Assembly: GCA_017550535.1 (NCBI GenBank)
Contig: JAFZOS010000065.1
Location: 186,001-250,000 of the forward strand
Source of the DNA: Lachnospiraceae bacterium
GTDB taxonomy: Bacteria > Bacillota > Clostridia > Lachnospirales > Lachnospiraceae
Length of the DNA stretch: 64,000 nt
Reading direction: 5' to 3'
Notes under the pieces: generated by a model
Database searches by the model: none
Seen by the model: only the letters and a program-made list of their open reading frames with translations
What the model was told of the DNA's origin: nothing
Shown: in pieces, positions 1 through 64,000 of the stretch
How positions within the stretch are numbered: the first letter of the stretch is position 1
Layout of the letters: each line of letters starts with the position of its first letter
Made by a program: the position numbers and the translations under genes

Positions 1-1444
1 TCTCATGAGACATATTGGAAAGGAATGCCGACTTTGCCTCGCTCGCCGCTATGGCCCGCTGCGACATATCGATAAGCTTCTCCCTTTCTTTTCTTTCCTT
101 ATCGATATCCTCCGCCAGCCACAGGACATGCGATATCCTTCCTTCATCGGAACGTTTTGACACGATGAACCTTACACGCATCCATTTACCGTTCATTGTA
201 AGAAACTCAAGCGCCAGCGTATCTATATCATGCATGCGTTCATCAAGTGTATCAAGATCGACGAAAGAGAGAGTATCTTCTTTCATCTTTTCATCCGTTA
301 CGTTAGACATTACCTTCTTTATAGTGCTGCGCGCATTGTTATGTTCATCTCCGACAAGCGAATTGACGATACTATTCTCGGATTTTATCTCGCTGAAAGA
401 ATCATCCGGCAGATCCACATCATAAACCGACATATAGATATTTGATATAGATGATATCTGTTTATTTAAATGTTCCGCTATCCTGCTCCGCTGATTTGAT
501 TTGTTCATGATATGAGACAGCACAACAACGGCGGCGATAACGAGGATAATGGTGATCCACAGGAGCATATTAAGAGGGCGGAAAGTACTTGTCGCATTCT
601 TGACGGAAAGACAGCACCAGTCATTCTCGATTTCGGCCATATAGGCTATATAGCGCGAGCCTGCATAATCAAATTCAAAGTAGCCCTTCTCGGTATTCCT
701 TGCCTCGTCCACGAGGACTGCCCAAAATGTACCGCTTTCATCACTGTAGTTTTTTCCCACCTCGCTCCTGTCCGAATGGGCAACTACCATATTATGGCTG
801 TCAAGTATGACCTCGTAGTCCGAGCTTCCGGACCGAACCGCTTCTTCCGTCAGCTCCTGTATCATGTCGAGCGTTATATCCATCGATACGACACTCTCGC
901 CGTCTACAAGAGACTTGGCTATGGCCATCATTACATTTCCCGTCTGGGCATCCATATAAGGCTCTATCATTGTGATCTTGCCGTTGTTTCCGATCGCCTT
1001 TTTATACCAGGGACGTTCCGTCGCAACAAAGTCATCATCCGGAACCCACAGAACACCGTCAAGGAACTCGCCGTTGACGTATGCGTACAGACCGGTCGTG
1101 TTCTCAAAGACAGTACTGGTAACTGCCGTCGACTGACCGACGAGATAATCAAGTATCTCCGCATTGGAACGACCATCCTCAATCATACCGTCCATGGTAT
1201 ATGCCGTAAGCTTAATGGCATCGATACTCGTTGACAGATAATCGTTAAAACTGTCTGCCGTCTGCATCGCACTCACCTGGCCGTCCTTTATGATACCGGA
1301 CCTTTTTTCCGTATAGATCATATTATAATATGACAGTATTATGCCCACAAAAAACACAATAACGGTTCCTGTGATAATATAATTCTTTATCGCATCACGT
1401 CTTTCGGTTCCGATCTTAATCTGCAGCCTGTCAAATCCACTCAT
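1..1444 (-). CDS. Hybrid-type sensor histidine kinase, N-terminal part (runs off the window)
   Basis: Membrane sensor kinase; 481 codons are visible and the C-terminus lies beyond base 1. I translated the minus strand directly: it starts MSGFDRLQIK, has a membrane segment at about residues 20-41, an extracellular dCache-type domain (about 45-280, with ERPWYKKA and EPYMD motifs), a second membrane segment (about 291-312), a PAS-like region (about 320-440), a short coiled linker, and reaches the phospho-acceptor histidine of SNMSHE at residue 480 just as the window ends. ATP-binding and any receiver domains must lie outside. The ATG at 1444-1442 overlaps the TGA of the upstream giant kinase by one base, so the two are probably translationally coupled. 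The H-box flank (ASEAKSAFLSNMSHE) is nearly the same as in that kinase, which suggests paralogy. The ligand is unknown. Confidence 0.85.
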   Translation of the reverse strand, partial: MSGFDRLQIKIGTERRDAIKNYIITGTVIVFFVGIILSYYNMIYTEKRSGIIKDGQVSAMQTADSFNDYLSTSIDAIKLTAYTMDGMIEDGRSNAEILDYLVGQSTAVTSTVFENTTGLYAYVNGEFLDGVLWVPDDDFVATERPWYKKAIGNNGKITMIEPYMDAQTGNVMMAIAKSLVDGESVVSMDITLDMIQELTEEAVRSGSSDYEVILDSHNMVVAHSDRSEVGKNYSDESGTFWAVLVDEARNTEKGYFEFDYAGSRYIAYMAEIENDWCCLSVKNATSTFRPLNMLLWITIILVIAAVVVLSHIMNKSNQRSRIAEHLNKQISSISNIYMSVYDVDLPDDSFSEIKSENSIVNSLVGDEHNNARSTIKKVMSNVTDEKMKEDTLSFVDLDTLDERMHDIDTLALEFLTMNGKWMRVRFIVSKRSDEGRISHVLWLAEDIDKERKEREKLIDMSQRAIAASEAKSAFLSNMSHE

Positions 1445-4400
1445 CAAAACTGCTTCCCTTCATATGCATCTAATATCGCAGCCGGATCACGTTTAATCGC
1501 AGCATCCTTAAGCATAAGGAAGAAATCCTCCCGGTCTTTCGGAATACTGTAGTCTTCCATTTCTTCAAATACCATATCAAGACTTTCAAAATCACCAAGC
1601 TCGGCCGCCGACTTTATCTGTTCAAAAACCATGCTCATAAGATACTCATCGGCTTCAGGTTTTCCGGAAGCTTCCTGTTCCCCGGCAGCTTCCTTTTTAT
1701 CCTCAAACAGGTCGGACAACGGCTCCTTCAAACCGGTGAATGACGTCATAAACGTTCCGTGATGTTCCCTGATGTAACCTGTATCTTCTGCCTTTCCGGC
1801 ATCCTCAAGCAGCTGAGCTTCCTCCGAAAGACGGACAGCCCCTATAAGACGGAGGGAACTCTTGGCCGCATGAACTTTTATCGTATAATCCTTTATGTCT
1901 CCTTCCTCAAGGAAGCGCTCGATCTCAGCCGATTTTTCATCTATTGAGCCAAGGAACATTTTAAGCAGCGGCAGATAATCCTCAAAGGAACCGCTGTTTG
2001 TTATTCCGGTATCAACATCAATACCGATACCCGGTGCCATTTCACGGAAGCGTATTTCAATCGGATCGTCCGCTGTTATATCATCAATGCTCTCATCTTC
2101 ATTAACATTCTCGACCTTATTTCGGTCAAGGTAGAAAAGGAGCATATCCTCGAGTTTAGCGGAATCTATGGGCTTTGACAGATAATCATCAAACCCGGCT
2201 TCTATATACATCTCCCTCGCCCCCGAAACCGCATTGGCCGTAAGACAGATCGCGGGAGTCGAAAGATTCGGATTCTTCTCCTGGGCTTTTAATTCCTTAA
2301 GTGTCTCAATCCCGTCTTTTCCGGGCATCATATGATCGAAGAACATGATGTCATACTTCTTGTCATATGCAAGAGCAAGGCCTTCATCACCGCTTAAAGC
2401 CATATCGATATTGACCTTCGTTTTCTTAAGAAGGCTCTTGAAAACCATAAGGTTTATCTTGTTATCGTCGATCACAAGCACATTAGCACCGGGTGCCGTA
2501 AACTTCTCGGTATAGGTTTTACGCTCACTCAAAAGACGTTTATATGCCGATTCATAATCACCCAGTTCTTCCCATCTTACAACCTTCTGCTTAAGCACAA
2601 AACCAAACTCGGAACCGCTTCCGTAGGTACTCTTCACATTAAGAGATGAACCCATCATTTCAAGCAGGCTCTGAGTTATGTTCATTCCGAGGCCCGCTCC
2701 TTCAATGTTGCGGTTCCGTTTTTCTTCTATCCTGTCAAACTTTTCAAACAGCCTTGAAATATCTTCGGGTTTTATTCCTATTCCGGTATCGCTTACCGAT
2801 ACCATAAGGTTAATGTGTTCAGCATCCGCTTTCTCATAACCGATACGGAAGGTTATCGAACCCTTTTCCGTATATTTCACCGCATTGGTCAGGAGATTTG
2901 TGATAACCTGTTTTATACGGATCTCATCACCGTAAAGTCCTTTGGGTATTGCAGGATCAAAGTCGAGCTTTATCATCAGGCCCTTGTCATCAGCCCTTAA
3001 CTGGACCATATTTACAAGGTCATTGATAACGGAAGAAAGATCGTACTCCACCGGCTCGATCATTATACTTCCCGCCTCGATCTTTGAAAAATCAAGTATA
3101 TTGTTTATAAGACCGAGGAGTGTGTTCCCGGCGCTCCGTATACTCTCCGAATATGCCAGGATATTGGGATCTTCGCACTCTCTTGTGACCATCTCATTCA
3201 TTCCGATGATCGCATTGATCGGTGTGCGTATCTCATGCGACATATTGGCAAGGAATGCACTCTTGGCATGTGCTGCTTCCTCGGCAACGGCTTTTTCCAT
3301 CTCCAGTTCATGAACCATTGTCTTTTCGTAATAGATACAGTTATCCCTGTGGTTGAAACCGTTGTGTATCGCTGTAGCCATCTGCGTGCAGTTTTCATAA
3401 CCGCAGCAGGTACAGTCTATATGGCGCGATTCTTCAGTAAACTTGTTCATGCTCATAAAGATAGAATCAAGCTGAGCCGCATTCGGAATTTCATATCTGC
3501 ATTCCGATGACCTGTCGGTATAACCGCGAATGTAATCGTTAAGATCCAGTTTTTCAAACTGACTGTTATAATTCTTAAGCCTCTCCTTGGGGGGATCGGG
3601 CCTTGACCATGCGTCGCCGCTTATTGCCTTCTTCGATTCCTCGCGGATATCAAGAAGCGCATAAAGAGCGTCATCGGTCTTTGACTTATCGGGATTTACC
3701 GCAGTTCCGCAGATACAGCCTTTTTCACAGTTAAGCGCATCGATAAACAAAAACGGGGTCTTGCCGTCCTTTATCCTGTCGCTGTTAAGATGCATCCATT
3801 CATAAAGGTGACGCTCGCCTTCTATCTGGCGTATGTACACTTCATCCCCAAGGAACCACTTAACGTTTTCAGCCAGCCCGCCCGGAGTCGGATAAAATGA
3901 GCCGAGTCCGTATTCTATCTCACTGTGAACTGCAGGACCTTTTATATCGTGTTCCCTCACATACTTCATCAGATGCTCGAAGGTAACGTTATACTGGACC
4001 AAGCCGCTGTTATGCGGATCCTCTATTTCAAGCTTCTTGGCTATACAGGGACTTATGAAGGCAAGCCTGTCCGTGATACCCATTTCCTTTCTTGCATATA
4101 TGGCCGCACACATAAGAGGACTCTGTACAGGGAACAGCTTTCCAAGAAGTTCGGGAAGATACCTTTCTATATACGAAACAACTGCAGGGCACGGCTGAGA
4201 TATCCCGCCTGTAAAACCATACTTCTCAATATAATTAAGATATCCCCAGGTAGTTATATCAGCACCGAATGCGACGCTTATTATATGGCCTATACCCATC
4301 GCCTTAAGTCCGCCCAGAACGCTCTCATACTCATCGGGATAATTTGCCTTAAATGCCGGTGCCAAAAGGAGTGATATCTTTTCGCCGTTTTTAAGATCCT

Positions 4401-7227
4401 CAAAGAAACGCTCCGTGTCGTCCATAAACTCGCGTGCTCCGTGAACGCATACATCTATGCAGCTTCCGCAGGCGACACATTTACTTCCGTCTACGTCTAT
4501 TCTTGCCTTTCCGTTTTCTTCTTTGGATACGCAGGCACCGATAGCCGAACATACCTTGATGCACTTGTTACAACCGATACAGTTTTCGTTCGTATAGACT
4601 ATGCTCCCGGGTACGGGCATATCTGCAGGCACCGTATCCTCATCGAACATGGAAGCCATTAAGCTCTTAAGTTCCCTGCATTTATCAATAAAACCGTCAT
4701 GATTGTCATTTAGATACGATGCATCCCCGGCTGCACCCGCATCCTCAAGCAGCTGGAGCTCCCTGCCGAATCCTTCGGCGCCTATTGTCTTTACCGAACT
4801 CTTTAAGGAATGTATTTTGACCGTATAATCCTTCAGGCTGCCGTTCTTTAAATATGCATCGATCTCTTCCACGAGTCCGTCGAGTGAATCATAAAATGCC
4901 TCAAGGACCATCAGGTAATCCTCGATCGATCCGACATTTGAAATACCGGCCCTCATATCGATCATTCCCTGAGCTTCAAAATGATCACCGGCCTTATCCT
5001 CATTTGCTGCAGCAGGAACCGGAACAGCCTCATTAAGATCGCCCGTATCCTCATCGTCCTGTATTTTCACCTTATCTGCCGGCAGGAACGTAATAAGCAG
5101 TTCCTCAAGCTTTTCATGATCGATCGGTTTTGTAAGATAATCGTTAAATCCATAGGAGATATACTGTTCCCGTGCACCTGAGATCGCATTTGCGGTAAGG
5201 CATATCACCGGCGTATCGCTGTTTAAGCCGTCCGGAACCGCTTTAATCTCCTTAAGCGTTTCTATTCCGTCTTTTCCCGGCATCAGGTGATCCAAAAAGA
5301 TAATATCGTATTTGGTTCCGGACGCCATCCTTATTCCTTCATCACCGCTGTCGGCAGTATCTATCTTAACATTTGTCTGCTTTATTAGGCTCCTGAACAC
5401 CACCAGGTTCATCGGATTATCATCAACCGTAAGCACCCTGGCATCAGGCGCCGTAAAACGCTCCCTGTATTTTGAATGTTCTTTTGGATTACTGCGGGAC
5501 GGCCCTTCATAATCACCCAGGATGTCCCATGAAGCAACCCCCTGTTTTACGGAGAATCCGAATGTCGAACCCTGACCGTACCTGCTCTTAACGGTAAGGG
5601 ATGAGCCCATTAATTCAAGCAGGCTCCTGGTAATGCTCATACCAAGTCCGGTACCTTCAATGTTCCGGTTGCGCTTCTCATCTATCCTTTCGTACTCGGA
5701 AAAGAGCCTGTCAAGATCTTCGTCCTTTATCCCTATACCGGTATCACTTACCGACACATTCAGCATTATGCTGTCGGGTTCATCCTTTAACCTTTCATAT
5801 CCCATCCTGAAGGTAACGGTTCCCTTATCGGTATACTTCACGGCATTTGTAAGTATGTTGGTTATTATCTGTTTAAGACGTACATCATCACCGTTAAGCC
5901 TCCTCGGGATACGCCGGTCAAAATCAAGCCTGAGGTAAAGGCCCTTATCATCCGCGCGCGACTGTATCATGTTAACAAGATCGTCCACAAATGAAGACAG
6001 ATCATAATCAACCGGTACTATCTCAATCTTTCCGGCTTCTATCTTCGAAAAATCAAGTATGTCGTTAATAAGTCCCAGCAGCGTACTGCCGGCATTCTTT
6101 ATATTTTCGGAATATGAAAGAACGGAATCATCATCCGATTCCCGCAGGATCATTTCGTTCATGCCGAGGATCGCATTTACGGGAGTACGTATCTCATGTG
6201 ACATGTTGGAAAGGAATGTCGATTTGGCTTCGCTTGCCGCGATAGCCTGCTCAGACTTAAGCGTCAGCCCCTGGGCTTCCCTGTTCTTTTTCTCCGACTG
6301 ACCAAACAGAATAAGAAATACGGCAATTATCAACACCGCAACCAGTATTGTTTTGATCAGCGGACTGCGGAGATTGTCAAAATCCTTCGTGGCATCAACG
6401 ACCGATACACAGGTCCATCCGTTCTCAAGGGGCGCCACATATGTCATATAATCACTGCCGCCGTTGTTAAGATAGAAGTATCCGGCCTGTGAAGTGTTGA
6501 TCTGTCCGGCGATCGCCGCCATAAAAGGATCCTCATTGTTATTAAGCTGCGTTCCGACAAGGCTGCTGTCCGAATGCGCGATTATCTGGCCTTTTCCGTT
6601 TATTACAAACTCTGCATATGAACGTCCGCTTAAAACATGTTCCTCTATTATCTCCTGTATATCATTCATGGACAGGTCTATACTGACAACACTGCTGTTA
6701 TCGCACAGTGTTCTGGCAATAGCTATCATCACAGCTCCTGTGTCAAGGTCAACATACGGATCGACGATAACGATGGCTCCGTTTCCCGCCCTTGCTTCAA
6801 CGTACCACGGCCTTACGGTAGGATCATAGCCCTCTTCGGGTACCCAGCCGGAACCATCCATGTATACCCCGTTTATATATCCGTATATACCGGTAGTATC
6901 CGCTATAAGCGAGTCCCCCACGGCGATAGTCTCGTTTGTCAGATAATCAAGGATATCTTCATCAGGCCTGCCGTCCCTTATCATATTGTCAAGAGTGAAA
7001 GCAGCCAGTTTCAGAATGTCAAGGCTTGCAGACATGCGGTTATCTATCTGGTCGACCGATTCGATCGCATTGATCCTGCCCTTGTTTATGATGTTTGCAC
7101 GGGTCTCGGAAAAAAGCCTGGTATAATAGACAAATACCACGCCCACAAAAAAGGCAGCTATGATCACGTATAAGAGTATCCTTATTATGTGTTTTTTTCT
7201 GTTTCCGCCTGCTCCGTCAGATATCAT
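1444..7227 (-). CDS. Double hybrid histidine kinase with embedded [FeFe]-hydrogenase-like sensor domain
   Basis: Giant multidomain signalling protein of about 1927 residues (ATG at 7227, with GGAG five bases upstream, preferred over a GTG at 7233). Order: membrane segment (15-37); dCache domain (40-280; Y134, R139, W141, Y142); second membrane segment (about 290-310); HisKA with H344; HATPase (about 445-560); receiver with D646; Hpt with H806; two [4Fe-4S] clusters (about 873-933, CxxCxxC types); hydrogenase H-cluster domain (about 945-1195) with C1013 in QPCPA, C1061 in SPCIAKK and C1167/C1171 in NCEKGC; a further Cys-rich FeS motif (CTCCGYENC, about 1268-1300); then a second HisKA (H1331), HATPase, receiver (D1631) and Hpt (H1786). 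There is no DNA-binding output. H-cluster domains fused to signalling domains are known as sensory (HydS/HsfB-type) hydrogenases; the fusion between two full phosphorelay modules is the unusual part. It probably senses H2 or redox state plus an extracellular ligand. Domain calls are firm; function is inferred. Confidence 0.9.
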   Translation of the reverse strand: MISDGAGGNRKKHIIRILLYVIIAAFFVGVVFVYYTRLFSETRANIINKGRINAIESVDQIDNRMSASLDILKLAAFTLDNMIRDGRPDEDILDYLTNETIAVGDSLIADTTGIYGYINGVYMDGSGWVPEEGYDPTVRPWYVEARAGNGAIVIVDPYVDLDTGAVMIAIARTLCDNSSVVSIDLSMNDIQEIIEEHVLSGRSYAEFVINGKGQIIAHSDSSLVGTQLNNNEDPFMAAIAGQINTSQAGYFYLNNGGSDYMTYVAPLENGWTCVSVVDATKDFDNLRSPLIKTILVAVLIIAVFLILFGQSEKKNREAQGLTLKSEQAIAASEAKSTFLSNMSHEIRTPVNAILGMNEMILRESDDDSVLSYSENIKNAGSTLLGLINDILDFSKIEAGKIEIVPVDYDLSSFVDDLVNMIQSRADDKGLYLRLDFDRRIPRRLNGDDVRLKQIITNILTNAVKYTDKGTVTFRMGYERLKDEPDSIMLNVSVSDTGIGIKDEDLDRLFSEYERIDEKRNRNIEGTGLGMSITRSLLELMGSSLTVKSRYGQGSTFGFSVKQGVASWDILGDYEGPSRSNPKEHSKYRERFTAPDARVLTVDDNPMNLVVFRSLIKQTNVKIDTADSGDEGIRMASGTKYDIIFLDHLMPGKDGIETLKEIKAVPDGLNSDTPVICLTANAISGAREQYISYGFNDYLTKPIDHEKLEELLITFLPADKVKIQDDEDTGDLNEAVPVPAAANEDKAGDHFEAQGMIDMRAGISNVGSIEDYLMVLEAFYDSLDGLVEEIDAYLKNGSLKDYTVKIHSLKSSVKTIGAEGFGRELQLLEDAGAAGDASYLNDNHDGFIDKCRELKSLMASMFDEDTVPADMPVPGSIVYTNENCIGCNKCIKVCSAIGACVSKEENGKARIDVDGSKCVACGSCIDVCVHGAREFMDDTERFFEDLKNGEKISLLLAPAFKANYPDEYESVLGGLKAMGIGHIISVAFGADITTWGYLNYIEKYGFTGGISQPCPAVVSYIERYLPELLGKLFPVQSPLMCAAIYARKEMGITDRLAFISPCIAKKLEIEDPHNSGLVQYNVTFEHLMKYVREHDIKGPAVHSEIEYGLGSFYPTPGGLAENVKWFLGDEVYIRQIEGERHLYEWMHLNSDRIKDGKTPFLFIDALNCEKGCICGTAVNPDKSKTDDALYALLDIREESKKAISGDAWSRPDPPKERLKNYNSQFEKLDLNDYIRGYTDRSSECRYEIPNAAQLDSIFMSMNKFTEESRHIDCTCCGYENCTQMATAIHNGFNHRDNCIYYEKTMVHELEMEKAVAEEAAHAKSAFLANMSHEIRTPINAIIGMNEMVTRECEDPNILAYSESIRSAGNTLLGLINNILDFSKIEAGSIMIEPVEYDLSSVINDLVNMVQLRADDKGLMIKLDFDPAIPKGLYGDEIRIKQVITNLLTNAVKYTEKGSITFRIGYEKADAEHINLMVSVSDTGIGIKPEDISRLFEKFDRIEEKRNRNIEGAGLGMNITQSLLEMMGSSLNVKSTYGSGSEFGFVLKQKVVRWEELGDYESAYKRLLSERKTYTEKFTAPGANVLVIDDNKINLMVFKSLLKKTKVNIDMALSGDEGLALAYDKKYDIMFFDHMMPGKDGIETLKELKAQEKNPNLSTPAICLTANAVSGAREMYIEAGFDDYLSKPIDSAKLEDMLLFYLDRNKVENVNEDESIDDITADDPIEIRFREMAPGIGIDVDTGITNSGSFEDYLPLLKMFLGSIDEKSAEIERFLEEGDIKDYTIKVHAAKSSLRLIGAVRLSEEAQLLEDAGKAEDTGYIREHHGTFMTSFTGLKEPLSDLFEDKKEAAGEQEASGKPEADEYLMSMVFEQIKSAAELGDFESLDMVFEEMEDYSIPKDREDFFLMLKDAAIKRDPAAILDAYEGKQF

Positions 7228-7288
7228 AAACACTCCGTAGCATCAGATCATATCGATGCGCATAAAACGACACAATAACACATAATAT

Positions 7289-7316
7289 ATTATACCGAAT
7301 ATCCCTGTTTTTTCAA
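7289..7316 (-). promoter_or_regulatory. Sigma-A type promoter for the giant hybrid kinase
   Basis: Read on the minus strand: TTGAAA (7316-7311), a 16-base spacer, then TATAAT (7294-7289). It sits immediately after the stop codon of the MBOAT gene and about 60 bases before the kinase start, so the two kinases probably form their own transcription unit. Match to consensus is 5/6 and 6/6. Confidence 0.6.
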
Positions 7317-8687
7317 TCAAAAACGGAAGTATAAGAACGGATTAAATGAAGCATCGGCAAGATATGCAATGGAAAGTATGAAAATGACAGTCAATACGGG
7401 CACGGTAATAAACGCCCGGTCCTTTATCTTACTGTAAATCCTGTTGCCGATCCCTGACGACAACAGACAGCCAAGTATAAATACGACTCCGTAATTCCTT
7501 AAATAATACAGCGCCTCAGGGGACGATCCTGCGGTAAACAGCCTTGACAGATATAAGGCAAGAGCCTTAAGGTCCGTTATGGCAAACAGCATCCAGCCAA
7601 ATCCTATCGCCAGCAGTGAATATATATGTGACAATATACGGTTCTTCTCAAGAAGCTTTGAAAAACCCGCCCGTTCGATCATGAGGAGCACAAAGAAATA
7701 CAATCCCCACAAAATGAAGTTCCAGTCCGCCCCATGCCAGAAGCCTGTAACAAACCAGACTATGAAAAGATTAAATATTGTCCTTATCTTTCCTTTTCTG
7801 TTGCCTCCGAGCGGTATATACAGATAATCCCTGAACCATCCGCTTAAGGTCATATGCCACCTTCTCCAGTATTCGGTAACAGACCTCGATGTATACGGTA
7901 GGTTAAAGTTCTTCGGAAATTCAAATCCGAGCATCCTTCCAAGTCCTATCGCCATCATCGAGTAACCGTTAAAATCAAAATATATCTGTAATGTATAAGC
8001 AAGCATTCCAAGCCATGCAAGCGGTGCCGAAATCCTGCCGTATCCTATCTGTTCCAGTTCCTTCCAGTACTCGCCGGCATTATTGGCTATAAGTACCTTG
8101 GAACCGAGTCCCAGAACAAACAGCTTAAGTCCCTCCTCAACATCCGTAAGGGTTATCTTCCTTTCCCTAAGCGCCGCCGATACATCGGAGTATACCACGA
8201 TGGGACCGGCTATGAGCTGGGGGAACATGCACAGGTACGTACCAAGGTTAACAAACGACTTTTCAACCTCCACTTTACCGCGGTAGAGATCGATCACATA
8301 AGACATTATCTGGAATGTGTAGAAGCTTATCCCAAGCGGTAACGTTATGTCAACCTTACTGATGCCCGCACCGCTTACGGCATTGATATTCTCGATAAAG
8401 AAATTGATATATTTGAAAAAGAACAGCATGCCCACATCAAAGATCAGCGCGCACACAAGGACGGGCTTATCCGCCCGCCCTTTATAGTGATGCATAAGTA
8501 TGCCCGCATAATAATTTACGAGAATGGATATGGTCAGCAGTATAAGATATTTGGGTTCGCCCCAGCCGTAAAATACAATGCTCCCGATAAACAGGACAAT
8601 GTTCTTAAACTTCACGGGCACAAGCCAGTATATCGTGAAGAATATGGGTATGAACCAAAATACAAACAACAGAGAACTGAATATCAT
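7317..8687 (-). CDS. MBOAT family membrane O-acyltransferase (AlgI/DltB-like)
   Basis: Integral membrane protein of 456 residues that probably transfers acyl (often acetyl) groups to an extracytoplasmic polysaccharide or other cell-surface acceptor. It is hydrophobic throughout, with many membrane spans. It carries the family signatures: YWRRWHMTLSGWFRDYLYIP around residue 270 and FWHGADWNFILWGLYF around 320, which includes the conserved active-site histidine; length is normal for AlgI-like proteins. Its start is only seven bases after the glyA stop and has no clear Shine-Dalgarno sequence, so translation is probably coupled to glyA. The SGNH/AlgX/DltD-type partner usually beside such genes is not present on either side, so the acceptor cannot be named. 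Confidence 0.9.
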   Translation of the reverse strand: MIFSSLLFVFWFIPIFFTIYWLVPVKFKNIVLFIGSIVFYGWGEPKYLILLTISILVNYYAGILMHHYKGRADKPVLVCALIFDVGMLFFFKYINFFIENINAVSGAGISKVDITLPLGISFYTFQIMSYVIDLYRGKVEVEKSFVNLGTYLCMFPQLIAGPIVVYSDVSAALRERKITLTDVEEGLKLFVLGLGSKVLIANNAGEYWKELEQIGYGRISAPLAWLGMLAYTLQIYFDFNGYSMMAIGLGRMLGFEFPKNFNLPYTSRSVTEYWRRWHMTLSGWFRDYLYIPLGGNRKGKIRTIFNLFIVWFVTGFWHGADWNFILWGLYFFVLLMIERAGFSKLLEKNRILSHIYSLLAIGFGWMLFAITDLKALALYLSRLFTAGSSPEALYYLRNYGVVFILGCLLSSGIGNRIYSKIKDRAFITVPVLTVIFILSIAYLADASFNPFLYFRF

Positions 8688-8694
8688 AGTTTTA

Positions 8695-9933
8695 TCAGAT
8701 CAGCGGATACTTCGCGGTCAGTTCATCAACTATAGCCCTTGCCTTTGCAACACCGTCAGCGCCTTCCTTTACCACAAATGCGATAGCCTCGGCGATCCTA
8801 TCCATATCATCGGTGTTCATTCCCCTGGATGTAACGGCCGGAGTTCCAAGCCTTATGCCGCTGGTTACGAATGCCTTCTGAGGATCATTCGGAACAGTGT
8901 TCTTATTAGCGGTTATATGAGCTTCATCAAGCAGTTTTTCGATCTCCTTGCCTGTAAGTCCCTGCGGACGGAGATCAAGCAGCATAAGATGATTATCCGT
9001 TCCTCCGGATACGATCGAAAGTCCCCTGTTAAGAAGCCCCTTGGCAAGAGCCTGTGCATTATCTACTATATTCTTACCGTATTCCTTAAACTCGGGCGAG
9101 AGCGCCTCCTTTAAGCATACAGCCTTTGCTGCGATGACATGCATGAGAGGTCCTCCCTGCGTTCCGGGGAAGATAGCCTTGTTGAAATTGAACTTATCGG
9201 CTGCTTCCTGATTGCACAGTATGAGTCCGCCCCTTGGCCCGCGCAGTGTTTTATGCGTAGTTGTGGTCACAACATCTGCATACGGGATAGGACTCTCATG
9301 ATATCCCGATGCCACAAGGCCTGCTATGTGAGCCATATCGACCATGAGATATGCACCCACTTCATCACATATCTCCCTGAACTTCTTAAAATCGATCTTC
9401 CTTGCGTATGCACTTGCACCGGCAAGGATCATCTTCGGCTTGCATTCAAGCGCTATGCGCCTTACTTCATCGTAATCGATAAATCCTTCGTCATTAACTC
9501 CGTAATGTACGCAGTTAAAATATTTACCGGACATATTCACCGGAGAACCGTGAGACAGATGTCCGCCGTGATCAAGGTTCATACCCATGAAAGTATCTCC
9601 GGGTTCAAGCATGGCAAAGAATACGGCCATATTGGCCTGCGCTCCCGAATGAGGCTGAACATTGGCATAATCACAGCCGAACAGCTTCTTAGCCCTCTCC
9701 CTGGCCAGATCCTCAACTATATCAACACAGTCGCATCCGCCGTAATACCTTTTTCCCGGATAACCCTCCGCATATTTATTTGTGAGCGGACTTCCCATGG
9801 CAGCCATTACCGCCTTGCTTACCCAGTTTTCCGATGCGATGAGCTCGATATGACTGTTCTGCCTCTCCTGCTCCTTAACTATGGCGTCCGCGATCTCGGG
9901 ATCGACCGCCCTTACTTCATCCAGTGAATACAT
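8695..9933 (-). CDS. glyA: Serine hydroxymethyltransferase
   Basis: PLP enzyme that interconverts serine plus tetrahydrofolate with glycine plus 5,10-methylene-THF in the cytoplasm, supplying one-carbon units. It has 412 residues, the usual length. The PLP-binding lysine is K228 in [14 protein letters not shown]; other family motifs include the N-terminal ELIASEN and the glycine-rich YYGGCDCVD segment. The ATG at 9933 has GGAGG seven bases upstream. It is first in a two-gene unit with the MBOAT gene (seven-base gap) and has its own promoter-like sequence. The assignment is secure. Confidence 0.98.
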
Positions 9934-9985
9934 ACATCTACCTCCAATTTGAATTGACTAAACTAAGGCACAAAACCCTCGTAAC

Positions 9986-10014
9986 ATTATATAGGAACTC
10001 ACCTTAAAACACAA
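9986..10014 (-). promoter_or_regulatory. Probable glyA promoter
   Basis: On the minus strand TATAAT (9991-9986) is preceded by 17 bases and TTGTGT (10014-10009). The -10 matches consensus fully; the -35 matches only half. It lies in the 92-base gap between the glycosyltransferase gene and glyA, which is AT-rich and otherwise featureless. Confidence 0.4.
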
Positions 10015-10025
10015 TAACAGAAAGA

Positions 10026-11045
10026 TCAGTTAAACCCGACGAACCTCTGTGCTATCTTGTACTCGAGCACCGATATCTTCCTTCCGCCGCGGCCGGGTAT
10101 GTTCATCGATGTCCCAAGCAGCCCGAAACGCAGCCTGAAATAATCCCGCCCGTCCGTATTCTTAAGATATTCCCACAGCCCCTTCTTCTTTTCCAGAGCC
10201 TCCTCGCTTCCGTCCTTGATCAAAAATATGGAGGAAACCGTCATCATTATGTCCAGATAGTTGAGCATATACTTCTCAAGCTTGGGATCAAGGCACCGCC
10301 TGGTACCTGCCATGTAATCGATCATGATCCTGTTTACACGCAGCTGCTGATCGATACGCTTAATCATTATCTCCTCGTTTACCGACTGGTCCTCACGGCC
10401 GATATAATATCTGTACAGATTAACGTCCATATAATACATGGTATTAACATACGGAAGCGGTTCAAACACAAAAATGTTATCCACATAGAAAGTATGCTCG
10501 GGAAGAGTCATCCTGCATTCCTTAAGCAGCTTTGTCCGGTAGATAACCGAATGCATAAGAAGATACTGCCCTTTCTTAAAATGCCTGACATCCTTCCATG
10601 TAAATATCTCATCTACCGGCAGGGCCGACTTATAGGTCATCACCTTTTTATGCTCCTTGCCTTCCTTCTCGTATACGAAGTTGCATATCATAAGATCGAG
10701 CACCCTGCTGCCGCCGGCAAGATCCCTTAACTTATCAAGTACCTTTAAGTAAGCCGACTCCTTCAGCCAGTCATCGGAATCAAGCACCTTAAAATACATG
10801 CCTGTCGCATTTTCCATGCCTGTATTTACCGCACCGCCGTGCCCCTTGTTCTCCTGATGGATAGCACGTACGATACCGGGATACTTCGCGGCATATTCAT
10901 CCGCTACGGCTGCCGTACCGTCTTTTGAACCGTCGTTTATCACAAGTATCTCAACATCATCCCCGCCCGGGAGAAGGCATTCGATAGCCTTTCTCATATA
11001 AGCTTCGGAATTGTAGCAGGGAATAGCAATAGTCAATAGTTTCAT
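10026..11045 (-). CDS. Glycosyltransferase family 2 protein
   Basis: Predicted inverting GT-A sugar transferase of about 339 residues, likely acting in cell-surface polysaccharide or teichoic-type polymer synthesis. The N-terminus MKLLTIAIPCYNSEAY is the typical GT2 opening; VINDGSKDGT binds the nucleotide sugar and VLDSDDWL holds the DXD-type metal site. The chosen start is the ATG at 11045. An in-frame ATG at 11096 would add 17 atypical residues and overlap the upstream gene. A GAGAGAGG element lies about 16 bases before the chosen ATG, a longer gap than ideal. There are no membrane segments. Donor and acceptor are not predictable. Confidence 0.88.
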   Translation of the reverse strand: MKLLTIAIPCYNSEAYMRKAIECLLPGGDDVEILVINDGSKDGTAAVADEYAAKYPGIVRAIHQENKGHGGAVNTGMENATGMYFKVLDSDDWLKESAYLKVLDKLRDLAGGSRVLDLMICNFVYEKEGKEHKKVMTYKSALPVDEIFTWKDVRHFKKGQYLLMHSVIYRTKLLKECRMTLPEHTFYVDNIFVFEPLPYVNTMYYMDVNLYRYYIGREDQSVNEEIMIKRIDQQLRVNRIMIDYMAGTRRCLDPKLEKYMLNYLDIMMTVSSIFLIKDGSEEALEKKKGLWEYLKNTDGRDYFRLRFGLLGTSMNIPGRGGRKISVLEYKIAQRFVGFN

Positions 11046-11077
11046 TTTATGTAAACCAAATCCTCTCTCTTGTTTTC

Positions 11078-11662
11078 CTATCTCAGCCTGGAGCATTCAT
11101 ACTTCGCCCGCATCTTAAGGCAATTAAGTATCTCCTTGTATTTATCCTCGATCGTTTCGCCCTTAAGCTCAATGTCCATTATCGTGGCAACATTGTCAAT
11201 GCTGTCCTCACTGACCGTCTTCCACATACCCGTAAAAATGTCAAGCTTCTCCTCATAGGAATCGGCATCAAGAAACCTGTCGAGAAAGCTCTCGGGCTCC
11301 TTCTTTTCCTTATCCCGTTCACCTTCCGTATCTTCACTTTCAGTTCCTTTACTTTCCTTTCCTTCGCCGGCCGTATTATCATCGCCTGCCCCGGGAGCAG
11401 AGTAAACCGTTTCCCTGCCTGCTTTACCCGGGCCCGTCGCAAGCGAGAACCGCCACCTCTGCTTTACATCCGGATATTTTTCATGATCCACCTCGCTTAA
11501 GAACATCTCAAGCGGACGGGCATAAACTTCATCTCCGCCAAACAAAGGACGGTAAATGACAAGGCGCTCGCCGGTCTCAGAATGTTTTGCAACTGTCAGC
11601 ACCTGATAATACGTGCCCTTAAAATGCTTATATACCTGCAACGGTTTGGGTTCTTTTCGCAT
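11078..11662 (-). CDS. DUF1653 protein with a charged C-terminal extension
   Basis: 194 residues. The first 75 (QVYKHFKGTYYQVLTVAKHSE and the following YRPLFGG and WVRP-like segments) match the small DUF1653 family, which is uncharacterised and usually stands alone at 70-90 residues. The remainder is a low-complexity acidic and lysine-rich linker (about 85-130) followed by a helical segment with several aromatic and acidic residues. It lies 9 bases after holA, probably as part of the com-holA transcription unit. No function can be assigned. The extension could be a partner-binding region, but that is a guess. Confidence 0.8.
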   Translation of the reverse strand: MRKEPKPLQVYKHFKGTYYQVLTVAKHSETGERLVIYRPLFGGDEVYARPLEMFLSEVDHEKYPDVKQRWRFSLATGPGKAGRETVYSAPGAGDDNTAGEGKESKGTESEDTEGERDKEKKEPESFLDRFLDADSYEEKLDIFTGMWKTVSEDSIDNVATIMDIELKGETIEDKYKEILNCLKMRAKYECSRLR

Positions 11663-11671
11663 AATTCCTCC

Positions 11672-12691
11672 TTAACCTGCATATTTGATTATGAGCATCT
11701 CGACTCCCATCGTATCATTAAGCCTGCCCTGCTTAAATGATGCCTCGGTCTCAACGCAGTCATTTATGGCTTCCTTAAGGTATTCCTCACTCAGCCTTCC
11801 CGATACGGAAATATATCTGCCGGCAAAACTGCGATGGATACCGGCCTGCTCCGTTACTTCACGCTGACCGCCGCCCCTTCCCCTGATCGCCTTCACCCTA
11901 AGCAGCAGATTGAACTCCCTTCCGATAAGTGAAAGAATCCTCATGGGGCTTTCCTTTACCTCGATCAGATCATAATACAGTTTTAATGCCTTTCTTTTAT
12001 TTTTAACCGCTATCGCATTTACCATTTCAAATACTTCATTCGAAATATTCCTTGAGCACACAGCCTTAACATCATCAACATCTATTGACTTGTGTCCCAT
12101 GCGATAGCATATGAGTTTTTCAGCTTCATTTGAGAGCATCATCATATCATTGCCGATATTCTCAAGAAGGCAGTCCATAGCGTTCCTGGTGATCGAAAGC
12201 CCATCATCCGAGAACTTCTTAAGCAGCCACTTAATAAGTATGTCCTCACTCGTTCTTTTAAACTCAATGACCCTTCCAAGCTCCTGAACAGCCTTAAAGA
12301 GCTTATATCTTTTATCAACGAGAGTCCTCTCATACTTCCGTTCTTCGGACTTATCTCCCCTGTAGCATTCAACAAATAAAATGTAAGTTGTTTCGGGAAG
12401 ATCCTTAAGATATGATGCAAGGGTATCGTCAGATGACTTGAACAGCCCCGTATCCTCAAGTACCAATACTTTTCGCTGCGCAAAAAAAGGAACCGTATCG
12501 GCATATTCGATCACTGCATTTATATCCTTTATCTCACCCGTATACTTTTTCCGGTTTATCTCATCATCCCGGCTTACAAGGGCATCCATGAGCTTGTCCC
12601 TGTATTGGTATATCAGATACGGCTCCACACCCATCAGCAGATATATGTTCTTTATCTTTTCGTCCTTTATGTCCGCATCGATACTTTTCAT
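11672..12691 (-). CDS. holA: DNA polymerase III subunit delta
   Basis: Clamp-loader delta subunit of 339 residues, which opens the beta sliding clamp. The N-terminal domain begins with the typical KIKNIYLLMGVEPYLI and continues with FKSSDDTLASYLKDLP. The middle has the helical region around LLENIGNDMMMLSNEAEKL, diagnostic of bacterial HolA, and the C-terminus carries the delta helical collar region. It follows comEC by 12 bases, the common comEC-holA arrangement in Firmicutes. The ATG at 12691 has only a weak ribosome binding site, so translational coupling to comEC is likely. Confidence 0.95.
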   Translation of the reverse strand: MKSIDADIKDEKIKNIYLLMGVEPYLIYQYRDKLMDALVSRDDEINRKKYTGEIKDINAVIEYADTVPFFAQRKVLVLEDTGLFKSSDDTLASYLKDLPETTYILFVECYRGDKSEERKYERTLVDKRYKLFKAVQELGRVIEFKRTSEDILIKWLLKKFSDDGLSITRNAMDCLLENIGNDMMMLSNEAEKLICYRMGHKSIDVDDVKAVCSRNISNEVFEMVNAIAVKNKRKALKLYYDLIEVKESPMRILSLIGREFNLLLRVKAIRGRGGGQREVTEQAGIHRSFAGRYISVSGRLSEEYLKEAINDCVETEASFKQGRLNDTMGVEMLIIKYAG

Positions 12692-12703
12692 GACGCCATT
12701 ATA

Positions 12704-15064
12704 TCACAGGGTATTAAATGATACCATCAAAAATCGCATGTGCCCCCTGTCGGGAACGGCACGCATATCAACCTCTCCGTCACGGGATGTTATGAATGTT
12801 TTTACACGGTCATCATCTTTAAGTATGCTGAGAGTTTCACTGTGGGGATGCCCGTACTGATTGTCGATCCCTGCCGATATGACCGCAGCATAAGGCGATA
12901 TGCGCTTAAAAAATTCCGGATCGGCCGAGGATCTTGATCCGTGGTGGGGTACCTGAAGATAATCATAACTTCCGATACCGCCTTTTATAAGCTTTGCTTC
13001 CGTTTCACTGCTTATATCACCCGTAAATAACGCCCTTAAGCAGTTTTTATCATCAGGCCTGTATTCAAGCGAGAGTACGAGAGACCCTTCATTGATATCA
13101 CCTTCTGTCATTCTATCGTTTACCGGAGACAGGCACTCAAAGCTTAAGCGGTCATAGCTTAACCTGTCTCCCGATATCATCCTGTATACCGGTATATCAT
13201 GGCGCTCCGCCGCCCTTTTAAGATCCGCGTGATTCTCACTGTTTTCCTGTGAAATACTGCCCGGGATTATTATACGGCCGATGCTTACATCCATGCTCTT
13301 ATCGTCATTCAGTATCTCGATAAGCCCGCTTACATGATCCCTGTCAAGATGCGAAACGAACACAGTATCAATACGGCTTATTCCGCAGTATTTTAAAAAC
13401 GGGATCACACTGTACCTTCCCGCCTCCTTCTCATCAAGGCTTCCGCAGTCATACATGACGGTTGGGACATCCTTACCATGTATCACAAAACACTGCCCCT
13501 GTCCCATATATAACGCGGATATCTCAAATTGCGGTTTATCATTTATGAATAAAAGAGCGGTATTGATCGCGCATATAAAGATCAGTATACGTGCCGTTTT
13601 CACCGTTGCCGGCTTATCATTCCCGACAGCACGCCCCGTAAGCCTTTTTATCCCGTTTATCCTCTCACGTTTCTCAAGCATCGTTCCGATAACCGCAGCT
13701 GCCGCAAGAACGGTACCGTATATCCACATAAATGATACCTGCGGACGTCCCGTTATGATAAGGGAACCGGGAGCCAAGGCCTGTATGTCACATAAACTGT
13801 CATAAAACTTAAGAATCCCCCTTACCGCCAAAACCGGAAGCCTTACTGCCGTTTCAAGTACCGGTGCCGTAACGGGATATGACGCAACTGTTCCCAGAAT
13901 GCCGACCGCCACGGCAAAGATCAGCAGAAATCCCGCAAGAGGTACCGCCGCGATGTTAACAAGTATCCCATATGTGGGGAACTGATAATAGAACCACAGT
14001 ATAAACGGCAGCATTGTCAACTGTATCGCTGACGATACAAGCAGCGTCCTTAATATTCCCATCATCATCCTGACTGCCCAAACCTTCGAATGATCAAGCT
14101 TCTGGATCCTGCGCCTTCCTATCGCTGTGATAACTATAAACCTGAGCGACGGATAAACAAGTCCGATACCCATAACTGCCGAGAACGAAAGAAGAAAGGA
14201 AGAATCACATAAACTGTCAGGGCGCATCATCAGCATTATGACCGCTGCAGCGGCGGCACTTGTCCGAAGATCTGGCGTGCGTCCGAGAAGCATCGCGCCC
14301 ATTGAAAGAAGGAACATGATAAGGGCCCGCAGCGCCGAAACAGGCATACCGACCATAATGCAGTAAAGCGTTATAAGACATGTTGATATGATCACAGATA
14401 TAAATACGGGCAGTCTAAGCTTTCTTAAAATACCGAAAACAATAAATCCCACTGTTGCAATATGCAGTCCGGAAAGAGCCAGGATGTGTGATATCCCTGC
14501 ATTCTGGTACTGCTGCTTTATCCCGTTATCAAGGCTGCTCCTGTCCGCAAGGACCAAAGCCTTAATAACACCGTATTCCTCAGGCTCGAAATACTTCTCA
14601 TATACTGCAGCTGTGTTATTCCTTATACGATACAGTCCGTCCTTTAAATGATCGTACGAAGTACCCGTTCCGGTTATGACCCCTTCATATACGGGAAAGT
14701 CAATACTTTTAAGATCATAATGATCCTTAAGATCAAACTCGCCCCGGTTATGAGCATGATCAAACTCCCCCGGGATACCCGAGGCGCTTATCTTTTGACC
14801 TGTATGCAGTTTGACTTCTGTTAGGTTTTCTTCCGAAAGATATAATAATATGTCCCGATCTGATATCGATGTGTTACTGATCTGAAGTATGAGCCTTCCG
14901 TTCTTATTTTCCATCCTGCGGATCACGCCGGTAAAGCCGGTCCGCTTTCCTTTATATCCCGTTTGTTCCGGTGTACCGCCCGTTTCGCCGGTACATTGCA
15001 TTATGATCGCCAGGCTTAACGCGAACAAAAGACAGAAGGCACATAACGGTCTTCTTAAATACAA
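12704..15064 (-). CDS. comEC: ComEC/Rec2 DNA uptake channel
   Basis: Polytopic membrane protein of 786 residues forming the inner-membrane DNA translocation channel for transformation. Features: an N-terminal membrane segment, an OB-like extracellular domain (about 35-150), the ComEC competence domain with many helices (about 170-480, including YQNAGISHILALSGLH), and a C-terminal metallo-beta-lactamase-like domain (about 525-786) with the metal motif SHLDRDH near residue 571, probably the nuclease. The start codon is TTG at 15064, with AGGAGG five bases upstream. The gene lies between a GerMN lipoprotein gene and holA, and the operon also contains comEA. The family is known for natural competence; whether this strain is transformable is not shown. 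Confidence 0.95.
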   Translation of the reverse strand: MYLRRPLCAFCLLFALSLAIIMQCTGETGGTPEQTGYKGKRTGFTGVIRRMENKNGRLILQISNTSISDRDILLYLSEENLTEVKLHTGQKISASGIPGEFDHAHNRGEFDLKDHYDLKSIDFPVYEGVITGTGTSYDHLKDGLYRIRNNTAAVYEKYFEPEEYGVIKALVLADRSSLDNGIKQQYQNAGISHILALSGLHIATVGFIVFGILRKLRLPVFISVIISTCLITLYCIMVGMPVSALRALIMFLLSMGAMLLGRTPDLRTSAAAAAVIMLMMRPDSLCDSSFLLSFSAVMGIGLVYPSLRFIVITAIGRRRIQKLDHSKVWAVRMMMGILRTLLVSSAIQLTMLPFILWFYYQFPTYGILVNIAAVPLAGFLLIFAVAVGILGTVASYPVTAPVLETAVRLPVLAVRGILKFYDSLCDIQALAPGSLIITGRPQVSFMWIYGTVLAAAAVIGTMLEKRERINGIKRLTGRAVGNDKPATVKTARILIFICAINTALLFINDKPQFEISALYMGQGQCFVIHGKDVPTVMYDCGSLDEKEAGRYSVIPFLKYCGISRIDTVFVSHLDRDHVSGLIEILNDDKSMDVSIGRIIIPGSISQENSENHADLKRAAERHDIPVYRMISGDRLSYDRLSFECLSPVNDRMTEGDINEGSLVLSLEYRPDDKNCLRALFTGDISSETEAKLIKGGIGSYDYLQVPHHGSRSSADPEFFKRISPYAAVISAGIDNQYGHPHSETLSILKDDDRVKTFITSRDGEVDMRAVPDRGHMRFLMVSFNTL

Positions 15065-15077
15065 TACTTCCTCCTGT

Positions 15078-16016
15078 TTATCTTACTTCTATAAGCTCAA
15101 GATCCCTTTCAAACGGTGTATTCAGATAACTGTGTTCGCCGAAAGATATCTCGGTCTCCGAATCTATCATGAACTGTACCTTGTTCACATTACTGAGTTC
15201 CGTAAGGGAATTGACAAACGAGTACAGTACAACCTCATCCGTTAAGTTTCCCTGCTTTACCAGAAACTCCTTGCTTAAGTTTACATAACAAACGCCATCC
15301 TTGGTAGTCACCGCCATCAGATGAACTCCCGGATCGGTCACAGGATAGGCTCCGTATGCCAACGGTCCTGAAATAAGGTGCTCACATACCAGCTTTTCAA
15401 GAGATATATTCGAGTTGTAGGCAACGTTCTCGGTTGTCCTTACAAGGCCGGTCCCTTCTGCATTTGCATAATATAAAAGCAGCTTGGCGCGTTCGTACGA
15501 ATTGATCTCGTCACCCGCATTATCAATGAACATATCCGCCGTCATTATGCCGATCGGAACATCCTTTGAATCTGTGATGGGAGAACCGTCAACCGTAAAT
15601 GATATTTCATCCACACCTTCGATCTGGTCAAGTGTCCTGACTATCGCAGCCCGCCTGATTATCTCCTCCCTGCCGGTGATCTTATAATATTCCGTTGAAA
15701 AATCCACAAGAAGGAGCCCATCGTTTAATGTAAGCGACAAAACGGTAACATCCTCTGGTATGGCCGGGCGCAGATCATAATCCGACGGCTGTTTTGCAAG
15801 CATTGCCATGGCTTCACCGATAAGTGCATCCGTATCATATGATCCAACCTGTATTCCAACGGAAGAAACCCTGACACCGTCCTTACTGGGATAATACACT
15901 TTAAATGCATCCTCTGCCCCGCCGGGTCCCTTATTACAGCCGGAAAGTACCAGTGACAGCATAAAGATCACGGTCAATATTCTATTCATCCTTCTCTTCG
16001 TTATCCTCACTGTCAT
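15078..16016 (-). CDS. GerMN-domain lipoprotein
   Basis: Exported lipoprotein of about 312 residues. The signal peptide ends in the lipobox LVLSGC, giving an N-terminal lipidated cysteine near residue 27. Two GerMN domains follow (about 70-180 and 195-300), each with the family pattern of LTLNDGLLLVDFS and VTTKDGVCYVNLS strands. GerMN proteins include GerM of B. subtilis, involved in sporulation and germination at the cell envelope. The ATG at 16016 has AAGGA seven bases upstream; a GTG just before it and an ATG at 15989 are alternatives. The gene overlaps the end of the histidine kinase gene by 35 bases, so it may be an accessory protein for that kinase; this is inferred from position only. 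Confidence 0.88.
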   Translation of the reverse strand: MTVRITKRRMNRILTVIFMLSLVLSGCNKGPGGAEDAFKVYYPSKDGVRVSSVGIQVGSYDTDALIGEAMAMLAKQPSDYDLRPAIPEDVTVLSLTLNDGLLLVDFSTEYYKITGREEIIRRAAIVRTLDQIEGVDEISFTVDGSPITDSKDVPIGIMTADMFIDNAGDEINSYERAKLLLYYANAEGTGLVRTTENVAYNSNISLEKLVCEHLISGPLAYGAYPVTDPGVHLMAVTTKDGVCYVNLSKEFLVKQGNLTDEVVLYSFVNSLTELSNVNKVQFMIDSETEISFGEHSYLNTPFERDLELIEVR

Positions 16017-17481
16017 CACTTGTCCTTAAATTACCTGCGGGCTGAGTATTCAAGCTCCTTAACGGTACCTTTATCGTAAATGCGGTGCCGACACCTTCCG
16101 TACTTTCCACCTTTATCGCGCCGTCATGCATAAGTATCGCGTTACGGGCGATGGCGAGCCCGAGACCGGTACCCCCTATCTCCCTTGAATGCGACTTGTC
16201 AACCCTGTAAAACCTTTCAAAAATGTGTGCTACCGATTCTTCAGGTATTCCTATACCCGAATCCGACACGACCACAGTAAAGAACTGATGATCCGCATCC
16301 ACCGCTACCCTTACCCAGCCGTTCTCGCGGTTGTATTTAATGGCATTTTCCACAACATTCATGATAGCAAGCGATATCTTGATCTCATCTATCTGCGCAG
16401 TTACCGGCCTTATGCTCTCAAATATGAGATCGACCTTCTGCTTATCCGCGATCGGGCGTACACGCTTAAGCACATCTTCAACCATCCTGTTTACATCCAC
16501 CGATGTGATGTTCATAAGATCGTTCGATGTCCGGTCAAGCTTGACGAGTGACAAAAGGTCATTGATTATCTTATCCTCGCGATCGATCTCCTCGGTTATG
16601 TCTTCCATGAATTCCCTGTATATCTCTACAGGAACATCCTCCTGAAGGATCAGCGAATCGGCGAGCACCTTCATGGATGTGATGGGTGTCTTGAGCTCAT
16701 GCGAGACATTTGATACGAACTCCTGCCTCGAATCCTCCAGCGTCTTCATCTTCTCCATCAGACGGTTGAACGACTCGGAAATGACCCTTGTCTCGTTATA
16801 TGCAGGCACCGATATCTTTTCCTCGGTAAAACCCTCCTCCACCTGTATGAGAGCGGTATTTACATCACGGAAAGGTTTTAACAGATATATGGATATGAAC
16901 ACGGCAAAGCATACGGTAAGAACGGCGGCTATTATCGCAAACAGATAGGCCTTTCGTCCCATTATACCGATCGTATCGGCGATATTGTCGGTTGATACGC
17001 TCGTTAAGATAACACCGATAACACTGCCGGTCTCGAGATCGGTGATAGGCGTTGTAAATTCAATATACCTGTTTTTCTTATCGTGTTTGGAAATTGACGT
17101 TTTATCAAAGCATTTAAGTATCTCCTCGGAGATCATTACCTTGCCCTGACTTATGGAATAAGTATCCTTTATGATCTTAAGATCGCTGTCTATGATCATG
17201 ATGCGGCCGTCGTACAGCGATGAGAATTGATCAAGTTCGGCATTTATGGTCTCGGATGCCGGATCCGAAAGATAACCGTATGTTACCAGGTGGTTTGCAA
17301 GTATAGTGCACTGATTCTGCACTTCGGAAACCCTTACCGAGATCGCCCGCGCTTCATAGCTGTTAAGGATGATGCTGCGGAGCAGTATGACAGGAACGAT
17401 GCCTACCAGACAAATGATGAGAAAAATGCGCAGTCCCAGACTGTTAAACGGATTTATGTTCCTGAGTCTTTCCCTAAACAT
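15982..17481 (-). CDS. Membrane sensor histidine kinase (PhoR/WalK-like)
   Basis: 499 residues: membrane segment 17-37, an extracytoplasmic sensor region (about 40-175) with a single-Cache or PAS-like look, second membrane segment (about 180-203), HAMP (about 205-257), HisKA with H261 in VSHELKTP, and HATPase with the N-box NAIKYN, GIGIPEE and GGTGLGLAIA. The C-terminus is acidic. It overlaps its response regulator gene by eight bases and the GerMN gene by 35, a tightly coupled three-gene set. The orthodox architecture points to an envelope-stress or phosphate-type signal, but the stimulus cannot be told from sequence. Confidence 0.95.
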   Translation of the reverse strand: MFRERLRNINPFNSLGLRIFLIICLVGIVPVILLRSIILNSYEARAISVRVSEVQNQCTILANHLVTYGYLSDPASETINAELDQFSSLYDGRIMIIDSDLKIIKDTYSISQGKVMISEEILKCFDKTSISKHDKKNRYIEFTTPITDLETGSVIGVILTSVSTDNIADTIGIMGRKAYLFAIIAAVLTVCFAVFISIYLLKPFRDVNTALIQVEEGFTEEKISVPAYNETRVISESFNRLMEKMKTLEDSRQEFVSNVSHELKTPITSMKVLADSLILQEDVPVEIYREFMEDITEEIDREDKIINDLLSLVKLDRTSNDLMNITSVDVNRMVEDVLKRVRPIADKQKVDLIFESIRPVTAQIDEIKISLAIMNVVENAIKYNRENGWVRVAVDADHQFFTVVVSDSGIGIPEESVAHIFERFYRVDKSHSREIGGTGLGLAIARNAILMHDGAIKVESTEGVGTAFTIKVPLRSLNTQPAGNLRTSDDSEDNEEKDE

Positions 17482-18163
17482 GGAAGAAATATCCTACCCC
17501 CCATTTCGTCTGCACATACTTTGGATCACTCGGATTCTCCTCGATCTTCTCGCGAAGCCTCCTTACATGCACATCAACGGTCCTCGAACCTCCGGGATAA
17601 CCAAGCCCCCATATGAGCTCCAACAGTTTATCCCTGCTGTATACCTTGCCGGGATTGGATGCAAGGAGCTCAAGTACTTCGAATTCCTTTACGGTGATGT
17701 TTACCTCCCTGCCCGCGATGAACAGACGCTTATTGGTCCTTTCAAGCCGCAGATCGCTTATGTTAAGGACAGAATCACTGCCTTTATCCTCAGTTTCCCG
17801 CCTACCGGCCGTCCTCCTGAGGACCGCATCGATCCTTGCCTTTATCTCCATTATATTGAACGGCTTGGTGACATAGTCGTCGGCGCCGCCGGTAAGTCCG
17901 GCTATCTTATCCGTATCGTCGTTCTTTGCGGTGAGCATGATGATAGGAACCTTTGAAAACTCCCTTACCTTACTGCATACGGTAAAACCGTCAAGCTTGG
18001 GGAGCATGACATCCAAAAGTATTATATCGTAGTCGTTTTCCCTTATCTTGGCAAGTGCCTCCTCGCCGTCATATGCACAGTCGACTTCGTTGCCGTCATT
18101 TTGTATGCTGAACGCAATGCCCTTTACAATGGCTTTCTCATCATCTACTACAAGAACTTTCAT
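17474..18163 (-). CDS. OmpR/PhoB-family response regulator
   Basis: DNA-binding response regulator of 229 residues. The receiver (1-118) has acidic residues D7/D8, phospho-acceptor D51 in ILLDVMLP and the conserved K of YVTKPF. The C-terminal winged helix (about 130-229) has the characteristic VNITVKEFEVLELL and RTVDVHVRRLREKI of the recognition region. It is the cognate partner of the overlapping histidine kinase. It sits between comEA (14-base gap) and the kinase, so it may act on the competence or envelope genes of the same operon; that is only suggested by position. Confidence 0.96.
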   Translation of the reverse strand: MKVLVVDDEKAIVKGIAFSIQNDGNEVDCAYDGEEALAKIRENDYDIILLDVMLPKLDGFTVCSKVREFSKVPIIMLTAKNDDTDKIAGLTGGADDYVTKPFNIMEIKARIDAVLRRTAGRRETEDKGSDSVLNISDLRLERTNKRLFIAGREVNITVKEFEVLELLASNPGKVYSRDKLLELIWGLGYPGGSRTVDVHVRRLREKIEENPSDPKYVQTKWGVGYFFHV

Positions 18164-18177
18164 TATCTTCCTCTTTC

Positions 18178-18777
18178 TTATATGCTGATCCTGTCCTTTA
18201 TCTTATTGAACATACCTTCCTTGATGCCGCTTATCTTCATTATATCCTCGATCGAATCAAACCTGCCGTTTTGGTCGCGGTATTCGATTATGAGTGCCGC
18301 CTTGGCTTCGCCTATCCCGGGAAGAGTCATTAGCTCGGCTGCATCGGCCGTATTTAAATTGACCTTTCCCGTCACGCTGCCGGATGCGTTATCGGCCCCG
18401 ACACCCAAATTCCCCGCTGCTTGTGTTTCCTCACAGGTGGGGACATAAACCTTGGCCCCGTCTTCAAGCAGCATCGCCTGATTGATGTAATCATGATCAG
18501 CGGACGGATCCATTCCTCCGGCCGCATCAATGGCATCCACTATCCGGGTACCGCCCGGCAGTTCATAAACACCCGGCCTGTTTACCGCCCCGCAAACATA
18601 TACGGTCACGGTACTTATTGCAGCCCCGGCTTTTTCTTCATTGGGATCCGTTACGGGATCGGACTCAAAACGTTCCTGCTCAAGCTCGATGACTGCCTCT
18701 TCTTTACCGCAGCCCGCTGATAACGAAAAAACAACAGAAAGGATAATGATCAGAATGCATGTTATTGATTTTTTCAA
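18178..18777 (-). CDS. comEA: ComEA-like SLBB and helix-hairpin-helix DNA-binding protein
   Basis: 199 residues. A signal peptide with lipobox LSAGC (Cys near residue 23) suggests a lipid-anchored protein, whereas ComEA is usually held by a membrane helix. Next come an SLBB domain (about 55-115, VYVCGAVNRPGVYELP) and two HhH motifs (about 135-199, VNLNTADAAELMTLPGIGEAKA). ComEA binds incoming double-stranded DNA outside the membrane and hands it to ComEC, which is encoded four genes downstream. The start is TTG at 18777 with AAGGAGG five bases upstream. The C-terminal HhH is complete, so it is likely functional. Confidence 0.92.
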   Translation of the reverse strand: MKKSITCILIIILSVVFSLSAGCGKEEAVIELEQERFESDPVTDPNEEKAGAAISTVTVYVCGAVNRPGVYELPGGTRIVDAIDAAGGMDPSADHDYINQAMLLEDGAKVYVPTCEETQAAGNLGVGADNASGSVTGKVNLNTADAAELMTLPGIGEAKAALIIEYRDQNGRFDSIEDIMKISGIKEGMFNKIKDRISI

Positions 18778-18862
18778 TTAAGCCTCCTTATGCAGGCCCT
18801 TATGCATTGACTATATTATCACATATCCTTCCGACTTTAAAGACAAAGCTTTAAAATATATA

Positions 18863-20956
18863 TCATTCCGCAAAATAGCGGATCTTATCGCCTGTCACTA
18901 TAAAAACGTAATCCACGATCCTTATGCAGTCCATTGCATTAAGCGGTTCCGCGCTCTCGATCTTATTGCCGTTAACATATACTCCGTTCGTACTGTTGAG
19001 ATCCTGTATATACAAAACCCCGTCCTTTACGACAAACCTTGCATGTCTTTTAGAAACGCGATTATTCGCAAGAGTCACATCCGTAGGCTCCCTTCCAACC
19101 GATACCACCATCCCCTCGGTTATATCGATGGTACGCTCCTTCATCCTGTGCTCGGATGGTCCCAGCACAAACATAAGGATCGCATTGCGGTGTGCCTTTA
19201 AAAATTCCGGGTGGTCTATCTTTAATATGTCGCCTATCTTTAACTTCTTCGGCTCGGGATGTCCTGCCCTCTGTGCACCGTACAGCACTCCGTTTATGAA
19301 TGTTCCGTTCGTGCTCAGCATATCAATGTATTCAAAGCCCGAATCCGTTTTTACGAACCTTCCGTGTGTACGTGATGCTATCGGAGAATCAACCTTTATG
19401 TCCTTTCCCGACGAGCTGAACATCCTGCCTATGGTCACTGTATCATTAATGCGGTGGTCCTCAAATCCGTGATATGCACTGTATATGAGCAGCCGGAATT
19501 CGGTAAGTACATCATCCCCCATTTTAACGGTCGGCTCAAAATATACCACTTCATCGTCATACATCCTGGATGCCTCGACGATACCGGGCCTTGCTTCCGG
19601 ATCCTTTACGATCAGTTCATCAACGTAATCCCTGACCTTTATCTCATCGCGTCCGTATATGTATTTGATAAGCTTGCCAAGCGAATAAATGTCGGCGCTC
19701 TTAAGATCGACTTCATCACCCGGAGAAAGGTTTCGTATCTCGGGTGCCGTGAACTTCTGCATATCAATAAGGTTAAAGTAATCATCCAGCATATTCCTGT
19801 CGGGAAAATCACCCCTTACCGGATCCGGCTTTACATCTTCAAAGCCGACTATATATGGCAGAAGCCCCCTGCTGCCCTCACACACATATATGCACTCGGG
19901 ATTTAAATGCCCGTGAGGTATTGAAGGAACGGGTTCATGCATGATCCTTATAAGACGTATAAGCCCCCTTGACAGTTCTTCGCGCATGCTCTTCTTGTCA
20001 AGACCCTCAATGAAGCGCTTTGTCATCGCCTGCGGCCTTCCGGCAAACTTATATACGGCCCGCCTGTAATCATGGGTCCCGACTTCCAGGACAGGATGCT
20101 CACCGTATCCGATGATCCCGCCAAGCCTCCCCCAGAATGTATCAAGCATACTGAGTTCCCGCATACGTTCCCTGTAGATATCCGGATTTAAGATATCCAT
20201 ATAATCGATATCCTTGCGCTTTAACATATAAAACGTATTTCCGTCCGGAGAAACATATATCTTTGAATTGACACCTTTTATAAGGTTAAGCTCATCATAG
20301 TATTCATACGGAACGGGGAAATAATCATCCATTGGCGTAAGCTCGGGATCGTATGGCTCCTGAACATAATTTAAAAGACAAAGCATCCCGTGGAACAGCC
20401 TTATAAGGTTGGCACAATCCTCCTTTGTCGCACTTCCCTTATCCGTAAGCGGTTTGGAACACCTTGCATAAATATCGTAGGCTATATCCCTGAAGCTTTT
20501 GTTTTTCTTCTTTCCGTCATTGACAGCCGTCGGATAAACATTTGCATAATCCTCGGTAAAAGCCGCTATCTGCTTTCTTGTGTACTCTTCATGATCCTTC
20601 TTCTCAAAGTCAACTACATGTCGGATGTAGAAATTTTTCTTGGAAATGCGGCGCCTTTCTTTTTGGCTCCCCTTATGACTCTTAGCGCGCTTAAGATCGA
20701 TAAAGATACTTCGAAGCGCCTCATCGGGAGAAATGCCCTGCTGCTCGGCCCTGCTCCATTTTTCGAGCTCGATCCCAAGCATTTCTATTGTCCGCCTGAT
20801 ATTTTTAAGACATGTATCATAATCCGTCATCATACACTTCTCGGCATTAAGGCAGCCAAGATAAAGCTGCTCATTATGAGTAGCTTCCATCAGAAAATCA
20901 AAATTTCCCTTGGGAATGGTGATCTCAGGTGTGATGGTTATCTGATTGGTTTCCAT
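18863..20956 (-). CDS. Kinase-fold protein (probable pseudokinase) with two C-terminal FHA domains
   Basis: 697 residues starting at ATG 20956 (AAGGA just upstream); a longer in-frame start at 21004 lies inside the leader hairpin and is less likely. The N-terminal 220 residues are charged and helical without a recognised domain. Residues about 225-470 resemble a Ser/Thr kinase fold: YISLGKL-like helix F (ADIYSLGKLIKYI) is present, but the catalytic loop reads HGHLNPECI where an active kinase has HRDLKPEN, and the DFG position reads GFED. The catalytic Asp is therefore missing. FHA1 (about 505-580) and FHA2 (about 612-690) both keep the GR, SxxH and NGT/NGV motifs for phosphothreonine binding. 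No membrane segment is present. It is probably a cytoplasmic phosphothreonine-reading scaffold. It may connect to the FHA-containing type VII locus 10 kb away; this is inference. Confidence 0.8.
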   Translation of the reverse strand: METNQITITPEITIPKGNFDFLMEATHNEQLYLGCLNAEKCMMTDYDTCLKNIRRTIEMLGIELEKWSRAEQQGISPDEALRSIFIDLKRAKSHKGSQKERRRISKKNFYIRHVVDFEKKDHEEYTRKQIAAFTEDYANVYPTAVNDGKKKNKSFRDIAYDIYARCSKPLTDKGSATKEDCANLIRLFHGMLCLLNYVQEPYDPELTPMDDYFPVPYEYYDELNLIKGVNSKIYVSPDGNTFYMLKRKDIDYMDILNPDIYRERMRELSMLDTFWGRLGGIIGYGEHPVLEVGTHDYRRAVYKFAGRPQAMTKRFIEGLDKKSMREELSRGLIRLIRIMHEPVPSIPHGHLNPECIYVCEGSRGLLPYIVGFEDVKPDPVRGDFPDRNMLDDYFNLIDMQKFTAPEIRNLSPGDEVDLKSADIYSLGKLIKYIYGRDEIKVRDYVDELIVKDPEARPGIVEASRMYDDEVVYFEPTVKMGDDVLTEFRLLIYSAYHGFEDHRINDTVTIGRMFSSSGKDIKVDSPIASRTHGRFVKTDSGFEYIDMLSTNGTFINGVLYGAQRAGHPEPKKLKIGDILKIDHPEFLKAHRNAILMFVLGPSEHRMKERTIDITEGMVVSVGREPTDVTLANNRVSKRHARFVVKDGVLYIQDLNSTNGVYVNGNKIESAEPLNAMDCIRIVDYVFIVTGDKIRYFAE

Positions 20957-20986
20957 TATCCTTCTCCCGGGTAAGTATATGCATAA

Positions 20987-21020
20987 CTCAAACGAGTGCC
21001 CCAAGAGGCACCCGCTTGAG
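20987..21020 (-). other. Stable hairpin at the 5' end of the FHA-pseudokinase transcript
   Basis: An inverted repeat of 14-15 pairs (two G-U pairs on the RNA) around a short loop; the arms read CTCAAGCGGGTGCC and GGCACTCGTTTGAG on the minus strand. It lies directly downstream of a promoter and about 30 bases before the ribosome binding site. No T-run follows, so it is not an ordinary terminator. It could stabilise the mRNA 5' end or bind a regulator. Confidence 0.5.
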
Positions 21021-21027
21021 CGATTAC

Positions 21028-21056
21028 ATTATAAATTGTATCAGGAAATAAGTAAA
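21028..21056 (-). promoter_or_regulatory. Promoter for the FHA-pseudokinase gene
   Basis: Minus-strand TTTACT (21056-21051), 17-base spacer, TATAAT (21033-21028). The predicted start of transcription falls at the base of the hairpin at 20987-21020. Confidence 0.5.
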
Positions 21057-21068
21057 TGAAAAACTGTA

Positions 21069-22571
21069 TCAATATCCGAATATCGAGAACGGATCTATAT
21101 AATATCCTTCATCATCATTACCCTTGTCTTCCTGTATGACTTCTTCTTCCTCGTCCTCATCCTTAATATCCGATTCCGACTTCTTTCCGAGAGTCACTTC
21201 GACCGTCTTCTCGCTGTATTCGGTTCCGTTGCTCCTCATGACAAGGATCTTGACCTTTTCGCCTGCTTTATAGTATTTCAGCTGCTCCTTCACATCGTTA
21301 ATGGATGATACGGATATACCGTCGAATTTCTTTATAACATCACCCTTTACTATACCGGCCTTATCCGCAGGACCGTTCTTCGTGACTTCCGAAACATATA
21401 CTCCGGTAGGGATATTGTAGGTCTTGGAGATCTCATCAGATACCGCCACACCGGCTATACCGAGATAACTTGCATCCTTCTTGTCAACGAGCTCCCTCGT
21501 CTGCCTGTTCATGAGTTCTTCTATGATAGGCGTTGCCGTTGATATCGGGATCGCGTATCCCATACCCTCTATCTGAGATGATGCAAGCTTGGCCGAATTA
21601 ATGCCTATCACTTCACCCCTCATATTAAGAAGCGCACCGCCGCTGTTGCCGGGGTTGATCGCCGCATCGGTCTGGATAAGGTTCTTCGCTATATCATCTA
21701 TTTCAACATCACGTTCAAGAGCACTTATTATACCCGTAGTAACCGACTGTCCGTAACCGAGTGCATTACCTATGGCAACTACCTGCTCGCCTATGACAAG
21801 TGCATCGGAATCACCGATCGTGGCTATAGATATCTTGTTCATCGTACTCTTGCCGACATCTGCTGTCTTAACCGCAATAACCGCAAGATCGTTGTCGGGA
21901 TCTGTTCCCTTTACTACCGCTTCGTATACCTCATCATCGATAAAGCATACCGACAGTTCCTTGGCACCTTCAACCACGTGGTTGTTTGTAACTATAAGCA
22001 GTTCACTGTCATTCTGACCTACTATGATGCCTGATCCGGCGCTGACGCTTTCGTATTCGCGTATCCCGCCGCCGAAGAATGACCTGACTTCCTGAACGCT
22101 CTTATTGGTTATTGAAACGATCGAAGGCATTGAATTGGCCGCTACGGTTGATACATCCAGGTTTCCCTGTGATGCAAGCGGTGTTGCAACGGCTGCCTTT
22201 GCCGTGTTTAATTTCTCCTCGTCCTTATCTTCGCCTGCATCTTTATCATTATCGTCCTTTGTATCCCGCGCCTTATTCAGCTCTTCGCGCTCACCATAAT
22301 CCCGATCCTCATCGATCTCACCGGACGCTTCCTTACCGATCCCGATACCTAACCTGTCCCTTAAAAGATCGCCTGCGATATTTACGCCCTGGAAGGTCCC
22401 GCCGGCTATAAGGCCGAATACAAGAGCATATGCAACACACTTAAACCATTTGCTTCTTTTTTCTTTCTTCTGCTCTTTTAATTCCCTTGCACGCCTGAGC
22501 CTTGCCTCGGCATCGATCCTTTCCCTTTCATTCGGTATGGCATTATTTTCAAAATCGTAATTTTCGTACAT
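21069..22571 (-). CDS. HtrA/DegP-like membrane-anchored serine protease
   Basis: About 500 residues; ATG at 22571 with GAGAGG eight bases upstream. A cytoplasmic charged N-terminus is followed by one membrane helix (about 40-62), an acidic linker (about 70-130), a trypsin-like domain with the triad in VTNNHVVEG (His about 196), DNDLAVIAV (Asp about 228) and NPGNSGGALLN (Ser about 310), one PDZ domain (about 395-480), and an unusual acidic C-terminal tail. It acts outside the membrane in degrading or sensing misfolded exported proteins. It stands in the same direction as the solute-binding gene upstream with an 87-base gap. I saw no clear CtsR, CIRCE or CssR-like site. Confidence 0.96.
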   Translation of the reverse strand: MYENYDFENNAIPNERERIDAEARLRRARELKEQKKEKRSKWFKCVAYALVFGLIAGGTFQGVNIAGDLLRDRLGIGIGKEASGEIDEDRDYGEREELNKARDTKDDNDKDAGEDKDEEKLNTAKAAVATPLASQGNLDVSTVAANSMPSIVSITNKSVQEVRSFFGGGIREYESVSAGSGIIVGQNDSELLIVTNNHVVEGAKELSVCFIDDEVYEAVVKGTDPDNDLAVIAVKTADVGKSTMNKISIATIGDSDALVIGEQVVAIGNALGYGQSVTTGIISALERDVEIDDIAKNLIQTDAAINPGNSGGALLNMRGEVIGINSAKLASSQIEGMGYAIPISTATPIIEELMNRQTRELVDKKDASYLGIAGVAVSDEISKTYNIPTGVYVSEVTKNGPADKAGIVKGDVIKKFDGISVSSINDVKEQLKYYKAGEKVKILVMRSNGTEYSEKTVEVTLGKKSESDIKDEDEEEEVIQEDKGNDDEGYYIDPFSIFGY

Positions 22572-22658
22572 ACAGAACACCTCTCTTTCCTTATATGCTT
22601 ACATTCTATTCCGGCATCGTGAGGAAAAAGTGATGAAATTATGTTTAATCTGTGAACT

Positions 22659-24224
22659 TTAATCTATTCCTATCTTAATGGATTCCTGAGTGAGGACATG
22701 CTGTTCAAGCTCATCTATCTGCTCACCTATGGTATCGTTAAGCTCCTTAAGAGTCACATCCGGATCCGCGCCGTTCCAAACCTTCGTAAACGCGATCTCG
22801 AGCTGTACCCAGTAATTTCCGGCTTCGATCATCTTGGGCATCGGTACCGACTTTTCGTATTCTTCCATTACGCTCGCTATTTCCTGATCCTCGTAAGCAA
22901 CGTTCTTAAAGCAGGCTATCCTTCCGGCCTTTTTATATATATCGCCTGCCCTTGTATAAGACAGATATTCGGCGAAGTCATTAGCCGCCGCCTTGTTGTA
23001 GGAATAACCGTTTATCACAACCGTTGAGGTTTCGGACATACCGCGCGCCTTAAGGGTCGAACTTATATCGGGAAGGATCGCGACACCGTAATCATATTCG
23101 AACTCTCCGTTCTCCTTAGCCTCCTTAAGCTTTGCCAGTGCATCCGTAGTGGCTACGGTAAATACCGTCTTGCCCTCGATGAATTCCTTGATTATGTTGT
23201 CATAGCTGACCGACTTTGAATCTATCGAGAAAAACTGGTTTATATTCTGATATACCTTAAGACAGTCAACCGCCTGCTGGTTATAGATGTTGAAATACGA
23301 ATTATCGTCTCCGTCTTCGCCGCCTACGTTCATGTAATTGCCGACAAAGAAATAGTTATAGAAGATATCCGTTACATCCCACTTAAAGATTGATTCTACC
23401 TGTTCGGGCGCATCATAGTTATTTGCAAAGGTCAGGATATCGTCGATGGTGGCCGGGATCATGTTTGCAAGTTTTTCAAGAACCTTGGGATCCTTCGTCG
23501 CATCCTCCTGCCCCATAGGTTCCGCTTCTTCATCCGGCAGTTCCGCCTCGTTTTCGTGGACTTCATCCGAAGATACGGTATTTGAAGAAACGGTATCGGA
23601 AGAAACCGTGACCTGATTATCGACAGTGATGCCGTTTGATGATACGGTCTGTTCGTCAGCGTTTTCTTCCGGCATATCACCCTCATCAAAGAATTCAGGT
23701 TCTTCCTCAATGTTCTGCAGGGCTATATTTGCCATATATGATTTGTTATAAAGAAGGAAGTTTGTCTCGTAATACAGCGGATAACCCACATACTTGCCGT
23801 TGCATGTGATCGCATGCAGCGAAGTCTGCGGGTAATTAAGTGCGTTTATAACCTTCTGAGGGTCGGTTATCTCGGACGCCAGCCCGGCATAATAAGCCTT
23901 CATCAGATTGTCATGTGTGGTTATGTACATATCGGGAGCAGTGACTGCCTCGCCGTCCCTTATCTCGCCTTCATGAACAGAAGAATCATTGATCTGCCCC
24001 AAAAGCTCAACACCGCTCACGAGTTCAGGCTTTACATGCACTCCCGTTTCGACCTGATACGCCTGCGCCGCTCCCGTTATATACTCAGTCAGCGAATCAT
24101 CGGCGTACCACAGGATAAGTGTATTGGAATCATGCAGCTTTGCCGGCTCTATAGAACCGCCTGCCGTCATTATCATCGCAGCCACCATTGCGGCAGCAAC
24201 GAGTATGCTTAATATCCTCTTCAT
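22659..24224 (-). CDS. Extracellular solute-binding protein, family 1-like, with a Thr/Ser-rich insertion
   Basis: 521 residues. It has a signal peptide, but the cleavage region (MIMTAGGS) has no lipobox cysteine. The rest resembles the sugar-type solute-binding fold: NTLILWYADDSLTEYITGAAQAYQ at the start and YTRAGDIYKKAG and FAEYLS near the end. An acidic insertion at about 170-245 holds repeated TVSS(N/D) units and is not part of the fold. No ABC permease or ATPase genes lie nearby, so transport partners are elsewhere or the protein has another role. GGGGAG precedes the ATG. It follows argD by 25 bases and may be co-transcribed with the arginine genes. Confidence 0.82.
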   Translation of the reverse strand: MKRILSILVAAAMVAAMIMTAGGSIEPAKLHDSNTLILWYADDSLTEYITGAAQAYQVETGVHVKPELVSGVELLGQINDSSVHEGEIRDGEAVTAPDMYITTHDNLMKAYYAGLASEITDPQKVINALNYPQTSLHAITCNGKYVGYPLYYETNFLLYNKSYMANIALQNIEEEPEFFDEGDMPEENADEQTVSSNGITVDNQVTVSSDTVSSNTVSSDEVHENEAELPDEEAEPMGQEDATKDPKVLEKLANMIPATIDDILTFANNYDAPEQVESIFKWDVTDIFYNYFFVGNYMNVGGEDGDDNSYFNIYNQQAVDCLKVYQNINQFFSIDSKSVSYDNIIKEFIEGKTVFTVATTDALAKLKEAKENGEFEYDYGVAILPDISSTLKARGMSETSTVVINGYSYNKAAANDFAEYLSYTRAGDIYKKAGRIACFKNVAYEDQEIASVMEEYEKSVPMPKMIEAGNYWVQLEIAFTKVWNGADPDVTLKELNDTIGEQIDELEQHVLTQESIKIGID

Positions 24225-24249
24225 TATATTCTCCCCAAAAACAAACCTG

Positions 24250-25446
24250 TCAGATCGATGCCTTAAGTATGCTTATCATCTTATCGACATCGTCCCTGCT
24301 TATAACAAGCGGAGGTATGAACCTTATAACATTTCCTCCGGCGGTTATTATCAAAAGACCGTTTTCAACAGCCCGTTTGCATACTTCACCCGCAGGCTTT
24401 TTGTCATTGTCAAAAACAAGTCCCTGCATAAGCCCCAGGCCCCTGTGCGCCGTAATAAAGTCATACTCAGACTTGACTTCCTCAAGCCTTTTATACAGAT
24501 AATCTCCGACTTCCTTAACATTATCAAGTATCTTCCGCTCCTCAAACTGCTTAAGGACTTCGCATACCGCAGCGGTCACCAAAGGATTGCCGCCGTAGGT
24601 GGTCCCGTGATCTCCCGGTACGAGTGACTTATCCGCTACCTTTTGCGTCATCATGAATGCGCCTACCGGCACACCGCATCCGACAGCCTTTGCTGTCGTC
24701 ACGATATCGGGCTTTATGCCGTAAGCCTGATATGCAAACATGCTCCCTGTTCTTCCCATGCCGCACTGTATCTCATCAAGGATTAGCAGGATGTCCTTCT
24801 CATCACACAGTTTCCGTACTTTCTTAAGGAAAGAATCATCTGCCGGATATATGCCTCCTTCGCCCTGTACTGTTTCCATTATAATGGCACAGGTCTTATC
24901 CGTCACCTGTGAAGCCACACTTTCATAATCGTTAAAGACCGCATACTTAATGTTCCCTATAAGGGGTTCAAAGGGATCACGGTATTTTTTGTTTCCCGTG
25001 ACAGCAAGCGCTCCCATCGTGCGTCCGTGGAACGAATGCTCCATCGCTATTATCTCATGGTCAGTACTGCCGTCCTTTGTAAACGCGTACTTTCTTGCGG
25101 ATTTTATAGCACCCTCGATGGCCTCGGCACCGCTGTTTGTGAAAAATACGCGGTCCATCCCGGCAGCACTGCAAAGCTTCTTTGCCGCTTCTATGGCCGG
25201 AACCGAATAAAACAGGTTCGAAGTGTGTATCAGTTTATCGATCTGAGCCTTCAGCGCATCGTTATACTCCTCATTTCCGTATCCCAAGGCAAATACCGCA
25301 ATACCAGCACAGAAATCAAGATATTCCTTACCGTTTATATCATACAGGCATACACCCTTTCCATGATCAAACACCACGGGAAAACGGTTGTATGTATGAA
25401 GGAGCACCTGCTCCGCTTCGTCAATGTATCCTTTCATATTATCCAT
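24250..25446 (-). CDS. argD: Acetylornithine aminotransferase
   Basis: PLP class III aminotransferase, 398 residues, converting N-acetylglutamate semialdehyde to N-acetylornithine in arginine synthesis. Motifs: FTNSGAEAIEGAIKSARKY, the PLP lysine in TTAKAVGCGVPVG near residue 248, and LILDEIQCGMGRTG. It starts four bases after argB, with GGGGAG seven bases before the ATG. The pathway context (argJ, argB upstream) supports argD rather than an ornithine or GABA aminotransferase. Confidence 0.96.
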   Translation of the reverse strand: MDNMKGYIDEAEQVLLHTYNRFPVVFDHGKGVCLYDINGKEYLDFCAGIAVFALGYGNEEYNDALKAQIDKLIHTSNLFYSVPAIEAAKKLCSAAGMDRVFFTNSGAEAIEGAIKSARKYAFTKDGSTDHEIIAMEHSFHGRTMGALAVTGNKKYRDPFEPLIGNIKYAVFNDYESVASQVTDKTCAIIMETVQGEGGIYPADDSFLKKVRKLCDEKDILLILDEIQCGMGRTGSMFAYQAYGIKPDIVTTAKAVGCGVPVGAFMMTQKVADKSLVPGDHGTTYGGNPLVTAAVCEVLKQFEERKILDNVKEVGDYLYKRLEEVKSEYDFITAHRGLGLMQGLVFDNDKKPAGEVCKRAVENGLLIITAGGNVIRFIPPLVISRDDVDKMISILKASI

Positions 25447-25450
25447 GATA

Positions 25451-26359
25451 TCACTCCCCTAAAACATCCTCGTCGTTATCGCGGAAGAACATAGTTCCGA
25501 TTCCCTTCCTTGTGAAGAACTCAAGCAGCAGCGTATGTGCCTTGCGTCCGTCAAGGATATGTACCCTGTTTACCCCGTTCTCGATCGCATCCGTGCAGTT
25601 GTTGAGCTTTGGCAGCATCCCTCCGCCTATATATCCTTCACTGATGAGTTCCTTTGCCTGTGATACCGTAAGCCTTGAAATGAAGGTGCTCTTATCATCC
25701 GGATCCTTATAAACGCCTTCGATATCTGTAAGGAATGCAAGCTTGTCCGCATGCATCGCCTTGGCTATCGCGCACGCCGCGTCATCGGCATTTATGTTAT
25801 ATGTATCAAATTTATCATCAAGGCCGATCGGTGATACTATCGGAAGAAAGTCATTCTCAAGAAGGTCTTCCAGTATCTTTGTGTTCACCTCGGTTATGTT
25901 TCCGACAAAACCTATGTCCTGTCCTTCGGAATACTTCTTTTCAACCTTTAGAAGGCCTCCGTCCTTGCCGGATATGCCTACTGCCTTGACCCCGAGCTCC
26001 TGCACCATGGCTACCAGCGATTTGTTCACCTTGCCGAGCACCATCTCCGCGATCTCCATGGTCTCATCATCGGTCACACGCAGTCCGTTTACAAACTGCG
26101 CTTCCTTTCCCACTTTTTTTACCCAGGCGCTTATATCCTTTCCGCCACCATGTACGACTATGGGTTTAAATCCGACCAGCTTAAGCAGGGTAACATCCTT
26201 TATGACATTCCTCTTAAGCTCCTCATCGCTCATAGCGCTTCCGCCGTACTTAACCACTATGACCTTGCGGTTGTACTTCTGGATATACGGCAGGGCTTCC
26301 ATAAGAACCTCCGCCTTCTGATAATATTTTTCCATATACTCATCATATGATACCGACAT
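25451..26359 (-). CDS. argB: Acetylglutamate kinase
   Basis: Amino-acid kinase family, 302 residues, phosphorylating N-acetylglutamate. It shows VVKYGGSAM (phosphate binding), [15 protein letters not shown] and [12 protein letters not shown]. The N-terminal helix [19 protein letters not shown] is typical of the arginine-inhibited hexameric form, so feedback inhibition by arginine is likely. AAAGGAG precedes the ATG. It lies 17 bases after argJ in the same operon. Confidence 0.97.
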
Positions 26360-26376
26360 CTTTTTCTCCTTTATGA

Positions 26377-27600
26377 TCAGCTCCTGTAATCTGCGTTTAT
26401 CTTAACATAATCATAGGTAAGGTCGCATCCCCATGCGGTTGCTTCATCCGTACCCTCATGCATATCGATGAATACCGTGACCTCATCCTCTTTAAGTATC
26501 TTTAGTGCCTCGTCCTCGTCAAAGTCAAGCGGAACACCGTACTCAAACACCTTCATCCTGCCTGCCCCGCTTTCAAAATAAAGCTCCACATCCTCCTGTT
26601 CAAACGATGCCCCGGAATAGCCCATTGCACACAGGAACCGTCCGAAATTGGCATCGCATCCGTAAACTGCAGCCTTGCTTAAATTGGAGCTTATCACAGA
26701 ACGCGCCAACAGCCTTGCATCGTCTTTGGTTTTTGCATTTATAACCCTTGCTGTAAACAGCTTTGAAGCGCCCTCGCCGTCCTTAGCCATCTTCCTTGCA
26801 AGCTCGCGGCACACATAAAACAGCGCTTCCTTAAATGTATCGTAATCCGTTCCCTCGCTTACTATCTTCTTATTTCCGGCAAGCGAATTAGCCATTAGGA
26901 GCAGCGTATCATTGGTAGATGTGTCACCGTCAACGCTTATCATGTTGAAGGTATCCTTAACGACCTCGCTCAGTGCCTTCTGCATCAGTGCCTTATCAAT
27001 TGCTATATCACTCGTAAGAAATGCAAGCATGGTGCACATATTCGGATGTATCATCCCCGAGCCTTTGCTCATCCCGCCGAGCGTGACTTTTACTCCGCCT
27101 ATATCAAAGGAAACGGCTATCTCCTTGTTCACGGTATCGGTCGTCATTATCGCCTTGCTGGCTGCTGTTCCGGCCTCTTTGTCATCACTTAACAGAGGGA
27201 TCAACTTTTTTACGCCTGCCGTCAACTTATCAACCGGGAGCTGCATGCCTATAACACCTGTTGAGGCAACCGCCACACCGGTATACGGAACCTTTAATCC
27301 CTCCTCCACGGCCTTTGCCGTAGCGATACAGGCATCAAAACCTTCTTTACCGGTACAGGCATTCGCTATTCCCGAATTTATGACCACGGCATACATGGGA
27401 TCCCCTGACTTTACAAGCTGCATATCCCACTGTACGCAGGCAGCTTTAACCTGATTTGATGTAAAAGTCCCGGCACACTCACAGGGTTCTTTTGAATAAA
27501 CCATTGCCATGTCGGTCCGGCCTTCGTATTTTATATTCGCTTCACAGCTTCCCGCAGAAAAACCAGCGGCAGCGGTAACTCCGCCCTTTATTACCTCCAT
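26377..27600 (-). CDS. argJ: Bifunctional glutamate N-acetyltransferase/ornithine acetyltransferase
   Basis: 407 residues from ATG 27600, which has GGGAGG five bases upstream; the in-frame start at 27639 is less likely. It acetylates glutamate and recycles acetyl from acetylornithine. The self-cleavage site lies in [13 protein letters not shown], with the new N-terminal nucleophile threonine near residue 188. The residue before it is Cys where Ala is usual, a modest deviation. The substrate loop KAIMTTDT is intact. It is third in the order GNAT gene, argJ, argB, argD. Confidence 0.96.
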
Positions 27601-27676
27601 ACATGCCTCCCTCTTTACATATTCCATATCACTATACAATCAATAACGCTTTATTTCAATTATTTCATTAATATGA

Positions 27677-28123
27677 TCACTCATTGAACCTGACTATATT
27701 CTCATCATTTAGTGTAAAATCATAATAGTTTAAGTCCTCACGCCTTGTCCATCCTATCCTGTTCCAGAAAGCATTTCCGATATCATTCGCGGTAAAAGCT
27801 ATCAGGCTTACCTTATTTATATGTTCATCCTTTAAGGCATTCATTGCATAAACTACCATCTGCCTGCCTATGCCCTTAAGCCTGTGGTCGGGATGAACGC
27901 ATACATGATAAAAACAGCCCCTTCTTCCGTCATGGCCGCAAAGAATACTTCCCACAACTTTACCGTCCTTGACCGCAACGACTGAAGTTGTGGGATTTCT
28001 TTTAAGGAAACGTTCTATCCCTTCGTAAGAATCATCTATGCTCCTTATCGCAAAACCCTTTATGCACATCCACAGGTCCTTAACCTGCTCATAATCGGCT
28101 TCTGTCATTGTACGTATTTCCAT
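27677..28123 (-). CDS. GNAT family N-acetyltransferase
   Basis: 148-residue acetyltransferase. The acetyl-CoA binding motif A reads HPDHRLKGIGRQMV, and the C-terminal part (LIAFTANDIGNAFWNRIGWTRR) resembles YpeA-type proteins. It is first in the arginine operon, directly behind the ArgR-like operator. With argJ present a separate glutamate N-acetyltransferase is not strictly needed; it could prime the cycle as in short ArgA-like proteins, or act on another amine. The substrate is undetermined. GAGGAG lies three to four bases before the ATG. Confidence 0.85.
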   Translation of the reverse strand: MEIRTMTEADYEQVKDLWMCIKGFAIRSIDDSYEGIERFLKRNPTTSVVAVKDGKVVGSILCGHDGRRGCFYHVCVHPDHRLKGIGRQMVVYAMNALKDEHINKVSLIAFTANDIGNAFWNRIGWTRREDLNYYDFTLNDENIVRFNE

Positions 28124-28156
28124 ATGCTCCTCACTTTTAAGGCTCCGTTTTCAGAT

Positions 28157-28194
28157 TTATGCATAATAATACATCATTTATGCATATTATGCAA
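28157..28194 (-). promoter_or_regulatory. ArgR-type tandem operator over the promoter of the argJBD operon
   Basis: Two TTATGCATA palindromic cores (28157-28166 and 28178-28187) are 21 bases apart, the spacing expected for paired 18-base ARG boxes with a 3-base gap. On the minus strand a promoter TTGCAT (28194-28189), 17-base spacer, TATTAT (28171-28166) runs through them. Binding would block the GNAT-argJ-argB-argD transcript. ArgR assignment rests on spacing, position and target genes. Confidence 0.7.
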
Positions 28195-28229
28195 CGTATT
28201 TTTAGCCATTTTTGTATAAAGTTGATTTT

Positions 28230-28273
28230 TTATGCATAATCTGCTTGCATTTATTATCCGGTTGTTGTATCCT
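28230..28273 (+). promoter_or_regulatory. argG promoter with adjacent ARG-box-like site
   Basis: TTGCAT (28245-28250), 17-base spacer, TATCCT (28268-28273). A third TTATGCATAA palindrome (28230-28239) lies just upstream of the -35, about five helical turns from the neighbouring box. The rest of the 214-base intergenic region is AT-rich, and AGGAGG precedes the argG ATG. Confidence 0.6.
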
Positions 28274-28337
28274 AATACATGTCATTTTAAACACATACGG
28301 ATGATCATACAATAAATTACCAGGAGGAAATATAAAT

Positions 28338-29561
28338 ATGAAGGAAAAAGTTGTACTTGCATATTCGGGTGGACTGGACACCAGTGCCCTGATACCGTGG
28401 CTTAAGGAAAACTTTGATTACGAAGTTATCTGCGTATGCGGAAACTGCGGTCAGGCCGAGGAGCTTGACGGACTTGAAGAGCGTGCACTTTCATCGGGAG
28501 CATCAAAGCTTTACATCGAGGATCTTACGGATGAATTCTGCAACGATTTCATAATCCCCTGCGTTCAGGCGCATGCCGTATACGAAAACAAATATCTTCT
28601 CGGCACCTCAATGGCGCGTCCTGTTATAGCCAAGAAGCTTGTTGAAATAGCACGTAAGGAAGGCGCCACCGCCATCTGTCACGGTGCTACCGGCAAGGGT
28701 AACGACCAGATAAGGTTCGAACTTGCGATAAAGGCCCTTGCACCCGACCTTAAGATAATAGCCGCATGGCGTAACGATAAGTGGACACTCCGCTCACGTG
28801 AGGAGGAGATCGAATACTGCAAGGCCCACGGGATAAACCTTCCTTTCTCGGCCGATTCAAGTTACTCAAGGGATCGTAACTTATGGCATATAAGCCATGA
28901 GGGACTTGAGCTCGAAGATCCTGCCAACGAACCGAATTACGACCATCTTCTCGTGCTCGGTACAACACCCGAAAAAGCGCCCGATGAAGGTGAATACGTT
29001 ACGATGACCTTTGAGGCAGGTATCCCCACTTCCGTTAACGGCAAAAATATGAAAGTTGCCGACATCATTGCAGAACTCAACCGCCTTGGCGGAAAGCACG
29101 GTATCGGTATCGTGGATATAGTTGAAAACCGCGTTGTCGGAATGAAGAGCCGCGGTGTTTATGAAACACCCGGAGGAACCATACTTTATGAGGCACACCA
29201 GCAGCTTGAGGAACTCATCCTCGACCGCGATACATATGCATTAAAGGCGGATCTCGGTAATAAATTTGCACAGATAGTATACGAAGGCAAGTGGTTCACT
29301 CCGCTGCGTGAAGCGGTTCAGGCTTTCATACAGTCTACTCAGAAGTATGTGACCGGCGAAGTTAAATTCAAACTTTACAAAGGAAATATAATCAAGGCCG
29401 GCACCACATCTCCATACTCATTGTACAACGAGAGCATCGCAAGCTTTACGACCGGAGATATGTACGATCATCATGATGCCGAAGGCTTCATAAATCTCTT
29501 CGGACTTTCATGCAAGGTTCGCGCACTGAAGATGAAGGAAGCAGAAGAAAAAGGCAGGTAA
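28338..29561 (+). CDS. argG: Argininosuccinate synthase
   Basis: 407 residues; joins citrulline and aspartate using ATP in the next-to-last step of arginine synthesis. The N-terminal PP-loop [16 protein letters not shown], the [14 protein letters not shown] motif and the C-terminal [13 protein letters not shown] are all intact. AGGAGG lies nine bases before the ATG. It is transcribed away from the argJBD operon from the shared regulatory region. argH does not follow it here; a DUF1294 gene does. Confidence 0.98.
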
Positions 29562-29581
29562 TTACCAAAAGGAGCCACCCA

Positions 29582-29890
29582 ATGATAGACCTTGGAAATG
29601 TCAGGATGATCATCGGCCTTTATATAATATGTGTTAACCTGCTCGGGCTCGCCTATTTTTTCATAGACAAGCAGAAGGCCAAGCGGCAGTCGTGGCGCAC
29701 ACCGGAAGCGACATTATTCTCGATCGCGATATTCGGAGGCAGCATCGGCTGCCTTCTTGGTATGTATCTTTTCAGGCACAAGACTCACAAACCGGCGTTT
29801 TACATCGGAATGCCCGTCATACTTGGGATTCAGATAATACTTGTACTGATACTGCTGTTCTTTACGCCGCTTGATTTTAAGATCATGTAA
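29582..29890 (+). CDS. DUF1294 small membrane protein
   Basis: 102 residues from the ATG at 29582 (AAAGGAG upstream). It has three hydrophobic segments and the family core FFIDKQKAKRQSWRTPEATLF and GGSIGCLLGMYLFRHKTHKP, which identify DUF1294, a widespread family of unknown function. It is probably co-transcribed with argG (20-base gap). Confidence 0.88.
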   Translation: MIDLGNVRMIIGLYIICVNLLGLAYFFIDKQKAKRQSWRTPEATLFSIAIFGGSIGCLLGMYLFRHKTHKPAFYIGMPVILGIQIILVLILLFFTPLDFKIM

Positions 29891-29900
29891 CGGAGGCTGT

Positions 29901-30434
29901 ATGCGACTTTTCAGGATAAAGAATACCGCTTTATTTATGACCGGTCTCCTGTCCGATAAAGAGACGGTTTTCGATCATTTCCTTTTGAACGAAGCGATCA
30001 TAGTCACTTCGACTACCCATACGATCGACGGCCACTTAAACAGGGATTTTTTCACCGCCGACGAACTCGATATTTTAAGAGATGACGCAAAAAAAGAAGG
30101 CCGTATCTTCAGTGAAGACATGGTCCGCTGGGAATCGGTCAAGGGATATTGCCATTCATGCATAAAAGGCAGGAAGCCTCCCATTTCATTCAGGATCACT
30201 CTCTGCCTCGCGGGGGAAAACGTCGAAAAGTTCCTCGCAGGTATCGATACCACCATCCTTCCCGATCAGGTAGGATCATTAAATGTAAATATAAAATATG
30301 ACGGCGGTGCACTTACATGCACCACCGCCGTTTCACTTAAAGTATTTTCAATGGACAGATCACTCAATACGGCATGGGACGATATGTTTGAACGCTTCCT
30401 TGACAGTCACGGCTATGACCATGACGTGCCTTAA
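29901..30434 (+). CDS. Uncharacterised protein, resembles DUF5721
   Basis: 177 residues, starting at the ATG at 29901 with GGAGG five bases upstream. It is soluble and has no signal peptide. Features are an N-terminal LFRIKNTALFMTGLLS, then VFDHFLLNEA, a HTIDGHLNRDFF strand, and IKGRKPPISFRITLCL. From memory this pattern fits DUF5721, a Lachnospiraceae family with no known function; I cannot verify it. It follows the DUF1294 gene by 10 bases. Its TAA stop overlaps the stop of the convergent DUF2974 gene (shared ttaa at 30431-30434). Confidence 0.7.
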   Translation: MRLFRIKNTALFMTGLLSDKETVFDHFLLNEAIIVTSTTHTIDGHLNRDFFTADELDILRDDAKKEGRIFSEDMVRWESVKGYCHSCIKGRKPPISFRITLCLAGENVEKFLAGIDTTILPDQVGSLNVNIKYDGGALTCTTAVSLKVFSMDRSLNTAWDDMFERFLDSHGYDHDVP

Positions 30435-31747
30435 GCAAAAGCGATCGTTCCTATACAGCTTACTATCTCTTTCTCCCGGTCCGAATATAACCTGCTTATC
30501 TCATCGAGCGCTTCCGCACGCGCTCCGGTAAGTGCCGCATATTCCGCCATCCTGTTCTCCGCTCTTTTCAATATTATGTCAACCGCAAGTTTGGTGGCGG
30601 CTTTATAGTCTATCTTGAGCCTTAGCTCTGCCAGCTTCTGTGACACATTATCCATTTCTTCACCGACCGTCCTCATGATCTCCGATGCCGCCTTTAAGCC
30701 TTCCGGATCCACATAAACTTCGTCGGTTACTATGTTCACATCACGCAGCGGATCCTTAATGTACAAACCGGCACTTCCCGCCAGGTACCGCATAACGTCA
30801 AGTCCCGCCCTGTCCTTTTTATCCTTTTCCGATTCATCGCTTAACTCATCGCTGAAGAACGCAGCAACATTTGCGGCAAGCAGTTCGCCGACCAGGCCTC
30901 CCCCTCCATCCGGAAGGGAATCCATGCATCCGGTAAGTGTGCCCGTAAGCCCCTTGATACCCTGCATCAGCATGCTCTGCTTAGTCAGGTTTATTATATT
31001 CCCGTTTTCATCAAAACTGCAGCTGTCAAAAAGTGCATATGAACTGTGACATCCGACAGGATCACTGTGACGGTTTTTTACAAATACCGCCGCGCCTGCA
31101 ATGGAACCCAGTAATAGGTTTACATAATCATTATGTGCACTGATCGACTTTATCCTTCCGCTCACGGTAACGATATCATCGGGATACGCATTAAAAAACT
31201 CCCTGCCGAATCCCTGACCGTCATAGGAAACGCATCTGTCCACCCTGTCGCTGTTAAGTACAGTGACATACTGGGCAAGGTTACCGCCCTTGCTGTGTCC
31301 GGTGACGGTAATGCTGTCATAAACTCCGCAGTCATACCTTACAAAATCATCCGCGAGTTTCTGCATCTTTGTATCGCTTAAGAATTCGCCCCGAACATTA
31401 TCCGCCCACGGTTCATAGTCGCCTCCCGTTCCGCGGAACACGACCGTGGCATCACCCTCGGGCGACTCAAAGCATATCGCACGTATGCCGCCCGCATCTA
31501 TACTCCTTGCAACTCTTAAGTCTCTAAGGCCGTCACCGCAGGCATCCATCTCACTAAGAATGCGGCATCCCTCCTGCGCACTCATACATCCGCCTATTCC
31601 CAGAGCTGCAGTTTTCGCTTCAACAATATTTCCGCTCCCGTCGCGGCAGCTGTCAAGCATCTCATTTATCGTCCCATATTCGGTACATTTATCAAAGTAC
31701 AGATAATTTGCTAAGAGCAGGAGCTCCTTCTCACTAAGTTCTTTCAT
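30431..31747 (-). CDS. DUF2974 lipase-like protein with a WXG-like C-terminal helical tail
   Basis: 438 residues from the ATG at 31747, which overlaps the upstream stop as ATGA; a longer start at 31795 is unlikely. The alpha/beta-hydrolase core (about 20-330) has VVFRGTGG (oxyanion region) and the nucleophile elbow TGHSKGG (Ser near residue 153), as in DUF2974/Mbeg1-like and class 3 lipase proteins. There is no signal peptide. The last 110 residues are helical (VDPEGLKAASEIMRTVGEEM, then KRAENRMAEYAAL) and end with LYSDREKE, which contains a YxxxE pattern as in type VII export signals. It is the last gene of the secretion cluster. I infer that it could be a secreted phospholipase or lipase effector. 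Confidence 0.8.
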   Translation of the reverse strand: MKELSEKELLLLANYLYFDKCTEYGTINEMLDSCRDGSGNIVEAKTAALGIGGCMSAQEGCRILSEMDACGDGLRDLRVARSIDAGGIRAICFESPEGDATVVFRGTGGDYEPWADNVRGEFLSDTKMQKLADDFVRYDCGVYDSITVTGHSKGGNLAQYVTVLNSDRVDRCVSYDGQGFGREFFNAYPDDIVTVSGRIKSISAHNDYVNLLLGSIAGAAVFVKNRHSDPVGCHSSYALFDSCSFDENGNIINLTKQSMLMQGIKGLTGTLTGCMDSLPDGGGGLVGELLAANVAAFFSDELSDESEKDKKDRAGLDVMRYLAGSAGLYIKDPLRDVNIVTDEVYVDPEGLKAASEIMRTVGEEMDNVSQKLAELRLKIDYKAATKLAVDIILKRAENRMAEYAALTGARAEALDEISRLYSDREKEIVSCIGTIAFA

Positions 31748-33093
31748 ATCCTTACCTGAAGGGATGACTGGCCAAGCATAAGTATATCTCCGCACTTAAG
31801 CATAAGATCCTGAAATACCTTCTGCCCGTTCACCCGTGTTCCGTTGGATGAATTAAGGTCCCTTACATACCAGCATCCGTCCTTTACCGATAACTCACAA
31901 TGCCTTCCGGATATGGAATCATCATAGTCGATCGCAAGATCACACAAACCGGCGGACCTTCCCACAATAAGCGTACCGTCACTCGAAGCCCGAAACAGCC
32001 TTGTCGGATCATTGCAGTCCTCCAATACGATATCATGGCCTCCCTCTTCCCGGCTTAACACCCTTGTGCTCATGCTCTCCTCATTAAGCCTTGTGGTCAT
32101 GCAGTCATATTCCTCGGCGTCAATGGCTATCATAGCCTCCCTCTTAAGTTCCTCATCTATCCTTTCTTTGTACCGGTCTTTCTTAACCGGTGATCTTTTT
32201 CCCCTTCCTGTTATCAGCCGGATGATCACCGCAAATGAGAGAGCAAAAACAAATCCCAGTATCGGGAATATTATGCCAAGGTTCACACCCGGAGCATCAT
32301 TTGTACTGTGACGTATTATGGGAGTATTGGCTGCCGCATGGGTATCGGGTGTATCAACGGCTACGGTTTCCTCAAGCAGTTTAGCTCCCCTGCCTTCATC
32401 ACCGTATATCATAAGGCTGTCCTCACCTGTTGAAGCCTCATTCTCCTCAACGGTTCCCTCCGTCGCTTCCTCTTCCGTATCGGCCGTCATCTCCTCGGCC
32501 TTGTCAGCTTCCGCCTCCATTTCCTTAGCCTGCCTTGCAGCATCAATTGCTTCAAGTACCGCCTTTCCCATCGTCACTTCACTTGAAGCATCCGAGCCTT
32601 CAAATTCCGTAAGAAGAAGCTTTCCTCCGCTTATGGTAGCTATTGCGGAAAGGTTCTTCGTTGCAGGTATACCCAAACGCTCCACGCACTGTATGACATA
32701 TACCGGATAATCGGAATCCCTCAGGAGATAATACAGCTCTTCGTCGGCATGGAGGACCGATTCCGATTCCTCACCGTCGGTAAAGAGTATTATATTCCTG
32801 CATGCAACGTCCTGTTCCTTCCATTCGCGCAGAACCTTTACCAGATTATCGGTAATATATGTATCCCTGTCAGTAAGCTCCAGCCCGTCTATGCTTTTAT
32901 CGATAAGCACCCTGTCCGAGGTGTAATCGGTGATATACTCAATATCCTCTCCGAAAGTCGCAAGCCTTGCAGAATCATTTTCTCCCGCGTTTTCGCATAT
33001 ATATTTCGCCGTTTCCCTGCACAGCATAAAGTTTGCTTCACCGACGGACATGGAATTGTCAATAAGGATCAGGTTTTTATATCCTACTGTCAT
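31744..33093 (-). CDS. VWA and FHA domain membrane protein of the type VII locus
   Basis: 449 residues. An N-terminal von Willebrand A domain (about 1-175) has a MIDAS DNSMS at residues 12-16 and TDGEES downstream, so it can bind a metal-dependent ligand. A long acidic linker (about 180-265), one membrane helix (about 270-295), a basic stretch and a C-terminal FHA domain (about 370-449, VGRSAG, SGRH, SSNGT) follow. No signal peptide is visible before the VWA domain, so its side of the membrane is uncertain. It lies 11 bases after a WXG100 gene and overlaps the lipase gene by four bases. It may fill a structural role normally played by EssB-type proteins; this is inference. Confidence 0.85.
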   Translation of the reverse strand: MTVGYKNLILIDNSMSVGEANFMLCRETAKYICENAGENDSARLATFGEDIEYITDYTSDRVLIDKSIDGLELTDRDTYITDNLVKVLREWKEQDVACRNIILFTDGEESESVLHADEELYYLLRDSDYPVYVIQCVERLGIPATKNLSAIATISGGKLLLTEFEGSDASSEVTMGKAVLEAIDAARQAKEMEAEADKAEEMTADTEEEATEGTVEENEASTGEDSLMIYGDEGRGAKLLEETVAVDTPDTHAAANTPIIRHSTNDAPGVNLGIIFPILGFVFALSFAVIIRLITGRGKRSPVKKDRYKERIDEELKREAMIAIDAEEYDCMTTRLNEESMSTRVLSREEGGHDIVLEDCNDPTRLFRASSDGTLIVGRSAGLCDLAIDYDDSISGRHCELSVKDGCWYVRDLNSSNGTRVNGQKVFQDLMLKCGDILMLGQSSLQVRI

Positions 33094-33104
33094 AGCTTTA
33101 CCTC

Positions 33105-33422
33105 TTATGCAACTATATCTGTTTTAAGCATGGCACTCTGCTCCGTGTTGGTATCTTCCGCAGCCTGATATTCCCTGGCCATATTGTTAAGATCGGTCAC
33201 GTGTTCCTGGATCATCCTGTTTATCTTCTCAATATCATCCGATAGCTCTGCAAATTTCGCCCCGTATCCGGTAGCCGCCTCGCCCATCCAAACCGACTTA
33301 AGGGACGATACTATATCATTCATTTCCTGTGTGAGTGACCTTACAGTCCTTCCTGTTGTGCTGAATTCATTTGACGCCGCTATCAGCTTTTCCGGCGTTA
33401 CTTTCAATAATCCCGTCATCAT
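33105..33422 (-). CDS. WXG100 family protein (EsxA/B-like)
   Basis: 105 residues, GGAGG upstream. Two amphipathic helices are joined by a VWMGEA turn (WxG) near residue 45. The C-terminus carries REYQAAED, a YxxxE export signal. WXG100 proteins are small helical-hairpin substrates of type VII secretion, usually exported as dimers. Its pair partner may be the next WXG gene 15 bases upstream. Confidence 0.93.
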   Translation of the reverse strand: MMTGLLKVTPEKLIAASNEFSTTGRTVRSLTQEMNDIVSSLKSVWMGEAATGYGAKFAELSDDIEKINRMIQEHVTDLNNMAREYQAAEDTNTEQSAMLKTDIVA

Positions 33423-33437
33423 TATCCTCCTATATTC

Positions 33438-33737
33438 TCAGCAGCTCCTTACCGTTGCCGTCTGCGTGTTCTTCTTCTCTGCTTCCTCATATTTTGCGGC
33501 GATCACAAGCAATGCCTCGATGAACTTCTCTATCGCCGCATGGAACTGATCCATCCTGCCCCTGTCATTTACAAAAGCTTTGTGAAAGGCATCGTTTGCT
33601 TCACCCTCCCACATGGACTTAAGCGACTGCTCCGTCTGCTGCATGGAATCAACCGATCCGCGAAACCTTGTGTTAAGGCCTTTAAGCTGTTCGGCCTTCT
33701 TTCTCAATTCTGCTGATGTTACCTGAAAAAACGACAT
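33438..33737 (-). CDS. WXG100 family protein (EsxA/B-like)
   Basis: 99 residues with the classical start MSFFQVTSAELRKKAEQL, a MWEGEA turn near residue 43 and a C-terminal KYEEAEKKN (YxxxE). AAAAGGAGG precedes the ATG. This is the most canonical WXG100 member of the four in the cluster and probably an exported substrate or co-factor of the ATPase. Confidence 0.95.
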   Translation of the reverse strand: MSFFQVTSAELRKKAEQLKGLNTRFRGSVDSMQQTEQSLKSMWEGEANDAFHKAFVNDRGRMDQFHAAIEKFIEALLVIAAKYEEAEKKNTQTATVRSC

Positions 33738-33761
33738 AAAAAACCTCCTTTTAAAAACTGT

Positions 33762-34061
33762 CTATCCTATCATTCTAATTGCTGCCATCTCCGCTGCGTA
33801 AATACGTCCTGCCGTTACCCTTATAAGATCAGATGTCTCCTTCAGTGACTCGGCACATCCGTACATCCTGTCCCTTATCGCATTTACCTTACCTGTGTAT
33901 TCAAGTGCATTCTCGCCCTTCCACGACTGTGTCAACAGTTTAAGCGCGGTGTTTATCTTGACACTTCCTATACTGCATATAACACCCGACAGCTCCTCAA
34001 GCTCGTCCGCCTGCTGCATCGCACGATTAAACTGAATATCGATCTCATCCTTAATGCTCAT
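33762..34061 (-). CDS. WXG100-like helical protein
   Basis: 99 residues, predicted helix-turn-helix hairpin with SWKGENALEY at about 47-56. No YxxxD/E signal is seen after the second helix (the end reads GRIYAAEMAAIRMIG). It may be exported as the partner of a signal-bearing WXG protein, or remain in the cell. Its ATG overlaps the stop of the preceding WXG gene as ATGA. Confidence 0.85.
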   Translation of the reverse strand: MSIKDEIDIQFNRAMQQADELEELSGVICSIGSVKINTALKLLTQSWKGENALEYTGKVNAIRDRMYGCAESLKETSDLIRVTAGRIYAAEMAAIRMIG

Positions 34062-34357
34062 TTTTTAATTCCTCCTATGACGCTGCTTACCTTAAGCTCC
34101 GTATTCTGATATCCCGAAAGAAATGTACTGAGCATAATGTACATAACCTTCATGTTTAATGCCTTGGCTTTCATGAATTCCATATCTTCTTTAAGCCTTA
34201 TGCTGTAGTGTTCGTAAGCGGTACCCTCCCAGGATATATTAAGGCCTGCAAGGGACTCCTCAAGCCCTGTCAGTTTTGCATACAGCTCCTCCGATACGAC
34301 CCCCATATCATCAAGCAGCCCCCTCATCCGTACATACACCGCACTTAACGGTACCAC
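34058..34357 (-). CDS. WXG100-like helical protein, GTG start inside the yukD-like gene
   Basis: Read from GTG at 34357, which has AAAGGAGG five bases upstream, the protein is 99 residues, the normal length for the class; upstream ATG codons lack such a site and would give odd N-termini. It has the ISWEGTAYEHYS turn near residue 50 and two helices. No clear YxxxD/E signal is seen at the C-terminus (SGYQNTELK has YxxxE spacing only within the last helix). The first 47 bases overlap the end of the yukD-like gene in another frame. Confidence 0.8.
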   Translation of the reverse strand: MVPLSAVYVRMRGLLDDMGVVSEELYAKLTGLEESLAGLNISWEGTAYEHYSIRLKEDMEFMKAKALNMKVMYIMLSTFLSGYQNTELKVSSVIGGIKK

Positions 34358-34604
34358 TGTATCCTCCTTTCCCATCCTTACATGATATATACATAAGCCT
34401 GTCCCCCGACGACACTCCGTAATCCAAAAGAGTACCTTCATCCGGAAGCCTGCCCTTTCCCGATATGCTGAGCAGTATCCCGCATACACTGTCATGGCAC
34501 AGAGATGCCATATAACCTGACAGTTCCTTAACAGGTATGCTCTCATCAGCCTCAAATTCATATGTCCTTGCATTCCTGATCGCTGACACTTCGAACCTTA
34601 TCAT
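34311..34604 (-). CDS. YukD/EsaB-like ubiquitin-fold protein
   Basis: 97 residues from the ATG at 34604. The first 75 residues fit the ubiquitin-like YukD/EsaB fold (MIRFEVSAIRNARTYEFEAD, PVKELSGYMASLC, LPDEGTLLDYGVSSGDRLMYI). EsaB is a small cytoplasmic regulator or component of Firmicutes type VII systems. The last 22 residues are extra and coincide with the overlap on the following WXG gene. It starts 13 bases after the essC-like stop. Confidence 0.85.
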   Translation of the reverse strand: MIRFEVSAIRNARTYEFEADESIPVKELSGYMASLCHDSVCGILLSISGKGRLPDEGTLLDYGVSSGDRLMYISCKDGKGGYSGTVKCGVCTDEGAA

Positions 34605-34617
34605 CAATAACCTCCCG

Positions 34618-37600
34618 TTAAATATCTGCATACGGTATAACGATATCGCATGACCTTATCCTGTTTCCGCGCCTTAACACCGTTCCGTTACCGGGCTGTC
34701 TGCTTTTGCATTGCCCGCTGTATGAAAGGTACGAAAAATCGAACATATTCTGTCTGTCAAGGCACCCGCCCAAATATATTCCTAGGCATGCCGAACGGAT
34801 CAGTTCATACAGTTTCCGTCCCGCCACCAGGGTGTGCGCAGTCGACAAAAAGGAAAATACCAAAATGTGTTCCTTGGGATCACTTAAGATATCCGCCATT
34901 TCATCCCCGATATCTTTGTCCCTGTCATTTCTGTAAAATTCATCTATCGCCTTTTCCATACCGTCACATATGACCATCGCATTCCCGTTCTCCTTTATGT
35001 GATCGCATATGCTCCGTATGCTGTCCGCATATATGACTCTCCGTCCCGCCTTATCTGCATAATAACCTGCCACCCTGCATGCATTGCTCCTGCCGCTCCC
35101 GGAGGCTCCCGCAAAAACAATGCATGAAACTTTGGATACATCAGGTGCAAACGGCCTTGCACTTACCGCATCATATCCTATCGGAAGCTGTCCCGGCTTA
35201 AGGCTTATACCTTCAAGAGCTTTATCAAGATCATAAACCACAGGCTCGTGCGGGATATATGGAGCCTTCATCGCAGCCTTTGTCATACCATTATTATTAA
35301 GGGACATGACTTCGCTTTTTATGATCTCATTCCTGCACATGTCATCCCCGGTAAAACACAGGTAAGTCTGGAATTCGAGTATCCTGTCATTTACGCAGGC
35401 AAGTCCCCTTCCCGGCAGATCTTTGGGCATAGTCGGAAGATGGATCCGGCGCAGGCACTCACTGTACTGGTATCTGTCATTAAGCCTTAAACAGATACCG
35501 CTCTTTATGTTTTCAAACAGCCGCGCAGGTATGTCCGCACTTCCGATCATGCTTCCCGTAATAACAGTAAATACTCCGTAATTCTCACCGCTCTTTATAA
35601 GTTCCTGCAAAATGTCATCATATGCACAATCCGTTTTTTCCCTGAATGCTCCGTAATTATCAATGATGAGTATGACGGCTTCATCATGGTCTTTATCACT
35701 TAAGATGCGGTTTGAAAAGCTTATGCCTTCATAGTTAAGACGCCTCTCATCCACTATATCCTTAAGCATGCAGAACAGATTTCCGAGCCTGTCGGAGTGC
35801 TCCTCATTTATATATGCACCAACCGCATGACTCTCCTTAAAACATGACAGCATTCCGTTGCTGTAATCGATGATATATATAGCCGTATTAATGATATCCT
35901 GACACTTAAGCCATGACATTATGAGTGTCTGCAGGAAGGTGCTCTTGCCGCTTAATGCACTTCCGCATATGGCAATATGTCCGGTCTTTAAAATATCTAT
36001 CCGTATAAATCCCTGCAGCCTGTTTTCGGGATCATCGTATCTTCCGATGATAACCCCGCTTTCTTCCCCGGATGACATCATCGTCTCGTTATCGATGATC
36101 ATGATACTGTCAAGTTCGGGAAGCCACAGCTTTTGTACAGGTATCTTTTCAGCCCCGGCAAAGCAATCCTTTAACACATTCATCAGTACGGAAAAATGAG
36201 TATCCTCTCCCTCACTTTTCAAAGGTCTGTCAGCAACATCGATCCTTCGCCCGTTTATGTCAAGAAGATATAATGAAGCACCTTCTTTCTCACCGTTATA
36301 AGGCTCCATTGTGTAACCCGACTGAAACTCTTCAAACAGCTCATCATTGCCCACCTGCAGATATGCCCTGCCCGGCTCCTTTATATAGGCCGCATCCGGC
36401 CTGTGCAGCATATCGTTGCTGTCCTGCCTGTCCTGGACACGAAGGCATATGCGGAACCTGGAATTGGAGAAAATGTTGTCATCGACGGTACCTGCCGGTT
36501 TCTGAGTCGCCAGTATAAGATGTACACCAAGGCTTCGTCCCACCTGTGCAACGCTGATAAGCTCTTTCATAAATTCGGGCTGATCCCGTTTCAGCTCGGC
36601 AAACTCATCTATGATGATCAGTATATGTGGAAGAGGTTCATTAACCTTTCCGGTACTAAACAGCCTGCCGTAATCCCTGATCGAGTTTACACCCGCATCA
36701 AGAAACAGCCTTTGTCTTCGTTCGTTTTCGCTTCGTATGGATAACAATGCCCTGTCCGTGATGTTTCCGGACAGATTCGAAATGCTTCCGATAAGATGGG
36801 GCAGACCTTCAAACATTGAAGCCATGCCGCCTCCCTTATAATCGATAAGAAAGAATCCGATCTCCCATGGCGGATACCTTAGCGCAAATGACAGGATCAT
36901 GGTCTGCAGAAGTTCGCTTTTTCCGCTGCCGGTCATCCCGGCAACCAGTCCGTGGGGACCGTGTGCTTTTTCATGGATATCAAGTGATACCACCCTTGAG
37001 TCCTCAGCCATGCCGATAGGCGCCCTTATACTGTTCCACGTATTGTTTTCATTCCATCCCGCCGCTATATCCTTAGTTGTTATCATTCCCTTATCATAAA
37101 GCATAGGGAGAGTCACAAGCGCCGGTACCTGCCTTGCAGCCGGTTTTATATACCTGCATATTCCGGCTATCCGCCTTGCATATATGTCGGCCTCCCTTGC
37201 GGAAATATGATCGAAATTTATGTCCTTTCGCAATTCCTCGCTGCCCGGCATCAGCATGCCCCTGTATGCGCCGTCATTCTGGATTATACATCTGCATTCA
37301 CCGGGCAGCTGTCTGTATTCTTTTGCGAATATCATCAGGATCACGTCCTCGCGGCTTATTATCGAAGAAGGTATCCGTTTATGATCGTCAGTAAAAATGA
37401 TCCACCTGATCATCATATGTTCATGATCTTTAATGATCCTGTCAAGCCGGCATAAGAATTCATCTACCCTGTCGCGGCCTATGCATACATAATGCTCGTC
37501 ATCACCCACAGCATGTGGCAGCCACCTCATGCTCCTTATTGTATCCCGGGAAATCGTGTTATCCGAAAACAGGAATACCATCCTTATAAGTTCAGGCCCT

Positions 37601-39012
37601 GTTGTCGCCGCTATCTGAAGTGAGATATTTATAAACAGCCGTTCAAGTTCCTGACTGCTCCGGCTTATAAATCCCTGTATCCTGTCTTTGCCCAAGTCGG
37701 TACATATCGGTACGTCATTTAATTCGCGGTATTTATTCTTAAGCTTATGAGGAAGCAGGGCAAGTTCATCGGGAACCGGCATGAACTTTTCCTTAGGTGC
37801 CTTTATATCAACCTCAAACTTAAGCTTTCCCGTACCCAGCCGGTATTTAAACAGATCCGCATCCCCCGCGCGCCTGTTAAGCACAAAATTCCCGGGATTT
37901 CCCTGCAGCAGCTCGCGTATGCAGGGTCCGTTCCTTAACAATGCATTCCTGTTATACCTGTATTTGTCTTCAATAAGCCTGCTGCATTCACTTATATATT
38001 CCGTATATGCCTTTATCCGCAGTTTTGCGTCGCTTTCTTCCTGCCGCCTTATCTGCCTTACATTAGCAACTGCCCATACCGTTCCAAGTATCGCCGATGC
38101 GATCGCCGTAACCAGTCCTGTATACATATACATGGCAGAACCGGCGACCCCTGCACGGGATGATGCATAGATGTATAATCCGCATCCCAAACACATCGGA
38201 ACAGCCATTGTAAGTGACGGCCCGACGGCCAGGTATATGGGCTGATGACGGATTGACGGGGCCGGAGGCGGCGGATCAAGTTCTACAACGGAATCATCCG
38301 GCACTATCAGGTTCCTCACCGAGGAAGTAAATATCTCATCACTGCTGCTATCGACTACACAAGGAAGATCACACTCACTAAGCCTTATCACGCTTGGAAC
38401 ATCACTGTATAATGCCTCAAATCCCATGCATTCATCAAGCCACAGCAGCCTGACGCCGCCTGTCATTATAATGTCTCCATAATCAAGTGACGCAGTGTTC
38501 ATTTGTCCTATATATGTCCCATTTAAATAGCATCCTTCTTCCGCCTTTACGTTTAGTATCCCTCCTCCTTCTTTACGCTTTATCATAAGCGAAAGATCCG
38601 ATACGCATCTGTTATCAATGAGACCTACCGTCCGTTTGGGCGAATTCCCTACGGTTATGATGTCCTCACTTTCCACGTCATAGAAGCGCATCCCTTCCGA
38701 GTGTGAAAAGTATACATCCATCCTGAGTACTTCCCTGTCCCCTGTCACAAGAACGAGCCCGGCATTTTCTGATATGATGTTTTCACATTTGATCTTATTA
38801 TCCGGATACTGATAATACACATCGGAGTCATCCCCGCTAAGGGAGATCCCATAATTTGATATGGTCAGATTGATGACATGATCCGTCCTTAAACGGAACC
38901 GATCTGAACGAAGCTTCAAAGTGGCCGTGGCCCGTTCGTCAGGCAGGGGGTAAGCCTCGTATACATACTCCTCCAATGCATGAGTATCGTATATATGTAT
39001 AACAATACGCAT
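34618..39012 (-). CDS. essC: EssC/YukB-type FtsK-SpoIIIE ATPase of type VII secretion
   Basis: Motor ATPase, 1464 residues. The N-terminal 230 residues contain an FHA-like fold (ITVGNSPK, YLNGTYIG). Two membrane helices lie at about 265-317. The cytoplasmic part has three FtsK-like modules: module 1 with Walker A GMTGSGKS (about 693-700) and Walker B ILIIIDEFAEL (about 800); module 2 with GSALSGKS (about 1019) and VILIIDNYG; module 3 with GASGSGRS (about 1300), in which the Walker lysine is Arg, and VICDG. Length and layout match EssC/YukB. It is the first gene of an operon with a yukD-like gene and four WXG genes. EssA, EssB and EsaA homologues were not found next to it. Confidence 0.95.
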   Translation of the reverse strand: MRIVIHIYDTHALEEYVYEAYPLPDERATATLKLRSDRFRLRTDHVINLTISNYGISLSGDDSDVYYQYPDNKIKCENIISENAGLVLVTGDREVLRMDVYFSHSEGMRFYDVESEDIITVGNSPKRTVGLIDNRCVSDLSLMIKRKEGGGILNVKAEEGCYLNGTYIGQMNTASLDYGDIIMTGGVRLLWLDECMGFEALYSDVPSVIRLSECDLPCVVDSSSDEIFTSSVRNLIVPDDSVVELDPPPPAPSIRHQPIYLAVGPSLTMAVPMCLGCGLYIYASSRAGVAGSAMYMYTGLVTAIASAILGTVWAVANVRQIRRQEESDAKLRIKAYTEYISECSRLIEDKYRYNRNALLRNGPCIRELLQGNPGNFVLNRRAGDADLFKYRLGTGKLKFEVDIKAPKEKFMPVPDELALLPHKLKNKYRELNDVPICTDLGKDRIQGFISRSSQELERLFINISLQIAATTGPELIRMVFLFSDNTISRDTIRSMRWLPHAVGDDEHYVCIGRDRVDEFLCRLDRIIKDHEHMMIRWIIFTDDHKRIPSSIISREDVILMIFAKEYRQLPGECRCIIQNDGAYRGMLMPGSEELRKDINFDHISAREADIYARRIAGICRYIKPAARQVPALVTLPMLYDKGMITTKDIAAGWNENNTWNSIRAPIGMAEDSRVVSLDIHEKAHGPHGLVAGMTGSGKSELLQTMILSFALRYPPWEIGFFLIDYKGGGMASMFEGLPHLIGSISNLSGNITDRALLSIRSENERRQRLFLDAGVNSIRDYGRLFSTGKVNEPLPHILIIIDEFAELKRDQPEFMKELISVAQVGRSLGVHLILATQKPAGTVDDNIFSNSRFRICLRVQDRQDSNDMLHRPDAAYIKEPGRAYLQVGNDELFEEFQSGYTMEPYNGEKEGASLYLLDINGRRIDVADRPLKSEGEDTHFSVLMNVLKDCFAGAEKIPVQKLWLPELDSIMIIDNETMMSSGEESGVIIGRYDDPENRLQGFIRIDILKTGHIAICGSALSGKSTFLQTLIMSWLKCQDIINTAIYIIDYSNGMLSCFKESHAVGAYINEEHSDRLGNLFCMLKDIVDERRLNYEGISFSNRILSDKDHDEAVILIIDNYGAFREKTDCAYDDILQELIKSGENYGVFTVITGSMIGSADIPARLFENIKSGICLRLNDRYQYSECLRRIHLPTMPKDLPGRGLACVNDRILEFQTYLCFTGDDMCRNEIIKSEVMSLNNNGMTKAAMKAPYIPHEPVVYDLDKALEGISLKPGQLPIGYDAVSARPFAPDVSKVSCIVFAGASGSGRSNACRVAGYYADKAGRRVIYADSIRSICDHIKENGNAMVICDGMEKAIDEFYRNDRDKDIGDEMADILSDPKEHILVFSFLSTAHTLVAGRKLYELIRSACLGIYLGGCLDRQNMFDFSYLSYSGQCKSRQPGNGTVLRRGNRIRSCDIVIPYADI

Positions 39013-39124
39013 TTGGAATACCTTATTTGTTTGTAACCAAGAATTTGTAGCTAAGAGTTTTTAATGAATCGTTTATAACATGAGCAGATTCGGTTTAGCC
39101 ATGAACCTTTAACTCGCGATTAGA

Positions 39125-39153
39125 AATATAACATGCATCGATAAGTATTTCAA
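39125..39153 (-). promoter_or_regulatory. Promoter of the type VII secretion operon
   Basis: Minus-strand TTGAAA (39153-39148), 17-base spacer, TATATT (39130-39125): 5/6 at both boxes. The transcript would have a leader of about 105 bases before the essC ATG, where AAGG is the only ribosome binding site. Confidence 0.6.
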
Positions 39154-39165
39154 CTGATAATTTCA

Positions 39166-39219
39166 ATTTTGTTACTTTATAACAAAATATTATGTAACAA
39201 TTTTGTAAAAAAATAACAA
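39166..39219. repeat. Repeated TAACAA elements upstream of the type VII operon promoter
   Basis: TAACAA occurs at 39180, 39195 and 39214, and an inverted TTGTTAC near 39169 pairs with GTAACAA at 39194. The block lies just upstream of the -35, a position suited to an activator. No known regulator matches it that I can name. Confidence 0.35.
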
Positions 39220-39234
39220 TCCTTAAAGGGACAC

Positions 39235-39253
39235 GGGGTGCCACGAGCACCCC
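39235..39253 (-). terminator. Hairpin after the zinc-ribbon gene
   Basis: Perfect 7-bp stem GGGGTGC/GCACCCC with a 5-base loop, 11 bases after the stop of the zinc-ribbon gene. A T-rich run appears only about 15-20 bases later, so termination may be weak or factor-assisted. Confidence 0.45.
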
Positions 39254-39263
39254 ATGATGTTGA

Positions 39264-40298
39264 TCATTCTATCTCAGTTCCGTTTACGGAAGTAACACGT
39301 CCCGACTTTACCATAAGATCGACGTTATCGTTTATATCAAGTGAATTCCACAAGCCTTCATCAACCGCAGCTGTAAACGTTTTATCCTTATTGGTAGTAA
39401 AAGTCACCTTATATTCAGCCCGTCTTTCGCCTTCCCGCTCATTCTCCGAGAGTACGGTGTCATCCCAATACGGAGTATCCGCCCCGCCTGATGTTTCAAG
39501 GGTCCTGTCGGGTACCCACTTGTCTATATCATAATAATACTTGGTCTGATACCTGGGCACCTTCTCATATACCGGCTGCTCCTCTTCCTCGGTATAATAC
39601 TCCGTTTTATATCTTGGCGTCTGTACCTCACGCTCCGTGAAGGTACCGTCACCGTTATCATCATATTCAACATGCGTGTCATATCCGTCCTGAACCTGCC
39701 GTGACTTTTCAACTGTTACGGTTTCATAATGATCAAGGACATCGTCATAATGATGTATTTCGCTTTTTTCATCCGTGACTCTTCCGCCGTCAGGAACTGA
39801 CCAGTCAGACTCACTTACCGTCTCATATTTTTCAATATCGATGGCCCTTGACCATTCCTTATCCGTTACGGAAGCGCCGTAATTCTTAGGCCTGCAGGAA
39901 AAGCCGATGATGGCAAACAGGAGGACAAGGCCTATTATAAACGGGGTATAATTCCTTTTACCTTTGGTGGGCTCAGGCTGCTTTGCCTGCGCCTTTTGCT
40001 TCTGTTTTTCAACATTTTCAAAATAATCGCCGCTGCTCTCTTCCCTGTCAGCGCCGCAGCCTACACAAACCTTGGCATCATGTCTGTTAAGAGCACCGCA
40101 GTAACTGCAGGTCCAGTCAGCTCCCTTGCCGTATTTCCCTGCCTTATCCTCGCTGACATATTCCTTCTGTTCCTTAAGGTAGAACTTGGTCCCTTCGTCC
40201 TGCGGATGACCGCAAGCGGTACAGCGTTTTTCCAATCCGCTGATACCCTTGTTATTGCAATATGGACAGTCCCAATATCCTGTAACTATCTTGCTCAT
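39264..40298 (-). CDS. Zinc-ribbon membrane protein of unknown function
   Basis: 344 residues. Two four-cysteine zinc ribbons lie at the N-terminus (C11, C14, C26, C29 and C64, C67, C78, C81), followed by a Gln/Lys-rich linker, one membrane helix (about 113-133, FIIGLVLLFAIIGFSC) and a roughly 200-residue extracytoplasmic region rich in Tyr, Glu and Asp (YKTEYYTEEEE, YQTKYYYD). I do not recognise the outer domain. It is the last gene of the surface-protein block, 66 bases after the Ig-like protein gene. AGGAGG is present but 12 bases from the ATG. Confidence 0.75.
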   Translation of the reverse strand: MSKIVTGYWDCPYCNNKGISGLEKRCTACGHPQDEGTKFYLKEQKEYVSEDKAGKYGKGADWTCSYCGALNRHDAKVCVGCGADREESSGDYFENVEKQKQKAQAKQPEPTKGKRNYTPFIIGLVLLFAIIGFSCRPKNYGASVTDKEWSRAIDIEKYETVSESDWSVPDGGRVTDEKSEIHHYDDVLDHYETVTVEKSRQVQDGYDTHVEYDDNGDGTFTEREVQTPRYKTEYYTEEEEQPVYEKVPRYQTKYYYDIDKWVPDRTLETSGGADTPYWDDTVLSENEREGERRAEYKVTFTTNKDKTFTAAVDEGLWNSLDINDNVDLMVKSGRVTSVNGTEIE

Positions 40299-40364
40299 AT
40301 GAAATCATTTCCTCCTGACAGACTGTATGATTCTGCTTAGCCATTACTCAAATATTCTAAACTT

Positions 40365-43300
40365 CTAAAACCCCGCGGTCAACGGATTGGTGACATTATA
40401 CGTTTTCTTTTGTACGTCATCCCACTTCTTTCCGTTCTTTACCTGCAGAGTCACAGTAACAGCTCCGCTCTTCTTTGCAGTTAGAATGCCCTTGGTAGTT
40501 ACCGATGCTATTTTCTTTTCATTTTTATCTGTGATAATATAACGGGTTTTTCCTGTTATAGGCGTGAAGTCTTTAGTTATATCCACTTTCTTGTGGCTTA
40601 TCTTTACGGACACTTTAACTTTACGTGCATTCTTATCTGTACCATAAACGGCATATACGGTTGCTGAACCGTCCTTATCGCCTACCGTCAGTATCCCCGT
40701 CTTGCTGTCAACAGTTGCTATGGTACTCTTTGCAGTGGTTGTCCATGAATTCGGATGGAGCAATCCGTTATCCTTAATAAGAGTATTTAAGTCAAAAGTC
40801 TGACCGGTATAATACAGCGCTCCATATGATAAGCTGCTGCCCTTGGGTACAACCACATCATACGTTACGTCCTGTTCTGTCTCAATTCCGTTTTCCTTCT
40901 TCTGCACGGTTACCGTAACTTTGCCTGATTTCTTTGCGCTGAATATTCCCTTGTTAGTAACCGAAGCCAGCTTTTTCTGCGCCTTATCCTTTATCACGAA
41001 TTTTACCGCAGAACCTGTTACGGTACCGAATTCGCCTGATAGATCGATCTTTTTTGTTGTTATAGAAGATCCGTCCTTACCGGAGTTCATCTCCCCGTTT
41101 TTCTGACTCTCCTCATCCCATGCTTCCCAGTGAGCATACAAAGTATGATCCAGCGCATTTGTTACTATCGTAGCCTTATCAACAAGGGTTCCACCGGTCT
41201 TTTCCGTATACCATCCCAAGTGCTTCCATCCCGTGCGGGAAGAAAGCACAGGCAAATACCCATACGGTTTGTTTATGACAACGCCGATCGCTTTCGGTGT
41301 ATTTATCTCCGCCGTACCAATATCAAATGAAACATGGATCTTCTTATCGGTAACTTCGACTGTACATGATGCACTCTTATTACTTTCGTCGGTAGATGCA
41401 GCCTTAATAGTTGCCGTTCCCGCTGCAACTGCTGTAACCCTGCCGTAAGAATCAACCGTAGCCACCTTCTCATTACTTGATGTCCATTTGAGTGTTTTGT
41501 TTGTTGCATTATCAGGAAGTACCGTTGCCGTAAGGGCCTCACTGTTACCTACTTCCAGGCTCATATTCTTCTTGGACAGACTAACACTTTTTACTTTAAC
41601 AGCATCACCGCTGTTTACCAGAATTCCGGTGTAGGTATTCTCGCCGGCCGTCGAACCGACAGTGATCACGCCCTTGGCTGCTACATCCTCAACTCCGTTT
41701 GAAAGGCTCGACCATTTTCCGGTGACGCCGAGATCAGACAGCTTGATCTTCTGTCCCTCAAACCTGAATAATACGATTTCCTTTACATCACCCGATGCGT
41801 TTTCACTTGAGGTTCCCTCTTTATACTTTATAAGTACTCTGTAAACCTTCTCGGTTACTTCGGTGTATACGTTCCTGTTATATACCGAACTGTTTGCAGG
41901 ATACATCCTGACAGTTAAATCATGTGAATACCTTAGTAGTTTCTCCTCACTTGTAAAATCGTCAAGAAGCTTTTTAAGTGTAGTTTCATCCAAAGTCGAA
42001 CTAGCTCCGCTCTTGGTTGCAGTTGTAACCAGAGCAGAATCAACACCGATCTTTATATAAGCCTTTGTGACTTCCTTTACTATAGTTGCTGTTGAACTGC
42101 TGTCATCGGATTCCTTTCCGGATGTTTCACCTGTATTAACTTTTGCAGCCATTTCATAATCAATACTGTAATTTTTCTTATTAAATGACGACTTGGGCGT
42201 ACTGTAAAGTGTTAATGACTTGGTTGCAGCCGCATCACTGTCTATCGTAGCTTCCACGCCATCAACTTCACACGTAAACTTGATATCAGCCGATTTGTTA
42301 CCCGGTTCAAGCTTATCATTATTGAACCTTATCACAAAAGTAGTATTACCCTCACTGTCGGTACTCCCCTGTTTTATTTCCTTAACGTACTTCTCGCTGT
42401 CGCTATCAGGTTTCCATACAATATTTTCCGATCCATCTGCAGCCTTTGCGGTAAACTTAAAGCTATAATCACCCTGAGTACAATACTCGGGGAAATCGGT
42501 AGTATTTACCCTGACTGAATACGGTTCAATCGCGACGATAGTTACAGTGTTTGATACCCATTCTGCATCTTCTCCGGTATCCGGGTCAACATATGTACCT
42601 CTAAGGATCAGTAAATAAGTACCGGTTTTACTGATTGAAACCTTATGGGAACCTCCATTTGCCCCAGAATCCCATTTACTACCCAAAAGATTACCATTAA
42701 AAATCAACTGAACCTGTGAACCACCCTTTATTTTATTATCGCCCACAACTTCCCATGTGAGCTGAACCTCTACTGACTGGTCACCACTAAGAGTCACCTT
42801 TGTTTTTGAAGCAGACAAGTTGACAATACCTTTGGTCGCTGTTTCTTTTACTGTTACAGTCACAATATTGGAGCTCCATTCCTTACCATCCGTACTCCGT
42901 CCTTCAATCTGTAAATAGTACTTACCTTCCGTAAAGAGCCTAACATTAACACTACCACCTGATTCTGCAGTTGATGCCTTGCCCAAAACCGTCAACGCAT
43001 CTTTAGATGTTCCATATAATACTGTCACCTTCTCGCTGTCATCAATAAGGAGATCAGTACCTACAACACTCCACTCAATCTTAAACAGGACATTCGGTAA
43101 TGCATTTGAAAGAGCGGACAGCACTACATTTATACCACCTTCACCATCGGTATTCCGATCCGCTTCCGTTTCATCATATGAAATATCATCACCATCAGAA
43201 TCAGTATAAGCATCATTATCATAACTTACATCCGCCTCACTAACGGCATCGCTCAGGCTTTCCGCCTCATCAACGGAAACGAGCTCATCAACCGCTAGAT

Positions 43301-43388
43301 CTTCCATCGCATAAACCGGCTTAACATTTGTAAATAGCGCTAGCGCGACTATCATAAATGCAAACATCCCAGCCAATTTTTTGTTCAT
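40365..43388 (-). CDS. Secreted Ig-like (Big_2) surface protein
   Basis: 1007 residues with a signal peptide (cleavage after VYA, about residue 27). The N-terminal half (80-300) has two Ig-like or PKD-like domains, followed by a less clear beta-rich region. A Big_2 domain sits at about 596-676 (LEVGNSEALTATVLPDNATN), a Listeria-Bacteroides repeat (Flg_new type) at about 683-753 (GWKHLGWYTEKTGG), and a C-terminal module at 780-1003 that is nearly shared with the other two big proteins of the block. No LPXTG motif or C-terminal membrane helix is seen, so anchoring, if any, must use another mechanism. Unlike its neighbours it has no leucine-rich repeats. AAGGAGG precedes the ATG. Confidence 0.85.
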   Translation of the reverse strand: MNKKLAGMFAFMIVALALFTNVKPVYAMEDLAVDELVSVDEAESLSDAVSEADVSYDNDAYTDSDGDDISYDETEADRNTDGEGGINVVLSALSNALPNVLFKIEWSVVGTDLLIDDSEKVTVLYGTSKDALTVLGKASTAESGGSVNVRLFTEGKYYLQIEGRSTDGKEWSSNIVTVTVKETATKGIVNLSASKTKVTLSGDQSVEVQLTWEVVGDNKIKGGSQVQLIFNGNLLGSKWDSGANGGSHKVSISKTGTYLLILRGTYVDPDTGEDAEWVSNTVTIVAIEPYSVRVNTTDFPEYCTQGDYSFKFTAKAADGSENIVWKPDSDSEKYVKEIKQGSTDSEGNTTFVIRFNNDKLEPGNKSADIKFTCEVDGVEATIDSDAAATKSLTLYSTPKSSFNKKNYSIDYEMAAKVNTGETSGKESDDSSSTATIVKEVTKAYIKIGVDSALVTTATKSGASSTLDETTLKKLLDDFTSEEKLLRYSHDLTVRMYPANSSVYNRNVYTEVTEKVYRVLIKYKEGTSSENASGDVKEIVLFRFEGQKIKLSDLGVTGKWSSLSNGVEDVAAKGVITVGSTAGENTYTGILVNSGDAVKVKSVSLSKKNMSLEVGNSEALTATVLPDNATNKTLKWTSSNEKVATVDSYGRVTAVAAGTATIKAASTDESNKSASCTVEVTDKKIHVSFDIGTAEINTPKAIGVVINKPYGYLPVLSSRTGWKHLGWYTEKTGGTLVDKATIVTNALDHTLYAHWEAWDEESQKNGEMNSGKDGSSITTKKIDLSGEFGTVTGSAVKFVIKDKAQKKLASVTNKGIFSAKKSGKVTVTVQKKENGIETEQDVTYDVVVPKGSSLSYGALYYTGQTFDLNTLIKDNGLLHPNSWTTTAKSTIATVDSKTGILTVGDKDGSATVYAVYGTDKNARKVKVSVKISHKKVDITKDFTPITGKTRYIITDKNEKKIASVTTKGILTAKKSGAVTVTLQVKNGKKWDDVQKKTYNVTNPLTAGF

Positions 43389-43457
43389 TCCAATACCTCC
43401 TTGTTGTGACTTCCTAATACATATTACAACACTGCTTGGTTGAAAACCATTTTATAA

Positions 43458-46400
43458 TCATTTCTTAAACCCTGCCGCTAACGGATTGGTGACATTATAC
43501 GTTTTCTTTTGTACGTCATCCCACTTCTTTCCGTTCTTTACCTGCAGAGTCACAGTAACAGCTCCGCTCTTCTTTGCAGTTAGAATGCCCTTGGTAGTTA
43601 CCGATGCTATTTTCTTTTCGTTTTTATCTGTGATAATATAACGGGTTTTTCCTGTTATAGGTGTGAAGTCTTTAGTTATATCCACTTTCTTATGGCTTAT
43701 CTTTACGGACACTTTAACTTTACGTGCATTCTTGTCAGTTCCGTAAATAGCATATACTGTTGCCGAACCATCCTTATCACCTACCGTTAGTATACCCGTC
43801 TTACTGTCAACGGTTGTTACTGTACTCTTTGCAGTAGTTGTCCATGAATTCGGATGGAGCAATCCGTTATCCTTAAGTAGCGTATTTAAGTCAAATGTCT
43901 GACCGGTATAATACAGTATACCATATGATAAGCTGCTGCCCTTCGGTATGACGATATCATACGTTACATCCTTTTCCGTTAATTTTCCGCCTTCTTTCCA
44001 CTGCGCAGTGACCGTAACCTTGCCCGCTTTCTTCGCACTCAAAACTCCCTTGCTAGTAATCGAAGCCAGCTTTTTCTGCGCCTTATCCTTAATCACGAAT
44101 TTTACTGCCGAGCCTGTTACGGTACTAAATTCTCCCGAAAGTACAATCTTTTTGGCAGTTATTGATGAACCGTCCTTACCTGTGTTCATCTCCTCATTCT
44201 TCTGATCTTCCTCGTCCCATTCTTTCCAGTGGGCATATAAAGTATGATCCTTTGTATTTGTCACGATAGTCGTCTTTTCAACAAGAGTACCCCCTGTCTT
44301 TTCGGTATACCAGCCCAAATGTTTCCATCCCGCACGAGAAGAAAGCACCGGAAGATCACCATATGCTTTATTGACTGCAACTGTAATAGCATTCGGCGCA
44401 TTAATCTCCGTTGTTCCTACATCAAAGGATACTACTACGGTCTTTTCATTTACCGTCACGGCACACTTCGCCGTCTTGCCGTTTGATGTGGTCGCAGTTA
44501 TATCTGTAGTACCCGCACCGATACCCGTTACAACGCCTGTCTCTGTCACAGTTGCTACCTTCTCATTACCGGATGTCCATGTGATACTCTTATTAGTGGC
44601 ATTTTCAGGTAGAATGGATGCTGAGATGGTGAAGTTTTCATCAATCATAATTATCTGCGATGTGGGACTAACACTTACACTTTCAGCATCAATAAGTCTC
44701 TCAACAACATTTACCGCGCATGATGCACTCTTATTACTGCCATCTGTTGATTTAGCCGTTATTATTGTTGATCCTGTTTTTAGAGCTGTGATTTTACCAT
44801 TTTTATCAACCACTGCAACGTTTTTATCACTGGATTCCCATATTAATGATTTATTTGTTGCATTATCTGGCATAACAACAGCTGATACAATTATATTTTT
44901 ACCGATTTCTAATGAAATTGCATCTTCTTTAACCTTAATATCACTTATTCTAATGGGATAAACATAAATCCTACATTTCGTATAAATATAATCGCTCAAA
45001 AAACAAGTAATAATTGTTACACCGGGTTTATTAGCTGTAATAATTCCACTATTATCAACCGATGCAATCGATGGATCGTCACTAATCCATTCCAATTCTT
45101 TATATTTCATATTATGGGGGGAAATATCCGATATCAATTCATCAGTTTGGCCAACTAATAAAATTGAAGAACTCTTGTTTAAAGTGATTTTTGTATGAGG
45201 GACTTTGACTGTAACAATACATTCATTTTTTAATTCTCCGTCTTCTGTTGTTGCATATACTCTAAACCAGTAACTATAGCTGTTGCTCACTAAATTATTT
45301 CCAATACGTTCCATTTCCTTTTTTAAAAAGATTTTGCCTGTTGAATCAATAGAATAGTAATCATTTCCACCTGTCCATATTATTTTCTTATTCGCTGCAT
45401 TTTCAGGTGTAATATTAGCAGTTAATGTATATGTATCCCCATAATCAATATTAATATAATTCGTTGACAAATCTAGTTTTCTGACCGAGTCATTATTAAT
45501 ACTCCTATCAACTACTACATAGTATTTTGCCGCTTCGAGCTTAAAAAAACTGTCCTGTATTGTACAAGTTACTATAGCCTTACCGATTCTCAACCCTTTT
45601 ATATGACCATTATCATCGACACAAACAACATTTTCATCAGAACTACTCCATTCAGTATTAACTATAATACCAGTTCCAAATTCTATATCATTAATATCAA
45701 AATTTAATGTTATTTCATCTCCAATTCCCATCCTTACGGAAGAAGAAATTGCAATTTCTTCTGGTCCAATATTATACTTTTTAAGAATGAAACTCCTATT
45801 ATCTTTATATGGCACATAGTCATAAAGCTCGGTTGGATTTGATTCTTCATAGAAAGAACCTGGTAATTCAAAACCTGAACTTTTTTTATATCCGTTAGGA
45901 AGTGTTGGAGTTTTTATAATATCTAGTTTTTCACACCCATTAAGTACACCTTCATTGTTTAAATCATTCGTTGAAGCATAATAAAGCACTACCCCACTCA
46001 AATCTATTGTACTAATATTTGTACATCCTGAAAACATTCCCTTCATCTTTCCAAAACAACCTGCATATCGACTCATATCTATGCTTTCTAAACTAATACA
46101 ATTTCTAAACATATCTTCTGCATAACAATGAATAGACATATCACCTCTAAAACTACTCACATCTAGCACTTTTAGTTTTGTACATCCAGAAAACATATCA
46201 TCCATAGATATAGCTTTCCTCGTGTCAAAGCTTGATAAATCAAGAGTTACTATATTAGAGCAAGATTCAAACATACTTGAATAATTCATAACCTTATGTG
46301 TATCAAAATTACTAAGGTTCAACGCAGTTAAACTGCTGCAACCAGAAAACATGCTTGACAAATTTGTTGCATTATGTGTATCAAAATTGCTCAAATCCAA

Positions 46401-47456
46401 AGCATTAATGTTACTACAGCCGCGAAACATGCTATTAAAATTTGTAACATTACTAGTGTCAAATCCGCTTACATCAATACTATTTAACATCTTACATGCA
46501 TAAAACATGCCATGCAAATCTGTCGCGTTACTTGTATCTAAATTTTTTAAATTTATATCTCTTAACATACTGCAACCATAAAACATGCTTGACAAATTTG
46601 TTGCATTACTTGTATCAATATATTTTAAATCTATATCTCTTAACATGCTGCAACCAGAAAACATGCCTGACAAATCTGTTGCATTACTTGTATTTATCCA
46701 GTGCAAATCCAAATAAGATAGATTTTCACAATCATGAAACATAGTGGAAAACACTTTAGCTTCACTGGTATCAAGCCCTTTGATTACAAGCTGTGATGTC
46801 TCATCACACCCATAAAATATTCCTTGAATATTCATTGGTTTAACCTTGTTATTCAAATCACCAAAATCTACATATTTGAGATTGGAACAGTTCGCGAACA
46901 TCTCGCTCCAATTATTATTCTCTATTTTTGCATTACTCAAATCTACATATTCAAGTGATGATTTTTCATAAAAGAACCTTTCTGGTTTTTCAATGATAGT
47001 TTTATATTCATAGCCATCTATTATTGCAAATGCGGGAATAACTAACTCATCTGCTTTACCAACATATCTATTAAGATAAATTGATGATTCATCACATGAA
47101 TACTCAAAATCACTTTGCCACGTCGAATCATTCGTAACCGAATTTGCATCTATCACATCTTCAGAATCGACAGCGAACAAGCCTTCTTCTGCTGGAAACT
47201 GATTGTTGTCCAGAGGGACAGCCGGCTCATCTACATTGATAATATCCTCCGATATAAGATCCTCGCTTTCACAATCATCTCTCACAATTTCGTCTTCAGC
47301 CCGGTTCATTTCTTCATCTTCGCCCAAGATAGTACCACCTATATCTGTATCAAGCGCTGACAAATCATAACCGCTTACAGGCATTACTGTCTGTAATACT
47401 AGCGTTGCCACAATGATAAAAGTAACTACAACACGACCAAATTCTTTCTTGTTCAT
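43458..47456 (-). CDS. BspA-like leucine-rich repeat surface protein with Big_2 domains
   Basis: 1332 residues, signal peptide (about 1-29). An acidic stretch is followed by 15 or so DUF285/BspA-type repeats of 23 residues (about 155-520; consensus MFxGCSxLxxLDLSxFDT). Big_2-type domains follow (about 585-1010; e.g. LPDNATNKSLIWESSDKNVA), then a Flg_new repeat (about 1015-1080, GWKHLGWYTEKTGG) and the shared C-terminal module (1090-1328). BspA-like proteins are adhesins or host/particle-binding proteins in other bacteria. No sorting signal is visible. The repeat region is much more AT-rich than the C-terminal module. It lies between the SIR2 gene and the Ig-like protein gene. Confidence 0.9.
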   Translation of the reverse strand: MNKKEFGRVVVTFIIVATLVLQTVMPVSGYDLSALDTDIGGTILGEDEEMNRAEDEIVRDDCESEDLISEDIINVDEPAVPLDNNQFPAEEGLFAVDSEDVIDANSVTNDSTWQSDFEYSCDESSIYLNRYVGKADELVIPAFAIIDGYEYKTIIEKPERFFYEKSSLEYVDLSNAKIENNNWSEMFANCSNLKYVDFGDLNNKVKPMNIQGIFYGCDETSQLVIKGLDTSEAKVFSTMFHDCENLSYLDLHWINTSNATDLSGMFSGCSMLRDIDLKYIDTSNATNLSSMFYGCSMLRDINLKNLDTSNATDLHGMFYACKMLNSIDVSGFDTSNVTNFNSMFRGCSNINALDLSNFDTHNATNLSSMFSGCSSLTALNLSNFDTHKVMNYSSMFESCSNIVTLDLSSFDTRKAISMDDMFSGCTKLKVLDVSSFRGDMSIHCYAEDMFRNCISLESIDMSRYAGCFGKMKGMFSGCTNISTIDLSGVVLYYASTNDLNNEGVLNGCEKLDIIKTPTLPNGYKKSSGFELPGSFYEESNPTELYDYVPYKDNRSFILKKYNIGPEEIAISSSVRMGIGDEITLNFDINDIEFGTGIIVNTEWSSSDENVVCVDDNGHIKGLRIGKAIVTCTIQDSFFKLEAAKYYVVVDRSINNDSVRKLDLSTNYINIDYGDTYTLTANITPENAANKKIIWTGGNDYYSIDSTGKIFLKKEMERIGNNLVSNSYSYWFRVYATTEDGELKNECIVTVKVPHTKITLNKSSSILLVGQTDELISDISPHNMKYKELEWISDDPSIASVDNSGIITANKPGVTIITCFLSDYIYTKCRIYVYPIRISDIKVKEDAISLEIGKNIIVSAVVMPDNATNKSLIWESSDKNVAVVDKNGKITALKTGSTIITAKSTDGSNKSASCAVNVVERLIDAESVSVSPTSQIIMIDENFTISASILPENATNKSITWTSGNEKVATVTETGVVTGIGAGTTDITATTSNGKTAKCAVTVNEKTVVVSFDVGTTEINAPNAITVAVNKAYGDLPVLSSRAGWKHLGWYTEKTGGTLVEKTTIVTNTKDHTLYAHWKEWDEEDQKNEEMNTGKDGSSITAKKIVLSGEFSTVTGSAVKFVIKDKAQKKLASITSKGVLSAKKAGKVTVTAQWKEGGKLTEKDVTYDIVIPKGSSLSYGILYYTGQTFDLNTLLKDNGLLHPNSWTTTAKSTVTTVDSKTGILTVGDKDGSATVYAIYGTDKNARKVKVSVKISHKKVDITKDFTPITGKTRYIITDKNEKKIASVTTKGILTAKKSGAVTVTLQVKNGKKWDDVQKKTYNVTNPLAAGFKK
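46170..46770 (-). repeat. Tandem 69-base repeats encoding BspA-type leucine-rich repeats
   Basis: Imperfect tandem units of 69 bases (23 codons) within the 1332-residue protein; the segment around gacaaatttgttgcatta recurs about every 69 bases. They are in frame and code for the DUF285 repeat, so the array probably expands and contracts by slippage or recombination. Confidence 0.75.
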
Positions 47457-47539
47457 AACTACTCATCCCTTCTTACATCGAAATATACAAAATAATACTT
47501 GTTTCTCGCTACTTACTATATATTATCTTTCAAACTTGC

Positions 47540-48502
47540 TTACTCCAATTTTGTATCCCCAGTTGTGACTCTGCAATCCACAGATTTCTCCGCATCTTTT
47601 GGGATTTCTACTCTCATTTTTATATCTTCAATTGATTTACGATAAAAGTCTTTATAATCATTCTGTCTACAAACAATATCCCTTCCGATCATTACAACAT
47701 CATGACAAACAAGTAGTGCATGCTTATCATCATTCTTCGAATTCATAAATTCCCACGGCGGACAGTAATAATATACCTTCCCCTTATTGGCTTTCTCCAA
47801 AACCTTTCTTTCAAGCAACCACCATAGATCAATTTCCGAAGGATCAAATCCAAATCCCAAAACATATACATCACCAAGAATAAACGCATCAAGCCAACTG
47901 TTGATATTGATTTTTTTGTTATGAGATTGAATGATTTCATATTTATTTCCAATTCCGTCAAAATAGCGTTTTATTTTCGAAACAAGATTGCAGTAATAAT
48001 AGTGACCAATAACCATACTTGAATGATTACGAGCTTCGCCATGTATATGCCACACTCTATTATGTGTAGATAAATAATCTATTGCATTATATGTATGTAA
48101 CATATATTTTGCCTCGGCGCGCTTACCTTTAAGAGTAGTATCTTTCATTTTTCCAATCGCATACTCACTGATTTTAGCGCAATCAACAGATGCAAGTTCT
48201 AGCTCATAGCTATAATTGGTAGTTAATATTTCATCAAATCCCATAGTTAAAATGGATTGAAGAAGTTCCCGATGTTTTTTATCATGCACCTCTCCAAATA
48301 AGCGACTCTTATACTGCTTAAGTCTTTCATTAACATCATTTCCTGTAGCAACAATTATCTGTTGCGGCATGGGAAGCGAAGATTTGAAATCTAGATTCCC
48401 CGACATCTCTTTTATAAGTCTTTCCCAAGAATCACCATTATACGAACGGTTAATACCATTTCCAATAAGTAGTACTTGAGGCCTTTTGCAATTATTCTCC
48501 AT
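47540..48502 (-). CDS. SIR2-domain protein (SIR2_2-like, predicted NAD-handling)
   Basis: 320 residues, soluble. SIR2-family signatures: LLIGNGINRSYNGDSWERL (about 11-29), ILTTNYSYELE (about 93-103), VWHIHGEARNH with the putative catalytic His near 150, and VLGFGFDPSEIDLWW (about 213-227). Such standalone SIR2 proteins include NAD-depleting anti-phage effectors; others are uncharacterised. It starts 15 bases after the 1453-residue surface protein gene. The last 22 residues (IPKDAEKSVDCRVTTGD) are homologous to the C-terminus of the small HTH protein at 52943-53149, suggesting a recombination junction. There is no obvious immunity or partner gene beside it. Confidence 0.85.
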   Translation of the reverse strand: MENNCKRPQVLLIGNGINRSYNGDSWERLIKEMSGNLDFKSSLPMPQQIIVATGNDVNERLKQYKSRLFGEVHDKKHRELLQSILTMGFDEILTTNYSYELELASVDCAKISEYAIGKMKDTTLKGKRAEAKYMLHTYNAIDYLSTHNRVWHIHGEARNHSSMVIGHYYYCNLVSKIKRYFDGIGNKYEIIQSHNKKININSWLDAFILGDVYVLGFGFDPSEIDLWWLLERKVLEKANKGKVYYYCPPWEFMNSKNDDKHALLVCHDVVMIGRDIVCRQNDYKDFYRKSIEDIKMRVEIPKDAEKSVDCRVTTGDTKLE

Positions 48503-48517
48503 TCTCGTAGTCCCTTC

Positions 48518-51500
48518 TTATTTTACAGTCAACGGATTGGAAACCTGATACGTCTTCGTTTCTACATCCTCCCACTTCTTACCGTTCTTTATCTGCAGAG
48601 TCACGGTAACGGTACCGTCTTTCTTTGCAGTTAAAATGCCCTTTGTTGTTACCGAAGCTATTTTCTTGCTGTCTTTGTCAACAATCTTAAAGCGGGTTTT
48701 GCCTGTTATCTGTGTAAAATCCTTTGATATATCAATCTTCTTATGGCTGACCTTCACAGATACTTTGACTTTACGTGCATTCTTATCTGTACCATAAACG
48801 GCATATACTGTTGCCGAACCATCCTTCTCTCCTACCGTTAGTATACCCGTCTTACTGTCAACGGTTGCTACTGTACTCTTTGCAGTAGTTGTCCATGAAT
48901 TCGGATGGAGTAATCCGTTATCCTTAAGTAGCGTATTTAAGTCAAAAGTCTGGCCGGTATAATACAGTATACCATATGGTAAGCTGCTGCCCTTCGGTAT
49001 AACAATGTTATATGTTACATCCTGCTCAGTCCACGTACTTCCGTCCTTCTTTCGAACCGTAACTACTACCTTGCCGTTCTTCTTTGCAGAAAGTACACCC
49101 TTGCCTGTTACTGATGCAAGTTTCTTCTGTGCCTTATCTTTGATCACAAATTTTACCGCAGAACCTGTTACGGTACCGAATTCGCCTGACAGATCGATCT
49201 TTTTTGTAGTTATCGATGATCCGTCCTTACCGGAGTTCATCTCCTCATTCTTCTGATCTTCCTCGTCCCATTCTTTCCAATGAGCATACAAGATATGATC
49301 CTTTGTATTTGTCACGATAGTCGTCTTTTCAACAAGCGTTCCACCGGTCTTTTCGGTATACCAGCCCAAATGTTTCCATCCTGTTCTCGAAGCGAGCACC
49401 GGAAGATCACCATATGCTTTATTGACTGCAACTGTAATAGCATTCGGCGCATTAATCTCCGTTGTTCCTACATCAAAGGATACTACTACGGTCTTTTCAT
49501 TTACCGTCACAGCACACTTCGCCGTCTTACCGTTTGATGTGGTCGCAGTTATATCTGTGGTACCCGCACCGATGCCCGTTACAACACCGGCTTCCGACAC
49601 AGTCGCCACTTTCTCATTACCGGATGTCCATGAAATACTCCTATCAGTGGCGTTCACTGGCAATATAGTGGCCGATAAGGTATATGAATCCCCTATCATA
49701 ATTTTCTGTGATTCAGGACTAATGCTTATACTTTCAGTTTCAACAATCTGCTTCACAACAGTAACGATGCAGGATGCACATTTATTGCTTCCATCGGTTG
49801 ATGTTGCAGTTATTGTTGCGGTTCCCTCAGCAATAGCCGTAACTATTCCATCCGAATCAACTGTCGCGACGCTTTCATTGCTCGACATCCATTTTACTGT
49901 TGGAATGGCCGCATATTTTGGAAACACTGTTATCGAAAGGACTTCGCTATTACCCTCTTCCACGTTTATACTATCTGAAGATATTTTGACTTCCCTTACT
50001 TCTTTTGAGCAGACTGATACTTTACAGTATGCAAGTGCGAAGGTACTGTTATTGCGAACAAGTGATATCACAACAGTTCCAAACGATTTACCAGTGACTT
50101 TACCATTATCATCAACCGTTGCTATATCAGGATCACTTGATAACCAAGTTAAATCTATATTGGCCGCATTTTCAGGTAAATATTTGGCATTAATTACAAT
50201 TGATTCTCCCAAATCAATATAGCTCCTACTAGGAGTTAACGTTATCCATCTTGAATATACTATCTCATCATTTGATACAACAGTAACGTTGCAATATCCA
50301 CTGTTGCCATTCGCAGAAGTCGCTGTTATTTTTACTTCACCCAGTGATTTTGCAGTAACCGTTCCCGCCGAATCCACACTTGCTATATCAGGATTATCAG
50401 ATGTCCATACTAGATTCTTATCATCTGCACTTTGAGGAGTTATTCTAGGGCTGAGTGAAAATATGTCACCTACTTTAGCCGTATAAACCGAAGGATCTAC
50501 TGCCACAGAGTCAACTTGTATTTCCCTTTTCAACCAAATGCTTTTGTCAATGTTCTTGGGAAGTACATTATACACATCCTCAGGCTTATCCTTATTATAA
50601 AATATGCCTGGCAAAGAAATATCTTGGTTAAGATAATTCGGTGCCTTTATCGTTTTAAGACTCCGTTGATTTGAAAACAGCTGAACGTTAGCATCCAGAT
50701 TTCGTAGGTCAAGCCCAGTCATATTTATTTCAGTCAGTTCAACACATGTGTCAAACATATTATTTATATCTTTAACATTTCTTGTATCAAGACCACTCAT
50801 ATCTATTTGGGTTATATTGTAACAACCCTTAAACATAGAAGACATGTTAATGCAGGAACTCGTATCCAATCCACGTAAATCAGCTCTTTCTAAACTAGTA
50901 CATCCATTAAAGAGGCCTTCAAATGTTTTGACACTGCCTGTATTTAAGCAAGAAATATTGATTTGCTCAAAATCGGTACAATTATCAAACATATAACTCA
51001 TATCCGTTACCATGCTAGTATCCAAACCATCTACGAATACACTTATTAGTTGATAACATCTCATAAACATCCCCTGCATATCGGTTAATTTATGGGTATT
51101 CATATTACTTAAGTCAACTTCTACTAGTTTACTACACCCGTAAAACATGTAATCCATTCTCTCTACATTACCCGTATCCAGGCTATTTATGTCGACTTTA
51201 TTTAAACTTGTACAGCCACGAAACATCTCCTCCATTGATGTTACTCTTCGGGTGTCTATCCTTCCAAATTTCACTTCTTTGAGTTTGTCTAACGCATAAA
51301 ACATTCTGCTCATAGAAGTAACCCGACTAGCATCAACATTACTCAAGTCAATTTTAATTAGTTGGGGGGCTGATTTGAAAAAACCTGCACAGTTCTCATT
51401 TAATGTTGTTATATATGTTTTTCCGTCAATAACGGCTACTGCCGGAATTATAATCTCGGTATCGTTTCCCACATATGCATTAAGAACAATTCTAGTTCCA

Positions 51501-52879
51501 TCCAAAATATATGAATAATCATCATACCACTTTGAGCTATCAGATACGTATATATCGCATGATGCACTCTTATTTCCACCATCTGTCGATTCAGCAGTTA
51601 TTATTGCTTTTCCTGCAGCAACCGCCGTTACCATACCCTCTGAGTCGACAGTAGCAACCTTTTCATCACTGGTTATCCATTTTAAGGTTTTGTTGGTAGC
51701 GTTTGAAGGTAAAATGTTAGTGAATAACTGAATTGTGTTTCCAATAACAATGGCCTTAGATGTGGATTCTATATCAATTTCACTTACCAAAACCGGTTCT
51801 AAAGGTTCAGTTGCAACTAGAGTGAAACTAGTTTTTTGATCCATGGGCAGATATGTATATTTCTTTGATTGATCATCTTTTCTCATAAATTCATGAGGAA
51901 GTATGACCTTAACTATAAGTTCAGTCGGTATATCTATTGTTTCTAAAGAATTACAATCTTTAAAAACATCTTCATACATATCTCCGTCAAAAGCTGACAT
52001 TCCTCTGAAGTTCCATCCGCTCAAATCTAGCCTATTTAAGCTGCTGCAGCCACTAAACATTCCATCAAAGTTCCTTACATTTGACACGTTCCACTCATCT
52101 AAATCAAGAATTGATAAACTAGAACATCCGCGGAACATATTATTCATGACAGTAACATTCGAAGTATCCCAATCATTCATATTTAGGTTTGATAAACTTG
52201 TACATCCTTCAAACATATTACTCATATCCCATACATAATATGTATCTTCTCTATTCATATAGATTTTCTTCAGATTATAGCAACCTGAGCACATTCCTCT
52301 CATACTTACCCCAGGCTTCCCCAAATCTCCATATATACTTCCCCTTAAGTCTATTCCCTTTAATGTTTTATTATCCTTAAACATATAGCTTAAATCATTT
52401 ATTTTTTTACCCAGATTACGTAAGTCCAAAAATTCACATGTAGAACCACCATCAAAGCTACCAGATATTGCAGTTTTATAACTATCCCCATTTATAATGG
52501 CCTCCGACGGGATTACTACTGTCTTATCAGATCCACGATATTTAGAAAGATAAATAATATGTTTGCTTTCATCTGTAGAGTACATGTACTCCTTCTGCCA
52601 TGTTGTATCAAAAGTTGCATCTATATTAGTATCAGCCAGAACAGAAATCTCCTCGCCCAGAAACGTATTTGTATCATTATCATTATCAGTATCAGTATCT
52701 ATATATGAATCACCATATGCATAAGACTCATCAACTAAATCATCATTGTTAACTATTACTTCATTATTATCTAGCTCATTGTTCTGTATTATATCCGCTA
52801 ATACGGTAGTATTTGAGGGTATAAGTAGCACTGTAGATATAAACATGTAACAAATTATCTTATAGTATGCTTTTTTCAT
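48518..52879 (-). CDS. BspA-like leucine-rich repeat surface protein with two LRR blocks
   Basis: 1453 residues, signal peptide (about 1-28), Asp/Asn-rich N-terminus. The first LRR (DUF285) block is at about 133-320, a Big_2 domain at about 363-450 (LPSNATNKTLKWITSDEKVA), the second LRR block at about 480-753, a run of Big_2-type domains at about 797-1110, a Flg_new repeat at about 1130-1195, and the shared C-terminal module at 1200-1450. No LPXTG motif or membrane anchor is seen. AGGAG precedes the ATG by seven bases. It is the first surface-protein gene after the HTH gene and the riboswitch. Probable role: cell-surface adhesin or carbohydrate/particle binding. Confidence 0.9.
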   Translation of the reverse strand: MKKAYYKIICYMFISTVLLIPSNTTVLADIIQNNELDNNEVIVNNDDLVDESYAYGDSYIDTDTDNDNDTNTFLGEEISVLADTNIDATFDTTWQKEYMYSTDESKHIIYLSKYRGSDKTVVIPSEAIINGDSYKTAISGSFDGGSTCEFLDLRNLGKKINDLSYMFKDNKTLKGIDLRGSIYGDLGKPGVSMRGMCSGCYNLKKIYMNREDTYYVWDMSNMFEGCTSLSNLNMNDWDTSNVTVMNNMFRGCSSLSILDLDEWNVSNVRNFDGMFSGCSSLNRLDLSGWNFRGMSAFDGDMYEDVFKDCNSLETIDIPTELIVKVILPHEFMRKDDQSKKYTYLPMDQKTSFTLVATEPLEPVLVSEIDIESTSKAIVIGNTIQLFTNILPSNATNKTLKWITSDEKVATVDSEGMVTAVAAGKAIITAESTDGGNKSASCDIYVSDSSKWYDDYSYILDGTRIVLNAYVGNDTEIIIPAVAVIDGKTYITTLNENCAGFFKSAPQLIKIDLSNVDASRVTSMSRMFYALDKLKEVKFGRIDTRRVTSMEEMFRGCTSLNKVDINSLDTGNVERMDYMFYGCSKLVEVDLSNMNTHKLTDMQGMFMRCYQLISVFVDGLDTSMVTDMSYMFDNCTDFEQINISCLNTGSVKTFEGLFNGCTSLERADLRGLDTSSCINMSSMFKGCYNITQIDMSGLDTRNVKDINNMFDTCVELTEINMTGLDLRNLDANVQLFSNQRSLKTIKAPNYLNQDISLPGIFYNKDKPEDVYNVLPKNIDKSIWLKREIQVDSVAVDPSVYTAKVGDIFSLSPRITPQSADDKNLVWTSDNPDIASVDSAGTVTAKSLGEVKITATSANGNSGYCNVTVVSNDEIVYSRWITLTPSRSYIDLGESIVINAKYLPENAANIDLTWLSSDPDIATVDDNGKVTGKSFGTVVISLVRNNSTFALAYCKVSVCSKEVREVKISSDSINVEEGNSEVLSITVFPKYAAIPTVKWMSSNESVATVDSDGIVTAIAEGTATITATSTDGSNKCASCIVTVVKQIVETESISISPESQKIMIGDSYTLSATILPVNATDRSISWTSGNEKVATVSEAGVVTGIGAGTTDITATTSNGKTAKCAVTVNEKTVVVSFDVGTTEINAPNAITVAVNKAYGDLPVLASRTGWKHLGWYTEKTGGTLVEKTTIVTNTKDHILYAHWKEWDEEDQKNEEMNSGKDGSSITTKKIDLSGEFGTVTGSAVKFVIKDKAQKKLASVTGKGVLSAKKNGKVVVTVRKKDGSTWTEQDVTYNIVIPKGSSLPYGILYYTGQTFDLNTLLKDNGLLHPNSWTTTAKSTVATVDSKTGILTVGEKDGSATVYAVYGTDKNARKVKVSVKVSHKKIDISKDFTQITGKTRFKIVDKDSKKIASVTTKGILTAKKDGTVTVTLQIKNGKKWEDVETKTYQVSNPLTVK

Positions 52880-52942
52880 AACTGATCTCCTGTATTTTCT
52901 TTCTATTGCTTATTGCACCACTTCTAAACGAAGAGCTCACCT

Positions 52943-53149
52943 TTACTTTCCAAACCTATTCCGCCAATCTATATATTTACCGGTTTTTACTCTGCGATCT
53001 ATTGGTCTTTCCGCATCCTTTGGGATTGCCCATGACCGGCCGAACTTGAATACCCCGGGGATCACTCCCTCATAACACATCTTCTGAACCCTTCTCGGCT
53101 GAAGATTCCATTTTTCCGCTGTCTGCTTTATTGTCATGTATTCGTTCAT
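52943..53149 (-). CDS. Small MerR/excisionase-type HTH protein
   Basis: 68 residues from the ATG at 53149 (AGAGGA eight bases upstream; ATG at 53158 would be too close to it). It consists of one winged-HTH motif (MTIKQTAEKWNLQPRRVQKMC) followed by the family tail SWAIPKDAERPIDRRVKTG. Proteins of this kind are frequent in Lachnospiraceae, usually unlinked to prophages. As first gene after the terminator of the riboswitch it could regulate the operon. Its tail is homologous to the end of the SIR2 protein. Confidence 0.8.
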   Translation of the reverse strand: MNEYMTIKQTAEKWNLQPRRVQKMCYEGVIPGVFKFGRSWAIPKDAERPIDRRVKTGKYIDWRNRFGK

Positions 53150-53171
53150 GATCATCATCCTCTTCTTTCAA

Positions 53172-53210
53172 TAAAAAACATCAGGCATAAACCTATGGTT
53201 TTCCTGATGT
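53172..53210 (-). terminator. Intrinsic terminator forming the riboswitch expression platform
   Basis: Stem ACATCAGG/CCTGATGT (8 bp) with an inner AACC/GGTT stem, followed by six T residues on the minus strand. It lies between the aptamer and the HTH gene, 23 bases before the HTH ATG, so it decides whether the surface operon is read. Confidence 0.75.
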
Positions 53211-53218
53211 AATATACT

Positions 53219-53300
53219 AATGCTGCAGCTGGCTACCATTTAAGGCCCTATAGTTTTGCGTCACAGGATTTCTCCTGTTTTGCCACGATATTCAACTGAT
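53219..53300 (-). ncRNA. Cyclic-di-GMP-I (GEMM) riboswitch aptamer
   Basis: Read on the minus strand, the RNA has the signature parts in order: GTGGCAAAAC, a 6-bp stem ACAGGA/TCCTGT closed by a GAAA tetraloop, GTGACGCAAAAC, TATAGGG with its pairing partner, and GGTAGCCAGCTGC. These match GEMM-I riboswitches, which bind cyclic di-GMP. The tetraloop-receptor hairpin and the GACGCAAA junction are essential parts and are intact. It starts a few bases after the promoter and is followed by a terminator, so c-di-GMP would control read-through into the HTH and surface-protein operon. Whether ligand turns it on or off cannot be told by eye. Confidence 0.85.
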
Positions 53301-53304
53301 ATAT

Positions 53305-53333
53305 ATGATATACTCTTATGCGCACTTTGTCAA
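53305..53333 (-). promoter_or_regulatory. Promoter of the riboswitch and surface-protein operon
   Basis: Minus-strand TTGACA (53333-53328), 17-base spacer, TATCAT (53310-53305): 6/6 and 5/6. Transcription would begin about 53298, at the start of the aptamer. Confidence 0.8.
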
Positions 53334-53345
53334 TTAAGCAGCATT

Positions 53346-53378
53346 AAAAAACCCCCGAAAACATAGTGTTTTCGAGGG
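53346..53378 (-). terminator. Terminator downstream of tRNA-Thr
   Basis: Stem about 12 bp (CCCTCGAAAACA/TGTTTTCGGGGG, one mismatch) followed by TTTTTT on the minus strand, 12 bases after the tRNA. It separates the tRNA from the riboswitch promoter. Confidence 0.8.
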
Positions 53379-53389
53379 CTTTCCCGCCA

Positions 53390-53462
<73 letters not shown>

Positions 53463-53478
53463 GAAATGACACTTAGAT

Positions 53479-53507
53479 AGTATATCTTTATTATCGAGGA
53501 TAGTCAA
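53479..53507 (-). promoter_or_regulatory. Promoter of tRNA-Thr
   Basis: TTGACT (53507-53502), 17-base spacer, TATACT (53484-53479) on the minus strand, 17 bases before the tRNA 5' end. 5/6 at both boxes. Confidence 0.75.
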
Positions 53508-53535
53508 TATATTTTTGGAATTATGGTTACCGGTG

Positions 53536-54663
53536 TCATTTCATCGTTATAAGCTCGTATTCACGCGATCCTATTCCGATCTTCTGTGCGTGTATAAGCG
53601 TCTCCTCCCAGGATATATTGGGGTTACTGTTATGCCATACATCCCCGTGGTCATGGAAGTGTTCGCTCGCCATATTATCACCAAGCTGGCTGTTCCTGAT
53701 AGGCTCGGCTTTCTGGCACAGGTCAACACAGGCCTGATCGAGAGCCACCGGATCAAATGACGCAAGCATGCCTATATCAGGCAGAATAGGGGCATCATTT
53801 TCGCCGTGACAGTCGCAGTTAGGTGATACGTCGGTTATCAGGCTTATATGGAAATTGGGGCGGCCGCTTATCACCGCCGCCGTATACTCGGCCATCTTGC
53901 ATCCCAAAAGCTGCGGAGCGTTCCAGTTATCATTCTCGATCGCATCAAAAGCGCATGCACCTATACAGCGGCCGCATCCCTTGCATTTGTCAGGATCGAT
54001 CCATGCCTTACCGCCTTCATAGATTATCGCATCCGATCCGCATTCCTTTGCGCACCTTTTGCATCCTTTACACAGATCGCTTATAACATGAGGATGTCCG
54101 CTGTTATGCTGCTGCATCTTTCCCGCACGGCTCCCGCATCCCATGCCGATGTTCTTTATGGCACCGCCGAATCCGGCCTGCTCATGTCCCTTGAAATGAT
54201 TGAGTGATATGACAATATCAGCATCCATGACCGCGCGGCCTATGTATGCTTCCTTGCAGTATTCACCGTTCGGGACCGGCACGGGTACATCATCCGTTCC
54301 CCTAAGGCCGTCAGCTATGATTATCTGACATCCTGTCGTCACTGTATTAAAGCCGTTTATATTTGCGCAGTCCATATGCTCAAGTGCGTGTTTTCGGCTT
54401 CCCGGGTACAGTGTGTTGCAGTCTGTAAGGAACGGCAGTCCGCCCTGTTCCTTTACGACATCGGCAACAGCCTTTGCGTAGTTTGGCCGCAGATATGCAA
54501 GGTTTCCGAGTTCACCGAAATGCATCTTTATCGCCACGAACTTCCCGTTCATGTCAATAGAAGAAATCCCGGCCATCCTTATAAGCTTCTGAAGCTTCAT
54601 TGTAAGGCTTACACCCAAAACCGTCCTGAAATCAGTAAAATACACTTTTGATCTTTCGCTCAT
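53536..54663 (-). CDS. DUF362 protein with two [4Fe-4S] ferredoxin motifs
   Basis: 375 residues. The N-terminal DUF362 domain (about 1-190) includes VAIKMHFGE and SLNHFKGHEQAGFGGAIKNIGMG. Two CxxCxxCxxxC clusters (CKGCKRCAKEC, CKGCGRCIGAC) lie at about 195-250, and the remainder returns to the DUF362 fold. It is an Fe-S protein probably involved in electron transfer or cofactor handling; the function is not known. Its ATG overlaps the sigH stop by four bases, an arrangement that is unusual but clear here. Confidence 0.9.
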   Translation of the reverse strand: MSERSKVYFTDFRTVLGVSLTMKLQKLIRMAGISSIDMNGKFVAIKMHFGELGNLAYLRPNYAKAVADVVKEQGGLPFLTDCNTLYPGSRKHALEHMDCANINGFNTVTTGCQIIIADGLRGTDDVPVPVPNGEYCKEAYIGRAVMDADIVISLNHFKGHEQAGFGGAIKNIGMGCGSRAGKMQQHNSGHPHVISDLCKGCKRCAKECGSDAIIYEGGKAWIDPDKCKGCGRCIGACAFDAIENDNWNAPQLLGCKMAEYTAAVISGRPNFHISLITDVSPNCDCHGENDAPILPDIGMLASFDPVALDQACVDLCQKAEPIRNSQLGDNMASEHFHDHGDVWHNSNPNISWEETLIHAQKIGIGSREYELITMK

Positions 54664-55289
54664 CTTAAATCCTCTTTTATTATCTTCTTAATCTTTGCCT
54701 TCAGTCGCTGAAGTGCGTTGTCAGTTGATTTCTCGTCCTTTCCGAGTACTGCGGCTATCTTTACATATGACATCCCGGTAATATAAAGATCTAGCACCTG
54801 CTTTTCGAACGGACTTAAGCTTTCCTCTATACGCTGTTCCAGCCTGTGTACGTTCTCTTTATCTATAACAAGCTCCTCGGGGCTTAAATCGCCATCGGGC
54901 TGCAGCGCATCAATAAGATACTTATCTGCATCGTCAGGGTCATCGGACACATTTCCGTAAAGCGATATATAGTTATTGAGCGGTATGTGCTTCTGTCGCC
55001 TTGATGCCTGTACCGCCGTATATATCTGCCTTGATATGCACAGTTCGGCAAAGGTAAAAAAGCTTGCATCCCTTCCGGAATCATAATCCCTTACCGCCTT
55101 AAAAAGTCCTATCATGCCCTCCTGGATAAGATCATCGTTATCGGCTCCCAGGATAAACATAGACCTTGCCTTACTCCGGACAAGATCCTTGTACTTTTCC
55201 ATAAGATAATCGGTCACATCACTGTGACCCTCACGGCTCCTCATTATAAGTTCAACATCCGACAAACCTTCGTACTTATCCGCGTTCAT
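54660..55289 (-). CDS. sigH: RNA polymerase sigma factor SigH (Spo0H-like)
   Basis: 209 residues. Region 2 (about 25-95) includes DDLIQEGMIGLFKAVRDYD; region 4 (about 150-205) includes LSPFEKQVLDLYITGMSYVKIAAVLGKDEKSTDNALQR. Length, gene order (mrnC, rlmB, then sigH) and the KSTDNALQR recognition helix match SigH, the transition-state factor that drives early sporulation and competence genes in Firmicutes. It overlaps rlmB by 14 bases and DUF362 by four. Confidence 0.93.
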   Translation of the reverse strand: MNADKYEGLSDVELIMRSREGHSDVTDYLMEKYKDLVRSKARSMFILGADNDDLIQEGMIGLFKAVRDYDSGRDASFFTFAELCISRQIYTAVQASRRQKHIPLNNYISLYGNVSDDPDDADKYLIDALQPDGDLSPEELVIDKENVHRLEQRIEESLSPFEKQVLDLYITGMSYVKIAAVLGKDEKSTDNALQRLKAKIKKIIKEDLR

Positions 55290-56025
55290 TTATCCTCTGC
55301 CTTACTATCTCATATGCCAGCACCCCGGCCGCAACCGAGGCATTTAAAGAATCAATATCACCCATCATTGGAATTGAAGCAACATAATCACATTTTTCCT
55401 TAACGAGCCTGCTCACTCCCTCACCTTCGGCTCCAATAACGAGCCCTATGGGGCCTGTCAGGTTCTGCTTATACATGACCTCACCGTCCATGTCAGCGCA
55501 TACAAACCAAAGTCCCTTCTTTTTAAGGTCTTCTATAGTCCTTCCGAGGTTAGTTACCCTTGCGACCGGAGTGTAATTAAGTGCGCCCGCTGAAGTCCTT
55601 GCAACCGTAGCCGTAAGTCCGACCGCGCGATTCTTCGGAATGACCACACCGTGCGCCCCGCAAAGGTTTGCGGTCCTTATTATAGCGCCCAGGTTATGTG
55701 GGTCCTCGATGTTATCAAGGAAGAAAATGAAAGGCGCCTCACCCTTCTGTTCCGCTTTATCAAGTATGTCCTCGACCTGCGCATATTCATAAGCCGCACA
55801 TTGGGCTATAACACCCTGATGATGACCGGTCGTGCTTAACTGATCAAGCCTTTCCTTATCGACGAACTTTATTATCGCATCCGTTTTCCGGGCTTCGCGC
55901 TTAATGGTGGAAACCGGACCGTCCTGGCATCCGTCTAAGATATAAAGCTTATCGATCGGCCTTCCTGCCCTTAATGCTTCTATTACGGCATTCCTGCCTT
56001 CTATAAGTACTTCTTCATAAGCCAT
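55276..56025 (-). CDS. rlmB: 23S rRNA (guanosine-2'-O)-methyltransferase RlmB, SpoU family
   Basis: 249 residues starting at ATG 56025 (GGAG seven bases upstream). The N-terminal substrate-binding domain is followed by a SpoU knot with DNIEDPHNLGAIIRTA, GLVIGAEGEG and PMMGDIDSLNASVAAG. It 2'-O-methylates a guanosine (G2251 in E. coli numbering) in the peptidyl transferase loop using SAM. It overlaps mrnC at one end and sigH at the other, so the three are translated in a coupled way. Confidence 0.95.
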   Translation of the reverse strand: MAYEEVLIEGRNAVIEALRAGRPIDKLYILDGCQDGPVSTIKREARKTDAIIKFVDKERLDQLSTTGHHQGVIAQCAAYEYAQVEDILDKAEQKGEAPFIFFLDNIEDPHNLGAIIRTANLCGAHGVVIPKNRAVGLTATVARTSAGALNYTPVARVTNLGRTIEDLKKKGLWFVCADMDGEVMYKQNLTGPIGLVIGAEGEGVSRLVKEKCDYVASIPMMGDIDSLNASVAAGVLAYEIVRQRINERG

Positions 56026-56464
56026 TTTCATTCTCCGTGATCACACCTGTGCCTGCCTTTATAAGCTCCACCAAACGATCGGTGCGGTTGCAAAGATACA
56101 GATATCCGATAAGCGCTTCAAGGCCCGTAGCCATCCTGTAATCGGATACCGACGCATTCTTGGCTGTGGTGGGCGACTTGGCATTACGCCCCCGGCGGTA
56201 TATCGCCTGCTCTTCCTCCGAGAGAAGATCATTATTTAAGAACCACTGGACCATCTTTGCCTGCGAACCCGCCTTAACGATCCCGCTGGTCTTTTTATGC
56301 AGCACATTTGCGGGCCAGTTGGCTTTTTCAACCATTACGGTCTTTACAACCAGATCAAACACGCTGTCCCCTATAAATGCGAGCGCCAAAGGTGAATATC
56401 CGGCAGGATCCGTATCCGTAAGCTCAAACTGCCGGGTAATATTTGAAAGAATGCTGACTTCCAT
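56015..56464 (-). CDS. mrnC: Mini-ribonuclease III
   Basis: 149 residues from the ATG at 56464, which follows the cysS stop by one base (TAGGATG); longer reading to 56494 overlaps cysS. This RNase III catalytic domain without dsRNA-binding domain shows LALAFIGDSVFDLVVKT, KAGSQAKM and ATGLEALIGYLYL. It matures 23S rRNA ends in Firmicutes. Its place between cysS and rlmB is the usual one. Confidence 0.95.
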   Translation of the reverse strand: MEVSILSNITRQFELTDTDPAGYSPLALAFIGDSVFDLVVKTVMVEKANWPANVLHKKTSGIVKAGSQAKMVQWFLNNDLLSEEEQAIYRRGRNAKSPTTAKNASVSDYRMATGLEALIGYLYLCNRTDRLVELIKAGTGVITENENGL

Positions 56465-56465
56465 C

Positions 56466-57863
56466 CTAAGCCCTGCTCCATACCGTACCCTCACGGGTAT
56501 CCTTGATGATCACGCCCTTTGATGCAAGCTCCTCCCTGATGGCATCGGCCTTTGCAAAATCCTTAGCCTTCTTTGCCTCGGCGCGCTCGGCGATCTTTGT
56601 TTCAACATAAGCCGTAAGCTCGTCATCAGCCTCTGCAGCGTCCCCTTCCTTAAGAAGATCGAGTGACAATACACGGTCATAATCCTCTATGACCTTGCGC
56701 TTTGTCGCACCGTTTAAGTCCGATTTAAGACAATCATAAAGCAGAGTCAGTCCCATCGCTGTATTTAAATCATTACCGACTGCTTCCTCAAACTTATCAT
56801 GCCATTCCTTAACCAAAGCATCATTCACATCGCCCGAAAAATCAATCGCGGCTATGCGATTCTTAAGCTTTTTATATGTTGCTGCCACCTGATCGAGCGT
56901 GGCATACGAAAAGGTAAGCGGCTTGCGGTAATGAGACTGCAGTACAAACAGCCTGTAAACAAGAGGATCATACCCCTTGCTCTCAAGGAGCGGTACCGTA
57001 AGGAACTCGCCCTTGCTCTTGCTCATCTTGCCCGTCTCATCATTAAGATGATGTACATGGAACCAGTAATTACACCATTTATGCCCGAGATATGACTCAC
57101 TCTGCGCTATCTCGTTGGTATGATGCGGGAACATATTGTCAATGCCTCCACAGTGCAGATCAAGAGTTTCACCGAGATGCTTCATGCTTATGCACGAACA
57201 CTCAATATGCCAGCCGGGATACCCGACGCCCCACGGACTGTCCCACTTTAAGGCCTGGTCCTCAAACTTCGACTTGGTGAACCATAATACAAAATCATTT
57301 TTGTTGCGCTTGTTCGTATCCTCCTCAACGTCGTCGCGCACGCCCACCATCAGCTCTTCCTCGTTCTGATTACCGAAAACGTAATACTCCTTAAGCTTGG
57401 ATGTATCAAAATAGACATTCTCGCCTGCCTTATATGCATAGCCCTTCTCAAGAAGACCTTCGATCATATTGATGAATTCGGGGATGCAGTTGGTAGCGGG
57501 CTCCACCACATCGGGTGTTTTTATATTAAGCTTATCGCAGTCCGAAAAGAACGCGTCGGTATAGAACTTTGCGATCTCCATTACCGTCTTGTTCTCGCGT
57601 TTCGCGCCCTTGAGCATCTTGTCCTCGCCCGTATCGGCATCCGATGACAGATGTCCGACATCCGTGATGTTCATTACACGCTTGACATCATAGCCGCTGA
57701 ACCTTAAAAGCTTTTCGAGGACATCCTCACAGATATAACTCCTAAGGTTTCCGATATGCGCAAAATGGTACACAGTCGGACCGCAGGTATACATCGATAC
57801 CTTGCCCTCATTTATCGGTTTGAACTCCTCAATCTTTCTTGTAAGTGAATTATAGATCTTCAT
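56466..57863 (-). CDS. cysS: Cysteinyl-tRNA synthetase
   Basis: Class I synthetase, 465 residues. The zinc-binding cysteine site begins with CGPTVY; the HIGH motif reads HIGN, and KMSKSKGEF is intact. The C-terminal anticodon-binding region closes with the GVIIKDTREGT segment. The gene lies after cysE, so cysteine supply and charging are co-transcribed, as is common in this group. Confidence 0.98.
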   Translation of the reverse strand: MKIYNSLTRKIEEFKPINEGKVSMYTCGPTVYHFAHIGNLRSYICEDVLEKLLRFSGYDVKRVMNITDVGHLSSDADTGEDKMLKGAKRENKTVMEIAKFYTDAFFSDCDKLNIKTPDVVEPATNCIPEFINMIEGLLEKGYAYKAGENVYFDTSKLKEYYVFGNQNEEELMVGVRDDVEEDTNKRNKNDFVLWFTKSKFEDQALKWDSPWGVGYPGWHIECSCISMKHLGETLDLHCGGIDNMFPHHTNEIAQSESYLGHKWCNYWFHVHHLNDETGKMSKSKGEFLTVPLLESKGYDPLVYRLFVLQSHYRKPLTFSYATLDQVAATYKKLKNRIAAIDFSGDVNDALVKEWHDKFEEAVGNDLNTAMGLTLLYDCLKSDLNGATKRKVIEDYDRVLSLDLLKEGDAAEADDELTAYVETKIAERAEAKKAKDFAKADAIREELASKGVIIKDTREGTVWSRA

Positions 57864-57866
57864 AAA

Positions 57867-58538
57867 CTAAGTATCCTTCCTAAGCTGCCTTAATTCGTTT
57901 TCCAGGTCAAGCAGCCTGTTTGTCAGTTCCGTATTGGCTTTCTGCAGGTTTTGTATGTCTTCCTTGATAGGGTCCGGCAGATGGACCTGATCCATCGTCT
58001 CACGCGGTATCACAACCTCATTCTCGCGTTTGATTATCCTTCCGGGAACCCCGACCACCGTACAGTTAGGCGGGACCTCCTCAAGCACAACGGAGCCGGC
58101 TCCTATCTTACTGTTGGCCCCTATTGTAAAGGATCCTAATACCTTGGCTCCCGCCGACACCATTACATTATCCTCAAGTGTCGGATGACGCTTTCCCGAT
58201 TCCTTACCGGTACCGCCAAGGGTCACACCCTGATAAAGAGTCACGTTATTTCCTATTATAGTGGTTTCTCCTATAACCACACCCGTTCCGTGATCGATAA
58301 AGAAACCGCTTCCTATCTGAGCACCCGGATGTATCTCAATGCCGGTCTTCCTAGCAGCACGCTGCGATACAAACCTGGCTAAAAGGTAATGCTTCTTAAG
58401 GTACAGCTTATGAGCCAGCCTGTAATGGATCATGACCCTGAAACTCGGATACAAAAAAACCTCCATCGATGAATGGATGGCGGGGTCCCTTTCGCGTATT
58501 ACCTTTATCTCATCCTTAACATTCTTAATAAAGCCCAT
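57867..58538 (-). CDS. cysE: Serine O-acetyltransferase
   Basis: 223 residues from the ATG at 58538; upstream in-frame residues lie inside ispF. Makes O-acetylserine, the precursor for cysteine. The C-terminal left-handed beta helix shows hexapeptide repeats (IDHGTGVVIGETTIIGNNV, GGTGKESGKRHPTL). The tail after residue 180 is a coiled coil (NLQKANTELTNRLLDLENEL), longer than usual. It sits four bases from cysS. Confidence 0.94.
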   Translation of the reverse strand: MGFIKNVKDEIKVIRERDPAIHSSMEVFLYPSFRVMIHYRLAHKLYLKKHYLLARFVSQRAARKTGIEIHPGAQIGSGFFIDHGTGVVIGETTIIGNNVTLYQGVTLGGTGKESGKRHPTLEDNVMVSAGAKVLGSFTIGANSKIGAGSVVLEEVPPNCTVVGVPGRIIKRENEVVIPRETMDQVHLPDPIKEDIQNLQKANTELTNRLLDLENELRQLRKDT

Positions 58539-58543
58539 ATAAG

Positions 58544-59095
58544 TTACACACTGCCTTCCGCCGCGCCGGGACAACCGGGACATCCTTCACAGTTACCGCC
58601 CGCCGTAAACCCTGCAAGGTCACGGACTGAACTTATCATACACACCGCCTGTGCGGATATTCCCTCACCGTTTCCGGTAAATCCGAGCCCCTCCTCGGTC
58701 GTGGCCTTTACGTTGACCTGCGATACCTCGATACCGAGAGCATCGGCTATGTTTTTCCTCATTTCCTCAATATACGGACGCATCTTAGGCTTCTGGGCTA
58801 TTATCGTAGAATCAATGTTCTCGATTATAAACCTGCCCTCATCAAGCATTAAGCCTACCTTTTTAAGCAGCTTAATACTGTCGATATCCTTATACTCATC
58901 GTCCGTATCGGGAAAATGCAGCCCTATATCTCCCATTGCGGCCGCGCCCAAAAGAGCATCCATTATAGCGTGCAATAGGACATCCGCATCCGAATGTCCT
59001 AAAAGCCCTTTATCATATGGTATATTAACACCGCCTATGATCAGATCCCTGCCTTCAGTCAGGCGGTGAACATCATAACCCGTACCGATCCGCAT
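58544..59095 (-). CDS. ispF: 2-C-methyl-D-erythritol 2,4-cyclodiphosphate synthase with a Cys-rich tail
   Basis: 183 residues from the ATG at 59095 (AGGAG 11 bases upstream); a GTG at 59116 is an alternative. MEP-pathway enzyme for isoprenoid precursors. Core motifs: [10 protein letters not shown] (metal Asp/His), [22 protein letters not shown] and FPDTDDEYK. After the normal end (about residue 158) there is an unusual extension with [10 protein letters not shown], which could bind metal. ispD is not adjacent. Confidence 0.94.
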
Positions 59096-59112
59096 TAACG
59101 ATCTATCTCCTG

Positions 59113-60441
59113 TCACTCATTGAAAGCATCGTTTAAGTACAGTGTCATCTCCTCAACCTTGCCCGTTTTATCCATAAGGAAGAGCATATTGTACTTACCC
59201 CTTGCGTACATGATCTGTTCCCTTCCTGCCGCAAGCCTTGTCGTGACACCTTCGCCGTACATTTCCTTAAGCTGGTCCACCGTGGTTCCTATACCGGCTC
59301 CTTCGGCTGTTTTAAAATCACCCGAAGTAACATCGATCTGCGATACAACATATTCGCCTACCGCTTTGGGATCAAGGTTGCTGTAATAAACCTCATATCC
59401 CTCAAACTCCTGCATGTATGTCTTTGCTTCATCCTTTTTGTCGGAAACAAGCTTGGCTACTTCCTCAAGTCCCTTACCGCCTGCGAGTGCATCTGCCGCA
59501 AGCTCGGTTCCAAGTGATACATCTCCTCCCGCAAAACCGGGGAGATTGATGATCTTCTGTATATCCGAATCCTGCATCATATCATAAAGATCATACAGGA
59601 AGGAGCCGTCCCACTGAACTTCCTCCATATCATCACTCCAGTAGTTCATCTGTATCTTTACAGAATCACCATCCTTCACAAGAGCGGTTAACGCAAAAGG
59701 CGTATCCTTGTTTTCCTCACGCATCATGATGACATATATATTATTGTAATAAAATCCGCCGTCACATTTAAGATTAACCGTATCCGCGGTTTTATCTATA
59801 AAATAATACCTTCCGTCGGATACCTTTTTAAACCTCAAAGGAGAATCAAGCTCCTTATTTGTTATTCCAAGCGTACCAAAGAGAGTATCATCTACGACAT
59901 CTTCCGAAACCTTACCTGCATAAGGTACATCACTGTCATCTTCATCATCCTTAACTTCCTCGATCGCAGAATCATATCTTGAAAATACCTGGGTAACGTC
60001 GCATGCCGACGGTTTCTCATAAGTACTTAAGAGGAAACCGTTAACGCTTTCATCATCAAAATACTTATTAAAGAATGCCATATCCTCATCGGTTATTACA
60101 CCGTATACCGCATTATCGCCAATATATGCGTTTATTTCCTTTTGGCCCGCATCTATGAGGCCTTCAACCTCTTCCTCGGTCACGGGAGTACTGATCCACG
60201 GATTGTTTGCCCATGCTTCCGTTTTATACCACTCCATTACCGCATTCGTTTCATCAATACCGGCCTGGACCTCTTCCCTTATCTCACCGACATATTCGCT
60301 TATCTCCTCCACGGAGGAAGAAACTTCTTCAATGGAACGGGATACATCTTCAATAGCAGATGCATCAAACTGTGAAGCATCACAGGCAGTCAACCCCATA
60401 CAGAAAATCCCCGTCACCATAAGTACAATAAGTTTTTTCAT
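59113..60441 (-). CDS. Lipoprotein with an N-terminal coiled coil, unknown function
   Basis: 442 residues. Signal peptide with lipobox GLTAC (Cys near 20). The next 50 residues form a heptad-patterned coiled coil ([29 protein letters not shown]). The rest is soluble and mostly beta/alpha with Asp/Glu-rich loops (e.g. [12 protein letters not shown]), ending in a [12 protein letters not shown] segment. I do not recognise a domain. AGGAGG precedes the ATG. It is upstream of ispF in the core gene string. Confidence 0.75.
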
Positions 60442-60521
60442 GCCGGTACCTCCTAAAAATGTTTGTTACTATATTATATACTGTATTCATGATAAATAAA
60501 AGTTTAAATTGAATATTTTCC

Positions 60522-60551
60522 TTGACAATAACCTTGGTAGGTTAGTATAAT
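60522..60551 (+). promoter_or_regulatory. Consensus promoter of tRNA-Met
   Basis: TTGACA (60522-60527), 18-base spacer, TATAAT (60546-60551), a perfect match in both boxes. The tRNA begins 26 bases later. Confidence 0.9.
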
Positions 60552-60577
60552 ACAAAGCGGTTCTGTCCAGTATTTGT

Positions 60578-60651
60578 GGCGAGATGGCTCAACTGGCTAG
60601 AGCGTCCGGTTCATACCCGGGAGGTTGAGAGTTCAAGTCTCTCTCTCGCTA
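60578..60651 (+). tRNA. tRNA-Met (CAT), elongator type
   Basis: 74-base cloverleaf. Acceptor GGCGAGA/TCTCGCT with a G-U first pair, as in Bacillus elongator tRNA-Met; anticodon stem TCCGG/CCGGG with loop TTCATAC (anticodon CAT); T-loop GTTCAAGTC. Initiator features (C1-A72 mismatch) are absent. CCA is not encoded. Confidence 0.94.
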
Positions 60652-60662
60652 CTATTTAAAAA

Positions 60663-60689
60663 CCCCATGCCTTTCGGCATGGGGTAATT
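60663..60689. terminator. Bidirectional terminator between tRNA-Met and rny
   Basis: 9-bp stem CCCCATGCC/GGCATGGGG with a TTTC loop; T-rich on the plus side and TTTTT on the minus side. It serves the tRNA from the left and rny from the right. Confidence 0.85.
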
Positions 60690-60699
60690 TTATTAGTGC

Positions 60700-62253
60700 T
60701 TATTTCGCATAATCGGTTACGCGGCTTTCCCGTATCACGTTTACCTTGATCTGACCCGGATATTCCATCTCTTCTTCGATCTTCTTGGATATATCTCGTG
60801 CGAGCAATACCATGTCCGCGTCGTTAACCTGCTCAGGAACTACCATAATACGAACCTCACGGCCTGCCTGAATAGCAAAAGATTTGTCAACTCCCTTGAA
60901 GGAATTAGTAATATCTTCGAGCTGTTTTAATCTGTTGGTGTATGTTTCCAATGTCTCCCTTCTTGCACCCGGACGAGCTGCCGAAATAGTATCGGCTGCC
61001 TGAACCAGAACTGCAAACAGGGATTGCGGCTCAACATCACCATGGTGTGCTTCAACCGCATTTATTATCGTTGCGGATTCCTTGTACTTACGGCAAAGAT
61101 CAACACCCAGCTGGATGTGCGATCCTTCCATCTCATGGTCAACTGCCTTACCTATGTCATGAAGCAGACCCGCCCTTTTTGCGACGCGGACATCCACTCC
61201 TATCTCAGAGGCAAGCAGTCCACATAACAGAGATACTTCGATGGAATGCTTAAGTACGTTCTGACCGTAACTGGTCCTGAATTTGAGCCTTCCCAGCAGC
61301 TTGATCAGTTCGGGATGGATTCCGTGTACGCCTACTTCAAGCGTTGCGGATTCGCCTTCCTCGCGGATCATTGTTTCAACTTCCTTCTGGGCCTTCTCAA
61401 CCATTTCCTCGATCCTTGCCGGATGAATACGTCCGTCGACGATCAGCTTTTCAAGGGCAATACGTGCCACTTCACGCCTTATAGGATCGAAGCCTGACAA
61501 AACTACGGCTTCCGGTGTGTCGTCTATTATAAGGTCGACACCGGTCATCGTTTCGAGGGTCCTTATATTCCTGCCCTCACGTCCGATGATCCTTCCCTTC
61601 ATTTCATCATTAGGCAGCGGGACAACAGAGATCGTAGTCTCTGCCACGTGATCCGCCGCACATCGCTGTATGGCGTTGACCACCAATTCCTTTGCCTTCT
61701 TGTCTGCCTCCTCCCTGGCCTTGTTTTCCAATTCCTTAATGAGGATGGCAGTTTCATGTTTTACATCATCTTCAACAGTTCTTAACAGATACTCTTTTGC
61801 TTGTTCAGAGGTCAATCCGGAGATCCTCTCCAGTTCCTGTACGCGCTGCTCATTAAGCTTGGACACTTGTTCCTTCTGCTTTGCAAGTGCTTCTTCCTTC
61901 TGGGCATAGCTGGCTTCGCGCTTCTCGATGGCATCAGTCTTTTTATCAAGGTTTTCTTCCTTCTGCTGCATCCTGCGCTCCATGCGCTGTAATTCCGCTC
62001 GTCTCTCCTTGGTTTCCTTCTCAATGTCATTCCTGGCACGGATGGATTCCTCCTTGACTTCGAGCAGCCCCTCGCGCTTCTTCGCCTCCGCCGTTTTTAA
62101 GGCCTCATCGATGATCTCTCTGGCCTTCTGCTCGGCATTGCCTATCTTCTCCTCATCGGTCTTACGCTTCTTTTCATATCCCAACCTGTAGGATAAGAAG
62201 CATCCGATCCCCAGAAGAATTACCGCAACTGCAATAATGATTACATATTGCAC
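60700..62253 (-). CDS. rny: Ribonuclease Y
   Basis: Membrane-bound endoribonuclease that initiates mRNA decay, 517 residues. N-terminal membrane helix (1-22), long coiled coil (about 25-195), KH domain (about 205-270, [15 protein letters not shown]) and HD domain with [13 protein letters not shown] (about 345-400). The start is GTG at 62253 with AAGGAGG six bases upstream. Ends at the bidirectional terminator. Confidence 0.97.
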
Positions 62254-62295
62254 AGGGCACCTCCTTATATAGTTTTCATTGTACGATTATTATAT

Positions 62296-62316
62296 AGAAT
62301 ATAGATTACATATTCT
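62296..62316. repeat. Inverted repeat upstream of rny
   Basis: AGAATAT and ATATTCT separated by seven bases, in the AT-rich 99-base gap between recX and rny. Could be an operator or part of the 5' leader; no known site matches. Confidence 0.3.
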
Positions 62317-62352
62317 AACTCAAAAAACTACAACATATAAATCTTATACTCT

Positions 62353-62844
62353 TTAATATGTTATGTCAAGCAATTCTTCCAATATCCGTTCAACCCTGTC
62401 AAGCTGAAAACCCTTGTTGTACATATATCCAAGAAGCTTGGTCCGCTGCTTATTATCAAGTTCCCCGGGATGCGGACAGCGCTTTAACAGCAGCTTTTTT
62501 ATAAGTTCATCCTCGGCGCTTTCATCAATATTTTCCGCCTCGCTTTCAAAGGCCTCCCTTATGATCTCGGAAGAGACGCCCCTCTCCTTAAGCTTGCGTT
62601 CGATCTCACGCCTACTCCTTTTACCGCTGCTGTTCCTTATAAGATTGCATGCATACCTTAGATCATCAACATAGCCATACGAACTTACGTATTCAACCGC
62701 ATCATTGACCGCTTCGTCGGGAAAGCCTGCGTCCTTAAGCTTAAGCCTGAGCCTTGCCTGAGTGTAATCACGCTGCTCAAGCAGTTTCATTGCCTTAAGC
62801 TTTGTCCGCTTTATGATTTCGTCCCTCGACTCACCTGTTTCCAT
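62353..62844 (-). CDS. recX: RecX regulatory protein
   Basis: 163 residues, helical three-repeat RecX fold; motifs KAMKLLEQRDYTQARLRLKLKDAGF and VEYVSSYGYVDDLRYA. It binds RecA filaments and limits them. The start ATG overlaps the recA stop by one base (TGATG), so the two are co-translated. Confidence 0.94.
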   Translation of the reverse strand: METGESRDEIIKRTKLKAMKLLEQRDYTQARLRLKLKDAGFPDEAVNDAVEYVSSYGYVDDLRYACNLIRNSSGKRSRREIERKLKERGVSSEIIREAFESEAENIDESAEDELIKKLLLKRCPHPGELDNKQRTKLLGYMYNKGFQLDRVERILEELLDITY

Positions 62845-63875
62845 CAGGCTTCATCCTGCTGCTGATCACCCGCGCCGGATCCCGGAAGGCCGTAATGCTC
62901 GCGCACCTTGTCTTCGATCTCCTTAAGAAGCTCAGGATTCTGCTCGAAATAGAGCTTGGTATTTTCGCGGCCCTGGCCTACCTTCTGCCCGTTATACGAA
63001 TACCATGCGCCTGACTTGACGATCACATCAATATTGGCTGCTAGATCGATGATATCACCTACCATGGATATTCCCTTGCCGAACATGATATCGAATTCAG
63101 CCTCCTTAAACGGAGGTGCGATCTTGTTTTTAACTACCTTTACACGTGTACGGTTACCGATCACCTCACCGCCCTGCTTAAGCGCCTCGATCCTGCGAAC
63201 GTCAAGGCGTACCGATGAATAGAACTTAAGAGCGCGTCCGCCGGTCGTCGTTTCGGGATTTCCGAACATGATACCGACCTTTTCACGAAGCTGATTGATG
63301 AAAACTACCGTACAGTTCGACTTCGATATAACTGCCGTCAGCTTACGAAGTGCCTGAGACATGAGTCGTGCCTGAAGGCCGACATGCGAATCACCCATAT
63401 CGCCGTCGATCTCAGCCTTTGGAACCAGAGCAGCTACCGAGTCCACAACTATTATGTCAACCGCTCCAGACCTTACCATCGTCTCGGTTATCTCAAGTGC
63501 CTGCTCGCCGTTATCCGGCTGTGAGATATAGAGGTTATCGATATCAACCCCGATGTTTTTCGCATATACGGGATCAAGTGCATGCTCGGCATCGATAAAG
63601 CCGGCAATTCCTCCGCGCTTCTGTACTTCGGCTATCATATGAAGGGTTACTGTCGTCTTACCCGATGACTCGGGACCGTATATCTCGATTATCCTTCCCT
63701 TGGGTATACCGCCGAGGCCAAGAGCTATATCAAGGCTTAATGAACCTGTGGGTATCGTTTCAACATTCATATGGTTGGATGTATCCCCGAGTTTCATTAC
63801 GGAACCCTTGCCATATTCCTTTTCTATCTTCGATAATGCAACTTCCAATGCTTTAAGCTTTTCTTCTCTTTCCAT
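62844..63875 (-). CDS. recA: Recombinase RecA
   Basis: 343 residues. Walker [23 protein letters not shown], loop 2 [22 protein letters not shown] and the C-terminal acidic tail are all intact. Carries out strand exchange and triggers LexA self-cleavage in the SOS response. AAAGGAG precedes the ATG. Confidence 0.99.
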
Positions 63876-63941
63876 ATTGTTCTCCTTTACACTCCCGCTG
63901 ATTCCCCTCAGGATATAATCTTATTAATCGAACAGATATTT

Positions 63942-63995
63942 TGAACATCTGTTCGTTACAAATGATAATATAAAACATCCGTTCGGTTTTGTCAA
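63942..63995 (-). promoter_or_regulatory. recA promoter with two LexA (SOS) boxes
   Basis: Promoter: TTGACA (63995-63990), 17-base spacer, TATATT (63972-63967). One LexA box in Firmicutes form, GAACnnnnGTTC (63943-63954), lies just downstream of the start site; a second, near-perfect GAAC..GTTT copy (63973-63984) sits within the spacer. A third half-site GAAC is at 63930. Confidence 0.85.
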
Positions 63996-64000
63996 GCGGG

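Follow-up and report, generated by a model that had tools for sequence, protein, structure and literature searches.

A hydrogenase-like module fused between two hybrid kinase relays in a Lachnospiraceae bacterium

What does a [FeFe]-hydrogenase-like domain sense when it lies between two complete histidine kinase phosphorelays in a single polypeptide, and do the two relays work together? This question is raised by a gene in a stretch of 64,000 nucleotides (hereafter called the window; positions 186,001 to 250,000 of the forward strand of contig JAFZOS010000065.1, assembly GCA_017550535.1) from a Lachnospiraceae bacterium. An initial annotation, made from the sequence alone, had proposed that the encoded protein integrates H2 or redox state with an extracellular ligand. 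We find that the structure it described is right and that the H2 function is unproven, such that the proposal is partly supported.

The observation of a single-frame fusion gene holds (Table 1). Its preferred start is the ATG at 7227, as in the initial annotation, with a GGAG 5 nt ahead that was recognized by eye as a ribosome-binding site. The domain order given there, namely dCache, kinase-receiver-Hpt, FeS/H-domain/FeS and a second kinase-receiver-Hpt, was borne out by Pfam and by alignment of the two halves with each other. Pfam identified two copies each of HisKA, HATPase_c and Response_reg, as well as Fe_hyd_lg_C (90.8 bits, cut-off 22.1, spanning profile positions 6-244 of 245), dCache_1 (54.2 bits, cut-off 45), Fer4_7 (28.1 bits, cut-off 27) and one Hpt domain (residues 1756-1818); the families that had been named beforehand (Fe_hyd_lg_C, HisKA, Response_reg, dCache_1 and Hpt) thus all appear above cut-off, Hpt once. 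A further FeS family, PF04060, stayed below cut-off (20.3 bits against 23). Pfam missed the first Hpt, which is 43.5% identical to the second over 108 aa (E 3.6e-31). Identity between the two kinase-receiver halves amounts to 64% over 395 aa, in agreement with the paralogy claimed for them. In both halves, the H-box, N-box, G1, G2, the receiver Asp and Lys and the Hpt His are intact, such that each possesses the DHp His, CA boxes, receiver Asp/Lys and Hpt His of a hybrid kinase phosphorelay; the DD pair of the first receiver (VDDNPMN) escaped the pattern search and was identified by eye. Pfam found no PAS domain in the fusion protein (E 0.001), and the NCBIfam matches listed (25 of 183) include none for the fusion stretch.

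Table 1. Features of the fusion gene, its protein domains and its immediate surroundings, with positions in the window
Feature	Positions	Strand	Remarks
Next operon gene, dCache-kinase-receiver-Hpt	1..1447	(-)	1088 aa, truncated at the window edge; overlaps the fusion gene by 4 bases
Fusion gene	1444..7233	(-)	single open frame, 1929 codons
C-terminal tail	1447..1686	(-)	same tail after Hpt in several related kinases
Second Hpt	1729..2031	(-)	H1788 (HAAKSS)
Second receiver	2128..2496	(-)	D1633
Second histidine kinase (DHp + CA)	2566..3306	(-)	H1333 in H-box; no PAS ahead
C-terminal FeS motif Cx2Cx4Cx16C	3337..3414	(-)	C1274, C1277, C1282, C1299; motif as in PMC8163306
Hydrogenase-like H-domain	3499..4428	(-)	residues 936-1245; ligands C1015, C1063, C1169, C1173
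Two N-terminal [4Fe-4S] motifs	4435..4602	(-)	C885, C888, C891, C895; C919, C922, C925, C929
Fusion joint	4603..4647	(-)	lacks the C-tail seen after Hpt in several stand-alone dCache kinases
First Hpt	4648..4992	(-)	H808 (HSLKSS); by homology to the second Hpt
First receiver	5068..5454	(-)	D648
First histidine kinase (DHp + CA)	5539..6282	(-)	H346 in H-box
TM helix, extracellular dCache_1, TM helix	6334..7146	(-)	residues 30-300; TM helices by eye
Amino-acid receptor motif in dCache	6676..6828	(-)	Y136, R141, W143, Y144, Y160, D186; aligned by eye
Sigma-70-like promoter match TTGAAA-16-TATAAT	7289..7316	(-)	11/12 match, in the gap separating the fusion gene from MBOAT

With respect to the hydrogenase-like module, a profile of 13 H-modules matched solved [FeFe]-hydrogenases (7p5h, E 1.3e-25; CpI 4xdc, E 2.1e-20), and together with the Fe_hyd_lg_C score this assigns the domain to known families. 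In the numbering of PMC8163306, C1015 aligns with the L1 ligand Cys, P1014 with the proton-transfer Cys (C299), and S1061-P-C1063 with M353-P-C355, and the pairing of L1167, C1169 and C1173 with M497, C499 and C503 is seen only in a weak, secondary alignment piece. The four Cys ligands that a functional H-cluster hydrogenase would have, and which had been predicted for this protein, are present, C1015 and C1063 in the main profile match and C1169 and C1173 by the weak secondary piece. In a core alignment of 62 rows (the window and 61 of 65 related loci, L132, L134, L135 and L138 having no match to the needed segment), these four ligands, both Cys quartets of the dicluster as well as P1014, S1061 and L1167 are invariant. 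The first Cys of the C-terminal Cx2Cx4Cx16C motif is found in all 62 rows and the other three in 61, with one gap.

The sequence features of group D (M2e) hydrogenases that were compared are found in the fusion, namely two N-terminal [4Fe-4S] motifs, an H-domain, the C-terminal Cx2Cx4Cx16C motif, Ser in place of M353, Pro in place of C299, and the absence of PAS. The PAS domain that in HydS of group C (M2f) follows the C-terminal FeS motif was not found by Pfam (E 0.001). The H-module thus looks like group D, or like group C without PAS. The group D protein TamHydS likewise has Leu at the CpI M497 position and Ser at M353 (PMC8163306), and Pro at the C299 position is given for approximately 10% of sensory hydrogenases in the accessible part of PMC10055695. 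According to the available text of PMC13104023, the C-terminal cluster of TamHydS is neither reduced by nor responsive to H2, which argues against a simple electron path from the module to the kinase.

The capacity for a functional H-cluster was judged by the maturases HydE, HydF and HydG, and none of them was detected in the genome of the window, which is 98% complete but a draft of 103 contigs in which a locus may have been missed. The best HydG score was 18.5 bits (cut-off 312), the best HydF score 94 bits (cut-off 326), and HydE had no match at E 1e-60. This makes it uncertain whether the H-domain receives its 2Fe subcluster, and H2 doubtful as a ligand in this organism. Among 14 control genomes, Thermotoga maritima was the only one with HydE and HydF matches at E 1e-60, and a single genome lay above the HydG cut-off. 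Across 37 genomes of the genus, HydG was found in 21, HydE in 20 and HydF in 21, and all three were undetected in the same 16, that is, in the genome of the window and in 15 of its 36 congeners. The same holds for 7 of the 17 genus genomes with a completeness of 90% or more and a contamination of 5% or less. We also hand-picked 18 relatives from the 65 loci (those of L074 and L075 also figure in the genus set, as G020 and G025). All three maturases were undetected in 11 of these, two of which are already counted in the genus, and the 11 include XBB2008 (L079) and Butyrivibrio CB08 (L093), both isolates by title. Five of the 18 have all three maturases (AD3010, V9D3004, P6B14 and the genomes of L109 and L086), and the genome of L076 has HydG and HydE and no HydF match. 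In LC2019 (G437), HydE and HydF are accompanied by a sub-threshold HydG match of 178 bits (C8:49245-50201).

Is the H-domain decaying where maturases are undetected? Its mean identity is 82.0% among rows from genomes in which they were not detected (10 rows including the window, 45 pairs) and 78.3% in the maturase-positive set (4 rows, 6 pairs, with L076 lacking HydF). The second kinase is below the H-domain both times, at 72.4% and 63.9%, respectively. This comparison covers rows with a full second kinase; among the loci of the 18 picked genomes, those without one are L079 and L129, which lack the CA domain, L109 and L110, which are fused and lack it too, and L115, which has a GGDEF output. 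By this measure, the H-domain is under selection whether or not maturases are detectable. Conservation of the domain in cells with undetected maturases weakens H2 as the ligand and raises the possibility that the module reads redox through [4Fe-4S] clusters.

In this context, one has to consider that the module may be an H-cluster-free sensor, in which the H-domain carries only its [4Fe-4S] cluster, with no 2Fe subcluster, and responds to redox, O2 or another small molecule instead of H2. The frequency with which maturases are undetected, in the genus, in its good-quality genomes and in the picked relatives alike, speaks for it, as does an H-domain identity that is as high without maturases as with them and exceeds that of the second kinase. 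However, all 14 maturase-less genus genomes that were inspected (14 of the 16, leaving out G010 and G017) keep another hydrogenase-type protein whose L1-L3 motifs are like those of solved or known enzymes, HydA-like in 13 of them and in G023 only of another type, presumably group B. Since such proteins make little sense without maturation, the maturases may have been missed or replaced. Furthermore, neither the four ligands nor the pocket residues next to them vary across the 62 rows, and the fused relatives P6B14 and L109, which are described below, do possess maturases. We regard a sensor free of the H-cluster as a serious though rather unlikely account. The HydA of the window's genome was also considered as a decayed enzyme, because its L1 motif TSCSPGW has Ser at the position of the second Cys of CpI; the same Ser is found in the solved HydA1 7q4v, and we rejected this idea.

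The input on the other side of the membrane is the dCache domain. The motif residues of the dCache domain, on which the initial annotation was silent, pair with Y121, R126, W128, Y129, Y144 and D173 of PctA, which are the residues named for amino-acid receptors in the accessible part of PMC10104139, and the domain carries the motif of the dCache_1AA type. A dCache profile matched PctA, PctB and PctC, among 14 distinct solved sequences. The R, W, Y, Y and D of the motif are kept in 12 of 12 aligned dCache domains (that of the window and 11 partner or fused domains). The first Tyr is Phe in L128, and the dCache domain of the next operon gene has the same motif residues, with Phe first.

How, then, did the two halves come together? 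The genome of the window has four Fe_hyd_lg_C genes, which were typed by eye as a bifurcating HydA, a methyl-accepting protein (L002), a GGDEF-EAL protein (L003) and the fusion; the HydA adjoins HydB- and HydC-like genes (neighbours also by eye). The fusion is the only Fe_hyd_lg_C frame above 1100 aa in the 37 genus genomes, the next having 1069 aa, and among 397 family genomes, 64 of which have an H-module match at E <=1e-150, it is the only such frame above 1000 aa. A contig scan yielded the 65 related loci mentioned above, 63 of them titled Lachnospiraceae or Butyrivibrio, with many titles naming ruminant hosts, and their architectures were called by BLAST with segments of the window. An H-domain match is present in 64 loci, of which 54 bear a kinase, 7 are joined to a different output and 3 are truncated. 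The kinase-bearing loci comprise 43 with a CA domain, 9 without one and 2 that are fused. The H-half thus belongs to a Lachnospiraceae family of H-domain kinases that are usually separate genes. Other outputs joined to the H-module are the methyl-accepting L002 and GGDEF-EAL L003 (by eye) and the GGDEF protein L115 (by Pfam).

At least 3 kb of upstream sequence is available for 41 of the unfused kinase loci, and 11 others have a shorter stretch. In 7 of the 41, the upstream sequence has a dCache kinase gene at a distance of no more than 200 bp, two of them with a 4-base and one with an 8-base overlap; in one (L074) the distance is 815 bp, and 33 have no such gene upstream. L074 has the nearest H-module, with 88% identity in the FeS-H-FeS core, and its H-kinase is located at 6989-10138. 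Between its two kinase genes, at 6174-6988, is a frame that by eye resembles a periplasmic amino-acid-binding protein, the same stretch being present in L018.

A second fusion was found in two relatives, the isolate (by title) P6B14 (L110), with a protein of 1519 aa, and a metagenome-assembled genome (L109), with one of 1497 aa and 89% core identity to the former. Their dCache call is by BLAST (Pfam dCache_1 is below cut-off in L110 and unlisted for L109). Here, the first receiver runs directly into the FeS motifs with no first Hpt, and the second kinase retains only its DHp, followed by Hpt, such that the breakpoints differ from those of the window's fusion. The search for the same architecture in other genomes therefore did return a fusion, but one of a different build, lacking the first Hpt and the second CA. 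In the kinase tree, the N half of the window protein groups with dCache kinases and the C half with H-kinases, which indicates that the fusion joins two established lineages. Two changes are required on the careful H-core tree, and none of 200 bootstrap trees could be explained by one. In the AU test, a single fusion clade was rejected on the dCache half (13 rows, p 0.007) but not on the H core, both with the careful tree (59 rows, leaving out L119, L120 and L123; p 0.144) and with the quick tree (61 rows, leaving out L119; p 0.72), in which a tree holding the three fusions together scored better. On account of the bootstrap trees, the rejection on the dCache half and the different breakpoints, we favour two independent origins over one. 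Neighbouring genes that fused repeatedly would be expected to function jointly, which suggests that the halves work together.

This argument has to be weighed against the idea that an ordinary group C1/D-type H2 sensor kinase was fused by chance, with the dCache half acting as a membrane anchor and no integration of signals. The Leu and Ser at the CpI M497 and M353 pocket positions and the C-terminal motif are as in TamHydS, the genome holds a bifurcating-type HydA with its HydB- and HydC-like neighbours, and unfused forms are the rule, all of which fit such a history. But the maturases were undetected, conservation and not decay is seen in both relays and in the ligand motif of dCache, and the trees favour about two fusions. 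A chance fusion of this kind appears doubtful to us.

Some relatives may also tell how the halves communicate. The H-side CA domain is missing in 11 of the 54 kinase-bearing loci, 9 unfused (L077, L079, L083, L084, L114, L117, L129, L133 and L137, which have DHp, receiver and Hpt) and the 2 fused (L109 and L110, in which only Hpt follows the DHp). According to Pfam, L079, L084, L129 and L137 have HisKA, receiver and Hpt domains and lack HATPase, and L109 and L110 each have one HATPase for two HisKA; the calls for the remaining five unfused loci are by BLAST segments. Where CA is absent, the H-side DHp must receive its phosphate from a different kinase or else work in some other way, and this is often the case in the family. 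That one kinase can influence another is known from GacS-RetS and from split histidine kinases, as the relatives without CA would require. Given the 64% identity of the halves, cross-phosphorylation between the two kinases of the fusion is plausible. The relatives without CA also suggest that the H-domain might act through the ATPase domain of the amino-acid kinase. A bolder combination of these thoughts, in which the H-domain is a [4Fe-4S] redox input in cells without an H-cluster, wired to the amino-acid kinase and acting via its ATPase domain, is conceivable and in our estimate quite unlikely; if true, fermentation state and nutrient supply would be summed in one molecule.

The operon continues downstream on the same strand with further phosphorelay genes, which lie mostly outside the window and do not figure in the initial annotation. 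They encode a receiver-GGDEF protein of 448 aa with an intact GGDEF motif, an HK-receiver of 683 aa, an HK-receiver-DegV-Hpt of 1127 aa and a receiver of 261 aa, followed by DHHW/AlgX-like and GDSL genes. Because one of the operon's receivers is thus joined to an intact GGDEF domain, c-di-GMP is a likely output. Homologues of the receiver-GGDEF protein (48-56%) occur in 3 of the 65 related loci, and of the 683 aa kinase in 21, mostly alongside a homologue of the 1127 aa kinase. A relay cassette of dCache kinase, receiver-GGDEF, HK-RR, HK-RR-DegV-Hpt and RR occupies L139 2568-13448 (same strand, downstream), and parts of it stand beside H-kinases in relatives. The DegV domain within a hybrid kinase looks unusual.

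Upstream of the fusion gene is an MBOAT gene, and between the two is the promoter match of Table 1, a consensus match only, as the region holds 20 matches against a shuffle mean of 14.6. The MBOAT acyltransferase (window 7317-8687) and the DHHW/AlgX-like and GDSL genes (L139 225-2596) flank the relay cassette and look like a split O-acylation set. Control of these flanking genes by the relay was considered and dropped, since homologues of MBOAT, DHHW and GDSL were not seen at the 60-bit limit in the 65 loci, many of which have short flanks, and no conserved link was apparent.

Taken together, the explanation that we favour, with moderate confidence on the basis of sequence comparison, is a membrane-bound two-input hybrid histidine kinase that would have been formed by fusion of neighbouring genes. 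An extracellular amino acid or a near relative would bind to dCache and set the activity of the first kinase. The cytosolic module of two [4Fe-4S] motifs, H-domain and C-terminal [4Fe-4S] motif would respond to H2, to the redox state of the ferredoxin pool or to both. A change in this module may pass via a short helix directly into the DHp of the second kinase, and the two similar kinases would probably phosphorylate each other's DHp. From there, the phosphate would travel from His to Asp to the Hpt His and on to the free receivers of the same operon, which are its presumed targets, with c-di-GMP made by the receiver-GGDEF protein as the likely output. The domains, catalytic residues, gene order, conservation and the second fusion of other build support this explanation. 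Against it count that a dCache partner lies upstream in only a minority of relatives, and that a single fusion was not rejected by the AU test on the H core. The proposal of a single protein with two inputs stands as regards its two sensors and two relays, but its H2 sensing is unsupported, with HydE, HydF and HydG undetected in this genome. A chain whose two relays act independently of each other, without cross-talk, would also be compatible with these data.

Production of two proteins from an internal start was rejected, because the joint has three in-frame ATG and one GTG and none of these codons has an obvious ribosome site by eye. That an assembly or sequencing artefact joined neighbouring genes is highly improbable: the assembly is a draft, the halves are paralogues that some relatives encode as separate adjacent genes, and no other matched frame exceeds 1069 aa in the 37 genus and 397 family genomes, but no exact repeat shared by the halves is longer than 17 nt, the GC content is an even 0.43-0.47 across 200-codon blocks, the joint is in frame, and P6B14 and a second genome carry a fused gene of separate build.

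The two-input kinase that we propose is of interest because H2 handling by rumen bacteria bears on methane, and H2 sensing by group C hydrogenases in these bacteria has been proposed (both in the available part of PMC6776011). Sensory [FeFe]-hydrogenases are still termed putative in the accessible parts of PMC8924675 and PMC13104023. A natural fusion to a full relay, together with unfused relatives and relatives without CA, several of which are isolates by title, makes H2, redox and amino-acid inputs readable as phosphorylation, and strains without detectable maturases render the need of a sensory hydrogenase for its H-cluster directly testable.

How does this protein compare with known systems? 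No such protein turned up in the accessible parts of the open-licence papers that connect sensory [FeFe]-hydrogenases to kinases (hybrid ones included), to phosphorelays or to dCache, in line with the initial annotation, which knew of none; the protein is not isolated, however, given the unfused kinases and the second fusion. With TamHydS of group D (PMC8163306 and the available text of PMC13104023), it shares the two N-terminal [4Fe-4S] motifs, the H-domain, the Cx2Cx4Cx16C motif, Leu for M497, Ser for M353, the loss of C299 and the lack of PAS. It differs from TamHydS in having Pro at the C299 position and in that TamHydS stands alone as a protein, with a kinase-like gene beside its own, whereas the window's module is fused to a relay and a second sensor kinase. 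With the putative [FeFe]-hydrogenases of HydDB group C1 (as given in part of PMC5037454), it has in common the coupling of a hydrogenase-like module to a histidine kinase, but it carries two kinase-receiver-Hpt relays and a dCache domain in one chain, and unlike HydS it has no PAS. The dCache_1AA receptors, as represented by PctA in the accessible part of PMC10104139, share the six motif positions and the profile match to PctA, PctB and PctC; PctA serves chemotaxis, whereas the output here is a kinase and the ligand is predicted from the motif. In contrast to GacS-RetS cross-talk and split histidine kinases (the available parts of PMC12148439 and PMC3591291), both kinases are located in one chain, and their cross-talk is presumed. 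The stand-alone H-domain hybrid kinases, as in L074, have the same H-half with 88% core identity, in a separate gene and without the dCache half.
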